DNA from: a virus
DNA: 39,458 nt
Direction: 5' to 3' (one strand)
IMG/VR virus record: IMGVR_UViG_3300049259_000286
Span: 1-39,458 of that record
Shown: piece after piece, positions 1 through 39,458 of the stretch
Numbering within the stretch: the stretch's first letter is position 1
Layout: each line of letters opens with the position of its first letter
Made by a program: the position numbers and the translations under genes
Notes under the pieces: model-generated
The model's input: the letters and a program-made list of their open reading frames with translations, nothing else
Database searches by the model: none
What the model was told of the DNA's origin: nothing

Positions 1-137
1 ATGGCCTGGCCAGGAGATGGCGCAGAACGCGCATTCTCGTTCCTTCCGGTGCGGGGACAGCTCTCCAGGATAGCCTGGCACCAGATCCCGCGGCCGGGAC
101 GGTCCCAGGAGCCGGGCAAGCTGAAAGGCCCCCGGTT

Positions 138-1277
138 ATGCCACTGCCAGCATCAGCTTTCCCGCTCAGCACGTCCGGCGCCCGGCTCCTCGGCGCGGAC
201 GGGAACCCCGTCAGCCTCGGCCTCGGCGTCAACTGGGGCGGCGCCCAGCAGGACGAGATGCTGCCCTACGGGCTGGACATCCTGCCCCGCAGCCAGATCA
301 TCGGCCGGATCACCGGGTGGGGGATGAGCCACGTCCGGTTCCCGTTCGCGCTCGGCACGTTCGTGCGCAACGACGGCACCCGCAAGACCGGGCTGGCGAA
401 GGAATCCCGGCTGGCCGCCAACCCGGACCTGATCGGGATGACCCCGGCGGGCGTCTACCGGGTGCTCGCGGAGGACATGACGGCGGCCGGGCTGTACGTC
501 ATCCCCAACCAGCATCTCCTGCACGAAGGCTGGTGCTGTAGCCAGGCCGACTGCAACGGCATCTGGTACAACGACAACTGGCCCAGCTCCGTCTTCACCG
601 ATACCTGGATCATGGTCGCGCAGTGGTTCCGCGACAACCCGAGAATCGGCTACGACCTGCACAACGAGCCGAGGCCGGCCACCATCGGCGGATCGCTGCG
701 AACGCCCGCCTGGGGCAGCAACTGGGCCGGCAGCTACCCCACCGACTTCCGGGACGTGTACCAGAACACCATCGGCCGCCTGCGCGCGGTGGAGCTGGAT
801 ATCAGCCACCTGATGTTCTGCGAGGGCCTGGCCTACGCCGGGGACCTGTCCGGCTGGGGCGCGAAGCCGGTGACGGGGGAGAACATCGTCGCCTCGGTGC
901 ACGACTACCCCTGGTACCACAACGGCCAGGATCGCGCGGCCTGCTACGCCGCGAACGACGCCAAGTGGGGGTACCTGCTGACCCAGGGCAAGGCCCCGGT
1001 CTGGGTCGGCGAGTTCGGGCTCAGCACCGACATGAACACCGCCGCGATGCAATCCGGGTGGCTGCCGGACTTCCTGGCTTACTACGGCGACCGGCAGCCG
1101 TGCGGCGCGTGCTGGTGGGAGCTGTCCGCCACCGCCGTGCTCGGCACCGAGCCGGTCACCAATGCCGTCAAGATGGCCCCGGGCGGCCGGGAGGGCTTCG
1201 GCCTGATGAGCGGGCAGGACTGGCTCGGCTCCCAGACGGCCGTGCTGGACATGCTAGCGCCTATCATGTCGTCATGA
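138..1277 (+). CDS. Glycoside hydrolase family 5 (endoglucanase-like) protein
   Basis: The protein (379 residues from this ATG) has the layout of GH5 cellulases: an N-terminal ARLLGADGNPV / GVNWGG strand, an acid/base motif HNEP with Glu about residue 177, and a nucleophile motif VGEFG with Glu about residue 292. GH5 enzymes cleave beta-1,4-glucans or related polysaccharides with retention of configuration. No signal peptide is visible, so it could be virion-associated or released by lysis. The reading frame stays open upstream to the window edge without a stop, so this may be the C-terminal catalytic domain of a longer tail protein. The ATG was chosen because GAAAGG lies about 10 bases upstream. 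It overlaps the next gene by ATGA. Fold assignment is strong; substrate and role are inferred. Confidence 0.85.
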   Translation: MPLPASAFPLSTSGARLLGADGNPVSLGLGVNWGGAQQDEMLPYGLDILPRSQIIGRITGWGMSHVRFPFALGTFVRNDGTRKTGLAKESRLAANPDLIGMTPAGVYRVLAEDMTAAGLYVIPNQHLLHEGWCCSQADCNGIWYNDNWPSSVFTDTWIMVAQWFRDNPRIGYDLHNEPRPATIGGSLRTPAWGSNWAGSYPTDFRDVYQNTIGRLRAVELDISHLMFCEGLAYAGDLSGWGAKPVTGENIVASVHDYPWYHNGQDRAACYAANDAKWGYLLTQGKAPVWVGEFGLSTDMNTAAMQSGWLPDFLAYYGDRQPCGACWWELSATAVLGTEPVTNAVKMAPGGREGFGLMSGQDWLGSQTAVLDMLAPIMSS

Positions 1278-1567
1278 TCAGGCAAACGAAAGACATGACC
1301 AGGACGGCGGCTGAGAGCCTGGATGAGACGCGGCGCCTGCTCTACATGGCACTACTGTGCTCGCGCACCGAGAGGTACGAGCTGGCCGGGACGCTGGTCA
1401 ACGCGCTCGCGCATCACTGCCCGGACCGGGAAGACCCGGAATGGTCACGGGAGCTGATCGCAGACCGGGTGATCGGCGTGATAGAGGACGCGAACGAGGC
1501 TGATCCGGCCTGGCTGAACAGGCAGATCCAGCGACTCACGGAAGCACTGGACGGCAGCAAGCCGTGA
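1274..1567 (+). CDS. Small helical protein, unknown function
   Basis: A 97-residue protein beginning MIRQTKDMTRTAAESLDE, translationally coupled to the GH5 gene through an ATGA overlap. The sequence looks all-helical, charged and soluble, with two runs of Leu/Ala heptad-like spacing and no membrane segment. I do not recognise the family. Coupling to the GH5 enzyme suggests co-expression, perhaps as an accessory or chaperone of the same virion part, but this is only inferred from position. Confidence 0.65.
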   Translation: MIRQTKDMTRTAAESLDETRRLLYMALLCSRTERYELAGTLVNALAHHCPDREDPEWSRELIADRVIGVIEDANEADPAWLNRQIQRLTEALDGSKP

Positions 1568-1873
1568 ACTGGGCAGTTCCTGGCATGGCTTCCGGGGCAT
1601 TCATGCCGGCTGGTTTTCGAGACCGGATCAGCGCGGTGATCTCGTAGGCGACGACCGTGGAAACTGACCTGGGCTTTTGCCGCGTTCCCGCAGGCCAGGC
1701 CCAAGGCGACGAACAGGGCCGGTCACACAGCAGCGCCCCCCGGTGTCAGGTGATCCCAGCGGGGAGCCTTCGGGGGGCGACTGCCGGAAGGGCCGCATGC
1801 CGGCGAACCACGTCCGGGCCGGAGCCCGTGCCGCCCGCGTCACATCCGCGGCACCAGTCTACCAGCGAGGGGC
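1568..1873. other. Gene-poor strip between convergent transcription units
   Basis: No convincing gene is seen. Short open frames here have the Arg/Pro/Gly-rich composition of out-of-frame GC-rich DNA. Just after the plus-strand stop there is a short inverted repeat GAACT-gggc-AGTTC, then GGCATG...CATGCC followed by TTTT. Further on, CGCCCCCC (from 1734) and GGGGGGCG (to 1779) can pair across a 30-base loop. Because the rightward and leftward operons converge here, these are candidate bidirectional terminators. Confidence 0.4.
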
Positions 1874-2902
1874 TCACCCGGCCGGGAACAGCGCCGTGTA
1901 GGCGGCAGCCCAGTCCGCCCAGCGGTCCTCGATCAGGTGCCGGCGGGCCATGTCCCGGGCGGCCTCGCCCATCCTGGCGCGCAGCGCGTCGTCGCCGGCC
2001 AGCTCGGACATGTACCGCAGCCACTCGTGATCCCGCTTCACCAGGAAGCCGTTCACGCCGTGCTCGATCACCTCGCGGTAAGCCGGGCAGTCGGTCGCGA
2101 TCGTAGGGATGCCACGGGCGCCGTGCTCGATCGCCTTCAGCCCGGACTTGGATTCCGCGAACGTAGTGGGCCAGAGCGGTGCCAGCCCGATGTCGTAATC
2201 GATCGCGCCGTAGAATCCGGCCGGGTCGGTGTTGACCTGTATCCAGGGCTGGTAGAACATCCGGCTGGCCGCGGCCCTGATCGTCGGCCGGTAATCTGTC
2301 GCGCCGCTCACGAAATCCCAGTTTCCGAATCGCTTGAGGAACCGGCGGACGGGCGCGGCCACGATGCCGATGTCGACGCCGTGGCTGGCAGCGCCCGTCC
2401 AGCCGACCCGCGGACGGTCCCGCTGCGGCCTCGGCAGCTCCAGCACCCAGCCGGGCACCGCATTGCCTAGCACCGCTACATTCGGGTTGAACTGCCGCAT
2501 CACCCGCGCCAGCGGCTCGGTCGAGACGGTCACCAGGTCAGCGACCTCGGCCGCGTGAGCTACCGCGTCCTGGATGACCGGGTTGCCGTACAGGTTGAAG
2601 GCGTCCCAGTTCTCGGCTGTTATATGAAAAATATCGTCATCGGTCTCGTAGACCAGCCGGCTGAACGGGGTGCGCGCCCGCCGCCAGATCTCCAGGCCCT
2701 CGTGCCGGTTCCACCGCTGCGCGACGATCACATCAAACCCCTGCAGGTCAGACAGGGTGACACTAGGTATCTGGTTTACCCTGTCACCTGCGTCAGCGAA
2801 CACTACCTCGTAGCCCTCATGCCGGCTCAGTTCCCCCAGGGGCATCTGCATTCGGTACCACGCACATCCGCTACCGCCATCATGACCCCCGAAAATCCGC
2901 AT
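1874..2902 (-). CDS. Group 1 (GT4-type) glycosyltransferase
   Basis: The 342-residue protein has a GT-B layout. The N-terminal half begins MRIFGGHDGGSG and contains YETDDD at residues 85-90. The C-terminal donor domain has the typical KSGLKAIEHGARGIP and CPAYREVIEHGVNGFLV segment, which in GT4 enzymes binds the nucleotide sugar. It would transfer a sugar from an NDP-sugar to an unknown acceptor. It is the last gene of the leftward side and has its own start: TACAGT lies six bases before the ATG and no Shine-Dalgarno is seen, so the mRNA may be leaderless. Codons for residues 90-95 (IFHITA) are unusually AT-rich for this gene. Confidence 0.85.
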   Translation of the reverse strand: MRIFGGHDGGSGCAWYRMQMPLGELSRHEGYEVVFADAGDRVNQIPSVTLSDLQGFDVIVAQRWNRHEGLEIWRRARTPFSRLVYETDDDIFHITAENWDAFNLYGNPVIQDAVAHAAEVADLVTVSTEPLARVMRQFNPNVAVLGNAVPGWVLELPRPQRDRPRVGWTGAASHGVDIGIVAAPVRRFLKRFGNWDFVSGATDYRPTIRAAASRMFYQPWIQVNTDPAGFYGAIDYDIGLAPLWPTTFAESKSGLKAIEHGARGIPTIATDCPAYREVIEHGVNGFLVKRDHEWLRYMSELAGDDALRARMGEAARDMARRHLIEDRWADWAAAYTALFPAG

Positions 2903-2973
2903 GCCGGTACTGTACCGGAGCGGCTTTTCCGGCGGAATTAGGCGTAAGTTGGCGAGGTACGGTATAGTCAGGC
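2903..2973. promoter_or_regulatory. Divergent promoter pair with leaderless geometry
   Basis: Two -10-like hexamers face outward. TATAGT (2963-2968) ends five bases before the ATG of the winged-helix gene. On the other strand TACAGT ends six bases before the ATG of the glycosyltransferase. Neither start has a Shine-Dalgarno. That spacing puts the predicted transcription start on or near the A of the ATG. No convincing -35 box is seen on either side, as in many actinobacterial promoters. The near-palindrome GGTACTGTACC overlaps the minus-strand -10 and could be an operator. Confidence 0.5.
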
Positions 2974-3264
2974 ATGGAGAAAAACGAGGTGAGCCTGCAT
3001 GAGGTCCGCGTCTACCAGGTTCTCGCCGAGGGCAAGTGGGTTACCAACCAGGAGATCGCCGACCGGACCGGGGTTGCACCGCGCACGGCACGCCAGCACA
3101 CGCGCAAGCTGGTCCAGCTCGGTATCGCCGACCAGGCTGAGGTCTTCCCGGCCCATCGCTACCGGCTCAGCGATCATGCAGAGCAGCGCAACCGCGGCTA
3201 CGCCGACCGGATCAAGCGAGCCGTCGAAGTCTTCGGGGACGCGAAACTGGAGGTGACAGCATGA
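2974..3264 (+). CDS. Winged helix-turn-helix regulator
   Basis: A 96-residue protein with a clear helix-turn-helix: VYQVLAEGKWVTNQEIADRT, then GVAPRTARQHTRKLVQLGI, followed by a wing-like hairpin (FPAHRYRLSD). This matches small MarR/ArsR-like DNA-binding folds. It is the first gene of a two-gene plus-strand unit that interrupts the leftward run and overlaps the next gene by ATGA. Its likely role is a phage transcription regulator, and the divergent promoter in front of it may be autoregulated. The target is unknown. Confidence 0.75.
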   Translation: MEKNEVSLHEVRVYQVLAEGKWVTNQEIADRTGVAPRTARQHTRKLVQLGIADQAEVFPAHRYRLSDHAEQRNRGYADRIKRAVEVFGDAKLEVTA

Positions 3265-3884
3265 CCCAGCTAACAACCCGCAACGCGCAGGTGATGACCG
3301 CCACAGTGGAAATTCAGACGCTGACAGTCAGCAACAAGCAAGTTACGCTGGCCTTGTTCCGCCAGCTGCCAGACAAGCCGCTCGTCAAGGGCGACGGCGA
3401 GCTGAACGGCCAGCCATGGGGATGGGTCAATTACCACCCGGATAGGCATGGCTGCGAAGTCGGCGGTCATTTGCACGTGGTGTGGCAGGACGGGGAGCAA
3501 CTATGCCGAGCCAGAGTTGACCGGCCGGATCGGCCTGATGCCCTGTTCTACCCGGACGGAGCTGAGGATCTGGTGCAGGCCCTGTATTGCCTGAATGGGC
3601 ACCAGTATCCACCCACCTTGAGCCGGGTACACGTCGAGGATCGCGTCCGGTTTACGGTCGATGGCATGCCCTGCGCGACGTTCAACGCCCCGAAAACCCA
3701 CCTGACCAGTCTGCAGACGGTATTCGGAACGGCTACGGATGAACCGTGCTGGACAGAGGTCGGTCGGGATAAGGTGCTCGCACTAATCTGTGAAGCGGTC
3801 GAAGCTGAGCGCACGGAACGTGAACGATACTTGGCTACCTGGCGGACGCTCACCGGACTGCCGCAGCTGTTCATAGCCGTTTAA
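3261..3884 (+). CDS. Unknown 207-residue protein paired with the HTH regulator
   Basis: Translationally coupled to the winged-helix gene. I do not recognise the family. The protein begins MTQLTTRNAQVM and has a beta-rich central part (WGWVNYHPDRHGCEVGGHLH, then VHVEDRVRFTVDG) and a helical C-terminus rich in Glu/Arg (EAVEAERTERERYLATW). Several His and Cys residues are present but no metal motif is clear. Codon use is less GC-biased than the structural genes, as often seen in regulatory or recently acquired phage genes. Pairing suggests a partner or effector of the regulator. Confidence 0.6.
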   Translation: MTQLTTRNAQVMTATVEIQTLTVSNKQVTLALFRQLPDKPLVKGDGELNGQPWGWVNYHPDRHGCEVGGHLHVVWQDGEQLCRARVDRPDRPDALFYPDGAEDLVQALYCLNGHQYPPTLSRVHVEDRVRFTVDGMPCATFNAPKTHLTSLQTVFGTATDEPCWTEVGRDKVLALICEAVEAERTERERYLATWRTLTGLPQLFIAV

Positions 3885-3901
3885 GGGGCACCCGCGCACA
3901 G

Positions 3902-4024
3902 CCCGGCTCCAGCGCGGCCTCCCTCGGCACCTCCCTCAAGGACGGCGGCGAGGGCTGCAAGCCGGCCGGCAACTCCTGGCTGTTCGCGGTCGGCGGCATC
4001 CAGCGCACCGGCAACGCGATCTAG
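3902..4024 (+). pseudogene. 5'-truncated second copy of the 48-residue protein at 6266
   Basis: Forty codons in one frame read GSSAASLGTSLKDGGEG, then NSWLFAVGGIQRTGNAI and stop. This matches the C-terminal four-fifths of the small plus-strand protein at 6266-6412 (GSSAASI..., DGGEG, SSWLFRVSGIQRMGNAL). Many differences are synonymous third-base changes, so both were under protein selection. This copy has no start codon: similarity begins about 18 bases after the stop of the preceding gene, so its first nine or so codons have been replaced. Its stop overlaps the stop of the minus-strand gene that converges on it. Confidence 0.55.
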
Positions 4025-4252
4025 CCCCGGGCCGCCTGCCGCAGTTCCACGAAATGCCTGGCCCACGCCACCGGGTCACGGCCGCTCCTGGCCGCCGCCA
4101 CCGCCATGTCCGCGGCCTGCTGCGCGGGCACGTGATCCGCCGTCATCAGGTCGTACGCCTCCTCCACGCCGCGCAGCACCGCGCCGATCACGCGCTCGGC
4201 CTGCCGCCGGGACTTCGCCTCGGCCCGGCTGCCTGATCACCTGGTAGCCCAT
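4021..4252 (-). pseudogene. Small gene with an apparent +1 frameshift
   Basis: An ATG with a strong GGAGG Shine-Dalgarno follows the stop of the upstream gene, reading MGYQVIRQP. It then runs into an Arg/Gly-rich frame typical of out-of-frame DNA. The neighbouring frame reads AEAKSRRQAERVIGAV, then EEAYDLMTADHVPAQQAADM and DPVAWARHFVELRQAARG to a stop, which looks fully coding. Removing one G from the GGG near 4224-4226 joins the two into one protein of about 76 residues. It may be a real disruption, an assembly error, or recoding; otherwise the protein could start at an internal GTG (about 56 residues). Function unknown. Confidence 0.5.
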
Positions 4253-4257
4253 GCCCG

Positions 4258-4584
4258 CTACCTCCGGCCGATGGCCAGCTTGGACGGACGCCCCACGGTG
4301 GCCAGCCCGGACTCGCTCATCTGATCGCGCAGGCTGGCGAGCAGGTCGGCCCAGTCTGAAACGCCCTTCCTGTCCGCGGTCACGGTCAGCGTGGCAGTAG
4401 TCGTCCGGATGGTGACGATGCCCATCTCGCCGCTGGGCGTCGGAATCTTCCCGGTGATCAGGATGGCCGGGACGCCCGTGGCCAGCAGCGGGTTGCCGGG
4501 GTCGAACAGCGGCGGCATCCCGTCCGCGTCGATCATCCCCCCCTGGATCACCTGGCCTTGCGGGGCCTGCTGCGGAGTGGTCAT
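4258..4584 (-). CDS. Unknown 108-residue protein
   Basis: Starts at an ATG eight bases after a clear AGGAG. The N-terminus is Pro/Gln/Gly-rich (MTTPQQAPQGQVIQGG). The middle is beta-rich (AILITGK, MGIVTIRTTTATLTVTAD) and the end is a short helical segment (DWADLLASLRDQM). There is no membrane segment or recognisable motif. It lies divergent from the ribbon-helix-helix gene, so the repressor may act on it. It could be a small virion or antirepressor-like protein; function not assigned. Confidence 0.65.
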   Translation of the reverse strand: MTTPQQAPQGQVIQGGMIDADGMPPLFDPGNPLLATGVPAILITGKIPTPSGEMGIVTIRTTTATLTVTADRKGVSDWADLLASLRDQMSESGLATVGRPSKLAIGRR

Positions 4585-4626
4585 CTGGATCTCCTGTCAG
4601 TCATATACCGGTCGTATAATAGTCGT
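4585..4626 (+). promoter_or_regulatory. Promoter and candidate autoregulatory operator
   Basis: A perfect TATAAT (4615-4620) ends six bases before the ATG of the ribbon-helix-helix gene, implying a leaderless transcript. The heptamer GTCGTAT occurs twice in direct orientation, starting at 4611 and 4622. The 11-base spacing is one helical turn, and the first copy overlaps the -10. Ribbon-helix-helix proteins commonly bind such phased short repeats, so this is a likely autorepression site. Confidence 0.55.
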
Positions 4627-4932
4627 ATGAGTACTAAGACCGGCAGCAGCAGCGGCACGCTGGAGCGCGTCACCGTCAATTTCATCGAGCGCACGTCCCG
4701 GGCCTTGCGGCTGGCGATGCGGCTGACAGGCATGTCCAGGACGGACACCATCAACCGCTACGTCCAGCTGGGCGCCTACATCGAATGGCAGCTCAGCCGC
4801 GGCACGAAGTTCTTCCAGCAGGAACCAGGCGAGGACCGCCCGGCCCGCATCCTGTTCAGCCCGGGACCGCCCGAGCCCGACGAGATCGAGCGGATGCTCG
4901 GCACCAGCCCGGCAGCCCCCCGGGCAGGCTGA
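4627..4932 (+). CDS. Ribbon-helix-helix (CopG-like) DNA-binding protein
   Basis: A 101-residue protein. After a short Ser-rich start it has the ribbon strand RVTVNFIERTSRALRLAMR followed by LTGMSRTDTINRYVQLGAYI, the strand-helix-helix pattern of CopG/Arc-type regulators. The C-terminal part (FQQEPGEDRPARILFSPGPP) is an acidic, Pro-rich tail. Such proteins dimerise through the strand and bind short DNA repeats. The start was chosen at the ATG six bases after TATAAT, because no upstream start has a ribosome site. It may be a phage repressor or an orphan antitoxin; no toxin gene is adjacent. Confidence 0.7.
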   Translation: MSTKTGSSSGTLERVTVNFIERTSRALRLAMRLTGMSRTDTINRYVQLGAYIEWQLSRGTKFFQQEPGEDRPARILFSPGPPEPDEIERMLGTSPAAPRAG

Positions 4933-4936
4933 GCGC

Positions 4937-5569
4937 CTACCGCCACAGGCTGGGCCAGACATCGGCCGTCTCCTCGTCTACCCGGACGTGCGGCACGCCG
5001 GCGTTGATCAGGGCCAGCACGAAATCCCAGTCCTCGAACTGGCCCGCGTGATCCCAGCCCGGCAGACCGCCCAGCGCGTCCCGGCGGTGCATGATCATCG
5101 GGGTGCCGACGTTGCCGCACGCGACCGGGCCATGGCCGATGACCGCATCGCCGGACGGGCCGTGGGAGATCATCCGGGACACCGCGAAGCCCGCCTCCGG
5201 ACAGGCGGTCAGCGCGTCGGCGAGCAGCGAGCAGTGCAGCGGGCGCAGGCTGTCGTCATCGTCGCAGTAGGTGACGTACTCCCCGGTGGCGATCTCCAGC
5301 CCGTACGCCCGGCAGTAGTGGCCGTAGTGCTGCTCCGGGTCGTGGGAGGGCAGCTCGCGGTACCACAGGTCTTTCCAGCCGTCCAGCCACGGCTGGCTCA
5401 GCCGCCCGGCCAGTTCCGGGTCCGGGCCGTCGCTGATGACCAGGTGCTCGACCGCCGGATAGCCCTGCGCCTGGACTGAGGGAATAGCTCTCCCAAGCAG
5501 CATCTCGTGTCTTTGCCACGTAGGCGTAATTACTGTTACACGTGGTAGCTTGTTTTGCTCAGACCCCAT
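4937..5569 (-). CDS. Family 2 (GT-A) glycosyltransferase with a recoded 5' end
   Basis: The 210-residue protein opens with LPRVTVITPTWQRHEMLLGR, the nucleotide-binding strand of GT2 enzymes, and has the metal-binding Asp cluster in YVTYCDDDDSLRP. It is shorter than most GT2 proteins but looks complete for a phage minimal GT-A fold. The first 25 or so codons are AT-rich, then composition returns abruptly to the GC-rich norm. A second GC-rich copy of the same N-terminus lies upstream at 6120-6188, and the two are separated by an HNH endonuclease gene. The coding sequence overlaps the endonuclease by 34 bases. A TATGAT at 5584-5589 could supply its own promoter. Acceptor unknown. Confidence 0.85.
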   Translation of the reverse strand: MGSEQNKLPRVTVITPTWQRHEMLLGRAIPSVQAQGYPAVEHLVISDGPDPELAGRLSQPWLDGWKDLWYRELPSHDPEQHYGHYCRAYGLEIATGEYVTYCDDDDSLRPLHCSLLADALTACPEAGFAVSRMISHGPSGDAVIGHGPVACGNVGTPMIMHRRDALGGLPGWDHAGQFEDWDFVLALINAGVPHVRVDEETADVWPSLWR

Positions 5570-6045
5570 GTGCCCGCCCGTTTATCATAGCGAATATGGT
5601 GGGACTGACAGAGGGGCATGAAATCATCCACGCTGAGATACCGGCCTGATATACAAGCCCACTGCACTGGGCCTTTACACGTATCGTTGCCATGAACGCA
5701 AACCTGCCCGGCGGCCGGGCCACGTTCCCTGCACACGCGTGAATGTAGCCCTCTGTAGCCAACTTCGTTCCCGGCCCAGTAAAAATTGAGCGAGCCAGGC
5801 AACGGAGCTGGCGGCTCGAAGACGACCAGTGGATCGCCATGCCGTTGCCAGCGCCGGTAATGCTTCTCGCACCAGCTCCGCGCAAGATGCGGCCCTCCAC
5901 AGCCGTCGACCGAGCACTGAGGCACGGCCAGCAACCGGATTCCGCCAAGCGGATCGCCGTGCCGCTGCCAGCGCCGGTAATGGTTCCGGCACCAGCTGCG
6001 GGAGTAATGCGGCTCCTTGCAGATCGAGCACGTACGCTTAGGCAT
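5536..6045 (-). CDS. HNH homing endonuclease with two zinc-finger-like modules
   Basis: The 169-residue protein starts with two near-identical modules of about 40 residues (CSICKEPHYSRSWCRNHYRR and CSVDGCGGPHLARSWCEKHY, each ending WQRHGDPL), which look like zinc-binding DNA-recognition units. The C-terminal domain has an HNH-like signature: CKGPVQWACISG, then DDFMPLCQSHHIRYDK. It is lower in GC than its neighbours, indicating transfer. It sits between a truncated copy of the GT2 5' end and a complete, recoded one, as expected for a free-standing homing endonuclease that targets this glycosyltransferase gene. Activity is inferred from the motifs. Confidence 0.8.
   Translation of the reverse strand: MPKRTCSICKEPHYSRSWCRNHYRRWQRHGDPLGGIRLLAVPQCSVDGCGGPHLARSWCEKHYRRWQRHGDPLVVFEPPAPLPGSLNFYWAGNEVGYRGLHSRVCRERGPAAGQVCVHGNDTCKGPVQWACISGRYLSVDDFMPLCQSHHIRYDKRAGTWGLSKTSYHV
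5831..5997. repeat. Tandem-duplicated zinc-module sequence inside the HNH gene
   Basis: A 47-base segment starting GGATCGCC and ending ACCAGCT occurs at 5831-5877 and again at 5951-5997, exactly 120 bases (40 codons) apart, with few mismatches. It encodes the SRSWC..HYRRWQRHGDPL part of each DNA-binding module, so the two modules arose by internal duplication. Confidence 0.75.
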
Positions 6046-6067
6046 ACTGGCCTGCTAACCCAGGTCG

Positions 6068-6105
6068 TGCCCCGGACCTGTTCCACCAGGTACCGGGGCA
6101 TTTTT
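6068..6105 (+). terminator. Intrinsic-terminator-like hairpin with U-tract (plus strand)
   Basis: TGCCCCGGACCTG (6068-6080) pairs with the arm at 6087-6100 except for one bulged A, with a 6-base loop, and is followed directly by TTTTT. It reads as a rho-independent terminator on the plus strand, opposite to the endonuclease gene whose start lies just outside it. It would block rightward transcripts or shape the 5' leader of the endonuclease mRNA. It lies within the inserted segment. Confidence 0.55.
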
Positions 6106-6119
6106 ACCAAGTCTACCGG

Positions 6120-6188
6120 CCGTTCCAGCAGGAACCCGTGCCGTTGCCAGGTCGGGGTCACTACTGTCACGCGGGGCAGCGCGCTCAC
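6120..6188 (-). pseudogene. Truncated 5' end of the interrupted GT2 glycosyltransferase gene
   Basis: A GTG with an AGGAGGAG site upstream starts SALPRVTVVTPTWQRHGF and continues LLER. This is homologous to the first residues of the downstream GT2 protein but uses the GC-rich codons normal for this genome. After LLER the similarity stops, where the endonuclease-bearing segment begins. I read it as the original start of the glycosyltransferase gene, cut off by the insertion. It may still be translated into a short dead-end peptide. Confidence 0.65.
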
Positions 6189-6265
6189 GGGATCACCACG
6201 GCTCCTCCTGCCGGATTACGGGAACAGCTCCCCCGGCTGGCAGCCAGGCTGCTACGCTGGGTGCC

Positions 6266-6412
6266 ATGAACTTCGCCAACGGTAACTCGCTCGGGTCCAG
6301 CGCCGCGTCGATCAGCATCAGCATCCGCGACGGCGGCGAGGGAGGCAGCGTGCCCGGCAGCTCCTGGCTGTTCCGGGTCAGCGGCATCCAGCGGATGGGC
6401 AACGCGCTCTAG
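6266..6412 (+). CDS. 48-residue Ser/Gly-rich protein, probably leaderless
   Basis: The protein begins MNFANGNSLGSSAAS and ends WLFRVSGIQRMGNAL. I know no family. A second, truncated copy at 3902-4024 differs largely at synonymous sites, which is good evidence that this frame is translated. TACGCT ends seven bases before the ATG and no Shine-Dalgarno is present, so a leaderless mRNA is likely. It lies opposite to the leftward run, ending two bases from the stop of a minus-strand gene. Small size and Ser/Gly content do not suggest a membrane protein. Confidence 0.5.
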   Translation: MNFANGNSLGSSAASISISIRDGGEGGSVPGSSWLFRVSGIQRMGNAL

Positions 6413-6414
6413 GC

Positions 6415-6660
6415 TCACGTGATCACCTGCCGTCCGGCCACGGATACCTGCCGGTTCTCATCCAGGGAGAACGTCAGCTCCACGCGCCTGCCGTTCAGCT
6501 CAGCCGGGGCGTGATCGTCTTGCACCTGGTACCACTGCGCGCCAGGGTTCCAGGGGCGGTCCGGCTGCGGGGGTCCGGTGATCCGCATGCCGTCCGGCCA
6601 CGTCAGCCCGGCATCCATCAGCTCATCGGAGATCAGCACCCAGTACACCGCGCTCACCAT
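6415..6660 (-). CDS. Unknown 81-residue protein
   Basis: Reads MVSAVYWVLISDELMDAGLT at the N-terminus and ends in a beta-rich segment (RRVELTFSLDENRQVSVAGR). It overlaps the upstream gene by seven bases, so it is part of the leftward chain of tiny genes within the sugar cassette. There is no clear membrane span and no recognised motif. Codon use fits the neighbouring genes, which supports it as real. Function not assigned. Confidence 0.65.
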   Translation of the reverse strand: MVSAVYWVLISDELMDAGLTWPDGMRITGPPQPDRPWNPGAQWYQVQDDHAPAELNGRRVELTFSLDENRQVSVAGRQVIT

Positions 6661-6956
6661 GACTCCCCGGGCAGGCAGTCCAGCGGGATGTCACGCGGTT
6701 CCGCCCGTGCGGCGTCGCACCGCGAGTGGTCGTGCGGTACCGGGGGGACCGGATGGTACTCATTCCAGTGCCGGCTGCCGCGCTCGTCCAGCGCGTAGCA
6801 GAAGACCCGGGCGTACGGCGGGTCCGCCTGGTAGAACTCCGCCCGGTAGGTCATGCGGGGGAACCCGTGCTCAGCCAGCCAGATGGCCCGTGCCCGCCAG
6901 CGCTCGTCCTGCGGGTCGCCGTCCCTGATGTCCCATACGATCAGCGGGGTGCTCAT
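6654..6956 (-). CDS. Unknown 100-residue protein
   Basis: Starts at the ATG that overlaps the upstream stop as ATGA, reading MSTPLIVWDIRDGDPQDERW. It contains RARAIWLAEHGFPRMTYRAE and FCYALDERGSRHWNEYHPVP, so it is rich in aromatic residues and charge. I do not recognise a family. It is one of a string of small coupled genes between glycosyltransferases; such small soluble proteins are common accessory genes in actinobacterial phages. Confidence 0.65.
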   Translation of the reverse strand: MSTPLIVWDIRDGDPQDERWRARAIWLAEHGFPRMTYRAEFYQADPPYARVFCYALDERGSRHWNEYHPVPPVPHDHSRCDAARAEPRDIPLDCLPGESW

Positions 6957-7243
6957 TCCGCGGTCATCCAGCCCGGCAGGCTCACGTCCCCGGCTGCCGG
7001 GATGGCGCCCGCGGGGTACGGCCCGGCCCACCAGCCCGCTTCCAGGGTACTGACATTGACGCCCCAGAACTTCCCGCACAGCGCGCAGTGCCCGGCCAGC
7101 CGGTTCGGCGGCAGGTCGTGCACCGGGTTCAGCTGCCCGCAGTGCACCGGGCACACGGCCTCGCCGACCGCGGAGTAGGCGGATGACCAGGCCGCGTCGA
7201 TAGCCGGGCCGTGCTGCGGGCCGTCCTTGCGCCTGCTAGCCAT
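6953..7243 (-). CDS. Small zinc-ribbon-like protein
   Basis: The 96-residue protein contains CPVHCGQ followed by HCALCGKFWG about 20 residues later. These paired Cys motifs could bind one zinc ion. The rest is low-complexity, with Trp/Pro near the C-terminus (AGWWAGPYPAG). It overlaps the upstream glycosyltransferase by eight bases and the downstream gene by ATGA. Metal binding is inferred from the Cys spacing; the role is unknown. Confidence 0.65.
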   Translation of the reverse strand: MASRRKDGPQHGPAIDAAWSSAYSAVGEAVCPVHCGQLNPVHDLPPNRLAGHCALCGKFWGVNVSTLEAGWWAGPYPAGAIPAAGDVSLPGWMTAE

Positions 7244-7970
7244 GCGGCCACACCTCCGGGATATTCAGGTTCCGGTTGAACGCGGCCAGGCCGGCCTCGG
7301 TAAACCGCGTCCCGCCCAGCTTGGCGATGTCGTCGTTGAGCCCGCCCGGCCCCTCGCGCCGGGAGTAGGCGTGCCAGGCCGCCAGGTCCGCCGCGGTGCG
7401 CGCGTAGCTGCGGGCGTAGGTCTCGTCGTGCGCCGCGCCCAGGGTGTAGTGATGGTGCGGCAGCAGCACCTCGTGCAGGTACCTGATCCCGCATGCCCGG
7501 CCCCAGGCCATCCAGGCGACATCCACGTACATGTGGCTGATCTCCGGCGGCCCGAAGTAGCCCAGCTTCCGCACCACCTCGGACCGCATGAAGATGTGGC
7601 AGCACAGCGAGCCGGGCTCGCGCGGGTACAGGTCGTTGCAGAAGGCGAACGGGTACGCGGCCGTGGCCGCCATCACCGCCTCGTCCCAGCCGGGCGTCTG
7701 GCAGGTGTTGTCGTCGCCGATGTGGCCGACAACGGCGAACTCGCCCAGCGTCATCAGGGCCAGGTGGTTGACCCAGGCGGTGACGTACCGCAGCCCGTCC
7801 TGGATCACGTAGGCCGGCCCGGCCGGGTACTGATCGCGGGCCGGGTCGTCGGCGTCGACACCGACGATCAGCGTGGTCTCCCCGGGCGTGCAGGTGACCT
7901 TCATCGACTCCCACAGCCGGGCCGTGTTGCGCGGCCGGCGGCTGGGCACGAGCAGCCCGAGCGGTCTCAT
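7236..7970 (-). CDS. GT-A fold glycosyltransferase-like protein
   Basis: The 244-residue protein begins MRPLGLLVPSRRPRNTARLW, a typical first strand of nucleotide-diphospho-sugar transferases. It has a DxD-type site in VVGHIGDDNTCQTPGWDEAV, and conserved-looking segments FCNDLY and HIFMRSEVVRKLGYFGPPEI that resemble the acceptor side of GT2 enzymes. It would use an NDP-sugar and a divalent metal. The start overlaps the stop of the small membrane protein upstream (ATGA). Acceptor and sugar are unknown; context suggests virion or cell-envelope glycans. Confidence 0.75.
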   Translation of the reverse strand: MRPLGLLVPSRRPRNTARLWESMKVTCTPGETTLIVGVDADDPARDQYPAGPAYVIQDGLRYVTAWVNHLALMTLGEFAVVGHIGDDNTCQTPGWDEAVMAATAAYPFAFCNDLYPREPGSLCCHIFMRSEVVRKLGYFGPPEISHMYVDVAWMAWGRACGIRYLHEVLLPHHHYTLGAAHDETYARSYARTAADLAAWHAYSRREGPGGLNDDIAKLGGTRFTEAGLAAFNRNLNIPEVWPHG

Positions 7971-8083
7971 GATCCTCCTGTCACGAGCAGCGCGACCAGG
8001 ACGGCCACGGTGACGGCCAGCACTGCGACAGCCCAGAGCAGGCCATTGAGAAGGCACCCGACCTGACGCCCGAAATCGTCCAT
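7967..8083 (-). CDS. 38-residue single-span membrane protein
   Basis: This tiny frame reads MDDFGRQVGCLL followed by one hydrophobic helix (WAVAVLAVTVAVLVALLV). It is linked by ATGA overlaps to the genes on both sides, which is strong support for translation despite its size. One membrane span with a short N-terminal tail could make it a membrane anchor or a tiny holin-like protein. The position inside a glycosyltransferase cluster favours an anchor, but this is a guess. Confidence 0.6.
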   Translation of the reverse strand: MDDFGRQVGCLLNGLLWAVAVLAVTVAVLVALLVTGGS

Positions 8084-8316
8084 CAGCGGGCCTTCGCCCT
8101 GGTTGCGGCGCGCAGCAGCTGGAGCAGGTCCAGGCCGCGTCCGGGGCCGCCCAGGTAGCCGGCGAGATCAGGCCACCTGCGGATGCCGAGCCGGGTGAAA
8201 CAGCCCTGGCACAGCCGGGCCGAGCAGCCGTCCTCCAGGGTCACCTGGACCTGGGCTGTACCGCCGTGAGCGCACTCCAGCAGCAGCTCGTGCCGGGTGA
8301 AATCCGCGCAGGTCAC
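8083..8316 (-). CDS. Small Cys-containing protein, possible zinc binder
   Basis: GTG start after GAGGAGAGG. The 77-residue protein contains LLECAHGGTAQVQV and later ARLCQGCFTRLGIRRW, so a CxH...CxxC arrangement could hold zinc. The C-terminus is helical and basic (LLQLLRAATRAKAR). It overlaps the tiny membrane gene downstream by ATGA. No family recognised; a small nucleic-acid or protein-binding zinc module is possible. Confidence 0.6.
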   Translation of the reverse strand: MTCADFTRHELLLECAHGGTAQVQVTLEDGCSARLCQGCFTRLGIRRWPDLAGYLGGPGRGLDLLQLLRAATRAKAR

Positions 8317-8331
8317 CAGCTGATCCTCTCC

Positions 8332-9054
8332 TCAGTGCCCGAGCACAGCCAGCCACGGGTAGGACGGCAGCTCCGGCAGCGGGCCGGGCAGCGGCTGCCT
8401 GCCGGTCTTGAACGTATCGGCCGAGGACTCCCGGTACCAGTACAGCGGCTCGGGCACCCAGACCTCGGTCCTGACCCGCCCGGTCGCGCGCACCGCCTCG
8501 GCCCAGCGGCGCTCGGCCTCGTACCCGCCGCTCCACGGGCCGAGCAGGGCCAGCTCCCGGCGGATCGGGTTCTTCTCGGACAGGTCCCGGATCAGCTGGC
8601 CGTCGCCCGCCGCGCCCCAGCAGCCGTGCCGCAGCGAGTGCGAGACCGGGATCTGCTCCTGGCCGTCCCTGGTCCACCGGACGGGGTAGCCGACGAAATC
8701 GGGGCGTCCGGCCAGCGCGGACCAGATCCACGCCAGGTAACCCGGGCCGGGCAGGTCATCGTCATCGATGCAGGAGACGTACTGCGCCCGCGAGGCCCGC
8801 ATCAGCACGCCGGTCTTGTCGCCGTAGGGCAGCTCCAGGTTGTCCCGGTACACGATCGCGCCCATCCGGCCGATCGCGCCCGGCCCGAGCAGCTCGGCAC
8901 GCTGGCGGTCCAGCTCGGCCAGCAGCCCGCACAGCAGCGCGTGCCGGTGCGGGATGGAGGTGATCAGGATGTCCCACAGCGGCGGGCACCCGGCCTCGCA
9001 GTCCCGGTACAGTTCGCAGCGCCGGTCCAGGCGGCAGGCGTCCCCGCAGTTCAC
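8332..9054 (-). CDS. GT-A fold glycosyltransferase with Cys-rich N-terminus
   Basis: The 240-residue protein begins with closely spaced Cys residues (MNCGDACRLDRRCELYRDC), then a GT2-like core: WDILITSIPHRHALL, a short acceptor loop, GDKTGVLMRASRAQYVSC and the metal-binding IDDDDLPGPGYLAWIW. The Cys cluster may bind zinc or form a disulphide-rich cap and is unusual for GT2. It is coupled to the gene upstream by ATGA. It likely transfers a sugar to a phage or host acceptor along with the other transferases in this stretch. Confidence 0.8.
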   Translation of the reverse strand: MNCGDACRLDRRCELYRDCEAGCPPLWDILITSIPHRHALLCGLLAELDRQRAELLGPGAIGRMGAIVYRDNLELPYGDKTGVLMRASRAQYVSCIDDDDLPGPGYLAWIWSALAGRPDFVGYPVRWTRDGQEQIPVSHSLRHGCWGAAGDGQLIRDLSEKNPIRRELALLGPWSGGYEAERRWAEAVRATGRVRTEVWVPEPLYWYRESSADTFKTGRQPLPGPLPELPSYPWLAVLGH

Positions 9055-9275
9055 GGCTCCTCCCAGGCCGGCACGATCGCGGCCACCCGCCGGCCGTGCT
9101 CGGTCAGGAAGCAGGTAACGCCCGCGTCGCGGGCACTGCGGATGGCATGCGCCAGCCCGGTGACATCGCCGATGCCCGCCGGGCGGTCCGGCTCGCAGCC
9201 GAGATCGGTGACGTCGACCTCAGAAGCGAACTCGTAATCCGGCGGGACGTACCAGCGGGGCGGCGGCGGGCTCAT
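9051..9275 (-). CDS. Small protein with an antitoxin-like C-terminus
   Basis: The 74-residue protein has an N-terminal Pro/Tyr-rich strand and then GLAHAIRSARDAGVTCFLTE and HGRRVAAIVPAWEEP. The last part resembles Phd/YefM antitoxins, where a helix is followed by a strand reading xHGRxVAxIVP. No toxin is next to it: both neighbours are coupled small or sugar genes. It may therefore be a structural relative rather than an antitoxin. The Phd comparison is from motif memory only. Confidence 0.6.
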   Translation of the reverse strand: MSPPPPRWYVPPDYEFASEVDVTDLGCEPDRPAGIGDVTGLAHAIRSARDAGVTCFLTEHGRRVAAIVPAWEEP

Positions 9276-9457
9276 GCCGCGCTCCCGGCCGGCGGCCCGA
9301 AGCCGAGTTCCTCCAGCACCCGGAACTCCGGCGCCTGCGGGTCCAGGTCCCCGTCCTGCTCGTTGTCAGCGTGCAGGAAGCCGAGCGCGTACCCGAGCCG
9401 GACCGCCCGGGTGCTGTGCTCGTCCATGAGCATGGTCAGCTTCTCCAGCTCGGTCAT
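9272..9457 (-). CDS. Unknown 61-residue acidic protein
   Basis: Reads MTELEKLTMLMDEHSTRAVR and then LGYALGFLHADNEQDGDLDP. It is helical, acidic and soluble. It starts by ATGA overlap with the upstream gene and ends by ATGA overlap with the downstream one, so translation is well supported although no family is known. The HADNEQDGDLD stretch is Asp-rich but does not form a recognisable EF-hand. Confidence 0.6.
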   Translation of the reverse strand: MTELEKLTMLMDEHSTRAVRLGYALGFLHADNEQDGDLDPQAPEFRVLEELGFGPPAGSAA

Positions 9458-10152
9458 GATGCTCCTGTCCGCTCAGTGCGGATCTGCTCTGCTTCGGCTG
9501 CGAACAGGTCCAGCGACGGCCACCCAGGGCGCATGTCACGGACGCGCGGGGAGCCCAGCCCGATCCACAGCTCCGCGTCGAACCGGTTAGCGGCGGGGGG
9601 CCGTCCCAGGCGTGCCGCGTAACCCGCGCTGGACCACCAGAAATTGCCGCCGAACATGGGGACGCGCCGGTACCGCCAGGACTGGACCTGCCGCACGAAC
9701 ACCGGATTGAACCGCTCCGGGTCCAGCCAGCAGCACCCTGCCGCGTCGAACTCGGCCAGTGAGCTGACACACTCCTGCCATCCGGTCAGCAGCTCAGCAG
9801 TCATCGCCCGCCGCCACGCTGCCACGAACACCGATTCGTCGCTCAGGTCCACAGGGTGGGTGACGCCCTTAGCGTGTGCATAGAACACCGGTTCCCAGGC
9901 GGGAGCATGCCGTGCCCACCGGTACAGGGCCGCCAGGGTGATCTGCTCCCAGCCCTTGTTCGCCTCGGTGAGGTGGCAGCCGGGCAAGGCTCCAGCCAGC
10001 CAGATCCTGGCTTCACGGCGGTCTGCGGCCGGGCCAGCCAGCCCGACTGTCACATCCCAGTCGATGCCCGTATCCCGCAGGGCTGCTACGTGCTCCGCAA
10101 GAATCGGACGCCAAGCTGGAGACCCGCACCAGACATGGTAAAAGTGCTGCAT
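9454..10152 (-). CDS. Glycosyltransferase-like protein (YAHAKGV / FGGNFWW family)
   Basis: The 232-residue protein starts MQHFYHVWCGSPAWRPILAE. It carries FYAHAKGVTHP, a following WRRAMTAELLTGW segment, and MFGGNFWWSSAGYAARLG. These recur in a family of putative bacterial glycosyltransferases with a YxHxKG loop and a GNFWW motif. The start was set at the ATG next to the upstream stop, because upstream in-frame sequence is low-complexity. It most likely uses a nucleotide sugar; the lack of an obvious DxD leaves the mechanism open. Confidence 0.65.
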   Translation of the reverse strand: MQHFYHVWCGSPAWRPILAEHVAALRDTGIDWDVTVGLAGPAADRREARIWLAGALPGCHLTEANKGWEQITLAALYRWARHAPAWEPVFYAHAKGVTHPVDLSDESVFVAAWRRAMTAELLTGWQECVSSLAEFDAAGCCWLDPERFNPVFVRQVQSWRYRRVPMFGGNFWWSSAGYAARLGRPPAANRFDAELWIGLGSPRVRDMRPGWPSLDLFAAEAEQIRTERTGAS

Positions 10153-10153
10153 A

Positions 10154-10525
10154 CTACGGCGTTTCTTGTGCCACGTGCTGCACGGTGAGCGTAACCGTAT
10201 CGGAGCCGGGACCATCCAGCGCGATACCGGCCCGGACATAGCGAGCCGGCTCGGGAGCGCCCGCCGGGGCGAGGAAGATGACCCCCGTACTATTCGCCGT
10301 TCCCGTGCTGATGGTGAACCAGGTGGAGCCATCTAGCGATGCTTGTACGGCGATGTTGCTCATAACGTTGTTCGGATTCGTTACGTTGAACACGCTTGCA
10401 TGCGCGCCCATAACCCGTCGCCAGTCCACGGCCGGGGACCAGTTCATCGGGCCGAACCCGGACGATCCTGGCTGGGTAAACGCAGATCCGTTGAATGAAT
10501 CGAGAGGATCGGTCCAGGTAGTCAT
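10154..10525 (-). CDS. Beta-sandwich, discoidin-like small structural protein
   Basis: The 123-residue protein starts MTTWTDPLDSFNGSAFTQPG after an AGAAGGGG site. It has a jelly-roll-like pattern with alternating hydrophobic strands: MSNIAVQASLDGSTWFTIST, YVRAGIALDGPG, DTVTLTVQHVAQETP. The 'QASLDGSTWF' piece is typical of F5/8-C (discoidin) or phage carbohydrate-binding decoration domains. Sitting among sugar genes it may bind or display glycans on the virion. The domain call is tentative. Confidence 0.55.
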   Translation of the reverse strand: MTTWTDPLDSFNGSAFTQPGSSGFGPMNWSPAVDWRRVMGAHASVFNVTNPNNVMSNIAVQASLDGSTWFTISTGTANSTGVIFLAPAGAPEPARYVRAGIALDGPGSDTVTLTVQHVAQETP

Positions 10526-10577
10526 GCTAGTGCCCCTTCTACTGACGGTATTTCGTTTCCTGGGAGTATCCGGCGGC

Positions 10578-11153
10578 TCACAACAGCCTGGCATTCTCCG
10601 GCAGCCTGGTCGTGTCGGTCTCGTACGCCTGGCCGGAGCGCGGCCCCCGGGTGAACACCAGGACACGGGTGTCCTCCACGGCCCGCCAGGCATGCGGGAT
10701 GCCGGCCGCCTCGGTCACCAGGGAACCGGCTGGGTAGTGAGCGATGTGCCTGCCGTCGTCCTCGGTCCAGGCAAAGGTCATCCGGCCGCTCACTACATAG
10801 GTCCACTGGGTAGTCCGGGCGTGAACGTGATTGCCCCGGATTTTCCCGGCCTTCGTGAAGATCTCGGTCACGGCATCGACCTGGCCGAGCAGGTCCTGGA
10901 TCACCCCGCGCTCGTCCTCGAACCGGTCGCGGCCGTTCGAGGCGGCTTCGGCCGGAGATTCCGGCGCCCGGTAGGTGATCATCTCCACGCCGGCGAGGAT
11001 GGCCCGCTTGAGGGATTCAAGCTGGGCCTCGGCCAGCTCGTCATCACCGAGGGCGTCGCCGTAGTCGTTCTTGATCACATCCCAGACAGCCCAGCCGGAA
11101 GCGTACCCGGCTGCCTCCAGGGCGGCGTCGTCGGGGTAGGCGGTGTCAGCCAC
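10578..11153 (-). CDS. Cupin-domain protein, possible sugar-modifying enzyme
   Basis: The 191-residue protein (GTG start reading VADTAYPDDAALEAAG, overlapping the methyltransferase stop by eight bases) has a helical N-terminal half. A C-terminal cupin follows with metal-ligand-like GNHVHARTTQWTYVVSGRM, a second motif PAGSLVTEAAGIPHAWRAVE, and RVLVFTRGP. Cupins next to NDP-sugar epimerases and C-methyltransferases are often ketoisomerases or epimerases of deoxysugars. That role is inferred from context; a metal-binding sensor is also possible. Confidence 0.7.
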   Translation of the reverse strand: MADTAYPDDAALEAAGYASGWAVWDVIKNDYGDALGDDELAEAQLESLKRAILAGVEMITYRAPESPAEAASNGRDRFEDERGVIQDLLGQVDAVTEIFTKAGKIRGNHVHARTTQWTYVVSGRMTFAWTEDDGRHIAHYPAGSLVTEAAGIPHAWRAVEDTRVLVFTRGPRSGQAYETDTTRLPENARLL

Positions 11154-12273
11154 GGTAGAGCCTCGCTTCCGGCAGCGGCACGATGAACGCCCCTTCGTAT
11201 CCGGCCGCGCGCAGCTTGGGCACCACGTCAGCGGCCACATGCCAGCAGAACAGCAGCGCGTGCGGCGGCTGGTCGGCGATCAGCTTAGCCTCGTCTGCCA
11301 CCGGGATCCTGGTGCCCGGCATGACCATGCCGATCTTGTCGCTGCCAGGCACCTCGCACACCACGCTGACCCAGCGTTCCAGGCCCGCCCAGTGGATCAG
11401 CGTGGTAGCCCGGGTGGCGGCGCCGATGCCGTAGACCGGGCCGTCCTGGCAGACGGTTTCCATCAGCGAGCACAGCCGGTCCCGGGCGAGGTCGGCACGG
11501 GCCTGCAGGCCGCCTGGCAGCGGGACGGCCCAGGCGCGGAACGAGCCGCCGTGCGTGGCGATCATGTCCATCCGGGAGACCGTGAAGCCGTGCATGCCCA
11601 GCAGGTAGCTCAGCGAGGCCGGGCTGTAATAGCGCAGGTGCTCGTGGTACACCGTGTCGACCTGCAGCCCGGCTGCCACCGAGGCCCAGTCGTGGTTCTC
11701 GGTGATGAACATCCCGCCCGGCGCCAGCAGCATCTCCACCGCCGACATGAACTCATGCTGGCTGCCCGCGTGCGCCAGCACGTTCGACGCGGTGATGACC
11801 TTCGCCTGGCCGAGGGCCAGCAGGGTGTCCTCGGCCACCGGGCGGGACCAGAACGCCTGCGCCACCGGGATGCCCTTCGCCCGGCACCTGCGGGCCTGGC
11901 CGGTGGGCTCGATGGCCAGCACCCGGACCCGCGGCCGGAGCTGGCTGACCGCGGCCAGGAACGTGCCGTCGTTGGCGCCGATGTCCACGATCAGCTCGCC
12001 GTCGTCCAGGTGCGGCGCGACCGTGGCCGCCAGCTCGCCGAAATGCTCGCGCATGGCCCGCGTGCTGCCGGTCGTGTACGGGTGGTCCCCGGGGAACACC
12101 TCGGCCCGGTCCACGGCGTAGTCCAGCTGGGCCAGGCCGCACTGGATGCATTCGAGCACGGCCAGCGGGTACCGGTTCCCGTCGTCGCGCTCGGCCAGCG
12201 GCTGGCGCCCGAGGTCGAGCGCTAGCCGCAGCGCCTGGCTGCCGCAGCTCTCGCAGACGGTGACTCTAGCCAT
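11146..12273 (-). CDS. SAM-dependent sugar C-methyltransferase (TylC3/NovU-type)
   Basis: The 375-residue protein has the three-part build of deoxysugar C-methyltransferases. The N-terminal zinc domain has CESCGS and CIQCGLAQ. The SAM-binding core has IVDIGANDGTF (motif I) and VITASNVLAHA. A C-terminal domain carries GGSFRAWAV, YGIGAATRATTL and CWHVAADVV. Family members add a methyl to C3 (or C5) of an NDP-4-keto sugar. Length matches the family. It is tightly coupled to the epimerase and cupin genes, so the phage probably makes or modifies a methyl-branched sugar. Confidence 0.85.
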   Translation of the reverse strand: MARVTVCESCGSQALRLALDLGRQPLAERDDGNRYPLAVLECIQCGLAQLDYAVDRAEVFPGDHPYTTGSTRAMREHFGELAATVAPHLDDGELIVDIGANDGTFLAAVSQLRPRVRVLAIEPTGQARRCRAKGIPVAQAFWSRPVAEDTLLALGQAKVITASNVLAHAGSQHEFMSAVEMLLAPGGMFITENHDWASVAAGLQVDTVYHEHLRYYSPASLSYLLGMHGFTVSRMDMIATHGGSFRAWAVPLPGGLQARADLARDRLCSLMETVCQDGPVYGIGAATRATTLIHWAGLERWVSVVCEVPGSDKIGMVMPGTRIPVADEAKLIADQPPHALLFCWHVAADVVPKLRAAGYEGAFIVPLPEARLYRG

Positions 12274-13261
12274 TGGCCCGGTACCAGCTCACCGTCCGGC
12301 GCAGTCCCTCGGCGAACGGGACGGGGCGCACGACGCCGCCCTGCAGCCGGGTCATCTTGCGCATGTCCGGCAGCCGCCTCAGCGGGGAGCCCTCGGGCAG
12401 CCTGCCGGGCTCGATCTTGATCTCCCGGCCGTAGCAGGCCGCCACCTGGACCGCGACATCGGCGATGGAGTGCTCGTCCATGGTGCCGACGTGGTAGACC
12501 TCCGCGCCGTGCGACGGCACCGCGCTGCCCGGGGACAGCAGCAGGTCGAGCTGGTCCACGCAGTCATCGATGTAGCAGAACGAGCGGGTCTCCTGGCCGC
12601 TGCCCTGGATGCGGAACGGGATCACCTCGCCCGCCCGCACCCCGCTGTACAGGGGGTCGTCAGCCAGCGCGTTCATCCGGAGGCAGAACTCGGGAATGAC
12701 GTGCTCGCGGCCCATGTCCGGGCCGTAGACGTTGTGCGGCCGGGCGATGAGCACCCGGTCCAGGACGCCGGCCCGCTGCCAGGCCAGGACAGCCAGCTCG
12801 CACGCGATCTTGCCGCCGCCGTAGCTGTACCGCGGGTTGAGCGGGTCCGGCACGGTCAGCGCGATGTCCTCGGGGGTCGGCACCACGGAGGCCACCTGGT
12901 ACGCCTCGGAGGACGAGACCAGCAGCAGCTCGGGGCAGCCGGTGACGGCGCAGGCGTCCAGCACGTTCAGGATGCCGCGCAGGGCCACGTCGAGCACGGC
13001 GCGCGGCTCGGAATAGAACGTCTGGGTGCCCTGCATGTAGGCCAGGTGCACCACGCTGTCGCAGCCGTGCATGGCCATGGTCACGGCGGCCCCGTTGCGG
13101 ATGTCGCCCTGGAACACCTGGAGCCCTGGCCGGGCCGGGAGCCGGCTGCGCTTCCCCCGGCTGTAATCATCCAGGACACTGACCTCGTGCCCGTCCGCGA
13201 GCAGGCGCTTGACCAGGGCGCTGCCGATGAACCCGGCCCCGCCCGTCACCAGGTATCGCAC
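12266..13261 (-). CDS. NAD-dependent sugar epimerase/dehydratase (extended SDR)
   Basis: The 331-residue protein begins RYLVTGGAGFIGSALVKRLL with the TGxxGxxG nucleotide-binding motif. It has LLVSSSEAYQV and the catalytic YxxxK as YSYGGGK, and a substrate-side ARPHNVYGP. It belongs to the extended SDR family of UDP/dTDP-sugar epimerases and dehydratases, which act through a 4-keto intermediate. It starts with GTG and its Shine-Dalgarno GGAGG lies in one arm of a hairpin. It overlaps the methyltransferase by eight bases, suggesting one sugar pathway. Exact substrate cannot be read from the sequence. Confidence 0.85.
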   Translation of the reverse strand: MRYLVTGGAGFIGSALVKRLLADGHEVSVLDDYSRGKRSRLPARPGLQVFQGDIRNGAAVTMAMHGCDSVVHLAYMQGTQTFYSEPRAVLDVALRGILNVLDACAVTGCPELLLVSSSEAYQVASVVPTPEDIALTVPDPLNPRYSYGGGKIACELAVLAWQRAGVLDRVLIARPHNVYGPDMGREHVIPEFCLRMNALADDPLYSGVRAGEVIPFRIQGSGQETRSFCYIDDCVDQLDLLLSPGSAVPSHGAEVYHVGTMDEHSIADVAVQVAACYGREIKIEPGRLPEGSPLRRLPDMRKMTRLQGGVVRPVPFAEGLRRTVSWYRANG

Positions 13262-13264
13262 AAA

Positions 13265-13291
13265 GACCTCCAGGCAGTGATTGCGGAGGTC
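13265..13291 (-). promoter_or_regulatory. Hairpin occluding the epimerase ribosome-binding site
   Basis: GACCTCC and GGAGGTC form a perfect 7-base-pair stem with a 13-base loop. In the mRNA the 3' arm contains the GGAGG that is the Shine-Dalgarno of the epimerase GTG start, five bases further on. When folded the ribosome site would be hidden, giving a possible translational switch for the three sugar genes that follow. Confidence 0.5.
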
Positions 13292-13346
13292 CCGGCTCCG
13301 GCTCCATCCCCGGCCGCGGGCACCGATGCGCCTAAGCGTACCGAGG

Positions 13347-13910
13347 TCAGGGCACTGATGGCGAGCGGCCGTCAGCCAGGCGGTCCCGATGCCGCCGCCT
13401 GCCGCTCACCTGCCACGTGCCGTGCTCCATTTCCGCGCTGGTGTCACGGGCCTGGCAGTAGCCGGCTAGTTCTTCAAGTTCGGCGGCGGGCCGGGGGAGC
13501 GGCCTGGCGCGGTCGCAGGCGTCCTGGACAGCGAGCGGTCCCGGTGCGGCTGCCTGCTGCTCCGTCCACGGCAGCATCAGCCCGTCTCCCGCTGACCGGG
13601 GGACGATGTGGAGGTGAAGGTGGAACACCGACTGGGTGGCGGCCCGGCCGACTGAGGTCATGATATTGCACGGGTGCAGGCGCCGGAAAGCGGCCAGGGT
13701 GGCGGCCTCTGCCATGACCCGCCCGGTCAGCTCCGGGTCTGCCAGCGCATCGCTGACGTGGCGGCGGGGGACGACGAGCAGGTGCCCCGGGGTAACCGGG
13801 TTCAGCGGCTCGAACCAGGTAACCCCGCCGTGCTCGCCCTCGTGCTCACGGGCGGCGATCAGGCGGCAGAACACGCAGTCAGGCGGGCGCCCCGGATCCT
13901 CGCCGGTCAT
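13347..13910 (-). CDS. HIT-family nucleotide hydrolase/transferase
   Basis: The 187-residue protein has an N-terminal DCVFCRLIAARE, a central NPVTPGHLLVVPRRHVSD and the His-triad motif FHLHLHIVPR. This is the standard arrangement of histidine-triad proteins, which hydrolyse or transfer nucleoside monophosphates. The C-terminal 60 or so residues are an Arg-rich, less ordered extension. In this operon it could clear by-products of nucleotide-sugar chemistry or act on a nucleotide signal. Coupled to the upstream gene by ATGA. Confidence 0.85.
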   Translation of the reverse strand: MTGEDPGRPPDCVFCRLIAAREHEGEHGGVTWFEPLNPVTPGHLLVVPRRHVSDALADPELTGRVMAEAATLAAFRRLHPCNIMTSVGRAATQSVFHLHLHIVPRSAGDGLMLPWTEQQAAAPGPLAVQDACDRARPLPRPAAELEELAGYCQARDTSAEMEHGTWQVSGRRRHRDRLADGRSPSVP

Positions 13911-14413
13911 CAGGGCGCTGATGACGAGGGAGCGGGCACCCGGGTCGGCGTCACGGTGGGCAGCGACGTGACCGTGGGCGTGGGCGGCGCTGAGGCCGCC
14001 AGGGTGGGCGTGGGCACCAGGGTAGACGGCAGCGTCACGGCGGGCGTGGGCACCAGGGTGGGCGTAGGCGACGCTGAAGACGCCGTAGCGGGCAATGACG
14101 GCGCGGGGTGCGTGCTGGCTGATGGCGAGGCGGCATTAACCGCTGACGGGGACGCCAGGGCGGTGATCCGCGAGCTGGCAGATGGCGGCGCGGCAGGCAG
14201 CCGCCGGATGCCCTGGCCCTTGCTCCCGGCCGGCGCTGGCGGCGGGCTCGTGCTGGTGACCGCGGCGGGGACCGGGCGGACGGCGCCGATGGCCCCGGCG
14301 AACTTGGCCCCGGCCAGGCTGAACGACGCGAGGATGATCAGCACGCCGAGCAGGGCGAGCCGGGGGTGGGTGCGGTACTCAGCCCACCAGTTCGCCAGCG
14401 TGTCCCGGATCAT
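13910..14413 (-). CDS. Membrane-anchored Pro/Thr/Ser/Ala-rich protein
   Basis: The N-terminus is cytoplasm-like (MIRDTLANWWAEYRTHPR), followed by one transmembrane helix (LALLGVLIILASFSLAGA). The remaining 120 or so residues are almost only Pro, Ser, Thr, Ala and Val with loose repeats of PTPTLVPTP type. Such mucin-like stalks are typical O-glycosylated proteins in actinobacteria. Next to a glycosylation cassette it is a good candidate acceptor, but glycosylation is not shown. Topology predicts the stalk outside the cell. Confidence 0.7.
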   Translation of the reverse strand: MIRDTLANWWAEYRTHPRLALLGVLIILASFSLAGAKFAGAIGAVRPVPAAVTSTSPPPAPAGSKGQGIRRLPAAPPSASSRITALASPSAVNAASPSASTHPAPSLPATASSASPTPTLVPTPAVTLPSTLVPTPTLAASAPPTPTVTSLPTVTPTRVPAPSSSAP

Positions 14414-14422
14414 CTGCCCAGC

Positions 14423-14911
14423 CTACCGGGCTGCGTTCCGATCGACCGGAATTTCCGGGTGGACGCGCCTGCCGCGGAAATCGGTGTCTACGTCCTCGCG
14501 CGACGCGACCTGGTGCACGATATAAGGGTCTGAGCCGGGCTTATGCACCGGGGCGAACGGGCGATGTCCCGCGATCACGAAGTCCTCCATCCGCTCGTGG
14601 TCATCGACCTTGCCGAGCGTGTCGAACAGCCACCGCGTCCAGGAGTCCTCGCCGAAGGTGGCCGGCGGCACCGGGAAGTAGTGATTGACCGTGATCTGGC
14701 GCTCAGGGTGGTAGGTGTCCGGCCCGTGCCGCTGCACGATCAGGGTCAGCCCGCGCGACTCGCCGGAGTGCCTGCCGGGCTTGTCCCGCTGGCAGTCGTC
14801 CTCCAGCCACACGTCCCAGCCCAGGTGCCGCCGGTAGGACAGCCGGGCCACCAGGCTGGCCAGGATCTCCGGATACGGCGCGACCTGGCTCATCATCTTC
14901 GGCTCGCTCAT
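14423..14911 (-). CDS. Unknown 162-residue conserved-looking phage protein
   Basis: The start MSEPKMMSQVAPYPEILASL overlaps the upstream stop as ATGA and is preferred over a longer in-frame start. It has segments LGWDVWLEDDCQRDK, ITVNHYFPVPPATFGEDSW, RWLFDTLGKVDDHERMEDF and HRPFAPVHKPGSDPY, which give the impression of a compact alpha/beta domain. It resembles hypothetical proteins I have seen in actinobacterial phage head regions, without a known function. Position between the terminase-like pseudoenzyme and the P/T/S-rich protein is the only functional clue. Confidence 0.65.
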   Translation of the reverse strand: MSEPKMMSQVAPYPEILASLVARLSYRRHLGWDVWLEDDCQRDKPGRHSGESRGLTLIVQRHGPDTYHPERQITVNHYFPVPPATFGEDSWTRWLFDTLGKVDDHERMEDFVIAGHRPFAPVHKPGSDPYIVHQVASREDVDTDFRGRRVHPEIPVDRNAAR

Positions 14912-15429
14912 GCCCCTGCCATCCATATCTGCGGGTCCGGCCGGTTCCCCAGGCCGGGGATCAGCGCCGCGTAAAGCCGGGAATCCCGCCGCACGCCCGG
15001 CCCGAAGACGATCAGGTCAGCGGCGTACCCGCGCTTGCACGGCTGTGCCGTGAACCGGATATCCGCATCCCAGGTCCCGATCAGCTCCCCGCCGTGCACC
15101 CGGCTGACCTCATTGACCCGCCGGGCGAGATCCGGTTTCCCGGTGACCAGCCCTGTCATCTTCCGGGCAGCTTCTGCCGACTGGGCATGCCCGGCGGACA
15201 CGTGCAGGACCCGCTCGCCCAGCAGGAACATCCCGGCCAGCTCGCGGGCCAGGATCACCTCGTCTTGATCTTCCGGGACGGCCACCTGGAACCGCGCCCA
15301 TTTCCCGTCGCTGCCCTTCCGCATCCCGGCAGCTAGCAGCGCGGCCTGGTCCGGGTCCAGGACAATCCCAGCTGTGGCGGCCATCGCGGTAATATCCTCA
15401 GCCAGTCGGGGAGGCCGGGGCTCAGCCAT
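14908..15429 (-). CDS. Stand-alone terminase-ATPase-like protein lacking catalytic motifs
   Basis: This 173-residue protein aligns by eye along nearly its whole length with residues about 70-253 of the large terminase at 25396-27165. Compare DGKWARFQVAV with DGKWAAFECMC, ARELAGMFLLGERVLHVSAG with VRELGGLFVFGEKLIIHTAH, and PDPQIWMAGA with PNPQMIYTASAG. The terminase P-loop SRQNGKNV corresponds to VPEDQDEV, without the Gly-Lys. The Walker B YDEA corresponds to FGPG, without the Asp-Glu. There is no nuclease domain. It lies in the head module, coupled by overlaps on both sides. It is probably a non-catalytic terminase mimic or packaging regulator. Confidence 0.65.
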   Translation of the reverse strand: MAEPRPPRLAEDITAMAATAGIVLDPDQAALLAAGMRKGSDGKWARFQVAVPEDQDEVILARELAGMFLLGERVLHVSAGHAQSAEAARKMTGLVTGKPDLARRVNEVSRVHGGELIGTWDADIRFTAQPCKRGYAADLIVFGPGVRRDSRLYAALIPGLGNRPDPQIWMAGA

Positions 15430-15652
15430 GGCGCCCGCTGACGCCCTCATGCGGAAGCACGACCTCGTGATTCTCCGTCGACAGCGAGAACCACCTGACG
15501 CCGCGCAGCGGGATATGCCGGTTCCGCTTGCCCGCCAGCACCAGCCAGAGCAGGTCGCTGCCGAACCGCACGTCGGTGACCTCGTAGAAGGTCTCCAGGT
15601 ACCCGTCGAACCAGCGGACATTGACGATGATCGGGTCGGCGTAACGGGTCAT
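15422..15652 (-). CDS. Small beta-rich protein, paralogue of the gene at 37093
   Basis: A 76-residue protein with a GGAG site before the ATG. It reads VNVRWFDGYLETFYEVTDVR, then LLWLVLAGKRNRHIPLRGVR and WFSLSTENHEV. The pattern VxWxD...ETY/F...R.(N)xHIPL..(V/I)R.W recurs in the 64-residue protein on the other strand near 37.1 kb, so the phage carries two diverged copies. The alternating pattern suggests a small beta-barrel. Function unknown. It overlaps the terminase-like gene by eight bases. Confidence 0.65.
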   Translation of the reverse strand: MTRYADPIIVNVRWFDGYLETFYEVTDVRFGSDLLWLVLAGKRNRHIPLRGVRWFSLSTENHEVVLPHEGVSGRHG

Positions 15653-15666
15653 GCTCCTGCCATCCG

Positions 15667-16263
15667 TCAGGCCGCCCGCTGGCTCAGCGCGGCCAGGTGC
15701 TCCGCGTCCAGCCGGGCACCGAACCGGGACAGGCCGACCGGGTTGGCCGAGACGAGCAAGGTGTTGTTCTGCGCCTTCCAGCCCGGTTCCGGGGCAGCGT
15801 GCGGGTCCAGCCTGATGCCGGTGCCCTCGCCCGAGGCCGACCAGTTGGTGCTGCCCTCGAACCACAAGCCCTGCGCGACCAGCACGCCGCCCTTGGTATG
15901 GCTGATCTGGTGAGTGGCGCTGCTGCCGACGACGAAGCTGTTGTAGAAGCCCGGATCGGCCACGACATCGGCGGCCAGGATCGCGCGCTCGTGCACGCCG
16001 CCTGCCTGGGACTTGTCCAGGGTGCCCTGCACGGCGACGTTCGGGTTCCGCATCAGCGCCAGGATGGCCTTGTTCAGGTCGTCGTCGTCGTACCCGAACA
16101 TATTCAGCTTGAGGCCCATGGTCTCGTGCGTGAGCAGCGTGAGCAGGATGCCGTGCACGTCGTCGCGGCCAGCGAAGAACAGGTAGTGGTCGTGATACCC
16201 CGGCGTCAGGTATCCCTCGGGCGTGAACAGGCCGAGGGACGCCAGCCGCGGGTCGTCGGCCAT
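15667..16263 (-). CDS. Phospholipase D-like (PLD superfamily) protein
   Basis: The 198-residue protein has the PLD-like layout: HDHYLFFAGRDDVHGILLTL, FGYDDDDLNKAIL, and a catalytic half-site HTKGGVLVAQG followed by FEGSTNWSASG, where HxK and GSxN are PLD hallmarks. The Asp normally following HxKx4 is replaced (HTKGGVLV), so it is atypical. Single-motif members act as dimers, as phosphodiesterases or nucleases. Its place in the late operon suggests a virion-associated enzyme acting on membranes or DNA at entry. The start follows the small upstream gene closely. Confidence 0.7.
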   Translation of the reverse strand: MADDPRLASLGLFTPEGYLTPGYHDHYLFFAGRDDVHGILLTLLTHETMGLKLNMFGYDDDDLNKAILALMRNPNVAVQGTLDKSQAGGVHERAILAADVVADPGFYNSFVVGSSATHQISHTKGGVLVAQGLWFEGSTNWSASGEGTGIRLDPHAAPEPGWKAQNNTLLVSANPVGLSRFGARLDAEHLAALSQRAA

Positions 16264-16457
16264 CAGCCGCGGTATTCCACGTCATCAGGCAGGTCCGCGC
16301 GCACGGCCGCTGTCGCCGCCGCCTCCCAGGCCGCCCGGATGTCGGCGTGCAGCTCCTCCCAGGCGGGCAGCTCGGTGCCGGAGACCAGCGACACGCCTCC
16401 CGCCTTGGCCCGGTACGCCTCGTAGCTGCGCCGGCCGGGGCTCTTGCCGCCGCTCAC
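16263..16457 (-). CDS. Small conserved phage protein with WEEL helix
   Basis: GTG start overlapping the upstream membrane gene by GTGA. The 64-residue protein has SYEAYRAKAGGVSLVSG, ELPAWEELHADIRAAW and EAAATAAV. The pattern of a short Tyr-rich start followed by a PxWEELxxxIRxAW helix recurs in small actinobacterial phage proteins of unknown function. It looks soluble and helical. No enzyme motif. Confidence 0.65.
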   Translation of the reverse strand: MSGGKSPGRRSYEAYRAKAGGVSLVSGTELPAWEELHADIRAAWEAAATAAVRADLPDDVEYRG

Positions 16458-16648
16458 GTGATCAGCAGCGCGAGCATGTACAGCGCGAGCCCGCCGGAGA
16501 TGAGGCTGGCCCAGATGGCGCGCGGCGCGATGAACCAGGCCAGGAACCCCGCGATGATGAACGCGATCAGCGCGAGCAGGATCAGCACGCCGTGCGCGCC
16601 GCTGACGGCCAGCCCGGACGCGAGCACGCCGGAGGCGAGAACGGTCAC
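16454..16648 (-). CDS. Two-span small membrane protein
   Basis: A 64-residue protein with two hydrophobic helices (GVLILLALIAFIIAGFLAWF and AIWASLISGGLALYMLALLI) linked by a short basic loop (IAPRA). GTG start directly after the upstream TAA. Two spans and small size are compatible with a holin, but its position in the head module, far from a lysin, makes that uncertain. It could be a virion membrane-interacting protein. Confidence 0.65.
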   Translation of the reverse strand: MTVLASGVLASGLAVSGAHGVLILLALIAFIIAGFLAWFIAPRAIWASLISGGLALYMLALLIT

Positions 16649-16819
16649 TTACCTGCTCCTGTCATCCCGGTAATCATGGCCGAGGCTGCTGTTGCTGTGC
16701 GTGGCCTTCTCCTTGCCGGGCACCTCGGGCACGCCGGCGCCGGCCGCGTAGGACGCCGCGGTGCCCGAGATCAGGCCCGGGGTCTGGCCGGGCGGGTACT
16801 GCCGGGCGAGATCACTCAT
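16649..16819 (-). CDS. Unknown 56-residue polar protein
   Basis: Starts MSDLARQYPPGQTPGLISGT one base after the upstream stop and ends LGHDYRDDRSR. It is Gly/Ala/Ser-rich, probably disordered, without hydrophobic core or membrane span. It is one of a set of small Gly/Pro-rich genes downstream of the capsid, which may be minor head or decoration components. Identification rests on coupling and codon use only. Confidence 0.55.
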   Translation of the reverse strand: MSDLARQYPPGQTPGLISGTAASYAAGAGVPEVPGKEKATHSNSSLGHDYRDDRSR

Positions 16820-16820
16820 G

Positions 16821-17006
16821 TCAGGTCTGCTTCCACGGCCCGGGGCCATCCTCGAAGTCGCCGGTCGCCTTGCCGGTACGGAAATCCGCCGGGCCGGAGT
16901 TCGGGTCGACGGACTGCCACTTGCCGACCGGCCCCTCGCTGGTGGCGTCGTACGGCTGGCCGGGAACGTCCGGGGTCGAGGTGACCGGATCTGGTGCGGT
17001 AGGCAC
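16821..17006 (-). CDS. Unknown 61-residue Pro/Asp-rich protein
   Basis: GTG start with a very strong AGGAGGAAA site. Reads VPTAPDPVTSTPDVPGQPYD and ends FEDGPGPWKQT. It is acidic, rich in Pro/Gly/Asp, and likely unstructured. The strong ribosome site suggests high expression, as for virion components. No homologous family recognised. Confidence 0.6.
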   Translation of the reverse strand: MPTAPDPVTSTPDVPGQPYDATSEGPVGKWQSVDPNSGPADFRTGKATGDFEDGPGPWKQT

Positions 17007-17015
17007 TGTTTCCTC

Positions 17016-17318
17016 CTAGCTTTCCCGGACCACATCCGGGGTGGTGGTCCTGCTCCAGGCAGGCTTGCCGGGGTGGTAACCGGACGGGCCGGTGCTGACC
17101 CTGGGCTTGCCGTCCGAGCCCGGCCTGGCCTGCTGGCCGTTACTGGCGCTGATCTTCGGGTCAGCCTGCTCCTTGGCAGGCGGGAGCGGGTCTACCGGCA
17201 GGGAACCCGGGGCGGTCCCGGCCAGCTTGTTGTCGCTCATCATGTTCCCGCCCGCCATCGATACCGGGGACAGGGCGGTGATCGGGTCACCGGGGAGGAG
17301 GCTGCTCAGGTCCTGCAC
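17016..17318 (-). CDS. Unknown 100-residue Pro/Ser/Gly-rich protein
   Basis: GTG start behind an AGGAG site. It begins MQDLSSLLPGDPITALSPVS when the GTG is read as Met. Its rest is Pro/Gly/Lys/Ser-rich (SNGQQARPGSDGKPRVSTGP), without secondary-structure cues. It belongs to the same row of likely disordered small late proteins downstream of the capsid. Function unknown. Confidence 0.6.
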   Translation of the reverse strand: MQDLSSLLPGDPITALSPVSMAGGNMMSDNKLAGTAPGSLPVDPLPPAKEQADPKISASNGQQARPGSDGKPRVSTGPSGYHPGKPAWSRTTTPDVVRES

Positions 17319-17331
17319 GTCGCGTCTCCTG

Positions 17332-17649
17332 TCATGTCATCGCCACGGAGATGAATGAGACCTTGCCGGCTGACCCGTCCTCGCACCGGGCGTACAGGCC
17401 GGGCGGGTCCAGGTCACCGGGCGGGGCGGGCACGACCGGCGATTCCTTGGCCTTGGCCCCGGTGAACTGCTTCTCGGTCCCGGGATCAAGCGGGTAGCCG
17501 CTGGCGCCCGAGGGATCGTTCCCGACATCCTCGCCGCCGAGGTAGATCACCGAGCTGCCGGTGTTCCTGACCATGACGCCGGCCTCCGGCACGCTGCAGA
17601 CGAACGTGGCCTTCTCGGTCACGTCCACGGTGCCGGAGGAGAAGCCCAC
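17332..17649 (-). CDS. Small beta-sandwich protein, possible decoration or fibre domain
   Basis: The GTG start just after the TGA of the 51-residue gene, with GAGGG upstream, was chosen over a longer frame whose first 48 residues are Arg/Pro-rich noise. The resulting 105-residue protein has alternating strands: VGFSSGTVDVTEKATFVC, GVMVRNTGSSVIYLGGEDV, and a closing GKVSFISVAMT. Small beta-sandwiches of this sort near capsid genes are often head-decoration or minor virion proteins. Tentative. Confidence 0.6.
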   Translation of the reverse strand: MGFSSGTVDVTEKATFVCSVPEAGVMVRNTGSSVIYLGGEDVGNDPSGASGYPLDPGTEKQFTGAKAKESPVVPAPPGDLDPPGLYARCEDGSAGKVSFISVAMT

Positions 17650-17653
17650 GGCT

Positions 17654-17809
17654 TCAGCCCTCGTGTCCCGGGCACGGACCGGGCGCGTGGAGTCCGTCGC
17701 AGGCCCTGGTCCAGGTGTGCTGAGCCGGACCCTGCCATCCGATGGGCTGGTAACCGCCGCCCGGCGCCAGCCAGGTGACAGGCGTCCCGCCACTGGTAAC
17801 AGCTTCCAT
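17654..17809 (-). CDS. 51-residue Trp/Pro/Gly-rich protein
   Basis: Reads MEAVTSGGTPVTWLAPGGGY then QPIGWQGPAQHTWTRACDGL and ends CPGHEG. It fills the space between two other coupled genes with three-to-four-base gaps, which supports it. The regular spacing of Trp and Gly and the two Cys residues near the C-terminus suggest a small stable domain or a stretched collagen-like peptide. No family known. Confidence 0.5.
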   Translation of the reverse strand: MEAVTSGGTPVTWLAPGGGYQPIGWQGPAQHTWTRACDGLHAPGPCPGHEG

Positions 17810-17812
17810 GGC

Positions 17813-18370
17813 TCAGTTACCGCCGCCGTTCATCCGGCCGCCGCGCATGACCCGGCCGCCGCCCGGCTGGTAGCGCCCGCCGCCGGCCTCGGGCTCGTTG
17901 CCCTGGATGCCGGGCAGCTGCGGGCCGCTCGTCGCGTAGCCGTCGTCGTTGGCCTGGGTCCAGTCCCTGGGACCGGAAGTCTCGTCCGAGACGGTCACGC
18001 CCTCGTAGGTGGTGACGCCAGCCTGCGGCCGGGTGAACGTCACCGAGTCCGAACCCGCGTTGCCGGGCTGGCTGCCGGTGCTGCCAGGGGCTCCGGTGTT
18101 CGCGATGTCGCGGTCCGCCAGGCCGGTCAGGCCATCGGTGAGCTGGCCCGCTTCCACGGTGACGTCGCCGCCCGTGCCCTGGCCGCCGGCCGTACCGGGG
18201 GCTCCGGTGCCACCGGGAAGCGCGCCGCCGAAGATGGCATCGCCCCAGCCGCCGGGCGGGTACTGGCCAGGCTCGTTGGTGGGGTCACTGGAAGCGGCGG
18301 TTCCGGCCTGGGCGGGGCGGACGTTACGGGAAGCGTCCGGGCCGCCGTAGCTGGGGTAGGTGTCGGCCAT
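17813..18370 (-). CDS. Gly/Pro-rich low-complexity virion-like protein
   Basis: A 185-residue protein with a Gly content near that of collagen-like linkers: GGALPGGTGAPGTAGGQGTG, GRYQPGGGRVMRGGRMNGGG. It starts MADTYPSYGGPDASRNVRPA. It overlaps the zinc protein upstream by ATGA. No enzymatic motif. Such disordered Gly/Pro proteins next to a capsid gene are usually minor head proteins or linkers. Confidence 0.65.
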   Translation of the reverse strand: MADTYPSYGGPDASRNVRPAQAGTAASSDPTNEPGQYPPGGWGDAIFGGALPGGTGAPGTAGGQGTGGDVTVEAGQLTDGLTGLADRDIANTGAPGSTGSQPGNAGSDSVTFTRPQAGVTTYEGVTVSDETSGPRDWTQANDDGYATSGPQLPGIQGNEPEAGGGRYQPGGGRVMRGGRMNGGGN

Positions 18371-18723
18371 CAGGGGCTCCTGTTCGCTTGGAGCCCGGCT
18401 CCGGGAAGGCCGCGGGCGGCATGTGCCTCGTCAGTCCCAGCATAACCCCTGGGCAGGGACGCATGCGGGGAGCAGCGAACGCACTGGAAGTTGGACTGGT
18501 CGGCGCTGTCCGAGATCACCGTCGTCCCGGGCACCGCCATGTGCCCGCAGGGCAGCCGCTTGCACAGCACCCCCGCGTCCCGGCAGCGCATGCAGATCAG
18601 CCGGCCGTCCGCGAGGGCGATCCGGTCCCTGCCCGCGGCGATCCGGCCGCCGCAGGACCCGCAGCGAGGACGGGTATCCCGGCCGCCGGGCCTGCGAGAC
18701 CGGAGCCGGGCCTTGTTGCTCAG
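18370..18723 (-). CDS. Zinc-finger protein, possibly with a CTG start
   Basis: The frame contains RCGSCGGRI, ICMRCRDAGVLCKRLPCGHM and FQCVRCSPH, i.e. several CxxC pairs, so it probably binds two zinc ions. No ATG, GTG or TTG lies at a sensible place. A CTG overlapping the upstream stop as CTGA, preceded by GGGGGCAGG, gives 117 residues and fits the ATGA-type coupling seen all along this operon. A longer ATG start inside the upstream gene is possible. Ring- or ribbon-like; function unknown. Confidence 0.55.
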   Translation of the reverse strand: MSNKARLRSRRPGGRDTRPRCGSCGGRIAAGRDRIALADGRLICMRCRDAGVLCKRLPCGHMAVPGTTVISDSADQSNFQCVRCSPHASLPRGYAGTDEAHAARGLPGAGLQANRSP

Positions 18724-19610
18724 AGCCTGCCCCCGTACCGGCTCATCAGGTCCGCCTTGGACATGTTGCCCGCGGCATGCACGTCCGCGCCCTGCGACAC
18801 GGCGTAGTCGACCCACTCCTGCTTGGCAGCAGACGGCGCGGGAGCGCTGCCCCTGGGCACGTCAACCGTGACGGGCGCGGTGACATGACCCGGGCCGGGG
18901 TCCGCGGCGGGTTCGGCAGGCCCGGCCGCGGCCTGGTCCTCGCCCTTGTCCTGTGCCCCGGACCCGGCGCCAGGCCCGGCCGCAGATGGCTCCGGTCCCG
19001 GCTTCCGGCCTGAGCGACGGCTGCCGCTGCGGCTGGCCCCCGCCTCGTTCCCGGCCCGGTCCTCGTACACCGGGGCCTCGGCCTCTGCCTGGGAGTCCGG
19101 GCGGACGCCCTCGCCGGCCGGGTAGACTGCCTCGTCGCCCTCGTACAGTCCGGGCACCTCGGAACCGGGGGCGCCGAGGACGCCTTCCTCGGCGTACGCC
19201 TCGGCGCTCTCCCGCTCGGCCGCGCGGAGCTGCGCCGACCTGGCCCGGCTCTCGTCCGCGGCCGAGGCCCGGTCACCGCCGGGCTGCGCTCCGGCCTCGG
19301 CCGCGCTCAGCGTGCCGGCATCGTACCGCTCGCGCTCATCCTCAGTCAGGTCCTCGGCGACGACCTGGGTCTCCGGCCGCGGATCCAGCTTGGACGGGTG
19401 GCCGGGCGCGGCGTGCTCGCCCAGATCCAGGTCCCTGGCGGCGCTCTCGGAATCCCGGCCGTGCGGGACGGCCATGCCCCCGCGGATCAGGTCGGCGAAT
19501 TCCCACTCGGGGACCTCGAACGGCTCCTCCGCGGGCGGCCAGGGACGGCCGTCATGCCGGCCGCCGGAGAGCTGCTGGTGCATACGTACGGTCAGCCTGC
19601 GCTCGGTCAT
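18720..19610 (-). CDS. Post-capsid protein with long disordered linker and C-terminal HeH/LEM-like helix pair
   Basis: A 296-residue protein. The N-terminus (MTERRLTVRMHQQLSGGRHD, then EVPEWEFADLIRGGMAVP) is a small beta domain typical of genes directly after phage capsids. The middle 180 residues are acidic, Ala/Gly/Glu-rich and likely disordered. The last 35 (KQEWVDYAVSQGADVHAAGN then MSKADLMSRYGGRL) form a helix-extension-helix motif common at the C-terminus of head-completion-like proteins. It may be a minor head or capsid-associated protein. Confidence 0.65.
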   Translation of the reverse strand: MTERRLTVRMHQQLSGGRHDGRPWPPAEEPFEVPEWEFADLIRGGMAVPHGRDSESAARDLDLGEHAAPGHPSKLDPRPETQVVAEDLTEDERERYDAGTLSAAEAGAQPGGDRASAADESRARSAQLRAAERESAEAYAEEGVLGAPGSEVPGLYEGDEAVYPAGEGVRPDSQAEAEAPVYEDRAGNEAGASRSGSRRSGRKPGPEPSAAGPGAGSGAQDKGEDQAAAGPAEPAADPGPGHVTAPVTVDVPRGSAPAPSAAKQEWVDYAVSQGADVHAAGNMSKADLMSRYGGRL

Positions 19611-19644
19611 GACTGCCTTCCTCTCAGATCTCGCTCAGGTTGTC

Positions 19645-19686
19645 CCCGGCCCGCGCCTGCGGGTGCGCTCGCCGGCGCGGGCCGGG
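19645..19686 (-). terminator. Strong GC hairpin downstream of the capsid gene
   Basis: CCCGGCCCGCGCC and GGCGCGGGCCGGG are a perfect 13-base-pair inverted repeat with a 16-base loop, placed about 90 bases beyond the capsid stop in the direction of transcription. There is no U-tract, as in many high-GC actinobacterial terminators. It probably lowers expression of the following genes relative to the capsid or stabilises the capsid mRNA 3' end. Confidence 0.55.
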
Positions 19687-19776
19687 ACGTGCTTTGTGTA
19701 ACTGCTGCCAGCCTGTGCCGCTCGATATACTCAGCGGCGGCCCGCAGCAAGGCCGGGTACCACGTCGATCGGTCTG

Positions 19777-21042
19777 TTACGTAGCGGCCCCCTGGTAGAC
19801 CTTAATGGCACCTGTACGGTCGACCAGGGTGCCGTCGCCGCGCAGGATGGCACGGAACGTAACCAAGTCGCTACCGAAAGCGAAGTCATCCGACCTCTCG
19901 AACCTCACGCCCCCCACCAGTCGCACGAAGTACTGCGAGAAGTCGCCGAACGCGACAGCCTTGGCCGAGGTGGCCTGGGCCGGCATGAACGGGTCCGCGA
20001 CGAGCGGCTTGCCGAGCAGCAGGTCGGGCGAGCCGAGAACTGCGGAGGGCTCCCAGATCGGGCGTCCCACGGTGTCGGTGATCTTCCGGAAGCCGCCGAT
20101 CGTCTTGTCCGCCGCCAGCCAGTAGCAGGAGCGTGACTGACGGTAGGGGGCAATCACGGAGTATTCGAGGTCCACGAGGTTCGCGTAGGACGGAGCCCCG
20201 GAGACGCCGGTCACCGAGCCGGTCACGCCGGCCGTGGCGGTGGTGATGATGCCGGCCGGCTGGGAAGCGCCGGAGCCGTTCACGAGGTCGTTGCCGAAGG
20301 CGTTGCCGAGCGCGCGGCCGGCCTGCATGGCCAGGTAGCCCAGCAGGTCGACAGCGGTGTCATCGATCAGCTCGCGGGCGACCTGCAGCATGACGCCGTA
20401 CTTGTACGCCGACAGCGGCTGCATGCTGAACGCCGGGTCCGAGGTGGGCAGGGTACCCGCCTGGGCCGCCGAGGCAGCGGTGGAGTGGGCGGTGGTCTTG
20501 GGCACCTGCAGCGTCTCGCCGCCGCCCGTGTTCAGCACGGTAGGACCGCACTGCATGACACCCGAAACTTCGATCAGGTGCGCGATGAGCATGTCGTAGA
20601 AGTCCGTGGGCACGATCGAGGATGCGTTGGTACCTGCGGACTGCCCGGCCGTGGTCAGCACCCGGTAGTTGATCGGGCCGAGCTGCGGGTCGCGGCGGAT
20701 CTCCAGGTGACGGCCGGCGCCCTCGTCGCCGCGCGCCCACTTGCGGATCTCCTCCAGCATGGCCCCGCCGCCCGCGGTCCGGGCAGCCTGGCCCTGGTCG
20801 GGCTTGCGGCCGGACAGGGCGTCGAACGCCTCATCGGCTTCCTTGGCCCGCTTCTCGGTGTCCAGGACGGCGCGGATGCGGGTGTCCAGCTTGGACATCT
20901 CCTCCTGCATCGCGTCCCATTTGCCCTGCTCCTCGTCGGTCAGGGCACGGTTCTCCTGGGCAGCGGACTCGGCGATGCCCTTGGCCTCGCTCCAGACGTT
21001 CTGCCTGCGGTCGCGGAGCCTCTTGGCGACTTCTGATGCCAT
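19777..21042 (-). CDS. Major capsid protein, HK97 fold
   Basis: The 421-residue protein has an N-terminal coiled-coil scaffold-like delta domain (MASEVAKRLRDRRQNVWSEA through EEMSKLDTRIRAVLDTEKRA) and then the HK97-type shell domain. That domain contains PTDFYDMLIAHLIEVSGVMQ, YKYGVMLQVARELIDDTAVD, LGNAFGNDLVNGSG and the C-terminal RFERSDDFAFGSDLVTFRAI. The start was chosen at the ATG with GAGAGGAA upstream; a longer frame upstream looks non-coding. The delta domain is probably removed by the protease encoded upstream. The C-terminal conserved stretch uses slightly AT-richer codons than the rest. Confidence 0.92.
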   Translation of the reverse strand: MASEVAKRLRDRRQNVWSEAKGIAESAAQENRALTDEEQGKWDAMQEEMSKLDTRIRAVLDTEKRAKEADEAFDALSGRKPDQGQAARTAGGGAMLEEIRKWARGDEGAGRHLEIRRDPQLGPINYRVLTTAGQSAGTNASSIVPTDFYDMLIAHLIEVSGVMQCGPTVLNTGGGETLQVPKTTAHSTAASAAQAGTLPTSDPAFSMQPLSAYKYGVMLQVARELIDDTAVDLLGYLAMQAGRALGNAFGNDLVNGSGASQPAGIITTATAGVTGSVTGVSGAPSYANLVDLEYSVIAPYRQSRSCYWLAADKTIGGFRKITDTVGRPIWEPSAVLGSPDLLLGKPLVADPFMPAQATSAKAVAFGDFSQYFVRLVGGVRFERSDDFAFGSDLVTFRAILRGDGTLVDRTGAIKVYQGAAT

Positions 21043-21145
21043 TGACGTGTTCCTCTCTGTGATGGCATCGGCACCGGCTCCGTCCTCGCACCCGGGAGGG
21101 TGGCTACGACCACGGCAGATTTCCTGTTTTACGTACCTGGGCGGG

Positions 21146-22159
21146 CTAGTCTTCCTCGTTCGCCCAGGGGTCCTCCATGTTGGCCTGCAGCGCGAGCAGG
21201 GCCTGCGCACCGGTCATGGCGGGCTTGGGAGCCTGCCGCTGAGCCGGCTTGGGCCGCCCGGCGTCCACGTCCCTGACCCGGCGGAAGAACTCGATGACCC
21301 GGCCGTCGTTGACCCGCGCCCGGACCTCCTCCACGTCCGCCTGCACCCACATGGCCAGGGACTCCACCGCGCCGTTCATCGCGCGGGCGCCGGAGGTAGC
21401 ATCGGGGTAGGCCGGGTCGAGCACGGGCGCGACGTCCACGAGCTGGACCGAGAGCAGGGTCCGCATCGGGTAGTTGAATTCCGAGATACCCCACTCGTCA
21501 CCGCCCGGGAACACCCGGAAGGCGAAGCTGGAGTGCCGGACGTCGCCTCGCGATACGTACTCCAGCACGTCGGCGCGGGCGTTCGGCGGCTGCACCTCGT
21601 ACGCCAGGCCGGTCTGGTCCAGGGCCAGCCGCAGCGTGCCGGCGTGCGTGGTGCCGAGCAGCATGTCGTCCTTGTGGTTGTACCGGCAGACGACCTCGGG
21701 CCAGCCGAGGCCCTTGGACTCGTTGAAGGCCAGCGGGTCGACCTGCTCCACGAACCCGCCCAGCTTGCGGCTCAGCTTGCCGAACGCGGCGGCGTAGCCG
21801 TAGATCATGGTCGGGCCGTGGCCGTCGTGGGTCTGCCGGATCTCCGGCGGGAACTTGGTGAACCGGCGCTCCGGGAAGCCTTCCGGCTCCACGATGCCGA
21901 GCGCGGCCCGCTGGTCGCCGCCGACCTTGATGCCGTGCTTGCGCGCGGCGGCCAGGATCTTCGGCATCGCCTGCTTGCCGAACGGCGAGTGACCGGCCCG
22001 TGACAGGGCGTTACGGGTGTGAGCCTCGTCATGCACGGGGAAGTGGCGCTTGCTCCGGGGCACCGTCTTGCCCTGGGCGTCCTTCGTGCCGCCCTCCTCA
22101 ATGTGCGCAAACGCAGAATCAGGCAGATCATTGATCGCTGCGCTGCTCATCTCTGCCAT
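21146..22159 (-). CDS. Prohead maturation protease (HK97 family) with N-terminal DUF6582-like domain
   Basis: The 337-residue protein has two parts. Residues 1-75 (SAFAHIEEGGTKDAQGKTVP, RSKRHFPVHDEAHTRNALSR) match the small domain that often precedes phage proteases. From residue 95 the HK97 protease follows: GYAAAFGKLSRKLGGFVEQV, a His in CRYNHKDDMLLGTTHAG and a Ser in SRGDVRHSSFAFRVF, both typical of the catalytic pair. The C-terminal 70 residues are a Pro/Ala-rich helical tail. It cleaves the capsid delta domain during maturation. It sits between portal and capsid as in many siphoviruses. RBS AGGAGGA before the ATG. Confidence 0.88.
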   Translation of the reverse strand: MAEMSSAAINDLPDSAFAHIEEGGTKDAQGKTVPRSKRHFPVHDEAHTRNALSRAGHSPFGKQAMPKILAAARKHGIKVGGDQRAALGIVEPEGFPERRFTKFPPEIRQTHDGHGPTMIYGYAAAFGKLSRKLGGFVEQVDPLAFNESKGLGWPEVVCRYNHKDDMLLGTTHAGTLRLALDQTGLAYEVQPPNARADVLEYVSRGDVRHSSFAFRVFPGGDEWGISEFNYPMRTLLSVQLVDVAPVLDPAYPDATSGARAMNGAVESLAMWVQADVEEVRARVNDGRVIEFFRRVRDVDAGRPKPAQRQAPKPAMTGAQALLALQANMEDPWANEED

Positions 22160-22186
22160 AACGCAACATCCTCCTCTTGCGGCATG

Positions 22187-24001
22187 TCAATGACTGCCAT
22201 ATCCGTTGACGCCGCAGCCACTTCCGTTGACGTGGTTACGGCCGTTCCCGTTGGCGCCCGCGAGCACCGGCCCGGCTCGCTCCGCGGGCGGGTGCTGCCG
22301 GATGAGCCGGACCAGCTCGTCGTACTGCTGCGGGGTCAGCACGTCGTCGGTGACGTCCCGGGCCTGGCTCAGGCCGAACAGCGACCCGGCCAGCTGGCGG
22401 GCGTGCGCGACGCGCTCCGGCGGCGGGGGGACCCCGGCCGGGCCGCGCCAGGTCGCCTGCACCACGTCCATGACGGACTTGCGGCTGCCGGTGACCAGCT
22501 CGTGCCGGGAGGGAATCCACGCGCCGACGAACTCGGGCGCCACCCGCGGCATCGTGCCGCTGCGCCGGCGGCTCGCCAGGTAATTCAGGATGACCTGGGC
22601 GTCGTCGCGCTCGGCCGGGTCATAGCTGCGCGTGGCGCCGACGACCTGGCCGAGCATCTGCTCCGCGCCCGGCGCCGGCGGCACGCCCGGCTGCGGCGGC
22701 GACGCGAGCCCTTCGGCCGCCAGTTTCTCCAGCCGGTCCGCGGCCAGGTCCATCTCCAGCGTGATCGAGCTGAGCATCGAGTTCGGGATGCCCTTGATGG
22801 ACCGGGCCATCGCGACCATGACCTCCAGCGGGATGTTCTCCCCGCCCGCCTTGCCCGGCAGCGCGGGAAGGTCCTCGCGGTCGCGCATCTCGTCCACGCT
22901 GAGCAGGCCCATGTCCCGCTGCAGCTTGTAGATCTCGGTGCGGGTCTTGAGGTCGGTCTTGAGCAGCGCGTCGGAGTCGAACCGGGTGTACCGGTTGGCC
23001 GGCAGGATCTGGAAGAACGCGTGCTCCAGCCGCACCAGCCACGGGCGCAGCGCCTCGATCACCTGCAGCGTGGACTGCTCCACCGTCGAGTAAGTGAGCG
23101 AGTCGCCCTTGGTCCCGCCGAGGCGGTCCGGGGGCAGGCCGAGGATGGCGGCGATCTGGGTGGCGTTCATCTGCATCGCGGTGATGAACTGTGCTTCATT
23201 TGGGGGTACCGTGACTGGCTTATAGTCCCAGTCGCGGCCGTAGACTAGCGGGACTCTCCTGCGGATGGTGGACTGCAGCGCCTCGCGGATCTCCTCGGCC
23301 TGGTCGGAGTCGATCTCGATCTCGGTGTTCTGGAAGGTGCCCGGGGGGAAGCCGCCGGCCCGGTACCAGTCGGTACCGTACCGCTGGGCTTCCATGCCCG
23401 CCAGGATGGTCATGGCGAACGCGCGCAGCGGGGAGATGCCCTCGGTCCGCCCGGCCACCGAGAACGCCTTCACGTGGAACAGCTCGTCGCGCTGCATGAG
23501 CCGGCCGTACACGTAGATCCGCGAGCGCAGCGGGTTCCACGGCTGCATCTCGTCGTCCGCCACCGAGACGTCCTCGGCCGGGATCCACTCGATCCCGGTG
23601 GGGTAGCCGTAGCCGTCCCGGCCGGTGATGTAGCCCCAGGCGTTGCCCTGCAGCACCAGGGAAGTCATGGCCGTGAACAGCCAGTCGAACAGGGTGCCGG
23701 TCACGCTCGGCATGTCGAAGATCGACGGGCCGGAATACCGGCTGGGGCGGCCGTCAGGCCCGGCGCGAGTGTAGATCTTGAGCGGCAGCGAGGCCACCGA
23801 GTCGGCCAGCAGCTTGGCCCCGGAATACAGCGCGGGCAGCCCCAGCGCCTCGTCCTTGCCGTAGAACGACCGGGACGGATGCGCCGGGCCGCCTGCCGAG
23901 AACTTGCTGAACGGCGAGTCCCAAGGCCGAAACGGCACCCCGCCGATGACACGCTTCTCGGAGCGGCTGGCGTTGATGCGCTCGATCAGCCCGCGGGGCA
24001 C
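22187..24001 (-). CDS. Portal protein, HK97-like
   Basis: The 604-residue protein carries portal hallmarks: ALYSGAKLLADSVASLPLKI near residues 55-75, LQGNAWGYITGRDGYGYP, WIPAEDVSV, the stem region FHVKAFSVAGRTEGISPLRA, PPNEAQFITAMQMNATQIAA and LGLPPDRLGGTKGDSLTYST. It forms the dodecameric DNA channel at the capsid vertex. It is longer than average through a C-terminal extension of about 150 residues (Ala/Pro/Arg-rich). GTG start with GAGGAG ten bases upstream; a 10-bp hairpin abuts that site. Codons around the PNEAQF motif are AT-richer than the rest. Confidence 0.92.
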   Translation of the reverse strand: MPRGLIERINASRSEKRVIGGVPFRPWDSPFSKFSAGGPAHPSRSFYGKDEALGLPALYSGAKLLADSVASLPLKIYTRAGPDGRPSRYSGPSIFDMPSVTGTLFDWLFTAMTSLVLQGNAWGYITGRDGYGYPTGIEWIPAEDVSVADDEMQPWNPLRSRIYVYGRLMQRDELFHVKAFSVAGRTEGISPLRAFAMTILAGMEAQRYGTDWYRAGGFPPGTFQNTEIEIDSDQAEEIREALQSTIRRRVPLVYGRDWDYKPVTVPPNEAQFITAMQMNATQIAAILGLPPDRLGGTKGDSLTYSTVEQSTLQVIEALRPWLVRLEHAFFQILPANRYTRFDSDALLKTDLKTRTEIYKLQRDMGLLSVDEMRDREDLPALPGKAGGENIPLEVMVAMARSIKGIPNSMLSSITLEMDLAADRLEKLAAEGLASPPQPGVPPAPGAEQMLGQVVGATRSYDPAERDDAQVILNYLASRRRSGTMPRVAPEFVGAWIPSRHELVTGSRKSVMDVVQATWRGPAGVPPPPERVAHARQLAGSLFGLSQARDVTDDVLTPQQYDELVRLIRQHPPAERAGPVLAGANGNGRNHVNGSGCGVNGYGSH

Positions 24002-24011
24002 GAGGCCGGGA

Positions 24012-24050
24012 CTCCTCAGATTCGGAAGGTGACACCCGGCTCCGAATCTG
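24012..24050 (-). promoter_or_regulatory. Hairpin abutting the portal Shine-Dalgarno
   Basis: CAGATTCGGA and TCCGAATCTG (24017-24026 and 24041-24050) form a perfect 10-base-pair stem with a 14-base loop. In the mRNA the stem ends exactly where the AGGAG of the portal gene begins, so stacking or protein binding here could control portal translation. It could instead be an operator, transcription attenuator or processing site. No U-tract. Confidence 0.5.
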
Positions 24051-24209
24051 GCCGCGGGCAGTGGCTAGAACACAGGCTACGCCCTGTTCCCGCTTATGCG
24101 CACGCTCATCCCGGGCGCATTTCCGAAAGCCCGTTCCCGGATATCGCTCCCCGCCCGGCAGCATCATCTCCCGCACGCTCCCCGGCACGCCTCCCGGTAT
24201 CATCCGCTC

Positions 24210-24437
24210 ATGGGAGACGAGCTGAAAAACCGCGAGAACCGGCTCCGGCGCGTAGCCGCCCGGCGCGGCCTGATCCTGCGGAAGGGCCGCCGCCGCGATC
24301 CCGGAGCCCTGGACTACGGGATGTACCGGATCACGGCTGCCGCCCGCCCAGGCACGCCGCTCTGCAGTGACTGCGACCTGGACGTGATCGAGGGATTCCT
24401 GGCCGGCTACGACGCCAGGAACACCTCCGTTTCATGA
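24210..24437 (+). CDS. 75-residue basic protein of an actinobacterial small-protein family
   Basis: Reads MGDELKNRENRLRRVAARRG, then LILRKGRRRDPGALDYGMYR. The xNRLRRxAxRxGLxLxKxRRRDPxALDYGxY pattern recurs in small, highly basic actinobacterial and phage proteins of unknown function. The start is an ATG six bases after TATCAT with no Shine-Dalgarno, so it is probably leaderless. It is the only plus-strand gene inside the head module, overlapping the 3' end of the minus-strand gene that faces it. Basic character suggests nucleic-acid binding. Confidence 0.7.
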   Translation: MGDELKNRENRLRRVAARRGLILRKGRRRDPGALDYGMYRITAAARPGTPLCSDCDLDVIEGFLAGYDARNTSVS

Positions 24438-24691
24438 TGCCAGTGACTGCAGGTGACGCGACGTCCGTCCGGGCCATACGGAAGCCCTCCGGGCATCTGA
24501 CCGCCGCACACCTGCCAGTTCCACTGCTCATTATGCGGGCCGGCGTAGGACAGCCAGCAGCAGGTCCACTGGTAACGCCAGGGCTCGGTGATGATAGCCA
24601 GGCCAGCGGCAAGGCGCTGCAGGAGGGCACGGCGAGCACCCTCCTCGTGATCATCCGGGACGGCCAGGGCGATACCAGGCACTACCGCCAC
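24407..24691 (-). CDS. Small Trp/Cys/His-rich protein
   Basis: A GTG inside the end of the upstream gene reads VAVVPGIALAVPDDHEEGAR and continues EPWRYQWTCCWLSYAGPHNE, QWNWQVCGGQMP and RRVTCSHWHHETEVFLAS. A second GTG three codons later overlaps the upstream TAG and is an equally good start. The aromatic/Cys/His content could bind metal, but spacing is irregular. It shares about 30 bases at its 3' end with the plus-strand gene. No family known. Confidence 0.55.
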   Translation of the reverse strand: MAVVPGIALAVPDDHEEGARRALLQRLAAGLAIITEPWRYQWTCCWLSYAGPHNEQWNWQVCGGQMPGGLPYGPDGRRVTCSHWHHETEVFLAS

Positions 24692-24873
24692 CCGAGCGCG
24701 AGCAGGCTGCCCGGCCAGGCGTGCTGGTGCTCCCCGATCCACCGCAGCTCATCCAGGGCCGCGACCAGGGCACCATCCCAGGCCGCGCGCTCTCCCGCGG
24801 CCCGGAGGCCGTGACCGCGCACGTCCCAGTGCCACCGGCCGGTCTCGCGGTCCTTCCATATCTGCGCTTTCAC
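24682..24873 (-). CDS. Unknown 63-residue protein
   Basis: GTG start reading MKAQIWKDRETGRWHWDVRG, then AAWDGALVAALDELRWIGEH. The first strand pair (QIWKDRETGRWHWDVRGHG) looks like a small beta-hairpin, followed by a helix. The general form, strand-strand-helix ending in a Trp-rich tail, is common in short phage proteins. Coupled to the next gene by overlap. Function unknown. Confidence 0.55.
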   Translation of the reverse strand: MKAQIWKDRETGRWHWDVRGHGLRAAGERAAWDGALVAALDELRWIGEHQHAWPGSLLALGWR

Positions 24874-24882
24874 CAGGGCAGC

Positions 24883-25095
24883 TTAGCGTTTCCCGTCCGG
24901 GTTCCGCCGGGTCCTGGTACGGGAGTTAGACGGCCTGCCGTCCGGCTTCCAGCCGTGGTCGATCCCCTCCAGCAGCCGGTACTGGCTGGCGGCATCCTCC
25001 GGGTCCTGTGCCGAGCCCTTGACGTCCCCGGTCGCGCTGTTGACGACTTCCTTCTTGCCCGGGTGCTCCGGGTCGGCCTTGATCTTGTACGGCAT
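24883..25095 (-). CDS. Unknown 70-residue basic protein
   Basis: Reads MPYKIKADPEHPGKKEVVNS, ATGDVKGSAQDPEDAASQYR, LLEGIDHGWKPDGRPSNSRT and ends RRNPDGKR. The N-terminal half looks like a small strand-turn-strand domain. The C-terminus is Arg/Lys-rich and probably disordered. An AGGAGGCACT site before the ATG supports it. Located between the terminase and portal genes, where small head-related genes often occur. No family recognised. Confidence 0.65.
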   Translation of the reverse strand: MPYKIKADPEHPGKKEVVNSATGDVKGSAQDPEDAASQYRLLEGIDHGWKPDGRPSNSRTRTRRNPDGKR

Positions 25096-25116
25096 GACAG
25101 TGCCTCCTCTGCCGGT

Positions 25117-25371
25117 TTACTGCAGCTTGCCCGGACGGACCGGGCCTGGCGGGGTCTCCGGCCCGGCCGGAACCGTGCGGCCGGCGCCCTCGCGGAACCC
25201 GAGCCGCATGGCCAGGGCACAGAACACCAGGGATGTCCAGGCGTGGCCGGCCGCCCAGCCGAGCAGCCAGAAGAACCCGGCGATCAGCGTGGCCAGGGTG
25301 CGGCCGAACTTCACCTCAGCGGCCTGCTCGCGCAGCCGGTCGACGGGCATCGTGTCGGTCATGACTGCCAT
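25117..25371 (-). CDS. Small membrane protein
   Basis: An 84-residue protein with an amphipathic start (MAVMTDTMPVDRLREQAAEV) and one or two hydrophobic helices (LATLIAGFFWLLGWAAGHAW, TSLVFCALAMRLGF), then a Pro-rich tail. It follows the terminase by 24 bases; between them a short perfect inverted repeat GTTAGCC-T-GGCTAAC includes the terminase stop. AGGAGG lies before the start. Possible role in membrane anchoring of packaging or a holin-like function, both guesses. Confidence 0.65.
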   Translation of the reverse strand: MAVMTDTMPVDRLREQAAEVKFGRTLATLIAGFFWLLGWAAGHAWTSLVFCALAMRLGFREGAGRTVPAGPETPPGPVRPGKLQ

Positions 25372-25395
25372 CGGTACCTCCTGTAGTTAGCCTGG

Positions 25396-27165
25396 CTAAC
25401 CAATTGAACGCATCGGATCGTAATGACGGCGCTTCTTGTTCAGCGCCCACAGCGCGAGCGTGCCGGCCGTGATCGGGGTGATGTCGTTCTCGCTGTCCCG
25501 CCGGGACCAAGCCCGGCCGCCGTCGCCGACGTCGCGGGTCTCGGCCTTGGCCACCGCGTTCCACATGCCCGGGGCGTTCTCCTGGCCGAGCTGGATCAGC
25601 CCCCGGCTGCGCACGGTGGTGACGATGAAGCTGAACGCGGCGGCCTCGTCCGCGCTGGTCGCCGCCAGCACCTCGATCCCGGCTTTGACCGCATCATCGG
25701 CCAGTCCCGCCGCCGGGCCGTTCTTCGGCATCGCGATCGCGATGGGCCGCCACGCCTTGCGCAGCTCGATCAGCCGCGGGATGACCCAGGACACGCCCTC
25801 GCGGTGGCAGCCCCGGGGAATCTCGATCACCGGCTTCTCGCCGCGGACCGTGCGCTGCGGCGGCAGGTTCAGGCCCGAGGCGATCGCGCCCTGCATCATG
25901 AGCAGCATCTGCTCGTCATCCGGTTCCCTGGTTGCCGGCTCAGGGCGGTACCAGGCCGCGGCGATCGATGCGGAGAGCATGTCGGGGTCCACGTCCACCG
26001 CGAACGCGACGGGCCGGGTGGCCCCGCCGGGGTCGGGCACCGAGCAGGCGTCCCAGTGCTCCCTGGTGATCACCGACCAGGCTTCGTCCTCAGTCGGCCA
26101 GTCGCCGACGCCCAGCCGCTCGCGATCGAAGATGTGCGGCGAGGAGACCATCGAGTTCATCTCGCGGGCGACGTGCTGAACCGAGATCCGCAGGCCCAGC
26201 GCCGGGTTCGCCTTGGCCCAGCTGCGCGGGTCGTCCCGGTCGTCGTGCAGCCCGCAGGTGATGTACCGGTTGGTCTTGCGGCCCCGCAGCTCATCGCGCG
26301 GGCAGGTGTCCAGGTGCGGGCTGATCGACCACTCCGCGCCCATCAGGTCGGTATCCCCGCGCAGCACCCGGCGGCGGACGGCCCCGAGCTGCACCGAGTC
26401 CTGGTAGCCCGCGCTGGCAGTGTAGATCATCTGCGGGTTGGGGATCGCCGACATGGTGGGCTGGGACGCGCCGACTACCTCATCGCTCAGGATCATCGCC
26501 TCGTCGTAGACCACGCAGTCGGCGGTGAACGACCGGCCGGAACCGCGGCTGCGGGCCAGGAAGCGCAGCCGGGGCGTAATCGACTTGCGGATCATCCGGC
26601 CGCCGGGACCGAAGATCAGGGTCGGCGCGGGCCGCAGCTCGATCGCCTCGTCACCGTGAGAGGTAGTGACGGACTTGACTCGCTTGCGCAGCTCGTCGTA
26701 CGCGGTCACGGTGTCCCGGACCCGGCGGAAATGCTCGGCCGCGGCCTTGAACTCGTGCGCGGTGTGGATGATCAGCTTCTCGCCGAACACGAACAGCCCG
26801 CCCAGTTCGCGGACCTCAATTAGAACATTTTTTCCATTTTGGCGCGAACAGATGCACATGCACTCGAACGCAGCCCACTTGCCGTCCGGCGCGGTACCGC
26901 ACGCCTCGGTCAGCCACCACTGCTGCCAGGCGTCCAGGTCGTAGCCGAAGTCCGGCGCCCAGTCCAGCAGGTCCGCGGACTGGTAATCCCCGCAGCCGGC
27001 GGCGTAGCCCGGATCGGCGCACGCCGGGCAGCCGTCCTGCTTCTCCCGGTGCCGTGGCGGCGCAGTCCAGAACCTCGGGGCCTGCTGGCCGCTCAGGCCG
27101 CCGCGGATGACCTCACCGCCAGGCGTGATGATGTCCGGGGTCACTCGCAGAGCTACAGCTGGCAT
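25396..27165 (-). CDS. terL: Large terminase subunit (ATPase-nuclease)
   Basis: The 589-residue protein has an N-terminal CPACADPGYAAGC zinc-like cluster. The ATPase domain follows, with P-loop SRQNGKNV (about residues 107-114), Walker B ADCVVYDEAM (Asp221-Glu222) and the coupling segment PQMIYTASAG. The C-terminal RNase H-like nuclease begins at RPVAFAVDVDPDM. It cuts and pumps DNA into the capsid through the portal. The codons over the P-loop are strikingly AT-rich for this gene (see finding). A catalytically dead paralogue of its ATPase half lies at 14908-15429. Confidence 0.93.
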   Translation of the reverse strand: MPAVALRVTPDIITPGGEVIRGGLSGQQAPRFWTAPPRHREKQDGCPACADPGYAAGCGDYQSADLLDWAPDFGYDLDAWQQWWLTEACGTAPDGKWAAFECMCICSRQNGKNVLIEVRELGGLFVFGEKLIIHTAHEFKAAAEHFRRVRDTVTAYDELRKRVKSVTTSHGDEAIELRPAPTLIFGPGGRMIRKSITPRLRFLARSRGSGRSFTADCVVYDEAMILSDEVVGASQPTMSAIPNPQMIYTASAGYQDSVQLGAVRRRVLRGDTDLMGAEWSISPHLDTCPRDELRGRKTNRYITCGLHDDRDDPRSWAKANPALGLRISVQHVAREMNSMVSSPHIFDRERLGVGDWPTEDEAWSVITREHWDACSVPDPGGATRPVAFAVDVDPDMLSASIAAAWYRPEPATREPDDEQMLLMMQGAIASGLNLPPQRTVRGEKPVIEIPRGCHREGVSWVIPRLIELRKAWRPIAIAMPKNGPAAGLADDAVKAGIEVLAATSADEAAAFSFIVTTVRSRGLIQLGQENAPGMWNAVAKAETRDVGDGGRAWSRRDSENDITPITAGTLALWALNKKRRHYDPMRSIG

Positions 27166-27190
27166 GGCGAAGCCGGGACCTCCTGGCGGC

Positions 27191-27592
27191 TCAGGTCCCG
27201 GCTCCGGTAACGTGCCGGCCGCGGGTGCTTACATCAGCTAAGCGTAAGCTGTCCTGCCGTGCCCGGCCTACCTCCGGCCTCCGCACCGCGTATGCCCGGA
27301 CCCCGCCGTCCCGGTCGTGCGAGTACAGGATGTCCGGCTGCCAGTGATCCAGGCTGCCGTTCCACAGCAGGCCCGGCTTATACGGCACCCAGTAATCCGG
27401 GTGATCCCGGCCGAGCCATCCCTGGCAGCACAGCGCCCGGCGGCACCAGGTGCAGTACCAGAACTCGTACCGGGACGGGTGGAACGGCCAGTGCCGCACG
27501 AACCGGTTGTGCGGCACGATCCGCCACAGCAGGCCGTGCCAGGTCCGGCGGCACCGGCCCTCCGTCATCCGGACCCCGTGGTAGTACCTCAC
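27191..27592 (-). CDS. Unknown 133-residue Trp/Cys/Arg-rich protein
   Basis: GTG start overlapping the upstream gene as GTGA. Reads MRYYHGVRMTEGRCRRTWHG, then HPSRYEFWYCTWCRRALCCQ and GLLWNGSLDHWQPDILYSHD. The YCTWCRRALCC stretch could bind zinc. The C-terminal 30 residues are basic and disordered-looking. Directly upstream of the large terminase, so possibly involved in packaging, although nothing in the sequence shows it. Confidence 0.6.
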   Translation of the reverse strand: MRYYHGVRMTEGRCRRTWHGLLWRIVPHNRFVRHWPFHPSRYEFWYCTWCRRALCCQGWLGRDHPDYWVPYKPGLLWNGSLDHWQPDILYSHDRDGGVRAYAVRRPEVGRARQDSLRLADVSTRGRHVTGAGT

Positions 27593-27894
27593 GGGGCGGC
27601 ACCCGGGTCCTGGCCCCTCCCGGCCGTAGCTGCCCAGGCGCGGTCACAGCCCCGGCACTGGTGCGCGGCCGTGGCCGCGGCCTTGTCGTGATCCGGGGCC
27701 AGGGCGCAGGTGTGCTCGCCGTCCGTCTCGGGGCAGCGCCTGCTCATGGCCTTACGCTGGGCCAGCGCGAACTCCAGGTCGTTGACGTCGTGCCCGGACA
27801 GCCCGAGCAGGTACTGGGTGACGTTAACCGCACCGGGGTGCTGACAGACCGAGATGTCGGTCACCGTGCCGCGCTCGCTGATGCCGACCTTCAC
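27589..27894 (-). CDS. Small zinc-binding-like protein
   Basis: The GTG start overlaps the AdSS-like stop as GTGA and begins VKVGISERGTVTDISVCQHP. The centre is helical (LLGLSGHDVNDLEFALAQRK). The C-terminal half has CPETDGEHTCALAPDH and HQCRGCDRAW, giving CxxC plus CxxxxxHxC, a plausible zinc site. It is the last member of the coupled chain that starts with the NADAR gene. Function unknown. Confidence 0.6.
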   Translation of the reverse strand: MKVGISERGTVTDISVCQHPGAVNVTQYLLGLSGHDVNDLEFALAQRKAMSRRCPETDGEHTCALAPDHDKAAATAAHQCRGCDRAWAATAGRGQDPGAAP

Positions 27895-29216
27895 GGAATA
27901 CCTGCCTGCGCGGGCTCGTGAGCGGTCTTGCCGTCCGGGCCAGCACTGTACGAGCGGAGTACCAGGGGGGCCTTCGCGACCCAGGACAAGTCGCGGGCCA
28001 GGACATCCGGGCTTCCGGTATCCCCGTCCTCGTAGACGGGCCTGGCCCGCATCAGGAGGCGGGTGATTTCCTCCTGGCACACCAGGTCCTCGGGGTGCGG
28101 GTTCTCCCGGATGGCCCTGACATCCCTGGCATCCGGGAGCTGGCGGGCGGTAGCCATCGGGAGCCGGTAACCGGTGCACAGTTTCAGCAGCCGGGTAGCA
28201 GCAGTGTCCAGGTGGGTAACGGCGAGCCCGTCGATGCCGCCATTGGCCCGCACCGCGTAATCCAGGGCGACGGTATCGGGATGCCCGGTGCGGAAGGCCC
28301 CCTGCCATCCGCCCGAGCCGTTGTGCGGCTCAGGGAAGTCCAGGGCGGGGTCCTCGGTGACGAACGGGCCGGGGCCGTGCCGGGTCATGTAAGCGCGGAT
28401 GACACCGAGCACGTAGCCGTCCTGGCCGGCCTCGGCGAGCAGGGTACGAGCGTTCGCGGAGGTGGTGGTGCTCCAGGTGGTGTACGGGTGGAAGCCGTAC
28501 CGCTCGTCCAGCAGGACGCCCTGCGCGCCCTCGAAGATCACCGGACCCTGCCTCAGCAGCTCCCGCAGATGGCGGTCGCCATCGGCCAGGGCAACCCGGC
28601 TGGCGAACGCCCGGTAGGCATCAGCGATGTCAGCGGCTGCCTCGCAGCGCCCCAGGATGCAGCCCTCGTCTGCCAGCGCGATCCTGATCCGGATCAGCTT
28701 GCGGATCAGGAAAGACCGCGGCAGGGCGCAGTCTCCGGCCCGGAGAGCCAGGTCCGGGTGATCCAGGGCGAACCGGGCGGTCTCGCCGATGCCCTTGCCG
28801 CAGGAACCGTGCCGGGACGTGCCGCGGGCCAGCTCGCGGGCCTGATTCGCGGCGATGTGGTACGGGGTGGTGACCAGCGCGTCGCGATCGACCGTGAGCA
28901 GGTCCAGGGCGGCGGGCACGCCGACCTCGGCGAGGTGCGCGGCCTCGGCTGCCAGGGCCAGCGGGTCGGCCATCATATGCCGGCTCAGGAACGTGGGAAC
29001 GTCACGGAAGGTGCCGGCCCCGAACTGGGCGAAGGCGTGCTCCCGGCCGGGATGGACGACGTTGTGCGCGGCCTGGCTCCCCCCATTGAACCGGACCACG
29101 GCCGCGACGGGCCGCTTCCCCCGCAGCGGGGTACCGCGGGGGCTGCACAAAAAATCAGTTACTGACCCCTTGCCGGCATCGCCATAGCCGAGATCGGTGA
29201 CGATGACATGGGTCAC
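27891..29216 (-). CDS. Adenylosuccinate synthetase-like protein (divergent family)
   Basis: The 441-residue protein follows the AdSS fold: an N-terminal P-loop as DLGYGDAGKGSVTDFL (PurA: GDEGKGK), RFNGGSQAAHNVV (PurA: RxxGGxNAGHT), a helical insert, TTWSTTTSANA (PurA: VTSSN), and GWQGAFRTGHPDTVALDYAV and VTHLD (PurA: GWxD...TKLD). AdSS makes adenylosuccinate from IMP, Asp and GTP. The catalytic P-loop Asp is kept, unlike in PurZ of Z-genome phages, but the motifs differ enough that another nucleotide or amino acid is possible. Codons just after the P-loop are AT-rich. Coupled on both sides. Confidence 0.8.
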   Translation of the reverse strand: MTHVIVTDLGYGDAGKGSVTDFLCSPRGTPLRGKRPVAAVVRFNGGSQAAHNVVHPGREHAFAQFGAGTFRDVPTFLSRHMMADPLALAAEAAHLAEVGVPAALDLLTVDRDALVTTPYHIAANQARELARGTSRHGSCGKGIGETARFALDHPDLALRAGDCALPRSFLIRKLIRIRIALADEGCILGRCEAAADIADAYRAFASRVALADGDRHLRELLRQGPVIFEGAQGVLLDERYGFHPYTTWSTTTSANARTLLAEAGQDGYVLGVIRAYMTRHGPGPFVTEDPALDFPEPHNGSGGWQGAFRTGHPDTVALDYAVRANGGIDGLAVTHLDTAATRLLKLCTGYRLPMATARQLPDARDVRAIRENPHPEDLVCQEEITRLLMRARPVYEDGDTGSPDVLARDLSWVAKAPLVLRSYSAGPDGKTAHEPAQAGIP

Positions 29217-30178
29217 AGCCGGAGAGTCCCGGTACCGCTGTCGTGCAGGTCCGGCGGGGCGGCCTGAGTGACGACCGGGGACCGGGACGACCCGAGGGTG
29301 GCCAGGGCCTTGCCGACCGTGCCGCCCGCGGACGAGCCGACGTCAGCCAGGTCGGCCAGGCCGGCGTCCAGGTCGATGGCGTCCTCGGCCAGCCCGATGG
29401 TCATGGCGATGGTCTCGGCTACCGCATCGAGGTCGTCCAGCTCGATCACCTGCTGGCCGAGGTGGCTCCGCCAGAAGCTGAGTACCTGCGCGTCGCCGGC
29501 GTAGGCGGCCCCGGCCGGGAGGATGTAGTACGTCTCCCACCGGGCGGTCAGCTCGGCGACCATGGCATCCAGGGCCACGTCCTCGCCGGGCTGGCCGCCG
29601 ATGACAGCCGCGACCTCGCGGGCCTTGACCCGGGGGTAGGCCATCTCGTCGCCGATGATGAACAGGTACCCCCGGCGGCGCCTTCTGTCCCAGGCGTCGG
29701 CCTGGACCTGCCGGGCCATGAAATACATGGCCAGCTCATAGGATTCGGTTTTCTGGCCGCCGCCGCCGCCTTCGAGGTAGATCTTGCCGAGGTTCTCGTC
29801 CATCCGGTTGTCGGACTCGAACTGGCCGACCTGGAGCGGCGCCCGATCACAGGTGGCGTCGCCGATCGCGCCGAACATGATCTGCGGATCAGCGAGGTAG
29901 CCCTTCAGGAGCAGCAGGCCGAGCAGCGCGGGCAGCTTGGCCTGAAGGGCGCGGGGCACGGTGCGCATGGACCCGGTGACGTCGAACAGCACGGCGACCG
30001 GGGTGGATTCAGGGTGCTCGGCCGAGTCCCGGGACTCGCGGATAACGTTCTTCGGGTTCAGGTCGGCATGGACCTTCACAGCCCCGTTGTCGCTGTACGC
30101 GAAGTCGCTGATGTTATGCGTCGTGCGGTACGTCTTGGCTGCCTTATACGTGCTGGCCTTCCACTTTCCACCGCCCAT
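29213..30178 (-). CDS. VWA (von Willebrand A)-like protein
   Basis: The 321-residue protein has an N-terminal basic region (MGGGKWKASTYKAAKTYRTT), then VAVLFDVTGSMRTVP, where DVTGSM is a MIDAS-like metal site (DxTxS variant). LLLLKGYLADPQIMFGAIGD, RRRGYLFIIGDEMAYPRV and ETYYILPAGAAYAGD follow. The C-terminal 70 residues are Asp/Ala-rich. VWA domains bind metal and partner proteins and are common in bacterial conflict and stress modules. It overlaps the AdSS-like gene and the J-domain gene, so the three probably form one complex or pathway. Confidence 0.8.
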   Translation of the reverse strand: MGGGKWKASTYKAAKTYRTTHNISDFAYSDNGAVKVHADLNPKNVIRESRDSAEHPESTPVAVLFDVTGSMRTVPRALQAKLPALLGLLLLKGYLADPQIMFGAIGDATCDRAPLQVGQFESDNRMDENLGKIYLEGGGGGQKTESYELAMYFMARQVQADAWDRRRRRGYLFIIGDEMAYPRVKAREVAAVIGGQPGEDVALDAMVAELTARWETYYILPAGAAYAGDAQVLSFWRSHLGQQVIELDDLDAVAETIAMTIGLAEDAIDLDAGLADLADVGSSAGGTVGKALATLGSSRSPVVTQAAPPDLHDSGTGTLRL

Positions 30179-31143
30179 TACGGTGCCCTTCCTGCCGTGG
30201 TTGTCCCCGTCGCCGGCATGGCGAAGGGGCGGAACGTGCGCGGCCCCCAGAGCCGCCCGATCAGGTCATCGAAGTCGGCCAGCGCGGCCCAGGCGTCCAG
30301 CCCGGAGACCAGCTGGCAGCCGCGGGCGAACGCCCGGAGCGAGCGCGGCATCCCGCCGCCGACGAGACCTGTCATGACGCTGGCTGCCATGGCGACATCC
30401 GTGCCGCTGGTGGCGGCCTTCCCGCTCAGTGCCTGGCCGGGGTACCAGTCCCGCCAAGCGCGGGGGACAGCCGCCAGGCGGTGATCCGGGCCTGGGCCGG
30501 AATAGCACCAGTCGGCCAGGACGAGGCCGTGCTGCGCGGGCAGGATCATCACGTGCGGCGGCAGCACGGCGCCGTGGACCAGGCCGGCCCTGTGCGCGCC
30601 GCCGAGCGCGAACAGCAGCCGCCGCCACATCCAGGCCGCGTCCCGGGCATCCAGGCCGCCCGGGTAGACACGGCTGACATCGGCGAGGGTGACGAACCCG
30701 GCCAGCTCGGTGATCGTGTTCACCTGGCGGGTCATCCCGGTGCCGGGGTCCTTGTGCCGGGCGGTGCGGATCAGCTCCGGGTAGAACGCCCGGGCCGGCG
30801 CCGGGGCGTCCGCGGGCAGCTTGCGCAGGGCGCGGGCCTCCGCGCGGATCAGGTCGCTGTCAGCCGGGTCGCGCGGCATCTTGTCCAGCAGGCCGGCCCC
30901 GGCCCGGTACAGGTTGGCGATGTCCCCGCGGGCGGCCAGGACAGGCCCGCCGCTGCCGTGCGCTGCCCACAGCTCGCTCAGCCGCCTGAACGCCGCCTCG
31001 GCATCCGGGTCGCCCGGGTGGATGTCCGGGTGGACGGACCGGGCCAGCTTCCGGTAATCGGCGGCGGGCGCGTCACTGCCGAACAGGTCGGCAGGCACCC
31101 GGGCCTGGCTGATCCGGGTGATGGCGCTCTCAGTGCTGATCAC
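30178..31143 (-). CDS. J-domain plus kinase-like fold protein
   Basis: The 321-residue protein begins with a J-domain-like helix pair: YRKLARSVHPDIHPGDPDAE and AAFRRLSELWAAH, containing the HPD motif that recruits Hsp70. After a linker a protein-kinase-like C-terminal part follows: AWMWRRLLFALGGAHRAGLV, HGAVLPPHVMILPAQHGLVL and ADWCYSG. This mirrors HxDxxxxN and DFG but lacks the catalytic Asp in the first loop, so it is probably a pseudokinase. Neighbours NADAR and VWA overlap it. Role not known; chaperone recruitment for a phage complex is possible. Confidence 0.7.
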   Translation of the reverse strand: MISTESAITRISQARVPADLFGSDAPAADYRKLARSVHPDIHPGDPDAEAAFRRLSELWAAHGSGGPVLAARGDIANLYRAGAGLLDKMPRDPADSDLIRAEARALRKLPADAPAPARAFYPELIRTARHKDPGTGMTRQVNTITELAGFVTLADVSRVYPGGLDARDAAWMWRRLLFALGGAHRAGLVHGAVLPPHVMILPAQHGLVLADWCYSGPGPDHRLAAVPRAWRDWYPGQALSGKAATSGTDVAMAASVMTGLVGGGMPRSLRAFARGCQLVSGLDAWAALADFDDLIGRLWGPRTFRPFAMPATGTTTAGRAP

Positions 31144-31670
31144 GGGACCTCCATCAGGACATCCCGGACGGTCATCAGGGACCAGCCGAGCCAGTTGTGA
31201 CCGAGCAGCGTACTGCCGGCCCCGTCGTACCAGACAGGGAGCTGCACGGCGGCGATAGCTGCGCGGTTCTCAGTCACCGGGACCGCGCCCCAGTCGGTAT
31301 CGCCCCAGGTATTGCCCTCGATCAGCACCCGGTTCCCAGTAGCGAGCAGGCCGTCGCCCAGGTACGGGTCGCGCAGGAACTTGTCCAGCACGACCTGCAG
31401 CATGATCGCGCGGCGGACCCGCGCCCAGTCGTGCCTGAGCTGGACCGCGCGGCCGGCCCGCTTCGCATCGCGCCAGGCCGGCAGCGCGGCGATGTGCGCC
31501 CGGTAGCCGCGGTCACGGTTCTTGGCAGCCTGGAAGGCATGCTCGGCGCTGGGATAGACCTGATCCTCGTACGCCACCTGGCACGGCCAGGGGTTGGCCA
31601 GGAACCGGTACGGCCCGTAGAAGCTGGCGATGGCGGCCTTCGGCACGGGCGGAGCGGCAGGCGCGGTCAT
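31140..31670 (-). CDS. NADAR-family protein (YbiA-like)
   Basis: The 176-residue protein has the full NADAR pattern: IASFYGPYRFLANPWPCQVA, YPSAEHAFQAAKNRD, AWRDAKRAGRAVQL, ALLATGNR-like LLATGNRVLIEGNTWGDTDW and LLGHNWLGWSLMTVRD. NADAR domains bind ADP-ribose-like molecules. Characterised members include riboflavin-pathway N-glycosidases and enzymes that remove ADP-ribose from guanine in DNA. Start is an ATG overlapping the upstream stop. Within this operon it may reverse host ADP-ribosylation or act on NAD-derived metabolites. Confidence 0.85.
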   Translation of the reverse strand: MTAPAAPPVPKAAIASFYGPYRFLANPWPCQVAYEDQVYPSAEHAFQAAKNRDRGYRAHIAALPAWRDAKRAGRAVQLRHDWARVRRAIMLQVVLDKFLRDPYLGDGLLATGNRVLIEGNTWGDTDWGAVPVTENRAAIAAVQLPVWYDGAGSTLLGHNWLGWSLMTVRDVLMEVP

Positions 31671-31921
31671 CGCGCGCCGCCCTGGCTGAACGCCTTGATC
31701 TGCTGCCGGACCTGCCGGATCAGCAGCCGCCGGCGCAGCGACGTCCCGGCCGGCCGGACAGCCGACAGCACCAGCCCGGCGGCCAGGAGCCCCCACGCCC
31801 ACCCGGCGCCTTGTACTGCCCAGCCGACCCCCCATCCGAGGAGAGCGCCGGCGAGGCACGGGAACCACCCGCCCAGCCGCTCAGCCCGGTCCAGGACCTG
31901 GTTAACGTACCTGCTGATCAT
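31667..31921 (-). CDS. Small membrane protein between NADAR and HD genes
   Basis: The ATG overlapping the upstream stop (ATGA) gives 84 residues: MISRYVNQVLDRAERLGGWF, then hydrophobic CLAGALLGWGVGWAVQGAGW and AWGLLAAGLVLSAV, and a basic end (LRRRLLIRQVRQQIKAFSQG). Two membrane spans are predicted with both ends inside. Coupling to neighbours suggests it belongs to the same functional block, possibly localising it to the membrane. Confidence 0.65.
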   Translation of the reverse strand: MISRYVNQVLDRAERLGGWFPCLAGALLGWGVGWAVQGAGWAWGLLAAGLVLSAVRPAGTSLRRRLLIRQVRQQIKAFSQGGAR

Positions 31922-32550
31922 GAGCCGCACTCCTCACGCTCGCGGAGCAGCACCGCCAGCCGTTCCGAGATCTCGCTGCGCAGCTCCAGGATGGCAGTGA
32001 ACTCAGCCGCGTACTCCGCCATCTCGGCATAGCGCTGCGGCCGGAGTTCTTCCACCTCGGCCGCGGTGACACCGTATTCAGCCAGGTATTTCCCCCCGTT
32101 GCTGAAATGCGTCAGGGCCGGGAGCACCTTGTCGACCGCGCGGGTGAACCGGGCCTCGGGCTCCTCCTGCGCCTCGTACCGGATGATCATGGCCGGAAGC
32201 CACGGCAGGCCGGAACCGAGATCCTCGGCCCACTTCGCCGTCGCGGCCAGCTCGCGGGCTTTTTTCGCGGCCCGCCCGGCGGGGGTGATCCGCATGGTCG
32301 GGGTGTCCCCGGCGTAGACCTCCACCGCATCGTGAACGGCGGCGAAAGCGGCGACCAGAAGCGGGTCGAGCTGGGGGTAAAGCAGGTCAGCCAGGGCGGG
32401 CGCCAGCCAGGTGAGCATAACGGTATGAGTGGAATCGGTCTCCGGCCGCCCGTCCGGATGGTGGCAGACGGACCGGTCGATCTCCCCGAACGCCAGTGCC
32501 CGCCGGGCCAGCATCTCAGCAGCATCGGCGAGGGCGGTGATGTCGGTCAT
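31918..32550 (-). CDS. HD-domain nucleotidase/phosphohydrolase (YfbR-like)
   Basis: The 210-residue protein has an HD signature: STHTVMLTWLAPALADLLYP for the first His and LLVAAFAAVHDAVEVYAGDT, with the HD pair and a later Asp, as in YfbR-type 5'-nucleotidases. These dephosphorylate dNMPs. RITPAGRAAKKARELAATAK and MIIRYEAQEEPEARFTRAVD suit the helical fold. AGGAGG lies before the ATG. With ThyX upstream it likely shapes the dNTP pool; HD proteins also act in anti-defence, so substrate is open. Confidence 0.8.
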   Translation of the reverse strand: MTDITALADAAEMLARRALAFGEIDRSVCHHPDGRPETDSTHTVMLTWLAPALADLLYPQLDPLLVAAFAAVHDAVEVYAGDTPTMRITPAGRAAKKARELAATAKWAEDLGSGLPWLPAMIIRYEAQEEPEARFTRAVDKVLPALTHFSNGGKYLAEYGVTAAEVEELRPQRYAEMAEYAAEFTAILELRSEISERLAVLLREREECGS

Positions 32551-32578
32551 GCTCGTGCCTCCTGATCGTTGACCGGGA

Positions 32579-33037
32579 TTACCGCCCGGCTTCCAGTTCG
32601 CGCAGCTCGTTCTCCACGTAAGCCGCGTACAGGGTCTTGCCCGGGGCCACCTTGAGGTACGGCAGCATGACCTGAAGAAGATCGACCTGCATTGCCTCGA
32701 TCAGCGCCAGCTGAGATTCCAGCCAGTCCTTGACTATCCGCCAGGCAACGCGCCGGGCCTGCTCCCGGGTAGCGAACCGGGGCTCGATCCGGTGCTCCCG
32801 CCAGGCTTGCCTGAGCGACTTCTCCGTGCCTTCGATATTGACCGGCAGGACGAACTGGCGCGGCCCCCACGGCGTGGCGATGACGAACTCCAGCCCGTCC
32901 GGCGCCTTATCCTCGCCGGCCGAGATAGCCACGTTCGTCGCCCCGTGCCCGAGCAGGATCGAGATGCACTCCATGGCCGTCTTGGCGGCATCGATCGAGG
33001 TGGTGTAATTGAGGATCGCCTTACCGGCCACGGGCAT
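32579..33037 (-). CDS. Unknown 152-residue protein
   Basis: The ATG sharing its A with the upstream stop (TGATG) begins MPVAGKAILNYTTSIDAAKT. The protein has beta-rich GHGATNVAISAGEDKAPDGL and EFVIATPWGPRQFVLPVNIE, then a helix bundle (SLRQAWREHRIEPRFATREQ, ARRVAWRIVKDWLESQLALI). It looks like a compact alpha/beta protein. Similar proteins occur in actinobacterial phages as hypothetical. Position beside the TerS-like gene is the only functional hint. Confidence 0.65.
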   Translation of the reverse strand: MPVAGKAILNYTTSIDAAKTAMECISILLGHGATNVAISAGEDKAPDGLEFVIATPWGPRQFVLPVNIEGTEKSLRQAWREHRIEPRFATREQARRVAWRIVKDWLESQLALIEAMQVDLLQVMLPYLKVAPGKTLYAAYVENELRELEAGR

Positions 33038-33405
33038 CACCCCGGCTGCTGGCCGAGCCGTCTCTCCCGGCGCTCGCGGACCTCATCGGTGTGGTCGCCC
33101 TTGGCCTCGCCGGGCGCGATCTCGCGCAGGGTGACCAGGGACATCCGCAGCTGCGCGGCCGTCGCCGCGAGATCGCGCGGGGACATGCCCCCGCCGTCCA
33201 GCTCGATCGCCAGCCGCACGGCCGTCGCCGCGATCCCGCCCTTGCGCAGGTCATCGGGCAGCGCCGCCAGGTCCCGCAGCACCGCGGCCTCGGCCGGCCC
33301 CTTGCGCCGGGCCGGAGCCCGCGGAGCCCGCGGGGGCCTGGCCGGCTTCGGGGCCGGGTCCAGCCGGTCCAGCTCGGACGGTTCGTCTCTCACCCTGCGA
33401 GCCAT
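33037..33405 (-). CDS. Small terminase-like helical protein (tentative)
   Basis: The 122-residue protein starts MARRVRDEPSELDRLDPAPK with GAGG upstream. After a Pro/Arg-rich basic tail it has AAVLRDLAALPDDLRKGGIA, ATAVRLAIELDGGGMSPRDL, AATAAQLRMSLVTLREIAPG and DEVRERRERR. This helical pattern with a C-terminal basic RR tail resembles small terminase subunits or related phage DNA-binding proteins of actinobacterial phages. A TerS is expected upstream of TerL, but several genes separate them. Treat as a hypothesis. Confidence 0.45.
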   Translation of the reverse strand: MARRVRDEPSELDRLDPAPKPARPPRAPRAPARRKGPAEAAVLRDLAALPDDLRKGGIAATAVRLAIELDGGGMSPRDLAATAAQLRMSLVTLREIAPGEAKGDHTDEVRERRERRLGQQPG

Positions 33406-33685
33406 CGCATACCTCGATCTCGAAAATGCGCCGCACCGGCAGGGCATTCCCGGGGAGATCCCACTCCTCGCGTACGGTGCGCCAGAGAGCCCGGGGAGCC
33501 GGCGGCTCGCAGAACCAGTACACCCAGTATGAACCGCGGTCACCAGCGCCCTTGAACTGCTCGCACCAGTGCACCCCCGGCTCAGCAGCGCGGATGCGCA
33601 GGAACTCGCGGAAGTTGCCCACGACGGCAGCATCGCCGGGGCTCAGCGGGCGGCCGTCGAAGTTGCACCGCGCGTAACCGGTCAT
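33251..33685 (-). CDS. Unknown protein with long 3' overlap into the next gene
   Basis: The ATG overlapping the upstream stop (ATGA) begins MTGYARCNFDGRPLSPGDAA and continues VVGNFREFLRIRAAEPGVHW, CEQFKGAGDRGSYWVYWFCE and WDLPGNALPVRRIFEIEVCD. The last 50 residues become Gly/Ala/Pro-rich and share 155 bases with the following gene in another frame. The folded part (about 95 residues) is convincing; the tail may simply be read-through of GC-rich DNA. Function unknown. Confidence 0.6.
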   Translation of the reverse strand: MTGYARCNFDGRPLSPGDAAVVGNFREFLRIRAAEPGVHWCEQFKGAGDRGSYWVYWFCEPPAPRALWRTVREEWDLPGNALPVRRIFEIEVCDGSQGERRTVRAGPAGPGPEAGQAPAGSAGSGPAQGAGRGRGAAGPGGAAR

Positions 33686-33897
33686 GCCCGCCGCCGCTTC
33701 GCGTCCCGCCGCAGCCGGCCGTACAGGTTGAGCGGCCACCAGGGAACGGCCGAGACGGTCACCGCCAGGTCGAACAGGTCGGCGACCACGACGTCGTAAT
33801 CGTCGTTCCCCCACAGGCGGACCAGGCCGGCCAGCCAGACCGGCGGGAACCACCCGAGCAGGGCGATCCACGGATGCCTGATCAGCAGGTTCTTCAT
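33682..33897 (-). CDS. Small membrane protein
   Basis: Starts MKNLLIRHPWIALLGWFPPV with an ATG that shares its A with the ThyX stop, then WLAGLVRLWGNDDYDVVVAD, LFDLAVTVSAVPWWPLNLYG and a basic end RLRRDAKRRRA. One N-terminal membrane helix and a second weaker one are likely. It follows ThyX in the operon. Role unknown. Confidence 0.6.
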   Translation of the reverse strand: MKNLLIRHPWIALLGWFPPVWLAGLVRLWGNDDYDVVVADLFDLAVTVSAVPWWPLNLYGRLRRDAKRRRA

Positions 33898-35774
33898 CAG
33901 ACCTTCCTCCACTCCGGCACCCAGGCGCCGTCCGTGACCGTGTAATCGCCGAACAGGGCCGGGGCCTCGGCGCGCATCAGCTCGCCGATCATCCCGGCCA
34001 CCAGCCGGATCTCCTCTTCCGCGCCAGGGTCGGTGCGGGCCTCGATCACGTGCCGCAGGGCGCGGACGTTCGCCGACCAGACCAGGCCGGTGGCCACGCC
34101 GTCCGGGGCGAACCGGCGCATGAACGAGGTCCTGGCCTTGCGCTCGTGCATCGGGGTGCTCTCGGCGTCCAGCTGGAAGCGGTCCGCCATCCACAGCTGG
34201 AACTGCTCCAGGGTACTGATGAGCTGGCCCGCGTACTCCATCAGGTCCTTGTCGTCGCGCGCCCAGTCCGGGAACCAGAACGGGATGTCGTCCAGCCGGA
34301 CGAAACGCATCGACTCCTGCGAAGTCGCGGTACCGGGCCGGTGACGGCACAGTTCATGGGTGTTTCCGCACACCACGGGCTTACCGTTCCGGCGGACCAG
34401 CAGCAGCCCGGATGGCACAGCTACGCAGTAGACTTCACCGGAGTACGTGACTAGTCCATCTTGCTTGCGCCCGTGACTATTGACCAGCGGATGCGTCCTG
34501 GTTTCGACCAGGGAGACAACATAGCTAAGTTCCCGGTGCACGATGCCCGGGAGTCCCCCGGATCTTCCGCGCCGGTCGTCTACCCGGACATTAGCTGACC
34601 AGCCTGCCTTGATAGCCAGCTCCTGAAGGCCGTCAGCAAGTTGCCGCGAAGACGTGTAGATGACCCGGTGATTACCGTCACGCCTGGCAGAACCGTCTCC
34701 CGCGACCATGGCAGCTAGCAGAATCCGGATTAGCCTGGGCGACCACTGGCGCACGTAATCAGGCAGGCGCCGCTCTGGCTGCTTGCGGCCAGTAGTGGTC
34801 AGCAGCCAGTCGTGCAGGCAGGCATCACTGAACCTGACCTGGCGGCCAGCCTCATGCGAGCTGGCCTTAACGACACTAGGTACCGGGCGCCCTAGCCGCC
34901 GTCCCAGCTCAACGATCCGGTCGAGCTGCGGGCCGGCATTCTGGGTGATGCCGATCCGGTGACTCCCGGCTAGGTGCCCTTCGGCTAGATACCAGCCGAG
35001 CCATTCAGCCCACACGTCTGTATTGATGGACCAGCCTTCGTAATGACGAGTCGTCAGGGTCCCGGTATCGCTGCGCTGCCAGGACCGCTCCGTACCAGGT
35101 ACGGTCACCTTCTCCGGCTCCGTACCCCGCCACAACACGGTCTTGAGATGATGTACGCGCTTCCCGGCAATCTCCCGGGCCGGGATTTTCTCCCAGGGCT
35201 GCTCTCCGCGTTTCGCCGCCTGAGTGTCATGCTTGCGCACGAACAGTGAATGCTGCGGGGTAACCATCAGGTCAACCTGCTCAGATGCCAGCTGATACAT
35301 GGGACCGTCATACCAGCGCCGGAACCGCTGGGTCGCCCGGACGTAACTCAGCTCCTGTGTCACCTGATCTACCTGCGCGAACAACTCATCACCGCGCACA
35401 TCCGGCCACCGGACCCAACCACCGGCGGTAAGAACTTCGGTCTCGGAGTCATAGCACAGCACCCTGGACACGTCGTGCAGCACGAAGGTGAAGCTGGCGT
35501 GCTCAAGAACGCTCCCGTGCCCGCTGGCCAGGATGTTGCGCAGGTACCCGTCCTGGTCGTCGCGGACCTTGCGCACATTGGGGTTCAGGCCCGGCGCCCA
35601 GGAGCGGTAGCATGTCTTTCCCGCGAACTCGGCGAGATCCTGCGCCTCGAACTGGCCCAGGTCCAGCTTCTCCAGCCACCGCTCGCCGCCGACCTCGCGC
35701 AGGTAGGCGGCCATGGCGGCGTGATCGAGCGCCGGCCGGGCGATCAGGTACACCCGCGGCTGCGCGGCTCTCAC
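33897..35774 (-). CDS. thyX: Flavin-dependent thymidylate synthase ThyX, split by an intein
   Basis: The N-extein (residues 1-106) and C-extein (from residue 472) join into a 260-residue ThyX, which methylates dUMP to dTMP using FAD and methylenetetrahydrofolate. N-extein motifs include EFAGKTCYRSW and HGSVLEHASFTFVLHDVSRV. The C-extein begins THELCRHRPGTATSQESMRF, the RHR signature in a phage-type variant with eight rather than seven residues before the final Ser. Later come SFMRRFAPDGVATGLVWSAN and RALRHVIEART. GTG start behind AGGAG, overlapping the small upstream gene by GTGA. Confidence 0.93.
   Translation of the reverse strand: MRAAQPRVYLIARPALDHAAMAAYLREVGGERWLEKLDLGQFEAQDLAEFAGKTCYRSWAPGLNPNVRKVRDDQDGYLRNILASGHGSVLEHASFTFVLHDVSRVLCYDSETEVLTAGGWVRWPDVRGDELFAQVDQVTQELSYVRATQRFRRWYDGPMYQLASEQVDLMVTPQHSLFVRKHDTQAAKRGEQPWEKIPAREIAGKRVHHLKTVLWRGTEPEKVTVPGTERSWQRSDTGTLTTRHYEGWSINTDVWAEWLGWYLAEGHLAGSHRIGITQNAGPQLDRIVELGRRLGRPVPSVVKASSHEAGRQVRFSDACLHDWLLTTTGRKQPERRLPDYVRQWSPRLIRILLAAMVAGDGSARRDGNHRVIYTSSRQLADGLQELAIKAGWSANVRVDDRRGRSGGLPGIVHRELSYVVSLVETRTHPLVNSHGRKQDGLVTYSGEVYCVAVPSGLLLVRRNGKPVVCGNTHELCRHRPGTATSQESMRFVRLDDIPFWFPDWARDDKDLMEYAGQLISTLEQFQLWMADRFQLDAESTPMHERKARTSFMRRFAPDGVATGLVWSANVRALRHVIEARTDPGAEEEIRLVAGMIGELMRAEAPALFGDYTVTDGAWVPEWRKV
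34362..35456 (-). mobile_element. Intein with LAGLIDADG homing endonuclease, inside ThyX
   Basis: A 365-residue in-frame insertion. Block A is CYDSETEVLTAGGW (Cys1); block B has the TPQH motif in LMVTPQHSLFV. The central endonuclease has two LAGLIDADG-type helices (WLGWYLAEGHL and LLAAMVAGDGS). The C-terminal end is GEVYCVAVPSGLLLV, then PVVCGN with Asn last and Thr as the +1 residue. The penultimate residue is Gly rather than the usual His. It is inserted five residues before the RHR catalytic motif and has lower GC than the exteins, consistent with horizontal homing. Confidence 0.9.
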
Positions 35775-35914
35775 CGGAATCTCCTGCCGGCCAGCCAGTC
35801 ACGGAACATCTCCGCGGCCAGGTACGCATACAGGACCGCCATCGCCAGCGTGCAGAGCAGCATCCCGAGCACCCCGGCGGCACACTCGGCGGCGGGCAGG
35901 AACCAGGCACGCAT
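35771..35914 (-). CDS. 47-residue membrane protein
   Basis: Reads MRAWFLPAAECAAGVLGMLL then CTLAMAVLYAYLAAEMFRDW and ends LAGRRFR. One long membrane helix in the middle. Stop and start overlap with ThyX (GTGA) and the zinc protein upstream (ATG next to the stop), so translation is coupled. A holin-like or anchor function is possible but not shown. Confidence 0.6.
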   Translation of the reverse strand: MRAWFLPAAECAAGVLGMLLCTLAMAVLYAYLAAEMFRDWLAGRRFR

Positions 35915-36312
35915 CAGTACCCCCGGCTTTCATCCCACTCGGCCTCAGCCCCGCCGCGCCACGGGGCACCGGTCTCGAAGGACGCGGCGTACTCACGCGG
36001 CTGGCTCATGAACGCGGCCACCGTGGCCGTGCCGGTGACCGGCTGCGGGGACCGGACCGCGGCGTACGCCTCAGCCTCGTCGGCGTACATCCCGCAGCAG
36101 TCCCGGCGCTCCCAGCCGCCCTCGCCGTCCGCGCGGATCTCGTCGCCGGGCTGGATGTCCTCGCCGCACCCAGCGCAGTGCCCCGGGTGCGCGGCGGTGA
36201 AGTACGGCCCGGGGCGGAACCCGGAAGCGGCGGGAACAGGCGGCCTGGCTGTCCGCGGGCGGCAGTCGGCGCAGCTGTCGAGTTCGAGGTCGTGCGGCTG
36301 GCAGCGGGGCAT
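35914..36312 (-). CDS. Zinc-ribbon protein at the head of the leftward operon
   Basis: A 132-residue protein with CQPHDLELDSCADC at the N-terminus and HPGHCAGCGEDIQPGDEIRA followed by GGWERRDCCGMYADE. These spaced Cys and His residues suggest two zinc sites. The middle is Pro-rich and the C-terminal third polar and probably disordered. It is the first gene of the leftward run from this end, preceded by a possible leaderless promoter (TATACT, seven bases before the ATG). Function unknown. Confidence 0.65.
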   Translation of the reverse strand: MPRCQPHDLELDSCADCRPRTARPPVPAASGFRPGPYFTAAHPGHCAGCGEDIQPGDEIRADGEGGWERRDCCGMYADEAEAYAAVRSPQPVTGTATVAAFMSQPREYAASFETGAPWRGGAEAEWDESRGY

Positions 36313-36368
36313 ACCTGATAGTATATGACTACTGCAAGGGTACGCCAGGCTTACATTGGAGGGTTTCT
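36313..36368. promoter_or_regulatory. Divergent promoter region
   Basis: On the minus strand TATACT ends seven bases before the start codon of the zinc-ribbon gene, giving a leaderless geometry. On the plus strand the GIY-YIG gene has a normal GGAGGG ribosome site. No clear -35 for either side. The region is AT-richer than the average of the window. Confidence 0.4.
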
Positions 36369-37070
36369 GTGTCCGATGCCGTCACGCTAGCCTGGACCAG
36401 CCGAAACGAGCTAGTCAAGCCGGTTCTTGACCAGGCGTTCGTCTACCGGATACGTGACACCAAACGAAATGTCATCTATGTCGGGATGACGGCGCAGGCA
36501 GACCCGGCTCTCCGGATACAAGCCCACCGGGCAGCCTCCTGGTGGCCGAAAGCCGTGTACGCAGAAACCGCACCGACTGGCCTTGCGACAGCACGGGCAG
36601 CCGAGGCCGCAGAAATCCACCGCTGGCACCCCATCTACAACCAGGTGTGCCCCGTATGCGGCGCGCAACTGCAGGATAACCCTCTGTATAAGACGTGGAA
36701 GCGCCTGCTCCGTGAGAGCCCTAGCCGACTGTACACACCATGGCATGAACCTGACGTGTTCAAGCAAGACGTCTACCGACTGCTAGGCCCCCGGCTCCCG
36801 CATACAGCACTCTGGATTATCGATCCTGCTGGCAACTACGAGCCCGGGAACGTCTGCTGGCGCAACCACCGGGGTTCAAACCATACGGCTCTGCACGGAG
36901 AGATCGTAGCGTACGTCACTGACCGGAAAACCGCGAGAATGTGCGAAATCCGGGATGCTTTCCGGCTATCTAACAGCCTTTTCTACTACCACATCAACCA
37001 GCTCCTCCGCGCCGGGCGGCTCATCCGGCGCGAGACTGGCGTGTACGCCGTACCGCCAACATCGAACTGA
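36369..37070 (+). CDS. GIY-YIG endonuclease with C-terminal winged helix
   Basis: The 233-residue protein (GTG start, GGAGGG nine bases upstream) has an N-terminal GIY-YIG core: FVYRIRDTKRNVIYVGMTAQ and LRIQAHRAASWW. A middle part with CPVCGAQL and WIIDPAGNYEPGNVCWRNHR follows, the latter typical of HNH/NUMOD-linked domains. The C-terminus is a DNA-binding winged helix (CEIRDAFRLSNSLFYYHINQ, LLRAGRLIRRETGVYAV). This modular plan fits a homing endonuclease. GC content is lower than in its neighbours. It may mobilise itself or neighbouring genes. Confidence 0.75.
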   Translation: MSDAVTLAWTSRNELVKPVLDQAFVYRIRDTKRNVIYVGMTAQADPALRIQAHRAASWWPKAVYAETAPTGLATARAAEAAEIHRWHPIYNQVCPVCGAQLQDNPLYKTWKRLLRESPSRLYTPWHEPDVFKQDVYRLLGPRLPHTALWIIDPAGNYEPGNVCWRNHRGSNHTALHGEIVAYVTDRKTARMCEIRDAFRLSNSLFYYHINQLLRAGRLIRRETGVYAVPPTSN

Positions 37071-37092
37071 CTGCCACAGCCAGGAGACTTTA

Positions 37093-37287
37093 GTGGACTT
37101 GCGCGATATCACGGTGACCTGGATGGACGACCGCGAGGAAACCTACCGCGGGGTAAGCACCCGGGTACACGAAAGCGTGCTCCACATCTACCAGTACACG
37201 AGCATCACGAACGCGCTCAGGAACGAGTGGCACATCCCGCTCGCCAATATCAGGATCTGGAACCCCCGCCTAGGACAGGAGAACTGA
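37093..37287 (+). CDS. Small beta-rich protein, paralogue of the gene at 15422
   Basis: A 64-residue protein (GTG after CAGGAG) reading VDLRDITVTWMDDREETYRG, VSTRVHESVLHIYQYTSITN and EWHIPLANIRIWNPRLGQEN. It shares the VxWxD..ETY and R..HIPL..IRIW pattern with the 76-residue protein on the minus strand in the head module. Two copies in opposite operons suggest a duplicated phage gene or two independently acquired versions. Function unknown. Confidence 0.65.
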   Translation: MDLRDITVTWMDDREETYRGVSTRVHESVLHIYQYTSITNALRNEWHIPLANIRIWNPRLGQEN

Positions 37288-37883
37288 TGCGCTGGCCGCA
37301 GCCGCATGAAGGCATCAGCGGAACCGACCTGACAGGTCACTGGCTGCTGTCCCTGGACGAGCGCGCCGTCGCGCACCGGGACACGCTGCTGGCCATGGCC
37401 CTGCACCTGCGCACCGCGACGCTGGTCGGCAGCCCGGCCCCCGTCGTCCAGCGGATGAGCGAGCGGATGCGGAACCCGGTCCCCGGCGACCTGGCCTGCT
37501 CTGCCGAGGCCATGCACCGCGGACCCCGCGCGGACCTGGACTACCGGACCAAGGGCCTCGGCATCCTGCTGGCCCGGCGGCGGGAATGGGCCGAAACGCA
37601 TGCCGAATGGACGCACGCCTGCCTGCTCAACCGATGGGACCCGCTGACCGAGGAGCGGATGACTGACGACGCCTATTACCTGCAGTACGGCCCCGAGCCG
37701 GGCAACGTCTGCCGGTGGACCAATTCCGAGCCGGTCGGCCTGCTGACCCAGCCCTGGTCGTGGGCCGCGGACGGCGCCGCCGAGCGTACCGAGACGGGCG
37801 CGGTCTTCACCCGCGACAGCCTGCTCGGCGCGCTGGCCGATTCCGGGTTCCAGCTTCGCAAACCGGGAGGACGGCAGGAATGA
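37287..37883 (+). CDS. Unknown 198-residue protein
   Basis: The ATG overlapping the previous TGA (TGATG) begins MRWPQPHEGISGTDLTGHWL and continues LSLDERAVAHRDTLLAMALH, AEWTHACLLNRWDPLTEERM and YYLQYGPEPGNVCRWTNSEP. It is rich in Trp and Arg and appears helical. No enzymatic motif is certain. It belongs to an early-type + strand operon of unknown genes. Many actinobacterial phages have similar ORFans here. Confidence 0.65.
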   Translation: MRWPQPHEGISGTDLTGHWLLSLDERAVAHRDTLLAMALHLRTATLVGSPAPVVQRMSERMRNPVPGDLACSAEAMHRGPRADLDYRTKGLGILLARRREWAETHAEWTHACLLNRWDPLTEERMTDDAYYLQYGPEPGNVCRWTNSEPVGLLTQPWSWAADGAAERTETGAVFTRDSLLGALADSGFQLRKPGGRQE

Positions 37884-38245
37884 GCACGCAAGGCAGCGAA
37901 TGGCACGGCGAGCCGCACACGCTCACGGTCCGCGAGGTGACGCTCCCTGACGGGCCGTTCGATGACGGGGGCCTCGGCGACTACGACCTGGAGCACCCGT
38001 CGTCCTGCAAGCAGGAGGAGCAGGACTGGGGCGGCGTGACCACCCTGGAGTACACGTGCGATGTAGCCCATCAGGAGCGTGAAGGCGGGCTCGCGTCATC
38101 ACTGCGCTACTCCGGCACGCCTGTCACAGAGCCCGGTACCTACCAGATCCAGGGGTGGGGCAATAAGAGCTACTACTACGAGTACGGCGCCTGGGAGTAC
38201 GACAGCGGCGTCGGCGTGACCGGCCCGGACGGAGAACAAGGATGA
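37880..38245 (+). CDS. Unknown 121-residue acidic protein
   Basis: Reads MSTQGSEWHGEPHTLTVREV, contains DYDLEHPSSCKQEEQDWGGV and TLEYTCDVAHQEREGGLASS, and ends with strands YQIQGWGNKSYYYEYGAWEY. It is acidic, beta-rich and Tyr/Trp-rich with two Cys residues. ATGA overlap upstream and downstream. The negative charge would allow DNA mimicry, but this is only a composition-based idea. No family known. Confidence 0.6.
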   Translation: MSTQGSEWHGEPHTLTVREVTLPDGPFDDGGLGDYDLEHPSSCKQEEQDWGGVTTLEYTCDVAHQEREGGLASSLRYSGTPVTEPGTYQIQGWGNKSYYYEYGAWEYDSGVGVTGPDGEQG

Positions 38246-38793
38246 CAAACGCCAGCCAGGTCATCGCCCGGCAGATGACCCTCAGCGGGGAGACGCTGCT
38301 GCTCGCGCTGGAGCCGCTGAGCGACAGCGAGTTCTTCCGGGAGAACGTGAACGGCTTCTCAGCCGCCTGGGTCACCGGCCACCTGGCCTGCGTAGCTGAC
38401 CTGTTCAGCTCGTGGTTCGACGGCGAGAAGCTGCTCAGCGGCCCGTTCCACCAGGTGTTCAACGACACCGCCGTCATCGCCGGCGGACCCCTCAGCAGGG
38501 CGGCCGGCGTCGACCGCGGTCTCTACCCGAAGGCAGACCTGCTGCTGTGGTTCCGCCAGGCGATGGTCAAGGCACTGCGGACGCTGGCGGAATTCGATCT
38601 CGCGCAGTGGGACGCTCCGGGTCCAGCCTGCGTGCCGGTGACGCTGACGGCGGCCGGCGCGGTATGGGAGCGCCTGGCCGTGCACGTCTACTGGCACTGC
38701 GGGGAACTGGCCGGGTCCATGCCGCGGTTCTTCGGCACCTATGCCCTGAACATCCTGCCGCATCACCTCTACGTACCGGACGAGGCATCATGA
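38242..38793 (+). CDS. DinB-like four-helix protein
   Basis: A 183-residue protein with DinB/YfiT-like helices: TLSGETLLLALEPLSDSEFF, AAWVTGHLACVADLFSSWFD and WERLAVHVYWHCGELAGSMP. The first His, HLAC, and the later HVYWHCGEL are placed like the three His ligands of metal-dependent DinB proteins. These are thiol-dependent transferases in actinobacteria (mycothiol or bacillithiol). Coupled by ATGA on both sides. In a phage its function is unknown; a redox or detoxification role is possible. Confidence 0.75.
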   Translation: MTNASQVIARQMTLSGETLLLALEPLSDSEFFRENVNGFSAAWVTGHLACVADLFSSWFDGEKLLSGPFHQVFNDTAVIAGGPLSRAAGVDRGLYPKADLLLWFRQAMVKALRTLAEFDLAQWDAPGPACVPVTLTAAGAVWERLAVHVYWHCGELAGSMPRFFGTYALNILPHHLYVPDEAS

Positions 38794-38975
38794 CCCAGGT
38801 GAGCGAACCGGACCCGCCACCCTGCGACCCCGGGATGCCCTCCGTGCTGTCCCCGGTCCCGCACGACTACGAGCCAGCCGGGCAGGAGTACGGCAGCCTG
38901 GACGGGGGCGGGTCCTACGAGCGGATGCGCTGCCGGGCCTGCCACCGCATCGCCTTCGCCCCGCTACCCGACTGA
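38790..38975 (+). CDS. 61-residue Pro-rich protein with Cys pair
   Basis: Starts MTQVSEPDPPPCDPGMPSVL by ATGA overlap. The last part reads YERMRCRACHRIAFAPLPD, where CRACH could be half of a zinc site. The rest is Pro/Gly/Asp-rich and likely disordered. Immediately upstream of a DNA methyltransferase, so perhaps an accessory. Function unknown. Confidence 0.55.
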   Translation: MTQVSEPDPPPCDPGMPSVLSPVPHDYEPAGQEYGSLDGGGSYERMRCRACHRIAFAPLPD

Positions 38976-38985
38976 GGAACCCCTG

Positions 38986-39458
38986 ATGGAGAGCATCTTC
39001 GACGGCTGCTGCGGTCAGGGCGGCGCTGCCCGGGGTTACGTCAAGGCCGGGCACTACGTCGTCGGCGTGGACAGCAACCCGGCCTGCCGGGACGGCTACT
39101 TGCGCTCGGGAGCCGCGGAGTTCATCTGCGCCGACGTACTGGAGGTCATGGCCGACCGGGAGTTCATGCACCGGTTCACCTTCGGGCACTACAGCCCGCC
39201 CTGCCAGTTTGCATCCGGCATGAGCAATTGCCGGCCCGGCCTGCGGGAAACCTACTCCAACCTGATCACTCCGGGTAGACCACTATTGAACGCATTGTCA
39301 ATCCCGTACGTGATAGAGAACGTCGGTGCCGCGCGGCCGTGGCTGGTGGCCCCAGTCACGATGTGCATGTGGATGTTCGGCCGCGAGACCTACCGGCACC
39401 GGCTGCTGGAGGCGGGCGGCGGCTTCTCCCAGCTGCCGCCGCCCGCGCCCGCTCTGCC
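38986..39458 (+). CDS. C5 cytosine-specific DNA methyltransferase, partial
   Basis: The frame runs off the window. It opens with MESIFDGCCGQGGAARGYVK, the SAM-binding motif I. It then has VVGVDSNPACRDGY, the catalytic motif as HYSPPCQFASGM (Pro-Pro-Cys), YVIENVGAARPWLV (ENV motif) and YRHRLLEAGG (motif VIII). This order is that of C5-cytosine methyltransferases, which protect phage DNA or modify cytosines. The start ATG lies eleven bases after the upstream stop. The target-recognition domain is beyond the window. Confidence 0.88.
   Translation, partial: MESIFDGCCGQGGAARGYVKAGHYVVGVDSNPACRDGYLRSGAAEFICADVLEVMADREFMHRFTFGHYSPPCQFASGMSNCRPGLRETYSNLITPGRPLLNALSIPYVIENVGAARPWLVAPVTMCMWMFGRETYRHRLLEAGGGFSQLPPPAPAL

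What the first reader, a model, noticed from the sequence alone, without database searches (positions are those of the whole stretch)
5440..6190. HNH endonuclease inserted in a glycosyltransferase gene with a recoded copy of the interrupted start
Two N-termini of the same GT2 gene flank the HNH gene. The outer one (6120-6188) reads LPRVTVVTPTWQRH in GC-rich codons and is cut after LLER. The inner one (5569 down) encodes LPRVTVITPTWQRH with about nine synonymous changes in 14 codons (for example CTG to CTA, CGC to CGT, CGG to AGA), then becomes GC-rich again after about 100 bases. The simplest reading is a homing element that splits its target, restores the protein with its own recoded 5' end, and so destroys the cleavage site in the carrier. 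Mitochondrial atp6 elements in fungi are a similar case. I know of no described phage example.
Basis: partly seen in the sequence, partly recalled or inferred. Interest (0 to 1): 0.88.

Follow-up and report, generated by a model that had tools for sequence, protein, structure and literature searches.

The report
Phage homing gene replacing gene's start
In a soil virus of bacteria, a selfish DNA-cutting-enzyme gene has jumped into a sugar-transferase gene and brought along its own differently spelled copy of the gene's first ~30 codons, so the host gene appears to keep working; the trick is known from fungal mitochondria, and I found no published phage case.

Summary
An HNH gene (5536-6045, minus strand) sits between a 23-codon stub of a GT2 glycosyltransferase (6120-6188) and a full GT2 gene (4937-5569) whose first ~31 codons are foreign and AT-rich (GC3 0.44 against 0.94 in the body). 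A second phage lineage (L024) has the same arrangement with 63%-identical HNH. About 39 distinct GT2 relatives lack the HNH and none shows a second start. In both carriers the stub and body match the same native relatives, while the inner 5' end matches the other carrier: the replacement 5' end travels with the nuclease. A near-invariant Cys codon is lost in the replacement copies exactly where the window's stub ends, pointing to the likely cut site; two HNH-less relatives carry the same change, as footprints would. The frame opened by the native start stays open across the insert and stops 8 nt inside the new ATG in both carriers, suggesting translational coupling. A scan found a second 5'-end case (primase) and two mirror-image 3'-end cases (MuF, major capsid). 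Selective recoding is not shown: codon differences fit a foreign, lower-GC origin. Cleavage is untested. Closest known kind: fungal mitochondrial gene-hybrid endonuclease ORFs.

The parts
6120..6188 (-). Displaced native 5' end (stub) of the GT2 gene: GTG start, 23 codons, ends at CGG where natives continue with TGC ATC CC
   Evidence: nearest natives L226/L004 (0.81) and L224/L002 (0.79), the same lineages nearest to the GT2 body
5477..6119 (-). Inferred extent of the inserted element: leader + HNH gene + replacement GT2 5' end (about 643 bp)
   Evidence: left edge from loss of GT2 similarity; right edge from GC3 and identity switch at about codon 30
6068..6100 (-). Stable RNA hairpin in the leader upstream of the HNH start; same position in L024 with a partly different stem sequence; GC-rich hairpins also precede the HNH genes in L034, L133 and MinS1
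   Evidence: z -3.2 window, -2.1 L024, -3.7 L133; sequences; role unknown
5536..6045 (-). HNH-type homing endonuclease gene, 169 aa: two N-terminal zinc-binding CxxC...WCxxHY repeats plus a C-terminal HNH-like domain
   Evidence: dN/dS 0.14 against L024
5566..5796 (-). C-terminal HNH-like domain of the nuclease (keeps the family-invariant H, R-G, C, W, P, C, H, D)
5477..5569 (-). Replacement (foreign, AT-rich) GT2 5' end, 31 codons; its ATGGGGTCTGAGCAAA start is overprinted on the HNH 3' end and identical in L024
5486..5488 (-). GCT (Ala) in place of the near-invariant TGC (Cys); inferred position of the destroyed cleavage site
   Evidence: Cys in 55 loci (35 distinct contexts); otherwise Thr in L024-type carriers, L005 and L236; window inner copy has Ala
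5559..6188 (-). Frame opened by the native GT2 start: stays open through leader and HNH and stops at TGA 8 nt inside the inner ATG (candidate translational-coupling leader ORF)
4937..5476 (-). Native GT2 body
6415..6660 (-). Upstream syntenic gene (YWVLISDELMD...), also upstream of GT2 in L004, L006, L008, L010, L012, L014 and L024
4258..4584 (-). Downstream syntenic gene (108 aa)

Best explanation
A free-standing HNH homing endonuclease element that carries a replacement 5' end for the gene it invades. Shown by comparison: the HNH gene and the first ~31 GT2 codons form one unit, present in two divergent phage lineages at the same gene and absent from relatives. Inferred: the nuclease cuts element-free GT2 alleles near ...CTGGAACGG/TGCATCCC...; repair from a carrier copies leader, HNH and replacement 5' end, using homology upstream (stub and neighbouring gene) and downstream (GT2 body). 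The old start is left behind as a stub and the GT2 is re-formed as a hybrid. The carrier escapes cutting because the stub holds only the left half of the site and the replacement copy differs at most codons, including loss of the Cys codon. Inferred: the hybrid is expressed partly by translational coupling, since ribosomes starting at the native start read through the insert in another frame and stop 8 nt inside the new ATG.
For: Empty sites in the same synteny: 21 loci enlarged to about 39 distinct natives; the whole records of the first set lack this HNH. Second carrier L024 with the same order. Window stub and body share nearest natives L002/L004; the inner 5' zone is nearest to L024's inner copy (0.76) although L024's body ranks only 19th of 40. 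Identity switches at about codon 30. GC3 0.44 in both inner copies against 0.59-1.0 in natives. L024's stub GTGAGCATCCCCAAGGT matches the start of L236, the nearest native to its body. Cys lost only in carriers and in L005 and L236. HNH under purifying selection, dN/dS 0.14. Both native-start frames are open and end at the same TGA. Same logic in other genes: L042, L034, L133.
Against: No cleavage, homing or expression data. The two GT2 stubs end at different points (23 and about 6 codons), so the cut site rests mainly on the window. The HNH fold match is weak (Foldseek E 2.0, best VIA-align Z 4.5). The open native-start frame was noticed post hoc and has chance probability 0.11 and 0.05 per carrier; one free-standing relative (Gudmit) also has that frame open. 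The outer stub shares three AT-ending codons with the inner copy, hinting at conversion between the copies. Metagenomic contigs only.
Confidence: 0.83

Rival explanations
1. Two tandem GT2 paralogues existed; the HNH gene landed in the first and deletion left only its start, so the inner GT2 is simply an independent gene.
For: Tandem GT genes are common in this neighbourhood.
Against: None of about 39 distinct natives has two GT2 starts in this slot; stub and body share nearest relatives while only the first ~30 inner codons are foreign; L024 repeats the pattern.
Confidence: 0.05
2. The inner 5' end differs only because the element came from a lower-GC phage whose own GT2 start was dragged along (co-conversion or illegitimate join); nothing was recoded to protect the carrier. 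(A variant of the main reading, so its probability overlaps with it.)
For: Synonymous divergence from native codons equals that expected from the element's own codon usage (p 0.1-0.9 at GC3 0.65/0.5); HNH GC3 is also low (0.63-0.68).
Against: The near-invariant Cys, which cannot be synonymously recoded past TGY, is replaced in both carriers at the stub end; both carriers stay AT-rich in a GC-rich background despite large synonymous divergence of their HNH genes. This differs from the main reading only in whether protection was selected.
Confidence: 0.45
3. The insert is a group I intron or intein spliced out of GT2.
For: HNH genes often sit in introns; an intein-like insert occurs in the neighbouring GT1 gene of L005 and L007.
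Against: Rfam finds no intron; stub and inner copy duplicate the same coding segment, which splicing would not need; the stub frame does not run into the GT2 frame.
Confidence: 0.02
4. Decaying free-standing HNH next to a GT2 that was duplicated at its own 5' end by repair and then diverged.
For: Inner and outer share ACA, GTA, CAA codons.
Against: HNH dN/dS 0.14; inner 5' end is closer to the L024 carrier and L005 than to its own stub.
Confidence: 0.06

Closest known systems
Fungal mitochondrial gene hybrids with mobile endonuclease ORFs (Allomyces atp6; Glomus atp6, atp9, cox2, nad3; Rhizopus atp9) - PMC3630166
   Same: Endonuclease ORF inserted in a coding gene, bringing a foreign copy of one gene end; displaced native end stays as a duplicate that clusters with native relatives; differences largely synonymous; hybrid transcribed there.
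   Different: Mitochondria, LAGLIDADG or GIY-YIG, C-terminal end in the cases read; here a bacteriophage, HNH type, and the 5' end, with a new start codon overprinted on the nuclease gene.
ShiLan insertion in actinophage DNA methylase (PMC11855218)
   Same: Phage HNH with zinc-finger domains inserted in a coding gene, hidden out of frame; no intron or intein; frame of the host gene open through the HNH.
   Different: ShiLan is read through in frame with no restored gene end; here the gene end is duplicated and replaced.
T4-type free-standing homing endonucleases splitting genes (mobE in Aeh1 nrdA, mobA in T4 gene 60; PMC2988022)
   Same: Free-standing phage homing endonuclease inside a gene.
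   Different: Those split the host protein into two polypeptides; here the host protein is re-formed as one.
Intronless homing by SegF and other free-standing HEGs (cited in PMC12724721)
   Same: Free-standing nuclease driving its own inheritance by break repair.
   Different: From general knowledge, those sit between genes and cut a neighbouring gene; here the element includes part of the target's coding sequence.

Membership tests
HNH homing endonuclease (free-standing) | HNH / beta-beta-alpha-metal nuclease domain with conserved residues | tested here: met
   Family-invariant H, R-G, C, W, P, C, H, D kept; PHROG 'HNH endonuclease' hits to E 8e-12, mainly to the zinc-repeat half; purifying selection
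HNH homing endonuclease (free-standing) | Structural match to solved HNH nucleases | tested here: inconclusive
   Model pLDDT 76, beta-beta-alpha; best hits are HNH nucleases (GVE2 5h0m, Gme 4h9d) but E 2.0 and Z 4.5; Pfam gives no HNH hit
HNH homing endonuclease (free-standing) | Sporadic presence, with empty alleles at the homologous site | tested here: met
   about 39 distinct empty GT2 alleles, two carrier lineages
HNH homing endonuclease (free-standing) | Cuts the empty allele and not its own, and promotes its inheritance | not testable with these tools
   needs protein and phage crosses; indirect: Cys codon loss at the stub end
Gene-hybrid mobile endonuclease ORF (fungal mitochondrial type) | Foreign copy of one gene end carried with the endonuclease; displaced native end retained | tested here: met
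Gene-hybrid mobile endonuclease ORF (fungal mitochondrial type) | LAGLIDADG or GIY-YIG nuclease | tested here: not met
   HNH type with zinc repeats
Gene-hybrid mobile endonuclease ORF (fungal mitochondrial type) | Replacement at the C-terminal end | tested here: not met
   5' end here; 3' end in the mirror cases L034 and L133
Group I intron | Conserved catalytic RNA core | tested here: not met
   Rfam E<=1 search of 5300-6400 found none
Intein / ShiLan-type in-frame insertion | Host-gene frame continuous through the insert into the rest of the host gene | tested here: not met
   stub frame ends at TGA at 5559, out of frame with GT2

The most novel reading that the evidence does not exclude
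Tailed phages carry a recurrent class of free-standing HNH homing elements that invade coding genes and supply a replacement gene end, 5' (GT2 twice, primase) or 3' (MuF, major capsid protein). In the 5' type the displaced native start is kept as a leader ORF whose stop overlaps the restored start codon, so expression is handed over by translational coupling.
Probability: 0.55. Interest if true: 0.82.

Novelty: new variant of a known kind. Interest (0 to 1): 0.74.

Why it matters
It shows how a nuclease gene with no intron or intein could enter a coding gene without breaking it, in phages as in fungal mitochondria, and it leaves readable marks (stub, hybrid 5' end, cleavage-site codon, footprint alleles) that make site specificity, immunity and loss testable by sequence. 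If recurrent, it is an overlooked source of chimeric ends in phage structural, replication and glycosylation genes, and it can mislead gene-start annotation and phylogenies.

Tried and rejected
Group I intron and other RNA families (Rfam): none. Intein or in-frame insertion: stub frame does not enter GT2. Tandem paralogues: no native has two starts. Selective recoding: simulation gives no excess over the element's codon usage. Full-length HNH AlphaFold model failed (pLDDT 39); only the C-terminal domain modelled. PDB sequence search with the HNH profile: chance hits only. A genome-contig scan gave only two distant HNH loci. Twelve more HNH-bearing isolate phage regions plus Abrogate and Gudmit showed no duplicated gene ends. 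MinS1 has the MuF-HNH neighbourhood but no detectable 3' remnant. A first flank-duplication scan with a broad null had a poor null and a faulty motif filter and was replaced (4/195 HNH-type against 8/1902 other ORFs at 35 bits or more; the strongest control hits looked like tandem paralogues or repeat proteins), so enrichment is modest and the case rests on anatomy.

Full report
What is there. On the minus strand, in gene order: a native-looking GT2 start (GTG 6188, 23 codons, to 6120), a 74-nt leader with a strong hairpin (6068-6100), an HNH gene (6045-5536), and a complete GT2 gene (5569-4937) whose start overlaps the HNH 3' end. Nine of 14 shared codons differ between the two starts, eight of them synonymously. 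The inner 5' zone lies in the AT-richest 100 nt of the whole window.

Empty sites. GT2 relatives were collected twice from viral contigs. Apart from the carriers, about 39 distinct 5' ends remain. Those checked in detail lie in the same neighbourhood (an upstream GT, the YWV gene in several, a downstream 108-aa gene, a GT1 gene) with one uninterrupted GT2, and their whole records have no copy of this HNH; two records have other, weakly similar HNH genes.

A second carrier. HNH relatives at 63% identity (L023-L026, nearly identical contigs from four metagenomes) have the same order: a shortened stub GTGAGCATCCCCAAGGT, a hairpin leader, the HNH, then an AT-rich GT2 start beginning with the same 16 nt ATGGGGTCTGAGCAAA. 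L027, the next relative, is cut off at its contig end, so its target is unknown.

The 5' end travels with the nuclease. Codon-aligned identity between the two carriers is 0.75-0.76 in the 5' zone, the best for either, although by body they rank only 19th and 16th of 40 to each other. The window's stub and body both point to L002/L004. L024's body points to L236, whose start matches L024's stub. Identity switches at about codon 30. GC3 is 0.44 in both inner 5' zones, 0.59-1.0 in natives, and 0.89-0.94 in the carriers' bodies.

Where it cuts (inferred). Natives have Cys (TGY) after LLxR in 55 loci (35 distinct contexts). The replacement copies have Ala or Thr there, and only two other loci do: HNH-less L005 and L236. 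The window's stub ends exactly before this codon. Cys cannot be synonymously recoded away from TGY, so an amino-acid change is what site destruction would require. L005 and L236 are close to the two carriers' own lineages, and L005 (like L011) has AGA at the TWQ-R codon, a codon absent from 159 Arg codons in GT2 bodies. They look like footprints of excision between the direct repeats or of partial conversion.

Recoded or merely foreign? Simulation shows the synonymous divergence is what the element's own codon usage would give. I therefore do not claim selection for recoding; protection may be a by-product of foreign origin.

Expression. In both carriers the frame opened by the native GT2 start remains open through leader and HNH (209 and 194 codons) and ends at the same TGA, 8 nt inside the inner ATG, although the stubs differ in length. 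Synonymous shuffles of the HNH part give an open frame in 11% and 5% of cases. The pattern was seen post hoc, and one free-standing relative also has it. In L042 the primase stub is in frame with its HNH, whose stop overlaps the restored ATG (ATGA). Termination-reinitiation coupling from the native start is a reasonable inference.

The nuclease. Two zinc-type repeats and a C-terminal domain keeping the family-invariant residues; dN/dS 0.14 between carriers; a beta-beta-alpha model whose best structural neighbours are HNH nucleases, though without significance.

Other genes. A flank comparison around HNH relatives found L042: primase stub, HNH, primase with another 5' end, while Paracoccus phage Shpa has helicase and primase adjacent. 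It found two mirror cases: L034 (MuF protein; its 3' remnant after the HNH resembles native C-termini) and L133 (major capsid protein with an AT-rich 3' end before the HNH and a GC-rich, partly deleted remnant after it). Empty sites for the mirror cases were only partly examined, and enrichment over controls is modest.

Literature. The closest known kind is the fungal mitochondrial gene hybrid (PMC3630166). Phage insertions known from the papers read split the protein (PMC2988022) or are read through (PMC11855218). Eight searches found no phage case with a replaced gene end; only open-licence papers were searched.

Limits. No biochemical data; metagenomic contigs; two GT2 carrier lineages; the cut-site inference relies on the window's stub.

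Noticed in passing
L005:7196-9400 and L007:6304-8604: The neighbouring GT1 glycosyltransferase gene carries a large in-frame insert at the same site (CIDSSMR...SHN/S, apparently an intein with a homing nuclease region), so this glycosylation module is a repeated target of homing elements.
   Followed up: partly
6266-6412 and about 3883-4025 (+): Two similar small ORFs (GSSAAS..S..DGGEG....SWLF.V.GIQR.GNA); the second lacks its 5' end and abuts a lower-GC two-gene plus-strand cassette.
   Followed up: partly
2974-3884 (+): Lower-GC pair of genes (96-aa winged-helix-like, 207-aa unknown) on the strand opposite to the GT operon, found in none of the related loci; looks like a recent insertion.
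   Followed up: partly
4627-4932 (+): Small ParG-like gene (Pfam E 0.014) opposite to the GT operon, conserved in L002, L010 and L014.
   Followed up: no
L029:8835-9512: The L024-type contig has a second, different HNH gene with several zinc repeats.
   Followed up: no
L219 (Microcystis phage MinS1 39830-41519): An isolate phage with an HNH gene directly after a MuF gene, as in L034, separated by a GC-rich hairpin, but no visible 3' remnant.
   Followed up: partly
5584-5611 (-): Promoter-like CTGTCA-16-TATGAT inside the HNH 3' end, just upstream of the inner GT2 start; L024 has TATGAC at the equivalent place.
   Followed up: no
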